NCBI GenBank assembly: GCA_026770575.1
Contig: MU657237.1
Coordinates: 148,351 to 194,867, forward strand
Direction of reading: 5' to 3'
Origin: Pelagophyceae sp. CCMP2097
Lineage: Eukaryota > Sar > Pelagophyceae
DNA length: 46,517 nucleotides
Shown here: positions 1 through 46,517 of the stretch, one piece after another
Layout: each line of letters starts with the position of its first letter
How positions within the stretch are numbered: the first letter of the stretch is position 1
Notes under the pieces: model-generated
What the model was told of the DNA's origin: nothing
The model's database searches: none
The model's input: the letters and a program-made list of their open reading frames with translations, nothing else
Made by a program: the position numbers and the translations under genes

Positions 1-95
1 CCCGGAGCCGCGCGTAGAGGTTGTCGTTCTTCTTCGTGCGTCTCCACCTCCAGGAGGATGTGCCCGTGCACCGGGTCCCTCGCGCGTCCCGACAT
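1..95 (-). CDS. Possible 5' end of a gene with a DPVHGHI motif (partial)
   Basis: Reading leftward from an ATG at 95-93, the frame stays open to the window edge and encodes MSGRARDPVHGHILLE near its start. A DP(V/I)HGHI motif close to the N-terminus is typical of HD-domain phosphohydrolases of the SAMHD1/dGTPase type, which is the only reason for that suggestion. Nothing downstream of the motif is visible, and an intron may begin within about 30 codons. The other end lies outside the window. This is a weak call from one short motif. Confidence 0.28.
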   Translation of the reverse strand, partial: MSGRARDPVHGHILLEVETHEEERQPLRAAP

Positions 96-821
96 GGGCC
101 TCAATGCGTGGCGGCCACGTCGCTCTCGCAATAAATTTTGGCGAACAGGAATTCCTATTGAGGAATGATCATCCAGGCCGCTTTATACGACTCCCTGGTC
201 TTCCGCGAGGGTGGCGGATGCGCTCTGACACGCGCGATATTTTTAGCGTGTTTAAAACACGTGCTTTTGGATGTTTTATGAAATCCCCTCAGAACGTTGT
301 TTTAAACATGTTCCCTGGAGCCCGCCGCCATGTTTTTATCCACCTTGCCCTCATGTCTCAATAAAAAATAAAAAATAAAAAGTAAAGATTTATAAGGAGG
401 ATTTGAAGGTTCAGCGATTAGTTAAATAATTAAAATTTTTAATTATTTACGTGAGCATTGCAATGGGATTTGTCTGTATCCTTCGCTCGAAGTCGGGTCC
501 TCCGTGTGCCTCCCCGGAGGTCCGGCGCGCTCTTGTAATAGAAGAAGAAAGTTTAGGAATTAGGGTATGGTAAGAGAGATTTTGTTGGACTTAAATAGAT
601 CCCTCGTATTAAAAGTGAGCCAAAGCTTGGCGTTATGTCCTGATTGCGGAGTAGCATCGCGCGATGACGAGCGCAACCCCGGGGCCTACGATACTTTTAA
701 AAAACTCTCTTGAAAAAGCGGCCTCGAGCTTTCGCGGTCACAAAGGCCTCTTCGCCGAACGGAGTAGCACTTTGCCAGTGCTCCGGTCGGCGGCGGCGGC
801 GCCGCTCCACGGCGCGGCGCC
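96..821. other. AT-rich intergenic region with a perfect hairpin
   Basis: No convincing gene is seen here. Base composition drops sharply to AT at about 361-460 within otherwise GC-rich DNA. An A-rich run (aataaaaaataaaaaataaa, 360-379) is followed by a perfect inverted repeat with 13 bp arms at 423-435 and 437-449 around one base. An 86-codon open frame at 104-364 shows no family motif and has the AT-rich composition of its surroundings, so I do not call it. Just downstream, inside the UPF0489 coding sequence, is a short (gc)n run at about 881-897. Confidence 0.6.
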
Positions 822-2804
822 ATGCGGCGCAAGAACTCGTCGTCGGGGTCACTGATCCCGCTGCACTCGGACGACGTTTCGCGCGCGCGCGCGCGCGCCA
901 CGTCGCGGTTGGTGAAGAAGGTCGTCTTCGTCCTCATCCTCATCGTCGCCGCAATCGTGCTCGGCGGCCGCGCGCTGCAGCGCCGCGCGCGGCTCACGCC
1001 GCCCGCCGCTGCGCCCAGCGGAAAAATGCGCCAGGGCCCACCGCGGGAATTCCGCCGCGACCGCGGCGGGGGCGCCGCCTCCGCGGCCGCAACCGCCGCC
1101 GCGCCGGCCGACACCGTGCCGGCAGCGGTCGAACCGGCAGCGGTCGAACGGGTAGCGTTCGCGCCGACCGAGACTGAGCCTGCCGCGGTCGCGCCGACCG
1201 AGGGCGCTGCGGTCAAGGGCCCCGGCCACGAGCGGGGTCGTCGCGGCGTGCGGCTCGAGCCGCCGCAGCACGTGGACGGCCAGCCGAACGAGGAGGCCGA
1301 GGAGGCGGACGACGTGCCGCTGCCGGTGGACGACGACGACGACCGCGCGCAGGAGCGCGACGACGCGGCCACGGGCCCGGCGCGCGCGCTCACGATTGGC
1401 GTCCTCGAGGAGCACCACCACGCTCTCGGCTACTACGAGCGGCTGCGTTCGCAGCTCGGCGGCGGGGCCCCCCTGGCGCGCCCTCTCACGATTTTGCACC
1501 TCGACTCGCACGCGGACATGGGCGTGCCGCGGCCGAGCGGCGCCGGCGCCAAGCTGGAGTCGTTTGCCGAGATAAACGACTTCCTCACGCTCACGGCCTA
1601 CGACGGCCTCGCGGACCACCTCATCTTCGTCGAGCCGCCGTGGTCTACGCAATTCCGCTGCTGCGTCTACAAGGAGAGCGCAACATTTGAGTTCGCCGTG
1701 GGCCTCTTCAAGGAGACGGGCGAGCTCTTCGTCGACGTCTCGGGCGAGACGGCGAAGTCCTTCAAGCGCGAGCAGTTCAGTCACATCTTCTGGCGCGACG
1801 GCCCGCGCGTCAGGGCGCAGGCCGAGCTAGAGCACGTCAAATTCTTCAAGGTCTCGGTCGTGGCCGCCGAGTTGGCGCCCGCGCTCCTAGAGGCCAAGAT
1901 CAAGGAGTGGATCCCGGAAGGCACGCCCTGGTGAGTCTGCGCGCGGGGTGGAGACGTGCGCGCGGGGTGGGGGCGCCGTCGGACCCGCGCAACTAGGATC
2001 CTCGACATTGACCTGGACTTTTGGGCGACGATCAGCCCCGGCGCGGAGAATCTCGTCGAGGGCGTCCTCAAGGTCGGCGGCCAGGAGGTGGGCTACGACG
2101 ATCTGGGCGTGATCTACCACCTCCGCCACGACCTGCCCGATTTCGGCGTCGACTTCTTCGCGCGCGCGGCGTCCGCACTTTCCGGCGCGGCGCACTCGGC
2201 GGCCGCGTTCGTGGCCGGCGTCGACGCGCGCCTCGGCGCCGTTTCGGGTGCGCGCGAGCCGGCGCTGCCGCACGCGTCGGCGCTCGTGGACGCGCTCCGC
2301 GGCTTCGCCGGCGGCCTGAGCCGCAGTCTGAACGCGGCGAATTTGGAGGCCATGGTCGACTTTGCGGCTGACGTGACCAAAGACACTTCGCCGCCCGATT
2401 TGGTGGATCGGGCCACGACGGACCGCGAGCAGCAGCACGCGGCCAAGGCGGACAAGGCGCGGCACCGCGCCTTTACGGCGGGGCAGCGCGAGGACCTGGC
2501 GGCGTTCTTCGAGCAGCCGTACCACGCGCCGCCCCGCGACGCGCTCCTCCGCGAGCTCGCCCACAGCGTCGACAATGTCTGGGCCCCGATCCTCCGCGGC
2601 CTCTCCGAGCCGCTGATGGTCGACTTGGTCCGCTCGCCGGGCTACGTGCCTACGTACGCCCTCCGAGACGTCGAGTGCCACGTCCTCGCCGCCGTGGCCC
2701 GTATCTACAAGACCCACGTCATCTCCCACGAGGGCCGCGTCGACGCCAAGCGCACCAACTGCCTCAGAATGCCCCCGTTCCAGTATGTCCAGATCAAGAC
2801 CTAG
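822..2804 (+). CDS. UPF0489 (C5orf22-like) protein with N-terminal membrane anchor
   Basis: Two exons, 822-1930 and 1997-2804, joined across a 66-base gtgagt...ctag intron, give 638 residues. A short basic N-terminus is followed by one hydrophobic segment (about residues 33-48, VVFVLILIVAAIVLGG) that should act as a signal anchor. A low-complexity A/P/E/D-rich stalk follows, up to about residue 185. The conserved domain starts around LTIGVLEEHHHALGYY. It carries ILHLDSHADMG (about residue 224) and, directly across the splice, ILDIDLDFW (371-379); these Asp/His motifs match the UPF0489 family, often compared with ureohydrolase folds. The enzymatic activity of the family is not established. The anchor would place the domain in the secretory lumen or outside, which is unusual compared with the soluble animal homologue. 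The RRM gene follows on the same strand after 445 bases. Confidence 0.85.
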
Positions 2805-3249
2805 CGCCCGCAAACGACGACGGCGCCGAAGCACCCGCGGCGAAGCGAGGCGGCGCGACTAACACGTGCACGACTTTTAAACCAAGCCCACCCGACGAGG
2901 CCTCGCCAGGGGCCTCGGGCCGGCCGGCGACCTACCGGCACCGGGCGCCGGCCCGCCGAAATGCGGCGCGCGGCGCCCGCAGCGGCTCACTCGAACCGAA
3001 AACGAGGGCGCCCCGCGCCTCGTCCAAAGAAACACCGGGAAGGGTGCCTCCCTCGCGGGGGCAGCGGCGGCGCGCGAAGGTATAGAGTCGCTGCGGCACC
3101 GCCGGCGCCGACGGCCGCCGCGTCCCCCGCTCGGGACACAACGAACAAAAACGTGCAATTTTGAAATTACGCAATATCCTGATAACACCCCTCTCACGCA
3201 AATTTACGCATTCAAACCTTCGGGAAAAATTCTGCGACGGAGAGCCCCG
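2805..3249. other. Intergenic region between UPF0489 and RRM genes
   Basis: No gene is supported here. The first part is GC-rich and low complexity. From about 3135 composition becomes more AT-rich (acaaaaacgtgcaattttga, then acgcaaatttacgcattcaa), which probably marks the promoter and 5' UTR of the RRM gene starting at 3250. No recognisable core promoter element can be defended. Confidence 0.5.
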
Positions 3250-3870
3250 ATGGCCCCTCCGCCGCAGTTCGACGAGCCGCAGACGCTCTACTGTGCCGCG
3301 CGGCGTCCGCGAAGCCCGCGGCGCGCGAGGATGCGGCGCGTAGGCGGTAACCTTCCCTATGAGACCAACGAAGCCGAGCTCCTCGCTCTTTTTCGCTCCA
3401 GGTCGGTGCCCCTCGCCCCGTTTCGCGCGCGGCGCCGCGCGCGAAAAGGACCGCGGCCGCGGCGCAGGGACGTCGAGACCCTCGAGGCGAAAATCGTGCG
3501 CAACGCCTACACGGGCCAGTCCAAGGGCTTTGGCTTCGTGACGCGCGGCCCCGCGTCCCGCGCCAAAGGGCCCGCCCGCCGCCGCGCCTTTGGGGCGGGC
3601 GCCCTCGCCGCCGATCCGCGCCCTCGAGCGCCGCGCGCAGGGTCGCGGCGGACCGCGACGTGCGCAAGAGCAACGTCCTCGACGGTGCGCGCCGCTTGGG
3701 CCGCGGCCGCGGGGACGGGCCGCGCGCAGGCTACGTCTACAAGAACCGAAAGATGTACGTCGAGCCGAAGCGCCTCGGCGCGCACCCCGGCGACGACGAG
3801 CCGCGAGGTGCGCCGCGCCGCGGTGTGTCGCCGCGCCGCCGCCGCCGGGAAGCCCCCAGGCGCCAAGTAG
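3250..3870 (+). CDS. Single-RRM RNA-binding protein, six small exons
   Basis: Exons 3250-3292, 3344-3401, 3468-3542, 3641-3684, 3730-3807 and 3860-3870 join in phase to give a 102-residue protein that is essentially one RRM. RNP2 is LYCGNLPY (split by intron 1), helix 1 is ETNEAELLALF, RNP1 is SKGFGFVT, and the last strand region is NVLDGYVYKNRKMYVEPKR. The third intron fits only if the donor is GC (gcgcgg at 3543); the nearby gtgacg would break the frame. The last coding exon is 11 bases (GAK then stop). The protein resembles small RRM factors of mRNA processing or transport, but the exact role cannot be read from the sequence. Its stop lies only 19 bases before the next gene's ATG on the same strand. 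Confidence 0.8.
   Translation: MAPPPQFDEPQTLYCAARRPRSPRRARMRRVGGNLPYETNEAELLALFRSRSVPLAPFRARRRARKGPRPRRRDVETLEAKIVRNAYTGQSKGFGFVTRGPASRAKGPARRRAFGAGALAADPRPRAPRAGSRRTATCARATSSTVRAAWAAAAGTGRAQATSTRTERCTSSRSASARTPATTSREVRRAAVCRRAAAAGKPPGAK
3543..3640 (+). other. Intron with GC-AG borders in the RRM gene
   Basis: The exon before it ends GTG AC and the exon after begins G GTC GCG, so GC-AG splicing restores ACG and keeps the RRM in frame (GFGFVT then VAADRDV). The only nearby GT (3538) gives the wrong phase. The interior contains a GC-rich near-palindrome around 3560-3600. Confidence 0.65.
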
Positions 3871-3889
3871 TCGGGGGGCCTTCGCCAAA

Positions 3890-6800
3890 ATGTGCCACGC
3901 AGCGCCGCCGCCGCCGGCGTACGTCGCGCCGCACCCCGTGCGGCGGCGGCAGCGCACGTCGACGACGGAGAAAGAGACGGCAAAACGGCTGAACAAGCTG
4001 CTGTGAGTCCGCCGCGGCCGCGCCGACGCCGAGTCGCGTCCTAGGATGCACTATGACGAAGCGGACGACATACTCGCCTTGTGAGTCTCGGCGCACGCGG
4101 ATCCTCGGAGAAAACGCCGCCCCGCCCGGGCCGGCCGCCGCCGCGCGCCCGGAGCGCCGAGCTGAGTCTTTGGGCCGGCGACGCTTCAAGTTCGCGGCGA
4201 CGCTTCCTCGTAGCTTCGAGCAAAACGTCCGCGATTTCGACGCCGTCAACTTCTCGACGACTTTCCACCGCCTCCAGCGAGGTGCGCCCGGTGCGCCCGC
4301 GCGCCCCACGGCCCGCGGATGACACTGCCAAACAGAAGCGGCCCGCGATTCGTACGACACGCGCAGTGACCTGTTCCGCCCGGCGCCAGACTTCGGAAGA
4401 CGATCGCACCCCGACAGCTGCCGGCGGAGGGTCGGCCCGAGGCGTCGACGCTGCAGAGGGACATTTTGACGCGTTGGTATAGGCGCTTCCAGCACCTCGT
4501 CGAGGTGACGACCTTCCGCATCAACACGTACCCCGAGAAGTGGGCGCCGTGCGCCCTCGTGAGTGGACTCCGCCGCCATGCGACGGCCGGCCGCAAAGGG
4601 TGGAGCTGCGACGACGCGCCTTTTTCCGACGAGGGGCCTTTCCCGCGACGTCGTGCCGAGCGGCCAAACAGGCCTCCATCGCGCGGTCTGCGTCGCGCCT
4701 CATCCTGACGGTGCATCCGCGCCTCAGGGCCGCCGCCGTCGCGCGCCGTCACGCGTTTTTTTAGGCGCCTGGCCTCTACGCGGCCATCGCAAAGGTCATG
4801 CTCCTGCCCGTCCTCCAGGTCCAGGCGTGGGAGCCGCGCGCGCTCTCCGACGCCGCCTTTGGCTTCGCCAAGCACCACGTCTTCGACACGGCGCTCTTCA
4901 ACATGGCCCGCGGCTGTGCCAAAAGTCCGCAGACCCGGACCGCCATAGGGGACCGCGGGGGTCCACCGAGTCCCGAGCGGCAGCACTCAACGCAAGAGGG
5001 GAGCAAGCCGTCCCAGGCTGCACGCGCGCGGCCCCCGGGCGTCCCCTTCGCGTCCCTTCCGCGAGTTCCCTTTCGCGTCACTTTCGCGAGGCCCGCCGCG
5101 CTTTAGATCAGCCTCGCGTCGCTGCCCAAGCTGGACGCCTTCGAGCCGCGCGAGCTGTGCGACCTCATCTGGGCCTTTTCGCAGATCCGGCACGACGCCT
5201 GGCCCGAGTTGTTTGAGGGGGCGGCGGGCTGCGTGGTGGACAAGCTCCCCGGGTCCCTAAATCTCGCCGCCGCGTGGGCGTCCGCGCAGGCGAGCGACTC
5301 GGCCGTGGCCCTCTCGGCGGCGCGCTTCGTGACGGGCCTCTCGTCAAAGGCGGTGAAGCGGCCCTGGATGCCGCTGAACGCGTCGCAGATCGCTATCGTG
5401 GCCCACGCGTACATGGACCGCGACCCGCCGCACCCCGCGCTCTTCGCCGCCGTGCGTCGGCCCGGGCGGCGCGGGGGGCGCAGGCGCGAAGTAGGAAGAA
5501 GCCGCAAAGGTCCGACGGTTGCGAATAGGTGGCCGCGGCCGCGCTGCACGACATTGGCGACTTCCCGCCGAGGTCGCTGGCGAGCATCGCCTCGGCGTTC
5601 GTCCAGGCGCCCGTCGCCGCTCCGATGCGCGCCGCCGTCTTCTCGGCCGTGGCGAACTGCGCGACGGCGACGATGCTCGAGTACGCCGCCCGCGCCCGCG
5701 GAAAAACCAAAACCGTCTTTCGACGACGGCGCGGTCTCGCGCTCGATGGGGGCGCGGCCCTCGGGCGGCTCCGGCGTGTGCATTCCCGCCTTAGGTTTTC
5801 GTCGCATAACCTGACGAGGCTCATCTGCGCGTTTGCGACCGCGGGCGCCTTTGACGAAGCTTTGTTCCTTTCCGCGGCGGCGCACGCCGCCGACGTGCTG
5901 CACCACGAGTCGCCGAGGTCGCTCGCGGAGCTGGCCTGGGCCTTTGCCACGCTGTCGACGGCGAGCCGCGCGGACCACCGGCAGCCGCTGGACGCGCTGT
6001 TTTGGGCCATTTCTCAACACACGGCGAATGCCATCGACCGCTACTCCCCAAAGTCATTGTCGCTCATCGCATGGGCCCACGCCACCGTCGGCTTCGTCTC
6101 GCCCGCCAGAAACCGCGCCGACCACGGGAAAGACCCGAAACGCGCGCGGGATGTCGGCCGTTTGCCCGGAAGTCAGCGGCGCCTTTAGGTGCTCTTCACG
6201 GAGCTGACGCGCGTGATGGACGCGTGCGAGTTCGAGTCGCTGGACCTGGCCAACGCGGCGTGGTCTTTCGCGACGCTGGGCCTCGGCGGGCCGTTCGAGG
6301 CCATCGCTCGCGAGGCCCTGGAGCGCCTGGGCACCTTCGACTCGTCGTCGCTCGCGCGGCTCTGCTGGGCTTTTGCGACGGCCGGCGTCGTCGAGCCCGA
6401 GCTGCTGCGCGCGCTCGTGGCCGAGGTGCTCCACCGCGGCGACTTTGACGTCAACGCAAAATCCCAGCTCCACCAGTTCGCCCTCTTCCTCCAGCGCGGC
6501 GCGGCGCCTAGGGCCGAAAACCGTGCACACCGGAAGTGGCGCAGTTGTCGTCGAAGAATTGGGGCTTCCCGCGGCCGGCGTAGCCCTTTTGCGGTAGGTG
6601 CGAGGCGCCGCAGCGCAAGCTGGAGTTCGACCGCGGCCTCGGCAAGCGCGCGGCCGACTTCCTCGCCACGTTTGTCGCCATGGAGCCGCCGGCAGCGCAG
6701 GACACTTTGGCCTCCATATCCAGCGCGCTCTCCCAAGTCGGCTGGGCCCACGAGTGGGAATTCACGACGCCAGAGGGCCTTCGCCTGCCCATCGCTCAGC

Positions 6801-7141
6801 CCCTGACCAAGCAGGGCATCCTCCTCCTCGACCGTGAGCCCCCCTGCCGCTCCTCGAAGCGCGCCTCGCGGCGAGCCCCGTCGATGCCCGCGGACGGCGG
6901 AAACGCACAGCGCTCGGCACGCAGCACCTGCGCATCAACGTCTCCTCGTTCCTCGCGCGCACGCTCCGCTCCCTCGGCTGGAACGTGCGTCGGCCCTCGT
7001 TTAAAGCGCGCCGGGTCGCGGAACGCATCACACACACACACACATCCCACGCAGGTCGTCGTCATCAAAATAGACACCTGGGCGTCTTGGAGCCCCGAGG
7101 AGCAGGTGGCCGAGCTGAAAAGCCTGCTCCGCCTCATGTGA
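3890..7141 (+). CDS. RAP-domain protein with helical WAFA repeats (putative organelle RNA-binding factor)
   Basis: Exons: 3890-4002, 4045-4080, 4214-4281, about 4390-4558 (left border unresolved), 4765-4905, 5107-5451, 5529-5680, 5795-6104, 6189-6493, 6598-6833, 6911-6984 and 7055-7141. Repeats of about 37 residues with cores such as DLIWAFSQ, SLASIASAF, ELAWAFATL, NAAWSFATL and RLCWAFATA fill the middle. The C-terminus (LRINVSSFLARTLRSLGW then VVVIKIDTW) is a RAP domain. Proteins of this FASTK/OPR-like architecture bind organellar RNA and support its processing or translation. The early exon carrying DFDAVNFSTTFHRLQR is typical of the family in algae. Three introns appear to use GC donors. 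A (ca)n run sits just before the last acceptor. No clear targeting peptide is seen, so plastid versus mitochondrion is open. Confidence 0.82.
4906..5106 (+). other. Intron with GC-AG borders, RAP gene
   Basis: Exon 5 ends LFNM and exon 6 starts ISLASLPKLD. Splicing at gcccgc gives 19 residues between LF and the end of EPREL, exactly as in the neighbouring repeat (LFAAV...FPPRSL). No GT donor in the right phase is present near here. Confidence 0.55.
6105..6188 (+). other. Intron with probable GC-AG borders, RAP gene
   Basis: Splicing at gccaga (6105) joins ATVGFVSP to VLFTEL, matching the repeat spacing in ATAGVVEPELLRAL. A GT donor at 6096 is also in phase but would shorten the repeat by three residues, so the GC choice rests on repeat register. 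Confidence 0.45.
6494..6597 (+). other. Intron with GC-AG borders, RAP gene
   Basis: The exon ends CTC CA and the next begins G TGC GAG; splicing at gcgcgg (6494) to gcggtag (ending 6597) restores CAG and reads FLQCEAPQRKLEF. The donor hexamer is the same as in the RRM intron at 3543. I found no GT donor giving this phase. Confidence 0.5.
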
Positions 7142-7528
7142 CGCGCCGCGCGCACCGTCCGAGTGTCGGACGCACCTCTCCACGCACAAAGCTGTCCTCC
7201 TCGACGACCTCGTGCACTCGCTCGTTTCCGCGGTCGGCAGCGCAGAAGATGCCCCGCCCAATCGCCATTCGTCCCGCTGCCTGCACCCCCAGGCGCCCCA
7301 CCAAAAAAAACGGTCGCGCGCGAGCGCGATTGACGAGAAGCCACTGGCACTGTGATCCCTTCTCCACGGTGACATCAATTGCAACAATTTCTCGCTTTTT
7401 GGCGATAACTTTTTGGCAATAACGTCGGGTCCGTTGGTGCGTCAAGGGCGAGGGCCTTCGAGCGGGGGCCTTCTCGTTGATCGCGGAGGGCGGTCTCCGC
7501 GACGGTGAGGTGCGGCTCTGGGTATCGA
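7142..7528. other. Intergenic region, no gene seen
   Basis: This 387-base spacer follows the RAP gene stop and precedes the surface-protein gene. It has lower GC than its flanks, an accaaaaaaaacggtcg stretch near 7300 and a partial short repeat (caatttctcgctttttggcg near 7380, then ataactttttggcaataacg). The open frames crossing it are shadows. Confidence 0.5.
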
Positions 7529-9291
7529 ATGCGTTTTATGGCCGTGTTTCTGGTGACGACTTTCTTCGCCCCGGCCGCTGCGAGTCCGACATCGAGCCCG
7601 ACGACGGCGCCGACGGGGCCGCCGTCGAGCGCTTTGACGCTTGCGCCGCCCGTCCCGACGGCCCTGCCGACTGCGGCGCCTAGCGCGGTGTCGTCGCCGG
7701 TGCCGACCGGTCCCTCTTCAGCCCCGACAGCCGTCCCGTCGGGCGTGCCGTCGGTGGCGCCGTCGGCGGCCCCGTCGACGACGCCGTCGCCGACGCTCTC
7801 TCCGACCGCGACGACGATCCCGACGGCTGCCCCGACGGCCGTCCCGTCGGGCGTGCCGTCGGCTTTTCCCTCGGCGGCCCCGTCGACGACACCATCGCCG
7901 ACGCGCTCTCCGACCACGACGGCGGCCCCGACGGCGGTCCCGACGGCGGCACCCAGCACGACGCGCATTCCCACCACGTTCCCCAGCGCGCTGCCGTCGC
8001 TGGTGCCGACGGGAGGGCCCTCCCCCGGGCCGAGCGGCATCCCCTCTTCGGCGCCGAGCGCTCCCTCTTCGGTCCCGACGGCCGCGCCCTCGGGCGCTCC
8101 CACGGCGCCGCCATCTCCGGCCCCCTCGACGACGCCGGCTCCGTCGGGCGCCCCGACCGCGACGCCTTCCGCGGCGCCTTCCGCGGCGCCGACATCGGTG
8201 CCGTCGGGCGCCCCGACCGCGACACCTTCCGCGGCGCCTTCCGCGGCGCCGACGTCGGTGCCGTCGATGGCGCCTCTAAGCGCGCCGACAAGCCGGCCGA
8301 CGTTCACGGGGCCTCCGACGACTGCGCCGAGCGTGCGGCCGTCGCCGGTTCCGAGCCGGAGTCCGACGACGTCGCCTGCGCCGTCGCTGCGGCCCTCTGC
8401 GTCGTCGCGGCCCTCCGGCATCCCCACGGCCGCGCCGTCGGGCCTGCCGACTGCCGTCCCGACGTCGGCGGCAACTGCCGTGCCGACGCCGTACTCGTCG
8501 TTCGCGCCCAACGCGCCGATGACGCAGCTCGAAGTCCGTCTGCTTTCTTCCCGACGCGCTGCGCCCGGTCTTGGACGGGCGGCGCTTAGGTCGCCATCCG
8601 GTCGAAGCTGTGGTTCGCCGACGACGCGCTCCGGTCCCGGACCAGCTCACGGCTCCAGCGCGACCTCGAGGCCATCATCACGGCCAACGTCCGCTCCTTT
8701 CAAGTTGGCTCCGTCGACAAAGTGAGCTTCAGCTTGGCGGCGACGGCGGCCCCGACGGTGGCGACGCCGGCCCCAACGGCGGCGACGCGGCGGCGCCTCG
8801 CGGGTGCCGCGTCGTCCGTCTCCTTCGAGGCGCACGTGTCGACTTTTTTCTACGGGACGAGCTTCAGCGGCGACCCGGCGGGCCGCGCGGAGGACGTCGT
8901 CGCCACGTTTTCGCGCGACCTCGGCGCCGTCGTGGCGCGCAACTGGACCGATGCGACGCTCGGCACCGCGTTCGCGACGTCGGCCGTCGACGTAAACGCG
9001 TCGCTCGCCGCGCTTGGGGCGAGCAGGGTCAACTTTACCGTCGTTTCGACGGAAAGTCCGTCCAAGTCAGGCGGCGCGTCGAACGCGTTCCGCGACTACG
9101 CAGTCTTCTTCGTCCCAATCGCCCTCGTCCTTGTCTGCCTCGTCTGTCTCGGCTGCGCCTACGCCCTCGCCCAGACGGTCACCTGCGGCCGCTGTCGAGG
9201 CGGCCTCGGCGCCGTCTACCCCTTTGCCGGCGTCTTGCCGCCGCAGCCGGCCGCGTGCTACCAGGAGACCAAGTGGTCCTTTGAGGAATAG
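7529..9291 (+). CDS. Secreted/surface PT-rich protein with C-terminal membrane span
   Basis: Exons 7529-8533 and 8590-9291 (56-base intron) encode 568 residues. The ATG at 7529 begins a clean signal peptide (MRFMAVFLVTTFFAPAAAS). About 300 residues of Pro/Ser/Thr/Ala-rich repeats follow (SPTSSPTTAPTGPPS and variants), a style common in heterokont surface proteins and a likely O-glycosylated stalk. A globular part of about 190 residues (MTQLEVAIRSKLWFADD onward, with SFEAHVSTFFYGTSFSG and NFTVVSTES) comes next, then a transmembrane helix (VFFVPIALVLVCLVCLGCAYAL) and a short cytosolic tail with CGRC. The globular part resembles domains often placed next to PT repeats in algae, but I cannot name it. 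Internal tandem duplications (60 bp and about 110 bp) show that the stalk length evolves by unequal exchange. Confidence 0.8.
7720..7945 (+). repeat. About 110 bp imperfect tandem duplication in the PT stalk
   Basis: The segments starting near 7720 and 7831 share long matching blocks (gccgtcccgtcgggcgtgcc; tcggcggccccgtcgacgac). They keep the reading frame and repeat the same P/S/T/A pattern. Confidence 0.65.
8141..8260 (+). repeat. 60 bp unit repeated twice in tandem
   Basis: Units 8141-8200 and 8201-8260 differ at only a few positions and encode the same 20-residue P/S/A/T block. Confidence 0.85.
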
Positions 9292-9420
9292 CCCCGCGCG
9301 GCCCCTCGTGTGACTGTAATGTGAGCTGTGCTGTGGGATCCCGTGCGGGCGGGGAGAAAGAGGCTGCCGCGGCATGAGTCAGACCAGGGTCGATTCTTTA
9401 TGGGTTGGGAGAGCCCGGGG

Positions 9421-9500
9421 TGGGACCGGCGCGGTGTCCGGCGCACGCTCGGTTCTTGTGGAACGTGGGGCGTGCGCCATCATGGTGCGTTTGGGTCTTT
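9421..9500 (-). promoter_or_regulatory. Candidate SECIS element in the selU 3' UTR
   Basis: About 48 bases after the selU stop, the minus strand carries ATGA (9483-9480). A 9 bp perfect helix follows (GGCGCACGC at 9478-9470 with GCGTGCGCC at 9448-9440), and then GGAC (9439-9436). This supplies the TGA...GA non-Watson-Crick core of a eukaryotic SECIS. The apex holds a C-rich bulge (CCCA) and a GTTC/GAAC mini-stem, as in type II elements that use CC in place of AA. A basal helix can form between GACC (9497-9494) and GGTC (near 9423-9426). It should recruit SBP2 and the Sec-specific elongation factor. Folding was done by eye. Confidence 0.75.
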
Positions 9501-9530
9501 CACGTCGAGCTCTGGCGGTCCGTTTCGGCT

Positions 9531-10220
9531 TTAGAGGGCCGCCGTCTTGCAGGCGGCGACGAGGGCGTCGACGTCGGAGACGGCGCCGACCTCGGCCTCG
9601 ACGTGGGCGAAGTGCGCCTTGGCGCCGGCCTTTGCTCCCTTTTTCACAACGTAGACGCCGCCGTGGATCATGCCCTCGCCGATGAGGTTCCCGGCGCCGC
9701 CCTCCTTGGCGGCCTTGTTGTTGGCGTAGAGGGAGGACCACGGGTTGACGAGCATGCTCAAGAAGCTCATGATGGACGTGGAGTTCTTCTTGCCGCCGCC
9801 GATGGCGGTGAAGAAGGACATGGATTCGTCTAAATAAATGGCATTCCCTTTCCAAAAGCCGTCGCTAAACGCGGCAATCTCGCCCACCTCGCCCTCCTTG
9901 GGCGGCAGGTCCTCCTTGACCACGCAGACGAGGCGCACGCCCGCGGCGTCGAGCTCCGGCTGGCGCGCCACGATGCGCGCCGCCTCGGCTCGGCACATGC
10001 CTAAACGGAAAACGTCCCGAAACGATTCGAGCCCGGAGCCGCGCGCGCCCGCAGAGGGCCCGCGTGGGCACGCACGTCAGCCGGGCCGGCGGAGCACGAG
10101 GACCAACGCGGGCTGGTCCGACCAGAGCGAGCTGGCCTGGACGGCCGTGGCCGACTTCTGAGGCACGAGCTCCGTCAGCATAGCGTCGCTCGGCGGCGGC
10201 TGCGGCGGGAGCGCGGTCAT
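9531..10220 (-). CDS. SELU: Selenoprotein U (PRXL2/FAM213-type peroxiredoxin-like protein), UGA-encoded Sec
   Basis: Exons 10220-10076 and 10000-9531 (75-base gtgcgt...tttag intron) encode 204 residues if the in-frame TGA at 10079-10077 is read as selenocysteine. The active-site region is LVLVLRRPG-U-RMCRAEAARI. Animal PRXL2A has RRPGC-x-x-C-R-E-E-A at this place, and fish and some algae have U. Other family marks are GVRLVCVVKE, AIYLDE, GNLIGEGMIHGGVYVV and a C-terminal HFAHVEAEVG. The fold is thioredoxin-like, and the U-x-x-C pair is expected to act in thiol/selenol redox chemistry. Stopping at the TGA would leave a 47-residue stub lacking the conserved domain. ELP3 starts divergently 190 bases upstream, so the two may share a promoter region. 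Confidence 0.88.
10077..10079 (-). other. Selenocysteine codon (TGA) of selU
   Basis: The TGA lies exactly where the family has its catalytic Cys or Sec, one base before a canonical gtgcgt donor at 10075. The family continues in frame after the intron with xxCRAEA. Confidence 0.85.
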
Positions 10221-10409
10221 GGCGAGGAACGGCGGCCAAGACTCGACTCGGAGCCTGATGTGACGCAGAAACTTCTGAAACCTTCGGGAGCAGAGCGTTT
10301 CTTCAAATCCTTTGGAATGTTCCCAGACGCAGAAGTCCGTTGAACAGAGCGTTGGATAGAGGTCCGTTGGTTAGATAAACTCGGGGTCCCGCACGCCGGT
10401 GGGCTGGCG

Positions 10410-13238
10410 ATGTCGTGCGCCTCGCCGGATCACGGCCCGGATGCCACCGATGCCTATGTCATCGGCAATGCCGACGGCTACGAAGGTGACTCGCGGCGTC
10501 TCTTGAAGGTCGGCCCTGGGACGCGTCTGAGTCTCGGGGGTATTGGCTGACGTCGAAACGAGTCGGGAGCCCGGGGTCTCCGCCGCCGACGTCTCTCCCC
10601 CTAGGCGCGGAGCCTTCAACCGAGGTCGCCGAGCGCGCGCTGCACTACACGAACAGCATCGTCGAGGACATTTACCGGCGCTGGGACGGCCTCTGCCCAG
10701 AGGAGATGGTCCCTGGCCTCGAAGCCATGGTCGAAGCTCTCTCCGAGAACACGCCAATGTCGGTCCGTCACCTTGTTGAGCTCCTCGAGCGACCCCTCTG
10801 CTGCCCCTCCAGAGATGGCCACGCCGGACCCTTCTGCATGGTGTTGCCGTGATGCGATCTCCGTAGGAGAAGGAGCTTGCCTCGCGGCTGCAGCCGCTGC
10901 GCAAGCAGTACAAGCTCGCGCCGCGCAAGGCGCAGATCCTACACGTCTACCGCGCCATGCTCTTGGACGGGCGCGTGAAGCGGTCGCAGCCTTTGGAGGA
11001 GGTGCTGACGACGAAGGCGTCGAAGTCGCAGTCCGGCGTCCTCGTCGTCACCGTCCTGACGTCGCCGTTCCCGAGCGTCGCCGGCGGGCCGGCGCAGAAG
11101 TTTAGCTGCAAGTGGAACTGCTACTACTGCCCAAACCAGCCGGGCCAGCCACGCAGCTACCTCCGAGACGAACCCGCGGTGCTCCGCGCCAACCAGAACC
11201 GCTTTGACGCCGTCATGCAGTTCACAGTCCGACGCCGCGTCCTTTTCCTCCCTCGAGACGAAGTCTGGAAATATCCTCGCGCGGGTGCGAGGGCCCCCAG
11301 GAAACGTCGGCGTTCACACTGTGATGAGCGACATTGAATTCCTCGTTTCTGAAGCGGCGCCGCTGCAAAGCTTCGCCGCTCGTGAGACTTTACTCAACAG
11401 AACTAATCTTCTCTCTGAGTGTTCAACGCCCGACGTCGAGAGCCTCGCCTCGCAATTCTCCCCGGGGCGGCGAAAAACGGCGCGATGAGGAAACTGTCAC
11501 ATTCTTCGAAGCGGGCCAACCCCGCTGCAAAGCGAGGGCCGTTTATGAGACTTAATACACCCAAAAACAATCTATCCATCCGAGCGCTGTTCGGGCCGCC
11601 ATTCCCCCGGGATCCACCCTCGACGAGAGCAGATTCGCGTCTCGGTCGAACCTCCCCCGCTAGGAGCGGTGCGCGACGCTGGCGCAGAACGGCCACCCGG
11701 TGGACAAGGTGGAGCTGTTGGTCCTGGGCGGGACGTGGTCCTCGTACCCGCTCGAGTACAGAGAGGCGTTTTGCCGCGACCTCTACTACGCGGCCAACAC
11801 GTTCTGGGACGTGCACTCGAGCGGCGGCCGCGGCATGGAGCGCCGGCCGCGGCGGTCTTTGCGCGACGAACAGGAGCTGAACGAGGCCGCCCTGTGCAAG
11901 ATCATCGGCCTCACTTTGGAGACGCGGCCGGACACTATCACCCCCGAGGAGCTGCGGCTGCTGCGGTCGTACGGCTGCACTCGCGTCCAGCTCGGCGTCC
12001 AGCACATTGACGAGGGGATTCTTAAAAAGGTGAACCGCGGCCACGGCCGCCAGGCCACGGCCGACGCGCTGCGGCTCTTAAAGGACGCGTGCTACAAGGT
12101 GGACATCCACCTCATGCCCAATCTACCCGGCTCGACGCCGGCGGTGGACCTGAAGATGTTTGAGTCAGTGCTCTCTGACGAGGACCTCCAGGCGGACCAG
12201 TGGAAGATCTACCCCTGCGAGGTGACGCCGTGGACGGTGATCAAGAAGTGGTTCGACGAGGGCTCATACGTGCCCTACGCCGACTTGGAGCTGCACGAGC
12301 TCTTGTGCGCGGTCAAGGCCCAGGTGCACCCGTGGATCCGCCTGAACCGCGTCGTGCGCGATATCCCGTCGCACTACATCCTTGGCGGCGTCGACGCCCC
12401 GAACATGCGCGAGGACGTCCTCGTCGCCATGCGGCGTAAGGGCCTGCGGTGCAAGTGCATCCGCTGCCGCGAGGTGGGCGATATCGGCGGGCTGAACCAG
12501 CAGACTTTCGTCGCCGAACCATCGACGGAGATCCGCGCGGGCCAGAAGACGACGCGCAAGGAGCGGCGCGTGCAGCGCACCGGCGACGCCGCGGGCATCA
12601 AGAAGTGGTCGCTGCGCACGCGCCAGAACCGCGACGGCGTCCTCGCGAGAAGGTCCTCCGAGGCCCTCGCGCCGACGGCGGTCCTGACGCGCCGGACCTA
12701 CGCCGCCTCGGGCGGCGTCGAGCACTTTATCAGCTTCGAGACGGCCGACGAGGCGACCATCTTCGGCTTCCTCCGCCTGCGGCTCTCGGCCCAAGCGGGC
12801 GCCGCGGCGTTCCCGGCGCTGGAAGAGTGCGCGCTGATCCGCGAGCTGCACGTCTACGGCCAGCTCGTGCCCGGCGGGCGAACGGACCGCCTCGGCGTCG
12901 AGGCGCAGCAGCACCGCGGCTTTGGCAAGCGCATGCTCGCGGACGCGGAGCGCATCGCGCGCGAGGCCGGCTTCGAGAAGATTGCAGTCATCTCGGGCGT
13001 CGGGACGCGCGACTACTACCGCAAGCTCGGCTTCCGCCTCGAGGGCGACGGCGACTATTTGCTCAAGCAGCTGCCCAAGCTGATGAGCTGGACCATGCGC
13101 GCGTACCAGCTCGCAGTCCTCGTCATCGTCCTCGGCTTTGCCGCAGCCCAGTGCCGCGCGCTGCTCAACCACGAGTCGCCGCTGTACCGATCCTTCTTCG
13201 CCCTCGACCTGTCGGACAAGAGGCTCGAGCTGCGATGA
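10410..13238 (+). CDS. ELP3: Elongator catalytic subunit ELP3 (radical SAM / acetyltransferase) with C-terminal tail anchor
   Basis: Exons 10410-10485, 10605-10762, 10867-11226 and 11664-13238 give 722 residues with all phases closed. The radical SAM Fe-S cluster motif is CKWNCYYCPNQP, followed by QPRSYLRDEPAVLRANQNRF. Further family blocks are VDKVELLVLGGTWSSYP, GLTLETRPD, YGCTRVQLGVQ and NRGHG. The GNAT domain includes IRELHVYGQLVP, HRGFGKRML and IAVISGVGTRDYYRKLGF. ELP3 modifies wobble uridines of tRNA (cm5U). After the usual C-terminus the frame continues into a hydrophobic helix (AYQLAVLVIVLGFAAAQ) and a tail of about 35 residues. A comparable tail anchors ELP3 to mitochondria in Toxoplasma, so an organelle-bound form is plausible here. 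The third intron is unusually long (437 bases). Confidence 0.93.
11227..11663 (+). repeat. Long ELP3 intron with an internal imperfect repeat
   Basis: At 437 bases this is several times the typical intron of the window. Two diverged copies of one block start near 11350 and 11507 (both begin gaagcgg, share ccgctgcaaagc and end tgagactt), suggesting an old insertion or duplication inside the intron. Confidence 0.5.
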
Positions 13239-13582
13239 GGCGCAACCTGTTGTTTATGTATATGGATCGTAAGAGATCGGGTTGTATGAGGCATGAGGGT
13301 GTTTATTTATATGCCGGCAAGAGAGAACTGGAGAGGCGATGGTATATGTCACATCCTGCGCCTCTGCCGATTTCACTTGAAAGGGTCCTTTTTCACCGCC
13401 CGACATCATTTGGAAAAGGGCCCACGTGGGGAATGGAGTGCGAAACGAGGCTCGTTAACGGAGTCGGCTTTGTGCCAGAGACGCGCTCTGGCGGCGCCCT
13501 GCTGTCGGAAAAAAGGGAAGGGAGTAGGGACGGTGGCGCCTCTGTTTTGTCCGCGCGGCTCGTGGCCGACGAGCCGAGTAAG
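13239..13582. other. Convergent 3' region of ELP3 and the DHHC gene
   Basis: No gene is seen. The first 200 bases have reduced GC (ttgtttatgtatatggatcg; gtgtttatttatatgcc) and probably hold the ELP3 3' UTR. No canonical polyadenylation signal stands out. Confidence 0.45.
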
Positions 13583-15299
13583 TCAACAGCAGGACCAGTA
13601 CTTGTTCTGCCAGGGGTTGTTCCACCAGTCCTCCGAGTCGCGGTCGATGATGGCCGGCCGGACCCACGGCGTCGGCGACCTGAAAAAGCGAGCGTGGCGG
13701 GCCGACGGGAGGCCCCGGTCGACGGGGCGCGCGGGCGGGCGGCGCGCAGGCGGTGGGCGCGCAGTTGAACGCGCCAGTTCCTGCGGCAGAGCGCGGCGGC
13801 GGCGCCATCTTGCAAGAAATAGATTTCGGCGTTGCCGCAGAGGCCGCGCGTGAACGGCAGGTCAAAGTCCTCAGTGTTGTGCAGATAGTCGACGTGGCCC
13901 GCGGAGAGGAACTCGTGCGTCGTCAGGTTCGTCAGGCAGAGGAAGCCTGCGCGCTTCGATGGACGGCGCGCCGCGTCCGATTCCGAGGCCCGAGGCCTCC
14001 GTCGTCGGCGAGATTCGTGCCTCTGCCAGCTCGCATCGCGCCCCTCCCAAGCTCGCATCGGGCCCCTGCTCCGCAAGCTCGCATCGCGCGGACGCCGGGC
14101 CTCGCAGTGGAAGATCCAGAGCATTCCGACGAGGCCGAACCCTGCCCAGAGCGCGAGGCAGAGGACCATGGGCCTCTCCGCGCCCGCCGAAACGTCGCTC
14201 CAGCGCACGGCAGACTCCGCCGCGCCCGCCGCCCGGCTCAGCGCCAGCGTCTGCATGAGGAGGTACCTACATAGTTGTTGGAACGAGGCTCGAAACGTCC
14301 GGCAAGCAAACGTCCGGAAAAGACGCTGCGGGCGCCGACAGCCAGAAGCGCCCTCGATTGCGCTCCCCGACGGCGACGGAGAGGACCTGACGCGGCGCGC
14401 GTCGGGCGGTTCTCGCTTGGCGTCCCTTTCGACTCCACCACAGTCCGCTCGGAGCCGCCCAGACAACGAATGAAAGTGCCGGCTGACCGGGCAGTAGTGG
14501 TCGTACGTGGCGACCCAGCGGCGCGTGGGCTTGCAGTACGCGGTGCGCATGGGGGGCCAGCTGGGCCAGGGCAGCAGCGTCGACTCTGGCGTCTCGCGCG
14601 CGGCGAGCTGCGCGGTCAGTGCCGCCGTCGCGTCGGCCGCGGCAGCGCGCCGCCGCTCGCGCGCCGCGCGGCCCTGGCCGTCCCCGGCCAGCGGCGGCAC
14701 GGGCGCGTTGACGTAGCCGGGGTCCGACTGGCGCACGGCAAAGTAGAGCAGCACAGCCACCGCGCAGTACACGTACAGCTCGATCCTAGACAGGAGTCCC
14801 CACGGGGCGCGCGGGGGAGCGGCGCGCGGCCGGATTCGCACGAGCGGGACGACAACCTATTGACGAGGCGGTTCTGAGTCGCACGAGACACACTTCCTCG
14901 CGTCCGAAGCGACGCCGGCGGCGATACGGCCGAGCTTCAAGGTCCGTCCTAAGGCGCCCCGTCTGGAATCACGCGGGGGGCTCGTATACGCACCCCGTCG
15001 TCGTGAAGAGCGCGGCAAGCGTGGCGGCGTTGAGCGCGAGGTAGATGGCCATGAAGCAAATCTACGCATTCCTCGACCGCTATATGGGCTCCGGCGCCCT
15101 GCCTTTGGAGCGTCGGCGACCGCGCGCTCACCCTCGACGCGGTGGACTCGCGCGGGCCGCGGCCGTCGTCGAAGGCGTCGTCTTCACCAGCGAATTCCGT
15201 CTCGCGCCGACGGTCGTATTCCTCGTCGTCGATGGTGACCTCGCCCAGCTCCAGGCCGCCGACGCCCGAAACCCGCTTCGTCAGCTGCTGCGAAGCCAT
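13583..15299 (-). CDS. DHHC-family protein S-acyltransferase (DHYC variant), one exon unresolved
   Basis: Exons 15299-15132, 15061-14994, 14785-14488, [unresolved], 14266-14094, 13946-13724 and 13679-13583. The order fits a four-span palmitoyltransferase: helix 1 (ICFMAIYLALNAATLAALF), helix 2 (ELYVYCAVAVLLYFAV) followed by the DPG motif (SDPGYV), the Cys-rich domain ending AYCKPTRRWVATYDHYCP, helix 3 (YLLMQTLALSR) and helix 4 (MVLCLALWAGFGLVGMLWIF). TTHEF (the TTxE motif) and GNAEIYF then lead to a C-terminus IIDRDSEDWWNNPW. The catalytic motif is DHYC, a known DHHC variant. The usual W-x-N-N-x-V-G continuation should lie at 14487-14267, but I could not place it in phase. SNNYVG is readable there in another frame, directly before the YLL exon. 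Confidence 0.72.
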
Positions 15300-15488
15300 G
15301 CCCCTGGTACCAACGCGGCGGCTGTGGAATTCCCAGCAAAATTCCGGTACCCAGATTGACCCTGCGTTTTTTTTTAGCGAACACGCCGGCCTTTTTTCAA
15401 GTTGCCGGGAAATGGTCCCTCGGGGTGCGTCGCGGAGGTTTCGCAGGCCGCAAAGGTAGTCTTCTAAAAGTTTAAGTAAAACTCGGCC
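15300..15488. other. Spacer between DHHC and ClpX genes
   Basis: Upstream of the DHHC start and downstream of the ClpX stop, both on the minus strand. It contains a T-run (gcgtttttttttagcg near 15364). No gene is seen. Confidence 0.45.
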
Positions 15489-17780
15489 TTAGTCGGCAGC
15501 GTCCGGCGCCCCTTCGGGTGCGTCGCCTTCGACGGCCGCCTCGGGCGCGGCAACCTCCGGGCGGTCGAGCCACTCCTGGATGGTCTCGTCGCGCGTGGTG
15601 AGCATGTTTCGCGGCAGCGTAAAGTTTGCGCTGTTTGGCGCGCGCGCGGAGAGGATGCGGAGCGCGTCGGGGAGCTTTGCGTCGCAGCCGAAGAGGGCGT
15701 TGCAAATGGTGCGCACGGACCTCGGCGGCGAGACGACCTCGTCGCCGATCATGGCGCCGTCGCGCGACCGCGCCACGAGCCAGTCGCGCGAGTCGTCGTC
15801 GAACGAAATGGTCAGAGGGGCGTGCATCGCCGCAAAGTCCGCCTCGTACAGCACCACGTCCGCGCGCCGCACATCGTCTCGCCGCGCGAGGTCGTACGAC
15901 GCCAGCGCGCGCGCCAGGGCCTTGTCGGGTCTTTTTACCGTCTCGACGTCGCAGACGAGTTCGTCGATGCCCGTGCACGGGAGCTCGTACTTGAGCTCGC
16001 GGAAGGTGCGCTCGAGGACGGTGACGAGGCCGCGCGCGCCCGTCTTCTCCGCGGCGGCCTGGACGGCAATTTCGCGCACGGCGGTGCGCGTGACCGTGAG
16101 CTCGATGCCGTAGCCGGCAAAGTCGCGCTCGTATTGGCGCAGTACCGACCCCTCGGCCGAGAGCAGAATCTCCTCCAAGTCAGCGGCGGAGAGCGCCTCG
16201 ACGGCGACGCGCACGGGGATGCGCCCGATGAACTCGGGCTCGAGGCCGGCGGCGATGAAATCGGCAGACGTGGCCTTGTGCAGATAAGAAGCAGGGCTCG
16301 AAGAATCCTCGGCGGCCGGGCCGGCCGGCGCCGCCTCTGCGGGGGCCTCGCCCTCCTGCGCCGGCGCGGCGGGCAGGGGCAGGAAGCCGAGGCCGCGCGA
16401 GTCCTCTCGCTCGCGGCGGAGTCGCGCGTCGAGCTGCGTGAATGCTCCCGAGAAGATAAACAGGATATGCTGCGTCGAGATGCGCTGGGCGTTCTTGCCG
16501 CCGCCCATCTGGGCAAAGAGCTCGGCCGGGAGGCCCGGCGGACCCTTGTTGATCGTGATCTCCGTCTCTTCCATGACCTTTAAGAACGTCGACTGCACGC
16601 CCCGAGCGCCCGCCGACGACCCGGCGCCGCTGTTGAGGCCCTCGCGCGACTCGCCCTTGCACAGCTTGTCCACCTCGTCGACGTAGATGATGCCATACGA
16701 AGCGAGGTCCACGTCGCCGTCTGCCTGGTCCACGAGCTGGCGCACCAGATCCTCGGCGTCCTCGCCGACGATGCCCGTCTCCGTGAACTTGGTCGCGTCG
16801 GCCTTGACGAGGGGCACGCCGAGGAGCTTTGCCAGGGTGCGCATGATGTACGTCTTGCCCGACCCGGACGGCCCGAGGAGCAAAATGTTCGGCTTGCTGT
16901 ACTCCAAAAGCTTCTCGGCAGGGTCGCGGACGCAGCGGCGCACGACGTTGTAGTGGTCGCACACGGCGACGCTCAAAACCTTCTTGGCAGCGTCCTGGCG
17001 AACTACGTAGCGGTCCAGGTACTCGCGGATCTCGCGCGGCCGCAGGTTGAAGCGCGCGATGCGCTCCAAAGCCGTCAGCTCCAGCTTCTTCGCCGCCTTT
17101 GAAGCGCGGCGCTTCTTCTTCTTGGACGAAAAGGAAGATGAGGACATTGTTGGCGTGCGCCGCACGGTCGTGGAGCCGTCGCTGCCGCGGATGATCATGA
17201 TGTTCCCGTCGCCGTCGTCGTCGTCGTCGTCGTTCACAATCTTGCTGATCATGTCCGCCTCGTCGTCGTCGTCGTCGCCGTCGCCGCCCTTGCGCTTGCC
17301 GTTTGGGTTAAAAAGGAGCAGCTGCGGCGCCCCGTCGTCCCCAATCCCAATCGCGCTGTTGATAATGTTCGACGTCCGCTTCGCCTTGGAGGAAGGCGAG
17401 TTGCCGCGCGAGACGGCCTTGATCGCGTTGATGATCTCGTCCTGCACCTTTTGCGGCAGCCTACGGGAAGCGTGTGCGGCTCCACGGACCTTCAAGAAGG
17501 GACCTTGCTCGAGGGGCCTCCTCGAAGGACATCCTCGAGGAGCCGCCTCGGAGGAACCGTCCGAGGGACTTTCTCGGGGCCGCCTCGAGACCGCCGCGAG
17601 AAACCGCCTCGGGGGCCCTTGTCCAAGGACCGTCTCGAGGGCCCTTTGTATATCGGTCTACAAGGCATTGATCCGGGGAGTGGCCCGCGCGTCAGAGGAC
17701 GCGGGGAGCGGGCTCTTCCATATCAATCATTTCGCTGTCGTCCTCGTCGAAGTCATCGTCGTCGTCATCATCGTCATCAT

Positions 17781-17835
<55 letters not shown>

Positions 17836-18237
17836 TTCGTTGCCTAGTGGCGGGGAATCGTGGCAGGCGCAGAGTGGCTGCTCGTTTGCGCGTCGTCGGG
17901 GCGCGCCTCTCAGCTGGAACGTCCATGTTCTGTAACTCGTCATTATGGATCTGATCTCAAACTTTAGGTGGGTATCATCATCGAGGCCTCGCTTGTCGCG
18001 GGATGCGCCTTGTAGAGGTTGGACTTTTCCAGAAAGTCGCCGGCGCGGGTGCGCGCTCCCAGAGCTCGACGACCCGCCGCTGAAGACGAAGCTCCTCCTC
18101 GGCGCGTGGCTTTCGCGCGGCGCTCTCAGGAGGCCGCTGCGCGGCTGCGGCGCGTAGCGGCGCTGCGGCGCGAGGCAGAGGCCACCGGCCCGCGGCAGCG
18201 CCGCGGCCAGCGCCACCGTCAGCGCGCCCAGGACCAT
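15489..18237 (-). CDS. clpX: ClpX-type AAA+ unfoldase with leader peptide and poly-Asp tract
   Basis: The main exon runs from about 17447 to 15489. It follows an intron that starts at 17700, after a first exon at 18237-17701, for about 831 residues. The N-terminus (MVLGALTVALAAALPRAGGLC) looks like a signal peptide followed by an Arg-rich stretch, as in heterokont plastid preproteins. It leads to a run of about 30 Asp. The AAA+ core has Walker A (LLLGPSGSGKT), Walker B (GIIYVDEVDK), the substrate-contact region FTETGIVGEDAEDLV, FIGRIPV and sensor 2 (TGARGL). ClpX unfolds substrates for the ClpP protease. The N-terminal zinc-binding domain of bacterial ClpX is absent, replaced by acidic and basic low-complexity sequence. 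A C-terminal extension of about 150 residues follows. The divergent primase gene starts 165 bases away. The splice acceptor (17447 or 17441) is uncertain. Confidence 0.85.
17471..17700 (-). repeat. ClpX intron rich in degenerate CCTCGAGG motifs
   Basis: The stretch repeats variants of cctcgagg/cctcgaagg/cctcggagg roughly every 12-25 bases, most dense at 17508-17645, unlike other introns here. Many copies are palindromic. No coding potential on either strand is convincing. Confidence 0.55.
17735..17840 (-). repeat. GAC/GAT triplet repeat encoding poly-Asp in ClpX exon 1
   Basis: On the plus strand this is a gtc/atc triplet array with a pure gtcgtcgtc run at its right end. It encodes about 30 consecutive Asp with few interruptions and is likely length-polymorphic. 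Confidence 0.85.
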
Positions 18238-18401
18238 GCCTGCTGCGCCGCGGCAGGCGAGCGGGCGCCTGCGGAGAGCGGACGCTCGAAGGCGGGCGCC
18301 GCGATCGTCGCCCTCTGGGCTCGGTAGTAGGCTCCACGTGACCTTCGCCTAGATGCACTTTGGCACTGCGGTCCGTTGCACTTGCGACTTTTGGCGACGA
18401 A

Positions 18402-20113
18402 ATGACCTCGAGGCGCTGGTGCTCGGCGCTCCTCGCGGGCTGCTGGTTTTCGCAGGTGCGGCCCCGCGTGTACTATAGAGTTGTAGGGGTCCGAATCCCA
18501 AAGAAGACCATTGCTCCGCCAGGCCCTATGCCTATTCCCCGCGGCGGCGCCGCAGCGGGCGCCGCAGCGCTTCGCGCCCCGGGCCCCGCGGGTGACGGCC
18601 GAGGAGATCGACCTCGCGAAGAGCATCGACATCGTCGACTTTGCCGAGGACCACGGCGTGCGTCCGCCGCGCCGCGCTCCGGCCGCCGCGGGCGCCGAGC
18701 CCTCGCGCAGGTGTTCTTTTCGTCGCGCGGCGATGCTTTTTGGGCGTGCTGCCCGCTCCACGGCGAGCGCACGCCGTCGTTCAAGGTGGACGCGGAGCGG
18801 GCCTACTTTTACTGCTTCGGATGCAACGAAAACGGTGCGTCGCGCGCAAACCCACCGCGGGGGAGAGGCCCCGGCACCTTGGGAGTAGGCAACACGATCA
18901 AGCTCGCGCGGGCGCTGAACACGTCGCTGACGTTTGAGGGAGCGGTGCGGTCGCTCGTGGACCGCGCCAAGAGCGGCGGCGCGACGCAGTCGGCGGCGCG
19001 CGAGCGGCGCGCTCCGGCGCCGGCGCCGCCGCCGGACGCGCTCCAGGACATGCGGCGCGCCGTGGCCGCCGCGCGCGGCTTCTACTCGTCGGAGCTGGCG
19101 CAGAACTTGAAGGCCGGCGGCGCGCGCCACTACCTGCGGTCGCGCGGCATCTCGCCCGAGACGGCGGCCACGTTCCGCGTCGGGTGGTCGCCGAATCAGC
19201 GCACGCGCCTCTGCGACGTCCTCCGCGGCATGGGCTTCACCTCGGACACGCTCGGCGCCGCCGGGCTCGGCGTGCGGCCCGCGGACGACGACGCGCCCAT
19301 GAGGGACCGCTTCCTCGGTGCGCGCCGCGAGCCGCCGCCGCGAGGACGCAGCCGCGGCGACGTGCGAGGGCCCGACGCGCGGCGGCCTAGGCCGCATCAT
19401 GCTGCCGATCAACGACGCCAAAGGCGAGACGCTCGGCTTCGGGTCGCGGACGGTCCCCGACCTGACGCCGTGGGGCCGGCGTTCGGACCCGCGCCCGTTC
19501 TACACTTGGACGCCTGCATCGCAGAGGCACGCCCGCGATCGTCTGCGTGCGCCAACACAATTCGACGGACGTAGGCCCGAACGCGACAGAGGCTCCCAAG
19601 TATCTCAACTCTCCCGTGACGGCACTCTTCAGCAAGAAGGACGCGCTCTTCGGCCTCGACGTCGCCGCGCCGTACATCCGCGACCTCGACGAGGCCATCC
19701 TCGTCGAGGGCTACTTTGACGTCTTGGCGCTCCACGACGTCGGCATCCGCAACGTCGTCGGCGTCCTGGGTGTCGGCGTTTCCGCTGCGCAGATCGAGCG
19801 CGCCGCGCGGCAGTGCGACTCAAGGCGCGTCGTCCTCGCCCTCGACGGCGACGCCGCGGGCGCCGCGGCAGTCCTCCGGCTCTGCGAGGGCATCCTGCCG
19901 CAGCTCGAGGCGGCAGCGGGCGTCGACGCGCGCGTGGCGCTCATGCCCGGGCACGCCAAGGACGCGGCCGACTTTGTCACAGAGGCGCGGACGCGCCTCG
20001 AGGACGACGACGTCGCGGAAGAGTTCCAAAAACTCGTAATAGAGGCCGCCACGCCATGGACCGACCGCGCCGCGCGAGAGCCTCAGCCGCCAAACGACGG
20101 ACGACGAAGATAA
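18402..20113 (+). CDS. dnaG: DnaG-type primase (CHC2 zinc finger + TOPRIM), probably organellar
   Basis: Exons 18402-18455, about 18568-18657, 18711-18834, 18889-19317, 19391 to about 19480-19550 (3' border unresolved) and 19575-20113. A short hydrophobic leader (MTSRRWCSALLAGCWFSQ) may be a signal peptide. The zinc-binding domain reads CCPLHGERTPSFKV...YFYCFGCNENG. The catalytic core has YLRSRGISPETAATFRVGW, GRIMLPINDAKGETLGFGSR and PKYLNSPVTALFSK. The TOPRIM acidic residues lie in EAILVEGYFDVLAL and VVLALDGDAAG. DnaG makes RNA primers for replication. The C-terminal helicase-binding domain of bacterial DnaG is largely missing (about 65 residues after TOPRIM). The leader and divergent pairing with ClpX favour a plastid or mitochondrial role, which is inference. 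The exon 5/6 junction needs a phase-1 donor; several candidates exist. Confidence 0.87.
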
Positions 20114-20442
20114 GCCGCCGCGAAACCTCAGTTTTAAAAGTTGCAACAATCGTAAAGCGGCCGAGGGGCAGCCGCGGTGCCGGCGCGAGCTGGTATCCGC
20201 ACAGCAGCTCTTTACCAGAGTTCCAAGCCGGTTGGAGAAGGGCCCTTGGGGTCGGACCCTGCCAACTCGCGTTGAAGACCACGTTGCACGATCTGGACGG
20301 GGCAGTGTACGGTTTTGACCCAGCACGCTTCTTGCAGAGTACTGGCCTCCACTGGCAGGCGAAGAATGCGGTCATCTTAGGAAACGAAACGGGGAAATTG
20401 GCCTTCCAGCGAGGAGGCCGGCGGTGGTCCGTCTTCACCCGC
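20114..20442. other. Spacer downstream of the primase gene
   Basis: No gene is supported. Some open frames cross it on the minus strand, but they carry no motif and run into the primase exon in antisense. Confidence 0.4.
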
Positions 20443-21339
20443 TCACAGGCCGCGCGCGAGGTCGCTGGGCGACGCGGTGTCCAATGCTTGGAATGCCTGG
20501 TGGCGCGCTCTGGCCGCGGCCCCTCTTTGGGAATGCATGGCGCCCAAACCTGCTGGAGCGCCGGCGAGGGCGCGCTCATCGGATCGGCGCTCATGAGTGC
20601 CTAAGGTGGGCGGGGGTCCCGCGCGGACCGAGCGCGGGCCGCGGCGATGCGCGCACCAGCAGCGGGAGCAGCGATACGACCATAACCTGCGAGCGGTCGG
20701 TGAGGATGCGCGCGACCCGAGGCGCCACGGACCGTCAGCACGACGATTTGCTGCAACTGCGGCATTTCTTGCGGCGCGTCGGGCACCGCCGCCTTGGTCT
20801 TGCCCGCGTCCGGGCCCCGGCTCGGCACGCGGAGCCGCACGTTGAACGTGCCGACGGCGACGGACCGCGCGCGCTGCATGGCGGCGGCGGCGGCGTCGAG
20901 TTCAGCCGCGGCGGAGGCGACGGCTGCGGCGTTGTCGTCGCTCGCCGTACCGCTCGTCAGCTGCTGCACCTTGGCATCGCGCAAAACGACCGAAGCGGCG
21001 TCCCAGTCGTCGGCCTGCGCGGCGCGCGTGGGACGCACGAGCGCGGCGCCGCGGACGCACCGCGGCGTTGTACGCGTCGACGCGCGTGCGCAGCCACGCA
21101 AACGACGCGAAGATGGACACAAAGGCGACGAGCGGCGCCGGCTGCAGCGTCGCGCCCATGGCCTCCGGCAGCGCGGCCGTCTCCGTCAGCGCGACCACCT
21201 CCGCGAAGTCCGGCGCGCCGCCGACGGCGCGCGGCGCGCGCGCACCGCCGCGCCGCGCGCCGCGCCGCGCCAAAGGCACGAGCGCGTCCGCCACGCCGCC
21301 CAGCAGCGCCACGACTGCGAGGCTCGCCGAGAAACGCAT
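20443..21339 (-). CDS. Putative plastid-targeted small membrane protein, function unknown
   Basis: Exons 21339-21061, 21014-20733, 20686-20657, 20600-20550 and 20496-20443 close exactly (231 residues). The last three could instead be one exon 20686-20591 (218 residues). I prefer the five-exon form because its donors (gtgcgc, gtttgg) and acceptors fit in phase and its ending, LDTASPSDLARGL, looks natural. The N-terminus MRFSASLAVVALLGGVADA is a signal peptide followed by an Arg/Ala-rich, acid-free stretch (LVPLARRGARRGGARAPRAV), the pattern of a heterokont plastid leader. A first hydrophobic helix (APLVAFVSIFASFAWL) and a second near the C-terminus (IVVLTVMVVSLLPLL) flank an Ala-rich region that may form a coiled coil. 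I do not recognise the family. Confidence 0.62.
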
Positions 21340-21548
21340 GGCTGCGGCCAACGCGTGCGGGCGTCGGCGCGTGGGGCGTCGGCGCGGGAGCGTGGGAAGC
21401 CTGACACCACGGCTTCCGTAATCGCTAAACTCGTGGATCGCTAAAATTGCTCGACTTTCAAGGACACGTTGACTAGAGAGAGGGTTTCCGGGGCGGTCGT
21501 AAATTTATTTACCCTCAAACACCTAGCTCCGAGGAGCCTGGCGTCTCC
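21340..21548. other. Short intergenic flank of the TTAA element
   Basis: Upstream of the small membrane protein gene. Composition falls toward 21500 (gtaaatttatttaccctc, itself a small palindrome). No gene is seen. Confidence 0.4.
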
Positions 21549-22150
21549 TTAACAGTATATCCAAGACCCATTCTGCGGTACGGGCACGGAGGGGGGGGGT
21601 CCGTGACCNNNNNNNNNNNNNNNNNNNNNNNNNNNNNNNNNNNNNNNNNNNNNNNNNNNNNNNNNNNNNNNNNNNNNNNNNNNNNNNNNNNNNNNNNNNN
21701 NNNNNNNNNNNNNNNNNNNNNNNNNNNNNNNNNNNNNNNNNNNNNNNNNNNNNNNNNNNNNNNNNNNNNNNNNNNNNNNNNNNNNNNNNNNNNNNNNNNN
21801 NNNNNNNNNNNNNNNNNNNNNNNNNNNNNNNNNNNNNNNNNNNNNNNNNNNNNNNNNNNNNNNNNNNNNNNNNNNNNNNNNNNNNNNNNNNNNNNNNNNN
21901 NNNNNNNNNNNNNNNNNNNNNNNNNNNNNNNNNNNNNNNNNNNNNNNNNNNNNNNNNNNNNNNNNNNNNNNNNNNNNNNNNNNNNNNNNNNNNNNNNNNN
22001 NNNNNNNNNNNNNCGGGCCGAGCCGCGCAGGGGGGGAAGAATATTCACGTATCGACGCGGGGTCGTCGACCCCCCCCCCCTACCTACCGACACCCTCCAC
22101 CCCCACCGACCTTGCCCGTACCGCAGAATGGGTCTTGGATATACTGTTAA
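21549..22150. mobile_element. Non-autonomous DNA transposon (MITE-like) with perfect terminal inverted repeats and TTAA ends
   Basis: The sequence at 21549-21586 is the exact reverse complement of 22150-22113 (38 bp including the outer TTAA). The TIR proper begins CAGTATATCCAAGACCCATT. TTAA at both ends matches the target-site duplication of piggyBac-type elements, although it could also be part of the repeat. The interior has G/C homopolymer runs and a palindrome (ggggtcgtcgacccc, 22059-22073). At least 405 bases are unknown (N). The visible part has no transposase. Confidence 0.8.
21609..22013. other. Assembly gap (N)
   Basis: 405 unknown bases between the arms of the TTAA element. The homopolymer and palindromic sequence on each side probably broke the assembly. 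Confidence 0.99.
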
Positions 22151-22271
22151 CGAAAGGTGACTTAAACAAGCTTGAAATCCCATTAAATTTTCGTATTTTC
22201 AGACGATCTTACAAACCGGGCGCAAGAATTTTCGGTCGCGACGATCTTGGTGCTCGTACAGAGTCGCGTCT

Positions 22272-23667
22272 ATGGTTGTCCCGTGTTGGTTTCCGGTCGT
22301 CGTCGGCGCGCTCTTGCTGGCCTCGGCCGCACCGATGCCTCGTGACGCTGAGCCGGCTTCGCACGAGCGCGTTTCGCGCCGCAGCCTAGAACACCACGAG
22401 CCGTTGTCCGGCGGCTTTTACCCGACGCGGATGGCGCTCGACGCGAATCGCACCGCGGCCGCCGCCGCGCTGGCCGCGCGCAACCGCGAAAAATTGCAAT
22501 CGATCCTCGACAAGCTGAAGCGCGGCGCCGCGGCCGCGCTCTGCGCGCGGCGGCCCGCGCCGGCGGTCGGCGCGCCGCCGCCAGCGGCCGAGACGCGGCG
22601 ACTGCGGTGCGTTTCCTACCTGGGGAGTACCCCCCGGCGCGGGAAAAATCTCGGCCCGCGTTAGGTGGCTCCACTTCCCAAAGTGCGGCTCGGCGGCCGC
22701 GACGATGTTCAACCGCTATGGCTGCGCGGCGACGCGGCGGCCGGACCTCTTCCTCGGCGCGGATATGCCTATCGCCTTGCGGTCAATCTTCGGCGTCGCC
22801 AACGGCGCGAGGCTGGTGGTGAACACGCACACGCTCGCGAAGATCGCGCAGGCCGCTTGCACGACGGACCACCGCTACGACGCGCCCGTCGGCGCGGACG
22901 TCGACCTCGAGGCCGAGCTCAACAGGTGGGCCGTCCACACACCGCTGGCGGGCAAAGTCGACGAGGCGACGATTTTCGCGCTCTTTCGCGCGCCTGCGCA
23001 GCGCGCCCTCTCCGCGTTCCACTTCGGCAAGCACATTTGGGGAGGCGAGATGACCGGAGGTGAGCAGTTCGTCCGCTGGCGCAAGTTTGCGGCGGAGACG
23101 ACACCGACGTCGCGCGACTTCGCGGCGCTGCCGGGCATCGGCGGCTGCTACGTGAAGATGCTCTCGGGGTGCCCCTGCTCGGCGCGGCCGCAGTACGTGG
23201 ACCGCGCCGGCGACGTCGAGCAGTACCCGCACGTCGCGGCCTGCATAAGCAAATGGAAAACATTTGACGACGCGGCGGCCGAGAGGGCCGCGCGCCGCGT
23301 CGCCCGCATGGCCTTTGTCGGACTGCAGGAGGCGTTCAACGCCTCCGTGTGCCTCTTCCACCACAACTTTGGAGGCGACGTCGACGAGGCCGAAATGGCA
23401 CTCTTCAACGTCGGCCCACGCCCGCGTCGCGCAATCGCCGGATCCGTCCCGATGCGGCGCCAGAGCCTCGTCGCCGTAGGCAACCACGGCAGCCACAAGC
23501 AGGCCGCGCACGCGCGGTACGCTGGGGCGTGGCCCAAGTCGCTCACCCGCGACGAAGCGCCGCTGGGCGACTACGTGGACTCGCTCGACGAGGTGGTCTG
23601 GAGCGCCGCGCTCGCGAGGTTCGACGACGACATCGACAGGGCCGTCGCGCAGATCCGAGCGCGGTGA
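22272..23667 (+). CDS. Secretory-pathway sulfotransferase-like protein
   Basis: Exons 22272-22606 and 22665-23667 give 445 residues. A signal peptide or anchor (MVVPCWFPVVVGALLLASAA) is followed by a polar stem. The catalytic part begins with WLHFPKCGSAAATMFNRYGC, assembled across the splice, which fits the 5'-phosphosulfate-binding loop of sulfotransferases. FALFRAPAQRALSAFHFGKH matches the 3'-phosphate-binding motif (R-x-P-x-x-R-x-x-S). Cys-rich CYVKMLSGCPCS and later FVGLQEAFNASVCLFHHNFGG, typical of algal members, complete the domain. It probably transfers sulfate from PAPS to glycans in the Golgi; the acceptor is unknown. The TTAA element ends 121 bases upstream. Confidence 0.75.
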
Positions 23668-23938
23668 ACGACACGAGATGATAAGATTCGCGCTGCATGC
23701 CTCGGAGCGAGCTCTCCCGCCCTGCTCGTCCACGACACGCGTCGCGTAAGCCTGCCCCCCGTTTCATTTGTTCATTCCTTGGGGTGCTGTCCCTTTGGTT
23801 CAAGTGGTTTTCTTACCCTGGGGGGGAGACCAACGTCACGTGAGCGTCATGACTCGGCTCGGACGCGCCGGGCTCGTGTCGCCGAAATGTAGATTTGATT
23901 CGGGCCCCTGGGAGAGCTCGGAATTGGGCCCAGCGCCG
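23668..23938. other. Intergenic / alternative 5' region
   Basis: No separate gene is seen. An in-frame upstream ATG at 23849 would extend the next protein by 30 residues. Confidence 0.4.
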
Positions 23939-26026
23939 ATGCTCGAGTCGGCGTCGCAGGCGACGCTGCCGCCGGTGCCGCCGGCGGCCGAGGAGGACGG
24001 CGAGGAGGGCGACCTTGTGCAGGACCGCGCGCAGGTCAAGGAGGCGGCGCACCGCCTTCAGGTCAAGGAGGCGCAGACCGCCGCCGCGGCCAGGCCGCAG
24101 CGGCGCACGTTCGGCGGCGCCGCCGCCGTCGTGCCGCGCGCCGCCGCCGTCGTCGTCGCCGCGCCGGCCCCAAAGGTCGAGGCGCGCGTCTGCCGCTGGG
24201 CCTCGGACGTCGACGCTTTGAAGCAATTCGAAGTCCGCCTCGAGCTCGAAGCGCGCCACCTCGACTCCAAGGGCACGCGGTCCGTCGTCTCGGCGCGCCT
24301 CAAGGCGGCGCTGCCGCGCGACGACGCGGCGGCGTTTGAACCGCCGACGAAGCCGACGAACGTCGTAGTCGTCCTGTCCAACTTCGAGGCGGCGCCGATC
24401 GCGCACCGCCTCGCGTACGGCTCGACGATGACGCTCAGAGTCGACGCCGGCGAACACGGCGCCGTCGAGTACAACCTCGTCTGCGCGCGCGCAAACGCGG
24501 CCGACGCCGCGCAAACCGTCTTTGAGGCGTGAGTCGCCCGCGAGCGCGCCGCGCCGTCCGGACGGTCTCTCTGCAGGCCGCCCATGGTGCGCGGCGGTTC
24601 GTACGAGCACGCCTTCGACGACGTCGGCGCCTTTATCGTCTCGGACGCCGTGTTCCAGGGCGTCGAGGTGCGCGTCGAAGTCTTTGCCATTACTGGTATG
24701 AAGGAGCTCCGCCTCGCCGCGGCGGCGCGCAGGAACGCGCGCGACGCCGACGTGCTACGGCAGCGCGCGGCCGTCGCCGCCGACGTGCTGCGCGCGGGCG
24801 CCGCGCAGCGCGAGCGCGAGGCGGCGCGCGCAACCGCCGCCGACGAGGCCGCCGCCGCCGAGATCCGAAACGAAAAGGCGGACCGCGGCCTGCGGCAGCG
24901 CAACGAGGAGGCGCGGGCGCAGGTCGTCCATGAGTCGATGCTGATGCAGCGCCAAGCCAAGCAGGAGAGACAGGCGGCGCGCGCCGCGCAGGCGCCGCGG
25001 CGGCGCGGCGCCGACGCGGTGCAGGCCGAGACGTCAGAGCCGCCGGGCGAGCCGCCGGAGCCGCGGGCCGACTCCAAGTTCAGCCGCCTGCGCGGCCTCG
25101 TCGCCGAGGCGCGCGAGCTGCACGCAGACGCGCCGGCCGCCGGCGCGGCGCCGCCGCCGGAGCCCGAGCTCCTCGCGCCGCGGGCCGCGCGCGACCGCCA
25201 TTTCTTCAGCCCGACGCACCAGTCGCACAACGCCGCCGCCGCCGCGTCGTACGCCGCCGCCGCCGCCGCGCGGGAAATGCACCACGCCGCCGCCGCGTAC
25301 GACGACGCCGACGACGCCGACGACGCGCCCCGAGGCGCCGTCGACGAGTACCAGTCGCCGCCCAACACGCCGCCCGGGAGGGCGCGCGCCGTCGACGAGT
25401 ACCAGTCGCCGCCCAACACGCCGCCCGGGAGGACGCGCGCCGCCGCCTCGACGGAGGACGACCAGCATCCGCCGTCCCTGGCGACGCCGGCCGCCGCTTC
25501 GCCGAGGGTCGTGCCTTTGGCGAAGGGCCCCCGCGACGCTCCGGGCCCGGCGCGAGGCGGGAGCGCGACTCGACGCGCCGAGCCGCGGCGAGCGGCCGCG
25601 ACGAAAGCGCGAAGCGACGTCGACGGCGCGGAAGAGGCGCCCGCCCAGTCGCCGCGGACGAAGCCCGCCGCCGCGGGCGTCCCCCGGTCGCCGCGGGCGA
25701 AGCCCGCCGCCCCGGGCGCCGCTCGGTCGCCGCGGGCGCCGCCCGCCACCGCGGGTCCGGCGCGCTGCACGATCCTCGAGTCCCGATGGACACCCGCCGA
25801 GGCGAATTTGCGCGCGGGCGAGGCCATCGAATTCAAGGTCGACGACGGCGAGATGGGCATGGTCGAGTACGTCCTCGTCTGCGAAAGCGGCGGCGTCCGG
25901 CTCTTCGGGACGGACGTGCTGGCGCGCGGCGGCGCGTTTTCCTTCACGTTCGAGCAGCCCGGGAGCTACGTCGTCTTCGACGACGACGATTTAGAGTCGC
26001 GCCTCGATGTAACTGTGACCGACTAA
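23939..26026 (+). CDS. SAP-like domain protein with two cupredoxin-like beta domains and low-complexity repeats
   Basis: Exons 23939-24528 and 24577-26026 (48-base gtgagt...ctgcag intron) give 679 residues from the ATG at 23939. LKQFEVRLELEARHLDSKGT plus RSVVSARLKAAL (about residues 92-123) resembles a SAP DNA/RNA-binding helix pair. A beta-rich domain follows (LAYGSTMTLRVDAGEHGAVE, then GGSYEHAFDDVGAFIV), and a second copy lies at the C-terminus (LRAGEAIEFKVDDGEMGMVE, then GGAFSFTFEQPGSYVVFDD). Both resemble cupredoxin-type sandwiches but lack the His/Cys copper ligands, so metal binding is unlikely. Between them lie a long Ala/Arg/Glu coiled-coil region and Pro-rich repeats. The function is unknown; a nucleic-acid-linked scaffold is a guess. 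Confidence 0.65.
25339..25440 (+). repeat. 51 bp unit repeated twice (VDEYQSPPNTPPGR)
   Basis: Two almost identical 51-base units encode 17 residues each (VDEYQSPPNTPPGRxRA). They lie inside the Pro-rich linker and keep frame. Confidence 0.85.
25641..25758 (+). repeat. 36 bp (12-residue) degenerate tandem repeat, about three copies
   Basis: Units of the form SPRxKPAAxGxxR repeat three times in frame just before the C-terminal beta domain. Confidence 0.65.
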
Positions 26027-26173
26027 GCCTGTTTGTACCAACAAGGGACCCCAAACTTATGAGGCCGCCACCTCGAGACAAACACAGATTGCGAGAGGGC
26101 GCAGGCCGTGCCTGGGTAGCACCGGGCCTTCGTCGTCGTGGCCGTCGTCGGGTTCCCCCTCCGAGTCGTTGGG
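26027..26173. other. Convergent intergenic region
   Basis: 147 bases between two convergent stops. Nothing beyond 3' UTR sequence is seen. Confidence 0.4.
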
Positions 26174-28828
26174 TTACACCCTCTCCACGTCCGTGTCTAA
26201 GAGCGTGGAGATGCGCGCGGTGAGGCCCGAGTACTTGACGCCGTGGCCGGCGCCGTCGAGGCGGCCCGTCGCAATGACGAGCAGCTTGGAGACGCCCTTT
26301 GGGATGATGGTCTTGTCAGAAAAGCCGGAAAAGTTGTAGCCGTCCTCTGCGACGAGGTAGATGCCGCCCTGCTCGCGGAACGTGGTGCGCTCCTCGCGGT
26401 TAAAACCGCGCGAGGCCAAAGTAACCACGTACGGCCCCATCATCATCGCAAGGGCGACGAGGAGGCCCTCGTTGCCCCAGCCCTGGTCGGTGATGCGCAC
26501 GAAGAGTTGCTCGACGTTCTGTACCGCGTTTGCGTCGACCTCGTGCTCCCAGCAGACCAAGTTCTGGCCGCCGCACCAGGCACGGAAGTTGGCGTCGTTG
26601 ATAACCTCGTGCTGCGCCGTGTCGATGTGCTGCGCGCCGTGCGACGTGAAGCTCAGCGTCGACTCGAGCTCGTGGCTGATGTGCTCGATGCGCGCGGGGT
26701 CGACGCGCGGGAACGCGCGGCGGAAGAGGCCGCGCTGGACGGCGTCGTAGTCCACTGCCGCGTCGCAGTCGGCGCCACAGCGACCCTGTGCATCGAGCCT
26801 TTTCGGGCGTGCATCAAGCCTCTGTACTCGTGACTCGAAGCATCAGAGACGGGGTCCGCGTTCTACGATTGTGGAGGACACGGCAGATTACCTCCTTGTA
26901 CGCCTCGAGGACGGGCAGCGCGTCGAGGATGCGCTGCCGCTCGTAGGGCGCGTGGTCGCGGCGCAGCGCGGTGACGAGCGCCGCGACGCCGAGCTGCACC
27001 TCGCAGGCGCAAATGTACGCCGCGGCGAGGCCCGCCTGGTAGTAGTTTGGCGCGCCGATGAAGAAGTTCATGTTGTAGAGCTCGCAGTTGGCGGCGCCCG
27101 CCTGCGACGAGTTGGCCTTGAAGCGGTAGATGGTGATGACGTGGCCGCCGGGCAGCTCGAGCGGCACCATCTCCGAGATGGCCTGCAGCTGGTCCGCCGC
27201 CGTGCCCACAAACCTACGAGGCGGCCGGATTGCGTCGAGGAAACGCGTCGCGCGGAAACGCTTCAGGCACAAGGGGTCGCACTGGTCGACGTGTTTGGCG
27301 TAATTGGCCTCGAACGCGTCCGAAAGCGCGGCGGCGATGAGGTCGAGCTCGTCGACCGTCGACACGGTGAACGTCGTGCGCCGGATGTCGCCCGCGATGC
27401 ACGCAGACGACATCTGGCCGCGGCGCACGTACGCCTGTCCGCGGCAAGCTCGAGCAGACGCCTCGCGGCGAGCGTGCGAACCGTTCCTCGTCGCGACGGG
27501 CGCACCTTGTTGAAGAGCGACTGGAGCGGCTTGTAGTTTACGAGGTTGGCCTCGTCCCGGACCTTGAGCGCGGCGGCGCCGCCGGCGAGGCCCGCGGCGT
27601 CGGCGATCCAGGTGCGCAGCGCCTGGAAGACAGCCGCGTCGCGCTCCTTAGTCGCGATGACGTCCGTGTGCTTTTCTGCCTTGAGCGCAGCGCGGCAGAC
27701 GCGAGCGTGCTTCAGCGAGCTCGGCATGAACGGGTCCGGGTCGGCCCACCCGCCGTGGTGCTTCGTGTCGGCCCACCTAGCGCGGCAACTGCGGCGACCC
27801 GGCGGCGGCCCGGTCCTCTTGGCGGAGGCTCCACCTCTGGGAGGCTCGCGGCGACGCAACCCGGCGGCCCGGTCCTCGGGGCGGGGGCTCCACCTCGGAC
27901 CGCCTCACATTTGGAAGACGAGCGTCGCCGCCTCGCGCTCGACCTCGCGCTGGTCGCCGATGCGGCCGAGGTCGAGGCGGTTGAGCTTGTGCTGCGCGGC
28001 GCTGCCGCCGAGGTGGTCGAGGGCGACGATTTTCCGGATGACTTCGGGCGAGTCGCAGTCGACGAGCTGCGTGAACTCGTGGACCAACATGCCCACAATG
28101 GCGTCCGTCGTCGTCGAGGCCTCCTCGGCGATGGTGCCGTACGTGCCCTGGAAAAACGTCTTCGATCCGTACGTCGCGACGACCCACTGGAAGAACTTGA
28201 GCGACCGCATGACGGACTTTGCCAGCGTCGCCTTTGCAAAGCTCTGCGCGTCCGCGTCCTGCAAAGAGTTCGTCGACGTCATCAGCGCCAGCACCTCGCG
28301 CCCAAACGCCTCGGTCACGTCGCGCACGCTAAATGTCGGCGGCAGCCGCGCCAGAGCCGCCGCGTCGCCGGTCTCTAGCCAATCGCGCGCGACGCCCTGC
28401 AGCGCCGCCACGCCTACCGGCGCCTCTTCCGCGCTGGCGGCCACGGCGAGCGAGAGCTGCGCGCCCTGGACCTTTAGAGCGTGCCCGCCGCCGCCGCCGA
28501 CAACGCACCGCACCTCGACGCGGTCGCCGCCTGCGCACGAGGCCGCGTCGATTTCCACGCTAAACGCCGCCCCATCGTGCGGCGCGACGCCCTCGACGTC
28601 GGCCACCGCCACCTCGGCGCCCTGCAGCAGCACGACGATTCGGAGGCGGCCCTTCTGGTTGCCATAGCCCTGGTCGCCCCAGCGCCCGGCAAAGGTCACG
28701 CCCTGCAGCTCCGCGCCCGGCAGCACGGGCAAGACCGCAATGGTCACGAACGCGTCCGACGCGGCCTCATAAGTCCCCTCTACCTTCACCGTCTCGCCGC
28801 CCCCGCCGAAGGACACACCCGCACCCAT
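26174..28828 (-). CDS. Large protein with two DQG(Y/W)GN motifs, function unknown
   Basis: Exons 28828-27909, 27776-27506, 27434-26892 and 26785-26174 close exactly to 781 residues. Near the N-terminus a beta-rich domain carries FAGRWGDQGYGNQKGRLRIV. Near the C-terminus a related segment reads LFVRITDQGWGNEGLLVALA. The shared D-Q-G-x-G-N core and similar surroundings suggest two copies of one domain type flanking a helical middle (TFSVRDVTEAFGREVLAL; TFTVSTVDELDLIAAALSD). I do not recognise a named family; DQGxGN segments occur in lectin-like or jelly-roll domains, so ligand binding is only a suggestion. Intron 1 (27908-27777) contains a repeated gaggtggagc...gaggaccgggccgccg block. The start codon lies 3 bases from a dispersed repeat, so its promoter may be repeat-derived. 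Confidence 0.72.
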
Positions 28829-28831
28829 GTT

Positions 28832-28861
28832 GCTTGCTTAAGATCCACCCTGGGTGGGGCT
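28832..28861 (-). repeat. Dispersed CCCAGGGTGGATCTTAAGC repeat, copy 1
   Basis: About 30 bases matching the other five copies (29573-29606 minus; 31628-31659, 31673-31710, 33942-33983 and 34070-34095 plus). It abuts the ATG of the DQGxGN gene. Confidence 0.8.
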
Positions 28862-28985
28862 GGCCCAAGAGGGTAGTCACTAGTATGCCCGTCTAGTACT
28901 AGGCCAAGCGGTGACAAAGTCAGTTAGCGCGACGCGTGCCGGCCGCGAAACTGAAACTGGAAAGAAGATTTGTTTCGGGGCCCAA

Positions 28986-29572
28986 CTTGAAGCCTGGACC
29001 TGCCCTGCTGCGGCACGGGTATGCTGCTGAGATAGCGCGTGGAGCGGGACTCTCGGTGACATACTCTTCCTCAACACGTTCATCATGGCCGCGTTCTGAG
29101 ATAGCGCGTGGAGCGGGACTCTCGTGCTGGACACGTTTTCAAACCTGTTGTTTTCACAACTTTTTTTTCTCCTTTTTTTTTAATTGTCTTGCTAAATTTC
29201 TACAATATTGTATGTGGACGACGCACGAGAAAATCGCTGTTCGCTTTGGAACTGAGCCGCCGGCGAGAACCGCTGCGTGTACCTGAGCACCCCACAATGC
29301 CCATCGAAATCGCCCAGTGAGATAGAACGGTCTGCGTCCTCGTGACACTCAACCACTCTCTCCCTGCGAGCGCCGCCGATCTGCATGGGAGATGCACTCT
29401 GCACTCAATGTCGCTTTCCGGATTATAAATTAAAACCCTCATGCCTCACTTTAGCGCCGGAGGGAAAAGGCACAGACGGAGGAAAGGACCCAAGCCATGC
29501 CTGGGCCGCGACGCGGTACATCCACATCCCGAATGAGCTCGAAAAACCCGCCGACGCCACCGCACCCCACCA
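28986..29572 (+). repeat. Dispersed element R, copy 1 (plus orientation)
   Basis: It begins with a short segment ending in GCACGGGTATGCTGCTGAGA and then carries TAGCGCGTGGAGCGGGACTC twice, about 80 bases apart, with a run of acgttttcaaacctgttgtt and a T-rich tract. After a diverged stretch it resumes with gaggaaaggaccca and gcggtacatcc...catcccgaatga, blocks shared with copy 2. It meets the inverted copy 2 head to head near 29573. Confidence 0.75.
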
Positions 29573-29615
29573 GGCTTGCTTGCTTAAGATCCACCCTGGG
29601 CGGGGCTGCCTCAAA

Positions 29616-29663
29616 GGGGAATAACCGTCAAACCCAGCCCCAAAGGGGAATAACCGTCAAACC
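29616..29663 (+). repeat. Tandem pair containing ggggaataaccgtcaaaccc
   Basis: Two near-identical units side by side; the reverse complement pair is present at about 31570-31625 in copy 3. Confidence 0.75.
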
Positions 29664-29930
29664 CAGTCAAAGGCTGGCTTCCAGGCCCAGAGGCCCGGAG
29701 CCAAGGCCCCGGAGAGCGCGTCAGCACATATAGCGCGGCGTCTCCTCGCGGTGGTATGGGTGCCCAGTCACTTTGGCACTTCGGTCTGGTTCGTTGGGGT
29801 TGCCGGTTGGGGTGCGGGGCGTCAGCGGCTTTTTCGAGTTCATTCGGGATGAGGATGTACCGCGTACCGGCCCAGGGCATGGCCTGGGTCCTTTCCTCCG
29901 TGTTTTCCTCTTTTGCCTCCGAGCTAAAGT

Positions 29931-29980
29931 AGGAATTCCTAGATAGGAATTCCTAGTCTGCAAGACTTAGGATTCCTACA
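29931..29980. repeat. Cluster of TAGGAATTCCTA palindromes
   Basis: taggaattcctagataggaa and the following bases contain two perfect 12 bp palindromes and a diverged third (aggattccta). Confidence 0.75.
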
Positions 29981-30194
29981 AAAAAAAGAAAAAAATGTTG
30001 TGAAAACAACAGGTTTGAAAACGTGCCCAGCACGAGAGTCCCGCTCCACGCGCTATCTCAGAACGCGGCCATGATGAACGTGTTGAGGAAGAGTATGTCA
30101 CCGAAAATCCCGCTCCACGCGCTATCTCAGCAGCATACCCGTGCCGCAGCAGGGCAGGTCCAAGCGCGGCACGACGACGTCGAGCGCCGGGTCC

Positions 30195-30728
30195 GCCACG
30201 ACGCCGCCGGACAACATGGGGACGATCAGGTCCAGGCACTGCACGTCGAGGCCCAGTGCCAGCCGTCGCAACGCCGTCGGGCGTGGGCACGATCAGGTCC
30301 AGGTAGTGCACGTCGAGGCCGAGCGCCAGCCACCGCAAAGCCGTCAGACGCGGTGGGCACTTGTAGTTCTGCAGGTTCTTCATGGCGAAGCGCGCAATGT
30401 CGGCGATGATCTGGTTGCGCGTGGGCGCGTTCGTCACAAAGGCAGCGAGGTGCGACGGGATGCCGATCACGAGGCCGAGGCCGTCGACGTCGCCCATGAA
30501 GAACGCTTTACCGCGCGTGTTCGTGAAGACGACGGCGGCGACGGTGCCGTAGAGGGCGCTAGGGCGCACTCGCATGGTCTGCTCGAAGACCTGCGCAATG
30601 ACCTCGCGGCTGAATTCACCAGGGGACGCCGACGCCTCGACCAAACGAGTATCAGGATACAGCAGATTCCGCGTTATTTCCGAAACGTCGAACGAAATGC
30701 ACGAGTAAATGCACGAGTGCTCGATCAT
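30195..30728 (-). pseudogene. Gene fragment of unknown family running into repeat DNA
   Basis: An open frame from the ATG at 30728 has coding-like composition (EVIAQVFEQTMRVRPSALYG; GKAFFMGDVDGLGLVIGIP; TRNQIIADIARFAMKNLQNY). It then merges into the 70-73 bp minisatellite unit (WLALGLDVHYLDLIVPTPDG) and element R copy 2. It could be the truncated 3' part of a gene or a gene of the repeat family itself. No domain is recognised. Homologous sequence probably lies beside copy 4, inside or next to the gap. Confidence 0.45.
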
Positions 30729-30739
30729 CCGTCATTTGA

Positions 30740-31330
30740 AGAGTAATTGCTCGAGCATCTGCAAAGGGCGGAAGGGATTTTCTCAGCGCGCGCGCGGTCT
30801 CCAGAGGTCGGGAGCGGCGCGTTCGACGCGCGACGTCGCGGGCCGCAGTCTGTACCAGAAGTTTAATGCCGTCGCGCGCGCGCCGCCGCCGGAAGTGTGC
30901 GAAAGACGGCGTGAAGAGGGCCGCGGGGCGCTTGCGGCGCGCTTTGTGGGCCGCTCAAGGCGGTCCTCTTCTCGAGGCGGCGGCCCCAGGGTACGATGCG
31001 GCTCTCCCGAGCCGGCGGGGCCGCCGAGAGGCCGGCAGTTGACACTTTGGGTTGGGCCGCGAGGCCCGCGCGAGAACGGAGCGGCCTTTCGGTCGGGGGC
31101 CTCGTCGGCCCGGAGCATGAGCCATATGCCACGCACTCTGGGTGGAAGGTCGAGGATGGAACCGCATAGGGCTGCCATCTTCAACGTAGCGTCGGGAGAG
31201 ACAGGGGTTACCTAACGCGGCGGTGGCCTTTGCAGGCTCATTCGGAGTCATTCCTCGTCAAGTTCCGCGCTTTCGTCGACTTCAATGTTGGCGGCGTCTG
31301 GTGGGTCGAGGATATACCACGGCGCGCGAC
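30740..31330. other. Sequence between repeat copies, no gene seen
   Basis: GC-rich, open in several frames by composition only. No motif is recognised on either strand. It separates element R copies 2 and 3. Confidence 0.4.
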
Positions 31331-31339
31331 CCCTCACCG

Positions 31340-31710
31340 AAAGCGTGCTCCGTTCGCCCCACGTCCGCCGCGGTACATCCTCATCCCGAATGAACTCGAA
31401 AAAGCCGCTGACGCCTCCCGCACCCCAACCGGCAACCCCAACGAACCAGACCGAAGTGCCAAAGTGACTGGGCACCCATACCACCGCGAGGAGACGCCGC
31501 GCTATATGTGCTGACGCGCTCTCCGGGGCCTTGGCTCCGGGCCTCTGGGTCTGGAAGCCAACCTTTGACTGGGTTTGACGGTTATTCCCCTTTGGGGCTG
31601 GGTTTGACGGTTATTCCCCTTTGAGGCAGCCCCACCCAGGGTGAATCTTAAGCAAGCAACCCCCTTTGGGGCAGCCCCACCCAGGGTGGATCTTAAGCAA
31701 GCAAGCAAGC
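31340..31710 (+). repeat. Dispersed element R, copy 3 (plus, 5'-truncated)
   Basis: It matches the reverse complement of 29573-29868 closely: cgcggtacatcctcatcccg, AAGTGCCAAAGTGACTGGGC, the paired ctgggtttgacggttattcc block and two successive copies of the CCCAGGGTGGATCTTAAGC end with a (gcaa)n tail. With copy 2 it forms a large inverted repeat about 1.5 kb apart. Confidence 0.85.
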
Positions 31711-31786
31711 AACCTTTCGCAAGTTTCGGAGAGTTCACGAAATTATTGTTCACGAATCACAATAGACTCGGAAGCTTAAGGCAATC

Positions 31787-32330
31787 ATCGTGGGCTCCCT
31801 GGCGGGCGCGATGCTTGCGTTCGTCCGCTTCGTCGGATCCGCCTACGCGGCGCGGACGGCGGCGCGCGCGCGAACCTGAAACCAGCTCGGCGCCACCACA
31901 ATCGCTCAAAGAACAATTGTGGGCATCAAGGTGGGCATCACGGTGGGCACGTCGCTCGTGTCCGCCCGACGGCTTCGCGGCGGACCCGGCGCTCGGCCCC
32001 GACGTGCCGCGCCTGAACCCGCTCGTGTCAACGTCGCCCCCTTAACCAGAGAAAAAGCAAGGATCCTGGCGATGTTTTGCTCTGGGCTCCCTGGCGGGCG
32101 CGTCGCTTGCGCTCATCCGCTTCGTCGATTTCGCCTGGGCGGCTCGGACGGCGGCGCGCGCGCGGACCCAATAACAGCTCGGCGCCGCCACAATCGCTCA
32201 AAGAAAATTTGTGGGCAGCAAGGTGGGCATCACGGTGGGCACGTCGCTCGTGTCCGCCCGACGGAATAGCGGCGGTCCCGGCGCTTGGCCTGGCCGTACA
32301 CCGCCTGGACCTGCTCGTGCCAACGTCGCC
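31787..32330 (+). repeat. About 290 bp unit in direct tandem duplication
   Basis: The blocks starting near 31793 and 32086 share gggctccctggcgggcgcg, gacggcggcgcgcgcgcg, caatcgctcaaagaa and catcacggtgggcacgtcgc in the same order. Each begins with a hydrophobic open stretch (GSLAGAxLAxxRFV) and ends in the first unit of the minisatellite, so whole 5' parts of a repeat-containing gene may have been duplicated. Confidence 0.7.
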
Positions 32331-33440
32331 CGACGGCGTCACGGCGGACCCGGCGCTCGGCCTTGACGTGCTGCGCCTGGACCTGCACGTGTCCACGTTG
32401 CCCGATGGCGTCGTGGCGGATCCTGGCGCTCGGCCTCGACGTGCACCGCCTGGACCCGCTCGTGCCCATCGCGTCTGACGGCGTTGCGGTGGCTGGCGCT
32501 CGGCCTCGGCGTGCACCACCTGGACCTGATCGTGCCCACGCCACCCGACGNNNNNNNNNNNNNNNNNNNNNNNNNNNNNNNNNNNNNNNNNNNNNNNNNN
32601 NNNNNNNNNNNNNNNNNNNNNNNNNNNNNNNNNNNNNNNNNNNNNNNNNNNNNNNNNNNNNNNNNNNNNNNNNNNNNNNNNNNNNNNNNNNNNNNNNNNN
32701 NNNNNNNNNNNNNNNNNNNNNNNNNNNNNNNNNNNNNNNNNNNNNNNNNNNNNNNNNNNNNNNNNNNNNNNNNNNNNNNNNNNNNNNNNNNNNNNNNNNN
32801 NNNNNNNNNNNNNNNNNNNNNNNNNNNNNNNNNNNNNNNNNNNNNNNNNNNNNNNNNNNNNNNNNNNNNNNNNNNNNNNNNNNNNNNNNNNNNNNNNNNN
32901 NNNNNNNNNNNNNNNNNNNNNNNNNNNNNNNNNNNNNNNNNNNNNNNNNNNNNNNNNNNNNNNNNNNNNNNNNNNNNNNNNNNNNNNNNNNNNNNNNNNN
33001 NNNNNNNNNNNNNNNNNNNNNNNNNNNNNNNNNNNNNNNNNNNNNNNNNNNNNNNNNNNNNNNNNNNNNNNNNNNNNNNNNNNNNNNNNNNNNNNNNNNN
33101 NNNNNNNNNNNNNNNNNNNNNNNNNNNNNNNNNNNNNNNNNNNNNNNNNNNNNNNNNNNNNNNNNNNNNNNNNNNNNNNNNNNNNNNNNNNNNNNNNNNN
33201 NNNNNNNNNNNNNNNNNNNNNNNNNNNNNNNNNNNNNNNNNNNNNNNNNNNNNNNNNNNNNNNNGACGGCGTTGCGGTGGCTGGCGCTCGGCCTCGGCGT
33301 GCACCACCTGGACCTGATCGTGCCCACGCCGCCCGACGGCGTTGCGACGGCTGGCGCTGGGCCTCGACGTGCAGTGCCTGGACCTGGTCGTCCCCATGTC
33401 GTCTGGCGGCGTCGTGGCGGACCCGGCGCTCGACGTCGTC
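31975..33440 (+). repeat. 70-73 bp minisatellite encoding an LRR-like unit, interrupted by a gap
   Basis: Units such as gcgctcggccttgacgtgct...gtggcggat recur with lengths of 70, 72 and 73 bases. In the 72-base form each encodes 24 residues of the pattern ALGLxVxRLDLxVPTSPDGV plus TADP, reminiscent of leucine-rich repeats. The 70- and 73-base units break the frame, so the array seen here is not one intact coding sequence. The 714-base gap lies within it. Confidence 0.75.
32551..33264. other. Assembly gap (N)
   Basis: 714 unknown bases. The same minisatellite unit flanks both sides, so the gap is most likely more of the array and its size may be nominal. Confidence 0.99.
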
Positions 33441-33983
33441 GTGCCGCGCTTGGACCTGCCCTGCTACGGCACGGGTATGCTGCTGAGATAGCGCGTGGAG
33501 CGGAATTCTCGGTGACATACTCTTCCTCAACACGTTCATCATAGCCGCGTTCTGAGATAGCGCGTGGAGCGGGACTCTTGTGCTGGACACGTTTTTTAAC
33601 GTTGTTTTTTCACACCTTTTTTTAGTCTCGCAGACTAATTCCTATCTACTTTAGCGCCGGAAGCCAAAGTGCCAGAGAAGAGGACCGGACCCAACCCTGG
33701 GCCATTCAAAATCGGTCGTCACCCTCTGCTTTAGCACCGACACGCCAACTAGCGCCATCGCACGCCGCAGGGCACTCCGACAGACCAAGAACGAAGGGCC
33801 AAAGTTATTGGTGGCCATTACCTCAGCGAGGAGACGCCCCGGGAAACTGGCGACGCGCGCTCCAAGGCATGGCCAAGGGCCCTCCGGCCTGGAAGCCTGA
33901 CTTCGTTTCGAGGTTTATTGACATAGACCCCTCCGGTGTAAAGCCCCACCCAGGGTGGATAGTAATAAGCAAGCAAGCAAGCA
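33265..33983 (+). repeat. Dispersed element R, copy 4 (plus, diverged 3' half)
   Basis: It starts with minisatellite units that end in an open frame closing at LDLPCYGTGMLLR and a TAG (33487-33489), then the TAGCGCGTGGAGCGG boxes and T-tract as in copy 1. The right half (33640-33983) is an older version of copy 3 (gggccaaagttattggtggc; gcgaggagacgcc; CCCACCCAGGGTGGAT). Confidence 0.7.
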
Positions 33984-34069
33984 ATGATCACTTTTGGCAA
34001 CATTCGTGGTCTTGCTACGACCGCTCTAAGGAGGCCCTTAAAGCCAACAGACGGGGCCGCCGCGGCTGG

Positions 34070-34260
34070 AACCCAGGGTGGATCTTAAGCGAGCAACCCA
34101 CACCCTTCCTCTCTGCTCTTCCACGACACGCGTCGCTTAAGCCATCCTCCTTCTCAGCTTGGTAAAGTCAGTAGGAATCCTAGCCTGTAATTAGGAAGGA
34201 TTCCTCGTAGGAATCCTAGGAACCCTAGTAGGAATAGTGGTAGGAATTCCTAACCGCGGA
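34070..34260. repeat. Repeat end plus cluster of TAGGAATCCTA palindromes
   Basis: A lone CCCAGGGTGGATCTTAAGC end (34070-34095) is followed by a dense cluster of taggaatcctag/ggattcct/taggaattcctaa motifs at 34169-34252, like those at 29931-29980. Confidence 0.65.
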
Positions 34261-34579
34261 TCTGATCCGTCCCCCTTCGCCAAAATAACGGCACTGCTAG
34301 ATGACTGTCACCACCCGCCGCTTCTCTTCGCGCTCTCCCGTTTCTCTGCTCGCTGCGCTTCGCATGCCCTCCGCGCCGACTGTTTGATCGTTTAAAGTAA
34401 ACTTCGCCAAAATAACGGGACCAGCCAACGCCCTTAGTAGCGCCCGGCGCCCGGGCCTGTCATGAAGTGCCCTTAGTGTCTGTCATGAAGAACGAGGGCC
34501 GCGTCGGTGACAGGATATACATGTTAATGACGGGCGGTGGTCAGCGGGGAACAAAAAGGTGATTTGGGGCTTTTGGGGG
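34261..34579. other. Spacer with short direct repeats, downstream of the dynamin gene
   Basis: cttcgccaaaataacgg occurs twice (near 34277 and 34406) and ctgtcatgaag twice (near 34457 and 34481). No gene is seen. Confidence 0.5.
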
Positions 34580-37500
34580 TCAGGGCCGCTCGGCCCCTTT
34601 GCGGCTGGCGGCGCGCTCGGCAGCGTCCCAGTCCGGGGCACCGTCGGGCTCGGCGGGGGCGCCGGCGCAGGCGCGCTGGATGGAGTCGAAGGTCTCGTAG
34701 AGGCGCGTGTTGGCCTCGAGCTCTCTTCCGAGCGAGTCGCGGCGGTCCTCCAAAGCGCGGCGCGCGCGGGCCACGTCGAAGAACTCGTCGTCGCCTCTTT
34801 CGCAGACGTCGTCGACGCGCTCGCGGAGCTCAAAGGGGAAGTCGTTGACAAAGGGCATGAGGAAGTAGCAGTTGAACTTTACCGCGACGGTCCTCGCGAA
34901 GTGTTCCCGCCACGCCGCCGCGATGCGCCGCACCAGCGCGCCGACGACGCGCGCCTTGGCGTCCTCGGACTCCGCCGACGCCGACATCAACGCGACGACG
35001 AGCGAGTCGCTGCTCGCCGCCGCGTCGCCGTCGTCGTCGTCGTCGACGTTTGCCGCGGACCGCCACTCGGAGAGCACGCGCTTCTCCACGTCCACCTTGG
35101 TGCCGTCGTCGTCGTAGACGCGCTCCAGCGCCGGCGACGGCTTGAGCGCCGAGCGCACCGCCGCGTCGGCGTTGGCAGAGGCCAGGTCCCACGTCACGAA
35201 CCTACGAGCCGAGGGTGAGGGGCGCTCCCTTTTGCGTCCGCTCCCTTTTGCGTCCTAGAGGAGCGGTTGAAATCGAAGATAGGGGCTCACCGGGTCATGG
35301 CCGCGAGGTCGTCTCGGCACCGCTTGACGGCGGCGTCAGCGAGATCGGTGACGTAGCGTTCGTAGATGGAAGTCACCAACGCCATGGACCGCGCGTTGGG
35401 GTTCGTGCGCTGGTCCTTTTCGCCCTTGGCCGAGGGCAGCGCCGCCAGCGAATCGGCCTGCTGGACGCACAGGATGTGGTCCAGGACAGGGGGCAGGCGG
35501 CGCATGACGTGCGTCACGCGCAGCGCGAGCGTCTCCAGCTGCGGCTCAAAGGACCGGCGCGCCTTGTCGACGGCGATGACGCAGGCGGCGCGCACGAGGT
35601 CGGCACCATCGTGCGCGTCGCCGACGCCCAGAGCGTTTGCGATCTCGGACGCGCGGATGGTAGGCAGCGAGAGGTGCCGCACAGCCAAAGCGAATTCCCG
35701 GAGCGCGCGCCGGTACTGTGCGCCGCCGTAGAGCGACGCGCTCGCGTGCCCGACGTTGCTGTCCAGCGCCGCCTGCGACAGCGTCAGCTCCATGGCCGGC
35801 GTCTCCTCGGAGACATCGGGTAGACCGCCCTCGAGGCCTCCCGCAGGCCGCCGCGTGTGGATAAAGGCAGTCGCCGGCGCGCCGCCGCCGCGCATCCGCC
35901 GCCGCCGGCCCGAGAGGCGGCCCAGGAGCGACTCGCCCTCGTCGTCCTCCTCTTCGACGTCGTCGTCGGCCTCGTCTTCGACGGGAGCCGCGGGCGCCAG
36001 AAACGCGCCGCCGTTGAGTCTTTCGGCTTCGAGCGTCTCGCCGAACACGTCCGGCGGCGCGGAGACGGTACCCGCGACGGCGCAGCTGAGGGCCTTGCAG
36101 AACTGGTCCGCCAGGGTCTGCGCGGACCGCCGGAGCCGCTGCGGAGACAGTTGTTCAATCTCGGCCACAGTCTCCTGCAGCGCCTTGGTCGCCGTCGCGC
36201 GCTCCTGCCGGAGGAGCGGCACGACGCGCGCCACGTTGGACCGGTACGCGCGCTCGACGTGCTGCTCGAGGAAGCCGCGGAGCGCAGCCACGCCCAGGCG
36301 GTGGCCCAGCGCCGCGGAAGCGTCGCCGCCGAGGCGGGATCGGATGAGCGAAGTGTCCGCCGAAGACGCGCGAACCGTCGCCGCGCGGAACTCGTCGTCG
36401 CCGCCGTACGCGACGTCGCCAAAGGACTCGTCCGCCTCGTCGTCCCAAGCTGCAGCCTCGGCGCCGCGAACCGGCTCCTCGGCGTCCAACGAGTCGTAGT
36501 CGTAGTACGCCTCGTACGCATCGTCGCCGTTTCCGCGGTCGGGCGCCACTGGCTTGGTCGCGGCACGGCCCGCCGCTGCCGACGGCCGCCCGACGCGGCC
36601 GCACGGCACCGTCGTGAAGAAGCTGCGTCAAAAAGCGTCTACGGGGGCTCCCCCCACGCATTTCAGGCGAAGGTTTCTCACGGGCCGGCGAGGAGCTTCG
36701 GGTGGAGCTCGCGGAGAATCGTCGCCTTGAGGAAGAACAAAACGTCCCGTGCCGCCGAAAACTGCAGCAGCTTCGTGTCCAGCTTCGTGTTCACCACGAC
36801 GGTGCGGCTCAGGCTCGGGTCCGCCGCCATGCACAGCTCCCGCGCGATGGAGCCTGCGCGCCGAAATGGAGCCGCGAGCAGAAGGTCGAGAACGATACGA
36901 AAAAGGCGCACCGAGCTTCCAGTCGTTGGTGTCGTCGACGCAGAGGAGGATGTACTCGCGCTGCTTGCACTTGGCGAGGACGAGCTCGTAGGCCTCACGC
37001 GCCGCGCGACGCACGGCGCGCTGCCGAGGGCTGGACGCGCCGTCGGACTCGCTGCCCCCAACCGGATTGACGCCCTCGATGAGGCCCGGCGTGTCGATGA
37101 GCACCTGAGAGGCGCAAAGTCAAATTCCTGCAGAGGCCCCGGCCGGACAGTGGAGAGGGCCGTAGAGGGCCGTAGAGGCCTCGTCGTCTAGGAGAGCACG
37201 TTCGTTTTCCGAGCGGTATCGCGCGCTGCCGCGCGCGAGGTTCGGGCAATGCCGGTACTCGACGCGGATCACAATCTCCTTGGCCTCGAAGCTCCGGTGC
37301 GCGTCGCGCTCCAGCCGCCGGTTCTCGGCCTCGACGTAGCTGCGCGCGGCGACGTCAGACTCTCTTCTTTGGATACTTCCACGACGGCATCCTCCACGAA
37401 CTCTCGCGGCGGACCCCTCCCAGCCGCCCCCGCCGCAGGAGCCCGCCCCACGCGTCTGGGGAGCTGACCTTCGGACTTGTGCGAGCGTCGCCTCGGTCTC

Positions 37501-38363
37501 GCCGTCGTCGTCGCAGATGAAGCACCGAGGCTCGTCGCAGTCGGCGTTGTAGTGCATGCGCAGCGCGATGGGCCGCCGTGTCCGCGTACCCCCGCCGACC
37601 TGCGAGGCGCGTCCGCCCGCCGCGAAGCCCGCCGTTTTTTTTTTGCCAGTTGGGAATCGCCAAAGGGCCCATATGGTGCATCGAGCGAGGCGCACCTCGT
37701 TGAACTGGAAGCCCATGAGGGCCTCGACGAGCGCGGACTTGCCGGACGACTGCGCGCCGATCTAGGGGCGGCGCGTCGGGCGGTGTCGAGCGCGCGGGGA
37801 GCGACGGGGCGTGCACAAAACGTTGCGCGGCGCCTCGGCCCGAGGGTCCCGGCCCGGCACCGGCCCTGCCTTTCGCCGGGGCCGACCGCGCGCCGCGCGG
37901 GTGCTTTCAAACGCGTCGCGATATCCGACAAATCTTCGGATCCACGACGCACCACGATGACCGCAGGCGCGTCGAACCTACGGCGCCGCGTCCGAATGGA
38001 ATGGGCGCTGCCGGCGGGGCCGCGCCAAGACGAAACGCACGGTTTCCTATACGCGCGCGCGAGGGTGTGGAGCTTGTTGTAGGCCTCGTAGAGCCGTTCC
38101 TTCGATGCCGCGTCGTCCCCACCGACGGCGCCGTGGCGGCCGAGGCCCAGCGCGGCCGAGGCGAGCGTGCCGCGCGGCGCCCCGCGCAGCCGGCGCCCGC
38201 GCGCGAGGTCGGCGCGCGAGGCGCGCGGCGAAAGGCGCACAGGCGTGTTCGAAATCGTCGCCGCGGCCAGTGACGCCGAAACCTCCAGCGCGCACCATCG
38301 CGTCAGCGCTAGGACCGCGAGCCACACCGACATCGCCGGGACGCTCCGTTGCCGCTCCTTCAT
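34580..38363 (-). CDS. DRP5B: ARC5/DRP5B-type dynamin-related GTPase (plastid division)
   Basis: Nine exons (38363-38053, 37977-37953, 37761-37696, 37599-37469, 37339-37237, 37104-36912, 36853-36682, 36622-35291, 35201-34580) close exactly to 984 residues. The GTPase domain has FDAPAVIVIGAQSSGKSALV (P-loop), GGGTRTRRPIAL, VLIDTPGLI (G3) and VVVNTKLDTKLLQF (G4). ARC5-specific blocks follow: FFTTVPCGRVG, APPDVFGETLEAERLNGGAF, SLYGGAQYRRALREF, DGADLVRAACVIAVDKAR and TRFVTWDL. No transmembrane or PH domain is visible. This family pinches the outer plastid membrane (and peroxisomes in plants). The first exon carries a possible signal peptide (MSVWLAVLALTRWCALEVSA), which would put it inside the secretory/periplastid system. 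Exon 2 is only 25 bases, and intron 5 needs a GC donor. Acidic inserts (DDDVEEEDDEGE) are lineage additions. Confidence 0.93.
37105..37236 (-). other. Intron with GC-AG borders, DRP5B gene
   Basis: The exon ends CCG AAC CTC and the next begins GTG CTC ATC GAC, giving CPNLVLIDTPGL, the conserved family sequence. The donor reads gcgcgc; the nearest GT downstream (aacgaacgtgc) would insert unrelated residues. Confidence 0.7.
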
Positions 38364-38493
38364 GCAGGCTCCGCCAGAGCTTTAGCACAAACGTCTTTCG
38401 CCAAAAGTGCCAGTTTGATTCAGTAACACGTTGCCTATTCACTCTCTCTCTCCTTCGCCGAACTGTGACCTTGCACTTTTAAGGCAGAACGCG
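38364..38493. promoter_or_regulatory. Bidirectional promoter region, DRP5B / HAD phosphatase
   Basis: Only 130 bases separate two divergent ATGs. A pyrimidine-rich run (ttcactctctctctccttcg, 38438-38457) lies close to the HAD gene start. No TATA-like element is convincing. Confidence 0.45.
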
Positions 38494-39293
38494 ATGCTCG
38501 CGCCGCGGAACCTCGCGTTGACGCGGGCCCTCGCCTTCGACCTCGACGACACGCTCGTCGAGACGTCTGCGATCGACGGCGTCGCGATCCTGCGCGCGGC
38601 GGAGTTTGCCGTCGAGCAGTCGTCGTCGTCGCTCTCGGCCGAAGCGTGCGCGGCTGCGTTTGCGGCGCTGCTGGGCGCAGAGCCCTTCCCGCCAAACGGC
38701 GCGCCGCTGCGGCAGTGGCGCGAGGCGCTGTGGCGGCGCGCGCTGCAGGCGGACGGCGCGGCGGTGGACGAAGAGCTTGCCGCCGAGGCGCATGCGCGGT
38801 GGTGCGCCGGCCGCCTCGCCGCGTTCCGCTTCGAGCCGCCAGTCGCAGCCATGCTCCAGAGGCTCGCACGGACCTACGCCCTCGTCCTCGTCACAAACGG
38901 GTGAGCACTCGACGAAGCGCGCGGACGCTCGGTTTGAGAGCTCTAGCGTATCGCCTTTCTAGGCACGCCGACGTGCAGCGGCCCAAGCTGGCGGCGTGCG
39001 GCGCGGCGGCATACTTCGGCGACCGCATCCTCGTCTCGGGCGAGGAGCCAGAGGCCAAGCCGGCGCGGTCCATCTTCGACGCGGCGCTGCGGCGCCTCGG
39101 CTGCGCCGCAAACGAGACGATCATGGTCGGCGACAGCCTTTCCTGCGACGTCGACGGCGCCCTTTCCGCGGGCTACGCCGCCGCGGTCTGGGTCCGGAGG
39201 CCCGGGCAAGACGCCGCGCCGCAACCGGCGAACGTTTTCGTCATCGAGAACGTTCTCGAGCTCGAGCAGCTCCTGGCGGGCCCGGCGCCGTAA
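38494..39293 (+). CDS. HAD-superfamily phosphatase, NANP-like
   Basis: Exons 38494-38900 and 38963-39293 (62-base gtgagc...ctag intron) give 245 residues. Motif I is AFDLDDTLVET (nucleophile and acid/base Asp), motif II is VLVTNG at the exon junction, motif III Lys is in EPEAKPARSIFDAAL, and motif IV is IMVGDSLSCDVDGALSAG. The helical cap (SLSAEACAAAFAALLG onward) is of the C1 type seen in N-acylneuraminate-9-phosphatase and related sugar-phosphate phosphatases. The true substrate cannot be told from the sequence. It has no targeting peptide. The F-box gene on the other strand ends 7 bases downstream, so the transcripts must overlap. Confidence 0.88.
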
Positions 39294-39300
39294 GACTCCG

Positions 39301-40604
39301 TTACACGAGGATGACGACGTTTGGGTGCTGCGTCAGGAGCGCGGCCGATTCCACGCGGGAGAGGACACCGCCCGTGCGCGCGTCTCGTCGCGTGAGAGGC
39401 GTCGGGCCGTGGCCGCTGACCCAGACGATGCCGTGGTGGTTTGCGAGCCCCCAGGGTTCGTCGTCCGTGGCGGGCCAGGCCCCCCCGACTGCGCCCGTCT
39501 GCGCGTCGAAGACCTAAAACGCCGTGCAAGGGGCACTCCGCCGCGCACGCCGCGGTCGTTGAGAAGAGGCATGGGCCGAGGCATGGGCGCGGGGCGACCG
39601 AGGGCGCACCGCAACGCGTCGCTTCCACGCTTTGCGGCGCGGCGTCGACTTGGCCTCGTCCTCGACGTACGTGGTGACGAGGATGGAGTCGTGCGAGACG
39701 ACGATGCCTAACGACGGTCCTTGACGACTCTAGCTCTTTCGGCGGGCGCCCGTTTCACCAGAGGGGCGGTTGAGGTTTGCGACGAGGACGGCGTGGTCTT
39801 GGATGCGCGTGCGGCACGCGCTGAGCGCGCAGCGGATGACGACGCCCGTGGCGTCGCGCGTCGGCGTCGCGTAGTCGCCGACGTCGTCGTAGCCGTCGAG
39901 GTGCGCGGCGACGTAGAGGCAGCCCGCGCGCGACGTCATGTTCCACGCCGTGAGTGGCTCGGCCGGCGAGGCCGCAGAATTCAGCTGCAGCGAGAACAGC
40001 ATCGACCCCGTCGCCGTGTCAAACGACGAGACGGAGCCGCGGCACGTGGCGACCCAGAGCACGTCGGCATTTACCGTGGGGCCGCGGCTCACGGCGAGGC
40101 CCTCTGGGTACTCGAGCAGCGGCGTCGAGACGAGGCCGTGGAACTGGAGCGATCCGTCGGCCTCGACTGCGTAGATGAGGACGCCGCAGACCTTGTACTG
40201 CGAGACGTAGAGGCGCCGCGGCGTGGCGAGCGTGCACGTTGGCCAGTCGTCGTGGCGCGGCACCGCGCCGGTGCGGCACGTCGGCGGCCGCGGCCCCGCC
40301 GCGGCGGGGTCGACGCGCGTGCCCTTGCGCCAGGGGAGCGCGGGCAGCGTCGCGCGCTCGCGGCCCGCGGCGTCGAACGCGACGACGGTGTTGGCCCGGG
40401 ACGCGGTGACGAGCGCCAGGCGACCAAAGGCCACGCGCCGGCAGAGGAGGCGCCACTCGTGGCAGATCAGCTGCAGCACCGAGACGCCGACCCAGCGCGT
40501 CGAGTAGCTCAGCACCTGCGCCGCAGCGTCGCGCCGCAGCCGCAGAGCGCAAAAGGGCCGCGCACGTGGGACACGAGCTCCGGTTGGAGGCGCCCGAGGG
40601 GCAT
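39301..40604 (-). CDS. F-box protein with beta-propeller-like repeats
   Basis: Exons 40604-40566, 40515-39759, 39707-39610 and 39513-39301 close exactly to 368 residues. The first exon is only 39 bases and its fusion to the second creates an F-box: LQPELVSHVLSYSTRWVGVS followed by VLQLICHEWRLLCRR. The rest alternates short strands such as LALVTASRANTVVAFDAAGR, TPRRLYVSQYKVCGVLIY, VLWVATCRGSVSSFD, GIVVSHDSILVTTY and GLANHHGIVWVSGHG, a pattern of NHL/SMP-30-like or PQQ-like propellers. F-box proteins bind SKP1 and bring substrates to SCF ubiquitin ligases, so the propeller is the likely substrate reader. The target is unknown. The exon 3 donor is a choice among in-phase sites. Confidence 0.72.
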
Positions 40605-40884
40605 GCGCTCGCCGGCCGCGGCGGTGCGCGGGCGTGGGGTGGGCGAGGCGGCGGTGTGTCGTGCCGTCGACGCGTCGACGTCGGTCCCCTCTGGGGCAGA
40701 ACTTTGCCGGAACTTCGCGAACTTACAATTGACAACGAAAGCTTTCGTCGTTTTCAAGATCGGATCAAAGCCTCTGAACTTTCAGAAATGGCGCAAGTGC
40801 GCTTGAAAGTGGCACTGGCACTCTCCGCATCTCTCCGCTCGTCCCGCGCGAGGCTCGGATCGGTTCAAGTCGCGCTTTCGCGCC
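40605..40884. promoter_or_regulatory. Divergent promoter region, F-box / START-like genes
   Basis: 280 bases between divergent starts. The middle is AT-richer (acttacaattgacaacgaaa, 40721-40740; gctttcgtcgttttcaagat). No gene is seen. Confidence 0.4.
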
Positions 40885-42110
40885 ATGGGCCAGCCTGACG
40901 AGGAGCGGCGGCGGCCGGCGTTGCAACCCGCGGCGTCGTTCGCCGTGCGCGCGCTCCTCGCCGGATTTGTCTTCGTCGTCACCGGCCGTCTCGCGAACCG
41001 CCGAGCCGAGCCGCGCGTCAGCGCGTGCAATGGCTTCACGCAGCCCTACGACGGCATCAAGCTCAACGGCGAGCAGCTCGAGCAGCTCGACGTATAGGCG
41101 CGGCGTCTTGGGCGGACTTTTGGGGCGCGGCCGCCGGGGCGGACCTTCCTGCGCTCTGCCGACACGTTTATTTGCAGGCCGGGCGCAAGCTGACGCTGTC
41201 GAAGCGCGAGGCGGGCGTCGGCGGGGGCCGGGGCACGGCGGTGTGCGACATTGCGGCGCCGCCCAAGGAGATTTGGAAGACGATCCTGGACTTTGACCAC
41301 TACAAAGGCCGCCTCGCGCAGTGTGCGCTCCCTGTCCAAATGTGGGGGAGCCTCCCGGGTTGCCGTTTAAAAGTACAACGCAGGCAAGTACTCTACCGTC
41401 TACGAGCGGAAGAAGAACGTCATGAGCCGCACCGAGACCATCAAGGTCCACATGAAGCTCGACGGCATCATCCGCGACTTCAACTGCTACTACGACCACA
41501 CGTTCAAGCCCGACAAAAACGAGCTCACGTGCGTCTTCGCCCCACGGCCTGGAAGAGCCTCGCGGAAGCAACGTCCGAGGGGTCCCCCGACGCGTGGCGT
41601 TCTTGCGCAGGTGGACGCTGGACCCGGAGAAGGAGAATGACTTTCTCGACGTGCAGGGCCAGTGGATCGTGGAGAAGCACCCGTCCAAGCCGGACCACAG
41701 CCGCGTCTTCTACTCGGCAGACGTGCTCCTGCCCTCGTGAGTCCCCGCGCCCTCGGTCGGGCCTTGCGCGGAACTGCGCACAGACCGCCGCGGTCAGGTG
41801 GCTGCCGGGAATGGTCGTCGTCACGCTCTGCAAGACGAGCGGCATCAAGGCCCTCACGTTCGTGAAGAAGGCCGCTGAGGCCGACTTCGCCACCAAGCAG
41901 ACGGGCGGCTTCGTGCGTCCCCGGGTGACTTCCGTGGGGCGGCGCGCCGAGACGCCCCCGAGACGCCGCCTCGAGACGCCACCTCGCACAGGCGAGCCGG
42001 CTGCGCGCGGGCCTCGGCGGCGGCGGCCGCGGCGGCGCGTCGGGCCGCGCTCTCGGTGCGCGCCCTTTGCGGCGTTTCGTCGGCCGCGCCGGCTCGAGGC
42101 GCGCATATAG
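40885..42110 (+). CDS. START / polyketide-cyclase-like lipid-binding protein with N-terminal hydrophobic segment
   Basis: Exons 40885-41091, 41178-41322, 41384-41528, 41611-41736 and 41798-42110 close to 311 residues. Residues 18-33 (ASFAVRALLAGFVFVV) can serve as a signal anchor or part of a plastid leader. The domain reads DIAAPPKEIWKTILDFDHY, CKYSTVYERKKNVMSR, IKVHMKLDGIIRDFNCYYDH, WTLDPEKENDFLDVQGQWIV and SRVFYSADVLLPSWLPGMVV. These match the helix-grip fold of the plant polyketide cyclase/dehydrase and lipid-transport superfamily. It probably binds a hydrophobic ligand. The Arg/Pro-rich tail after GGF may instead be an intron (gtgcgt at 41915 to ag at 41990), giving a C-terminus that continues to about 42249. 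I cannot choose between them. Confidence 0.72.
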
Positions 42111-42445
42111 GCAAGGCGCGCTTCGGCGGCGCGCCGGCACTGCGGCCTTTTGGTTTCAAGCGCTGAAAATCATACCACGCCGGCAAGAGGCCCCGCGGCG
42201 GCGCCGCGCCGGCGCCGCCGCGGGCCGCCTATACACGGAGAGACGATAAACAAACGCCGATGCGACAATCAGCGCGTTGTGGCCCGGTCTCTGTGATCCC
42301 CGGAAACCGCCGGAGAGAGAGAGCGCCGCCGCGAGATCGAGAAAAAAAAGTCACCGAGGTTCTTTCCGAAAGCACCGCGGGCCGGCGTCGACGACCGCGC
42401 GCGCCTCGCCATTTTCGTCGTTTAGCGCCCGCTCCGCCGCGGCCG
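42111..42445. other. Spacer or alternative 3' exon of the START-like gene
   Basis: The first 140 bases may be coding in the alternative model (FWFQALKIIPRRQEAPRRRR, stop near 42249). The rest holds a ga-rich stretch (ggagagagagagcgccgccg) and an A-run. No other gene is seen. Confidence 0.4.
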
Positions 42446-42946
42446 ATGGCGTGCTTTTCGGCGGCGCCGGCGGCGCCGGATTCGTGGGTCACGCGCGTCC
42501 TCGACGCGGAGCCGCGGTGGCTCGACATATCGCCGGCGCTGTGGCAGCGCGCGCTCGACTTGGACGCCCGCGACTTTTGCCTCTACCTGCGCCTGCTCGG
42601 CAACGAACGTGCGACGCTCGACTTGGTCCGAGGCCACGGCGCCGACTTTCTCCGTGTTAAGATCCTCATCCTCAACGTCCTCCGAGAGGCCGCCGCGCCG
42701 GGCCGCCGCCCCGCGCCGCCGCCACCGCACGCGCCGCAAACGCCGCAGGCGCCGCAGGCGCCGCGGCGACGAGAGCCGCTGAGCCGCGTCTCCGCGGCCC
42801 AGCCGAGCCGCCCGCCGCCGCCGCCGCTCAAGCGGCCGACGCCGCACACCCACGCCAAGGAGCCCACGTGCACTAAGGCCTCGAACGCAAAGGCCACGTG
42901 GGCCAACAAGCGCAGGTCGCCGACGAAGCCGCCTCGATGGCACTAG
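42446..42946 (+). CDS. Small protein with helical N-terminal domain and basic Pro-rich tail, unknown
   Basis: A single exon of 166 residues starts at the ATG at 42446, after a GC-rich leader. Residues 13-75 (SWVTRVLDAEPRWLDISPAL onward, to VKILILNVLREA) form an amphipathic helical domain whose pattern is loosely like a SAM or death-fold domain. The second half is Pro/Gln/Arg-rich (PPHAPQTPQAPQAPRRRE) and ends in a Lys/Arg-rich tail that could be a nuclear signal. I do not recognise a family. Third-position GC fits the neighbours, which supports coding. Confidence 0.5.
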   Translation: MACFSAAPAAPDSWVTRVLDAEPRWLDISPALWQRALDLDARDFCLYLRLLGNERATLDLVRGHGADFLRVKILILNVLREAAAPGRRPAPPPPHAPQTPQAPQAPRRREPLSRVSAAQPSRPPPPPLKRPTPHTHAKEPTCTKASNAKATWANKRRSPTKPPRWH

Positions 42947-43206
42947 CCCGCGGCCCGCTCTCCTCGTTTTCGAGTCGCCTTCGACTCTCTCCTAATTTAA
43001 GCACCATTCCGACACGCGGCGCATCCGACGGGAAAACGTGAAAGCGGCCGGCGCGCGCATACTGCCGAGTCGGCTGCTTTCGACTCGGGCCTCGACGCAG
43101 AGCTCCGGGACCGCGGGGTCGGAGATGCACAATTCCACATAATTTATGCGCCAAATCCCTGTGGCATGACCTCGATGGCACAGAGAGGACGGCGCGTGCA
43201 CGGTCC
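42947..43206. other. Convergent intergenic region
   Basis: 260 bases between convergent stops with tcctcgttttcgagtcgcct and a related tcgactc repeat. No gene is seen. Confidence 0.4.
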
Positions 43207-45996
43207 TCATCGGAACCCCGGGGCCCGGCGGCACTTGTCCAGGAACTCTGCGATCTTCTTCCGTGCGAAAATGTTCGGCACGAGGTCGAGGCTCGAGAGA
43301 GCTTCGTTCGTCAAGGGCGACGTCGACGCGCCTGTGACAATGCCGGGGTGAAACATCGAGAGCGGTTCCGTCGATTTTCGCGCACGCACCTGTCGCGAAC
43401 CACTGCTCGATGCAGACTCGTTCGTACGTGTTCCCGTCACGCGATATGACGGGGTCTTTCATCAACTCGCTCGAGATCGGGCACATCATGTCATCGTCAA
43501 CGTCACGCAGCGCGACCCTCAGGCGCGCCAGCTCGGCGCGGTGCTCGTGCAGCTCGGCCTCGAGGACGGCCTGGTGCTTCGCGGCGCCGTCGAGCATGGC
43601 CTAGGGATGCCCTGAGTCCTTTTCAACGACGGCCCCTCGCGACGTACCTGCGCCGAGAGCAGCTGCTGCGACTTGTGGCACGAGCGCACGGCGGAGAGTA
43701 TCTTCAACGCCAACGCGAGGGGGATGCCCATGTTGCGCATGTCGCCCGGCTCAAGGGAACGCAGCGCGCTGTCGTCAATCTCATGTTCTCGGAAGACCGC
43801 CAGCAGCGACCCGAGGCCGAGCGACTCGAGCAGCGCGACGGTCGTCGCGTCGTCGAAGTCGTCCGGCGGCGGCGGCGCTTCGACCAGACAAGTATGCTCG
43901 TCGTCACACGTCTCCGTCTTCACTTCCTCGACGCCGAAGCTGGCCGCGTCGCCTGCTTGCGAGGACTCGTCGAAGTGCATCGCCGCTTTGTCATTGTCGT
44001 CGGCGGCGGGAGGCTCGCGAGAGAGAGTGCGACTCTGCGTCGAGGCTCCTCGCGGCTCGCCCGGGGTCGTCGTTTTCGTCGTCGCGGCGTCGGCGTCCTC
44101 GTGCATCGTCCGACGCGCCGACCCCGGCTTACTTTTCTCGCGCCGTCGCTTGGTCGTCGAGCGCGGCGGCGACGGCGCGCCGTTGCGTCTCACAGCTTGT
44201 TTCGACCCAGCGTCCCTCAGCAAGTCGAGGCACACTGCGTCGGCCCTGGCCCCCGCGTCGCGCGCCTGATAAAGCGCCCACGACGCCTGGTAGAGCGCCC
44301 ACGACGCCTGGTAGAGCGCCCACGATCCTAGCAACGCGACGACCAGCGAGAAAAGCGCGATGGCCCTTCCGCGCATGGGGTCCGCCGCGGCGAGCAGTTC
44401 AATTGCCGCCATGTGATTGTAACGTCGCGCGAGTTGTAACGGCGTCTCGCCAAACTTCTTATCGACGGTCGAGACGTCGCAACCGGCTCGGAGCAACGAG
44501 GTGAGCACCGCCACGTGCCCGAGGGAGGCCGTCGCGTGTGCGGCGGTCCAGCCGTCGCTGTCCGCCTGGATCGCATCGCAGCCAAACGCTCCGAGCAACA
44601 TGTCGAAGGCGACCGCGTGGCCCACCAGGGCGGCGGCGAACGCCGGCGTCCTGCCGTCGTGCGTCGCCCGATTCAAATCGGCACCATTTTCGAGGAATAT
44701 TTTGACGACGTCGCTGCGGCCGTTCTGCGCGGCCAAATACAGCGGCGTCGCCCCGTCAGCCAACGCCTTGTCCGCATCGGCGCCGCTTTCGATAAGCATT
44801 TCGACGACGTCGCTGTGGCCGAAATCCGCGGCCGCGTGCAGCGGCGTCGCCCCGTCAGCCAACGCCTTGTCCACATCGGCGCCACTTTTGATAAGCATTT
44901 CGACGACGTCGCTGTGGCCCTGCTGCGCGGCTAAGTACAGTGCCGTAGTCCCGAGTCCCGCCGCGTCGTTTAAATTTGCGCCCGCGGCGATGAGCAGGTC
45001 GACGATATCGGCGTGGTCGTTCTGCGCCGCCATCATCAATGATGTAAACCCAGCGTTTGTCGCCCGGTTCAAATCGGCGCCGCTTTTGATAAGTATTTCG
45101 ACGACGTCGCTGTGGCCGTTATGCGCGGCTGCGTAAAGCGGCGTCGCCTCGTCCACCGCCGCGTCGTTTATATTCGCGCCCGTCGCGATGAGCAGGTCGA
45201 CGACCCCCGCGTGGCCCTCCCGCGAGGCCAAGAACAGCGGCGTCGCCCCATTCTGCGCCGCCTTGCTCACATTTGCACCGCTTTCGATGAGCATTTCAAC
45301 GACGTCTCTGTGGCCAACATGCGCGGCTACGTCCAGCGGCGTCGTCCCGTCAGCCGTCGCCTTGTCCACATCTGCGCCGCTTTTGATAAGCATTTCGACG
45401 ACGTCGCTGTGGCCGTTATGCGCGGCTGCGTAAAGTGGCGTCGCCTCGTCCACCGCCGCGTCGTCCACATTTGCGCCCGCCGCGATGAGTAAGTCGACGA
45501 CGCCCGCGTGGCCCTCCCGCGAGGCAAAGAACAGCGGCGTCGCCCCGTCCGGGCCCGCCTTGTTCAAATTTGCGCCCGCGGCGACGAGAACGTCAACGAC
45601 GCCCGTTTGGCCGCGCGACGCTGCGAACATCAAAGGCGTCGACCCGTCCTCAGTCGCCTGGTCCACGGTGGCGCCGTGGGCGACGAGCAGGTCGGCGACG
45701 TTCCCGCGGCCCTCCTTCGCCGCGATTATGAGGAGCGTAATCCCACCGTCCGTCGCCTGGTTCACGGCGGCGCCGGCCCGCAGGAGCGCGCCGAGCACGT
45801 CGACGTGGCCGTTCGCCGCCGCGGCGCACGCCGCCGGGAAATCGTTGCCGTCCCGGGAGTGTGTGTCGCAGCCTTGGGCGAGCAAGTTCTCGACCAGCGC
45901 GACATTGTCGTTGGCGGCGGCGGCGAACATCAGCTCGCACGGCGCCCGCCCGGCGGCGCACGAGCCCGCCATGGCCACGGCGAGCGAGATCCACAT
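43207..45996 (-). CDS. Ankyrin-repeat, SAM and U-box protein (putative membrane E3 ubiquitin ligase)
   Basis: Exons 45996-43648, 43600-43390 and 43331-43207 close exactly to 894 residues. The ATG at 45996 starts a hydrophobic leader ([16 protein letters not shown]). About 16 ankyrin repeats follow (type [19 protein letters not shown]). Then comes a likely transmembrane helix ([18 protein letters not shown]) and three tandem SWALYQA heptads, a long polar region, and a SAM domain ([20 protein letters not shown], then [20 protein letters not shown]). The C-terminal U-box is [51 protein letters not shown]-boxes bind E2 enzymes and transfer ubiquitin, ankyrins choose the target, and SAM may oligomerise. 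Topology is uncertain: if both hydrophobic segments are used, the ankyrins face the lumen. Confidence 0.9.
44270..44332 (-). repeat. 21 bp tandem repeat (SWALYQA x3)
   Basis: gcgcccacgacgcctggtag repeats three times nearly perfectly and encodes the heptad SWALYQA just after the predicted membrane helix. Confidence 0.85.
44390..45950 (-). repeat. Ankyrin-encoding 99 bp repeats with a 297 bp super-period
   Basis: Repeats are 33 residues. Repeats 5-6 and 8-9 are much more alike ([14 protein letters not shown]...[19 protein letters not shown]) than their neighbours, showing a recent duplication of a three-repeat block. Confidence 0.8.
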
Positions 45997-46517
45997 CTCT
46001 CGGGTACCCCGCGGGCGCGCGAGGGCGGTCCCGCTCTCGATCCCGCCACTGCCCACACTCTGGACTCAGACTGGAGCTCGTTGCTACTCGTAAAGTCTGT
46101 ACGCCATCGGTTCGCGATCGGACATTCCCAGCGGTGGGAATTCATTTCAGGGTGAAATGAAGCTTCAATAATGAAGCGATTTCACCATTTTCACTTCACT
46201 TCACTAAGTTTTCACTAACACCGAAAATTTGTGATTCACTTCATTTTCACTTCACCAACACCGCCCGTCGTACCCGTCGATCTTCGCACAGCGTGGGGTC
46301 CCCGGAGGAGGTCCCACCGTCGCTGTAGGGTCGCTGCAGGGTCACTGGAGTCGTACTGCCCTGGATCAGACGTCTTGGGGTCATGGGTGGCGCATACAGC
46401 CGTCGGGCGGACGAGCCTACGACAGGCTCGACAAAGGGTCCGGGTCCGACCCGGACCCGCGCCTTTTTCGGGGTCGGGTCCGGGTCCGGGTCCGGCCGAT
46501 GCCGCGGACCCGACGGT
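45997..46517. repeat. Non-coding right end with TTCACT and GGGTCC simple repeats
   Basis: No gene is seen after the ankyrin gene start. 46140-46262 is AT-rich with repeated ttcacttca/gaaatga motifs and short inverted pairs (aatgaagcttcaataatgaa). 46431-46517 has GGGTCC/GACCCG hexamers, including the palindrome gggtccgacccggaccc region (46438-46460) and a run of three gggtccg units near 46473-46495. Confidence 0.6.

What the first reader, a model, noticed from the sequence alone, without database searches (positions are those of the whole stretch)
9421..10220. Selenoprotein U gene with in-frame UGA and a matching candidate SECIS
Seen: the conserved active site of a PRXL2/FAM213-type protein is interrupted by TGA exactly at the catalytic residue (RRPG-TGA-R-M-C-R-A-E-A). 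A phase-perfect intron follows one base later. Downstream of the stop the minus strand holds a TGA...GA quartet on a 9 bp perfect helix with a C-rich apical bulge. Known: SelU family members in fish and some algae carry Sec here, and eukaryotic SECIS elements sit in the 3' UTR. Ordinary annotation would truncate this gene to 47 residues or start it after the UGA.
Basis: partly seen in the sequence, partly recalled or inferred. Interest (0 to 1): 0.9.

Follow-up and report, generated by a model that had tools for sequence, protein, structure and literature searches.

The report
Selenoprotein U gene in a pelagophyte
This marine alga carries a gene for a selenium-containing redox protein of a known family, which the protein database cuts short because its selenium codon looks like a stop; the reading is sound but the kind of gene is already known from many algae.

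Summary
On the minus strand a PRXL2/SelU-type gene runs from ATG 10220 to TAA 9531. TGA (10079-10077) sits at the catalytic position (RRPG-U-R-M-C-RAEA), a 75-nt GT-AG intron follows one base later, and a SECIS-like hairpin (9483-9436) starts 47 nt after the stop. In my implementation of published SECIS criteria it is the only ATGA-type hit in 93,034 nt. In that genome I inspected 11 genes with a stop at the catalytic position: four GPx, SelT, two SelM-like, MsrA and three PF13911 proteins including this one; all 11 have TGA. Nine other TGA-gene loci (two near-identical) have an ATGAC...GA hairpin after the stop; the window's own is a slight variant (ATGAT). A SepSecS gene is present. The protein listed for this locus starts just after the UGA. 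tRNA-Sec and selenophosphate synthetase were not recovered; no transcript or protein data for this gene were at hand. Sec-containing SelU is among the most widely distributed algal selenoproteins and is named in the pelagophyte Aureococcus, so this is a correctly spotted, truncated new member of a known family.

The parts
10076..10220 (-). Exon 1: ATG to ...RRPG-U and the first base of codon 49
10077..10079 (-). In-frame TGA read as selenocysteine (U48), aligned with the first Cys of CxxC in Cys homologs
10001..10075 (-). 75-nt GT-AG intron, phase 1, one base after the TGA; same place and phase inferred, from protein letters only, in three Cys homologs
9531..10000 (-). Exon 2: M-C-R-A-E-A ... 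to stop TAA (9533-9531); PF13911 AhpC-TSA_2
9436..9483 (-). SECIS-like element in the 3' UTR, 47 nt after the stop: ATGA / 10 nt / CC / 29 nt / GA, helix GGCGCACGC:GCGTGCGCC, apical mini-stem GTTC:GAAC

Best explanation
A nuclear gene of the pelagophyte alga CCMP2097 encoding selenoprotein U (PRXL2/SelU, PF13911, thioredoxin-like). After removal of one 75-nt intron the mRNA encodes 204 residues. The UGA at codon 48 is decoded as selenocysteine because the 3' UTR hairpin (SECIS) recruits the Sec-insertion machinery (SBP2, EFsec, Sec-tRNA; established mechanism, recalled). The product carries a UxxC redox motif in place of CxxC and most likely works as a selenol/thiol oxidoreductase or peroxiredoxin-like enzyme. 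Shown here: gene anatomy, family membership, TGA position, the hairpin and its rarity, and the same arrangement in other selenoprotein-type genes of this genome. Inferred: that ribosomes insert Sec, that the intron is spliced as drawn, and the enzymatic activity.
For: PF13911 at E 1.7e-14. The PDB prostamide/PGF synthase 9us9 aligns with RRFGCVVCR on RRPG-U-RMCR, 1e-12; entry 9usa has Ser at both Cys places. Of 25 proteins listed from a search with a Cys homolog, 15 contain RRPGC at that place; the other 10 lack the motif, being shorter at that end or partial. In the same genome the stop at the catalytic place is TGA in 11 of 11 genes that I inspected: 4 GPx, SelT, 2 SelM-like, MsrA, 3 PF13911 including this one (the catalytic motifs of GPx, SelT, SelM and MsrA are recalled). 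Hairpin: the only ATGA hit under my implementation of the PMC2375036 criteria in 93,034 nt of window, against 1 in 175,338 nt of 27 control loci. ATGAC...GA hairpins follow the stop in 9 of 11 other loci scanned, at 43-77 nt in eight and 141 nt in SelT; here 47. Under that looser rule the background is 6 hits at -10.9 kcal/mol or better in 93,034 nt of window and 15 in 175,338 nt of control loci. SepSecS exons present. The five nearest other homologs (P0002-P0006, 49-55% identity) all start downstream of the Sec position.
Against: No SECIS family of Rfam matched even at E up to 10. tRNA-Sec was not found by RF01852 (53 of 5768 candidates scored) or by a recalled pattern. Selenophosphate synthetase was not found by TIGR00476 (0 candidates); the PF02769 hits look, by recall, like PurM/PurN and PurL. 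Only 4 of 10 reference loci pass the strict criteria script. The window's element departs from the ATGAC shared by the nine reference elements (it has ATGAT) and from the CCGAC end of six of them. Four of the reference loci (L009, L010, L015, L023) had further hits under the looser rule, and in L023 a distant one folded better. The apical mini-stem alone is weak (-1.9 kcal/mol). The truncated starts of P0002-P0006 could also come from short contigs or partial transcripts. No transcript or protein data for this gene were available.
Confidence: 0.94

Rival explanations
1. A Cys-type PRXL2 gene that has become a pseudogene, or a sequencing error turned TGC/TGT into TGA.
For: One base change would explain a lone TGA; tRNA-Sec and SPS were not recovered.
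Against: Two other PF13911 paralogs and eight genes of four other selenoprotein families have TGA at the catalytic codon in this genome; the downstream frame is intact for 156 codons; a SECIS-like hairpin is in place.
Confidence: 0.02
2. TGA is a true stop: translation makes a 47-residue peptide, or starts at M50 to give the 155-residue protein that the database lists.
For: P0001 is exactly that protein.
Against: It would lack the conserved stretch up to RRPG and the catalytic residue, which exon 1 shares with Cys homologs; the hairpin would have no purpose (inference).
Confidence: 0.02
3. The intron is not spliced, or another donor removes the TGA, so that no Sec is made or 25 residues are inserted in the active site.
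For: The 75-nt intron is open in frame.
Against: Splicing as drawn restores the CxxC spacing seen in the aligned homologs. Three Cys homologs (P0008, P0009, P0028) show what reads as retained intron beginning at the same codon and phase (from protein letters only). There is no GT between the RRPG codons and the TGA, so a canonical donor that removes the TGA would lose RRPG (by eye).
Confidence: 0.02

Closest known systems
Selenoprotein U (SELENOU / PRXL2 family) of algae, fish and invertebrates
   Same: PF13911-type redoxin, Sec or Cys at the same place of a UxxC/CxxC motif, 3' UTR SECIS. Sec forms occur in more than half of 36 algal genomes (PMC7539508, section 5 read); two SelU genes in the diatom Thalassiosira pseudonana (PMC2375036, passages); three SelU subfamilies in animals (PMC3473315, passages).
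   Different: New species; URMC, where at least 7 of the 15 RRPGC homologs have CVLC (by eye); an intron starts one base after the UGA.
Sel U of Aureococcus anophagefferens
   Same: Same class (Pelagophyceae). The species has 59 (PMC5917014, passages) or 82 (PMC7539508) predicted selenoproteins, and Sel U is reported as overexpressed late in virus infection.
Prostamide/prostaglandin F synthase (PDB 9us9; PRXL2B by recall)
   Same: Same family by sequence and same active-site position.
   Different: Cys protein with CxxC; substrate specificity is not transferable at this distance.

Membership tests
Selenoprotein U / PRXL2 | PF13911 AhpC-TSA_2 domain | tested here: met
   54.6 bits against cut-off 27
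Selenoprotein U / PRXL2 | UxxC aligned with the family CxxC | tested here: met
   alignments
Selenoprotein U / PRXL2 | Which SelU subfamily (1, 2 or 3) | not tested
   no named SelU1-3 set was at hand; the PDB list held only prostamide/PGF synthase of this family
Eukaryotic selenoprotein gene | In-frame TGA with intact frame to a later stop | tested here: met
Eukaryotic selenoprotein gene | SECIS in the 3' UTR: NTGA, 10-13 nt, AA or CC, 15-39 nt, GA, stable fold | tested here: met
   10 nt, CC, 29 nt, -21.4 kcal/mol with CC unpaired (criteria from PMC2375036). The same source asks -3.7 for the 'upper stem-loop': -22.3 if that means all above the quartet, -1.9 if only the mini-stem
Eukaryotic selenoprotein gene | Sec machinery in the genome | tested here: inconclusive
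   SepSecS found; tRNA-Sec and SPS not recovered; SBP2 and EFsec not searched
Eukaryotic selenoprotein gene | Sec actually present in the protein | not testable with these tools
   needs 75Se labelling or mass spectrometry

The most novel reading that the evidence does not exclude
This pelagophyte uses a lineage-characteristic compact SECIS class (ATGAC in nine of nine reference elements, CC ten bases on in four, CCGAC at the 3' side in six, mostly 43-77 nt after the stop), shared across unrelated selenoprotein families, with the window's element as a variant (ATGAT, CC at ten, CGGAC). In this SelU gene the only intron begins one base after the UGA, so that splicing and selenium status may be coupled.
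Probability: 0.2. Interest if true: 0.4.

Novelty: new member of a known kind. Interest (0 to 1): 0.27.

Why it matters
It adds a Sec-using pelagophyte beside Aureococcus, shows that the protein listed for this locus lacks its catalytic residue, and gives a small same-genome set of SECIS-like elements for finding more such genes. It does not change what is known about SelU or Sec decoding.

Tried and rejected
Rfam scan for SECIS: none among the seven weak matches. ARAGORN on the window: no tRNA. tRNA-Sec by RF01852 and by a recalled pattern: none. SPS by TIGR00476 and PF02769: none; the hits look like purine-synthesis genes, judged by recall. PF13098 as a further source of Sec genes: 9 matches, one (L044) with a TGA, not inspected. 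Relatives in viral contigs and in prokaryotic genomes: none. A covariance model of the SECIS set was planned but not built, because MAFFT misaligned L008 and L009 of eight elements, by eye. NCBIfam gives only SelL-related matches far below cut-off: 31.3, 18.8 and 46 bits against 120. Gobler 2013, the main Aureococcus selenoprotein paper, is not held. Rows not counted among the 11 genes: L016 (weak PF13911 match, below cut-off, no clear CxxC by eye), L035 and L044 (a TGA inside, not shown to be at a catalytic place), and L017, L021 and L037 (a TAG inside; L017 is the second exon of L003, the other two were not inspected).

Full report
What is there. On the minus strand an ATG at 10220 opens a frame of 47 codons ending RRPG, followed by TGA at 10079-10077 and one base of the next codon. 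A 75-nt intron (GTGCGT...TTTAG, 10075-10001) follows, and exon 2 runs to TAA at 9533-9531; the product has 204 residues with U at 48. The protein belongs to PF13911 (54.6 bits, cut-off 27). It aligns with the solved prostamide/PGF synthase 9us9, whose RRFGC has its Cys on the TGA codon. In alignment with Cys homologs, among them named green algae, the TGA takes the place of the first Cys of CxxC; 15 of the 25 proteins listed contain RRPGC, and the other 10 lack that stretch.

The intron. It is open in frame, so its existence rests on the GT-AG borders, on restored CxxC spacing, and on an inference from three Cys homologs. P0008, P0009 and P0028 have extra residues directly after RRPGC that read as an unspliced phase-1 intron at the same codon.

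The SECIS. The hairpin at 9483-9436 has ATGA, 10 nt, CC, 29 nt, GA. The criteria printed in PMC2375036 (passages read) are NTGA, 10-13 nt, AA or CC, 15-39 nt, GA, at most -12.6 kcal/mol for the whole and -3.7 for the upper stem-loop; with the CC held unpaired it scores -21.4. In my implementation it is the only ATGA hit in 93,034 nt; six hits of any first base were found there, and six, one of them ATGA, in 175,338 nt of 27 control loci (the number of loci is). An 82-nt fold has z = -4.1. Rfam has no SECIS match. Under a looser rule without the apical AA/CC the window has 10 hits, of which this is third by energy. My first scoring gave it 10, but gave known Sec genes only 4-7 or nothing, so that score alone says little.

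Same-genome controls. The genome (66.2 Mb, 638 contigs) holds four GPx genes, each with one TGA. It also holds SelT with TGA after CTS (its match contains a second TGA), two SelM-like genes with TGA and MsrA with G-U-FW. Two further PF13911 proteins have TGA at the catalytic place: L003 and L015. With the window gene that is 11 of 11 TGA; the rows left out are listed under Tried and rejected. The looser hairpin rule found a candidate shortly after the stop in 9 of 11 other loci scanned. L026 (MsrA) gave only a distant hit, though an ATGA...CC...GA stretch is visible by eye nearer its stop, and L035, not validated as a Sec gene, gave none. L009, L010, L015 and L023 also gave other hits. L010 and L011 are near-identical tandem copies and are not independent. 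Distances from stop to ATGA are 43, 46, 46, 49, 55, 60, 77, 77 and 141 nt; here 47 (the 1775 printed for L010 comes from an upstream copy of the search word, and 77 follows from the stop position checked). Under the strict script 4 of 10 loci pass. All nine reference elements begin ATGAC, four have CC ten bases on, and six end CCGAC; the window's element has ATGAT, CC at ten, and CGGAC.

Machinery. SepSecS exons are present. tRNA-Sec and SPS were not recovered. SBP2 and EFsec were not searched.

Organism and annotation. The neighbouring ELP3 reading frame is 100% identical to M885DRAFT_526045 of Pelagophyceae sp. CCMP2097 on a contig of 258,187 bases, the length of the window's contig; Aureococcus ELP3 is 68% identical. 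The protein listed for the SelU locus starts at M50 (P0001). The five nearest other homologs also start downstream of the Sec position, which suggests, without proof, that they are Sec genes cut in the same way.

Known or new. Sec-containing SELENOU is in more than half of 36 algal genomes, and Aureococcus has 82 predicted selenoprotein genes (PMC7539508, section 5). Sel U is named in an Aureococcus expression study (PMC5917014, passages). A search for CCMP2097 with selenoprotein gave 0 papers; three papers hold the strain name (listing only). So this gene seems undescribed in that library, which lacks most subscription papers. It is a new member of a known kind.

Noticed in passing
L003 (G000:C43:35036-35380, minus): Second SelU paralog, RRPG-TGA-VLC-REEA, with an intron further downstream and a weaker ATGAC...GA hairpin 55 nt after its stop.
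   Followed up: partly
L015 (G000:C23:267734-268126, plus): A third PF13911 protein with TGA at the catalytic place (RHYG-U-VFCWERA) and an ATGAC...CC hairpin 46 nt after the stop; it scores higher against the SelL-related model than the other two, still below cut-off.
   Followed up: partly
L010-L013 (G000:C111:58327-60409): Two near-identical tandem TGA-type GPx genes with identical 3' hairpins.
   Followed up: partly
window 10867-13235, plus: ELP3 gene divergent from SelU: radical SAM and acetyltransferase domains at 11664-13235; the 10867-11337 part is assigned by eye, without a Pfam match.
   Followed up: partly
window 7481-9291, plus: Convergent reading frames with a PT-rich repeat stretch, ending about 145 bases from the SECIS.
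   Followed up: no
window about 32500-33300: A run of N in repeated coding-like sequence, which explains the low G+C of that stretch.
   Followed up: partly
P0002-P0006: Homologs that all start after the Sec position; perhaps truncated Sec genes.
   Followed up: no
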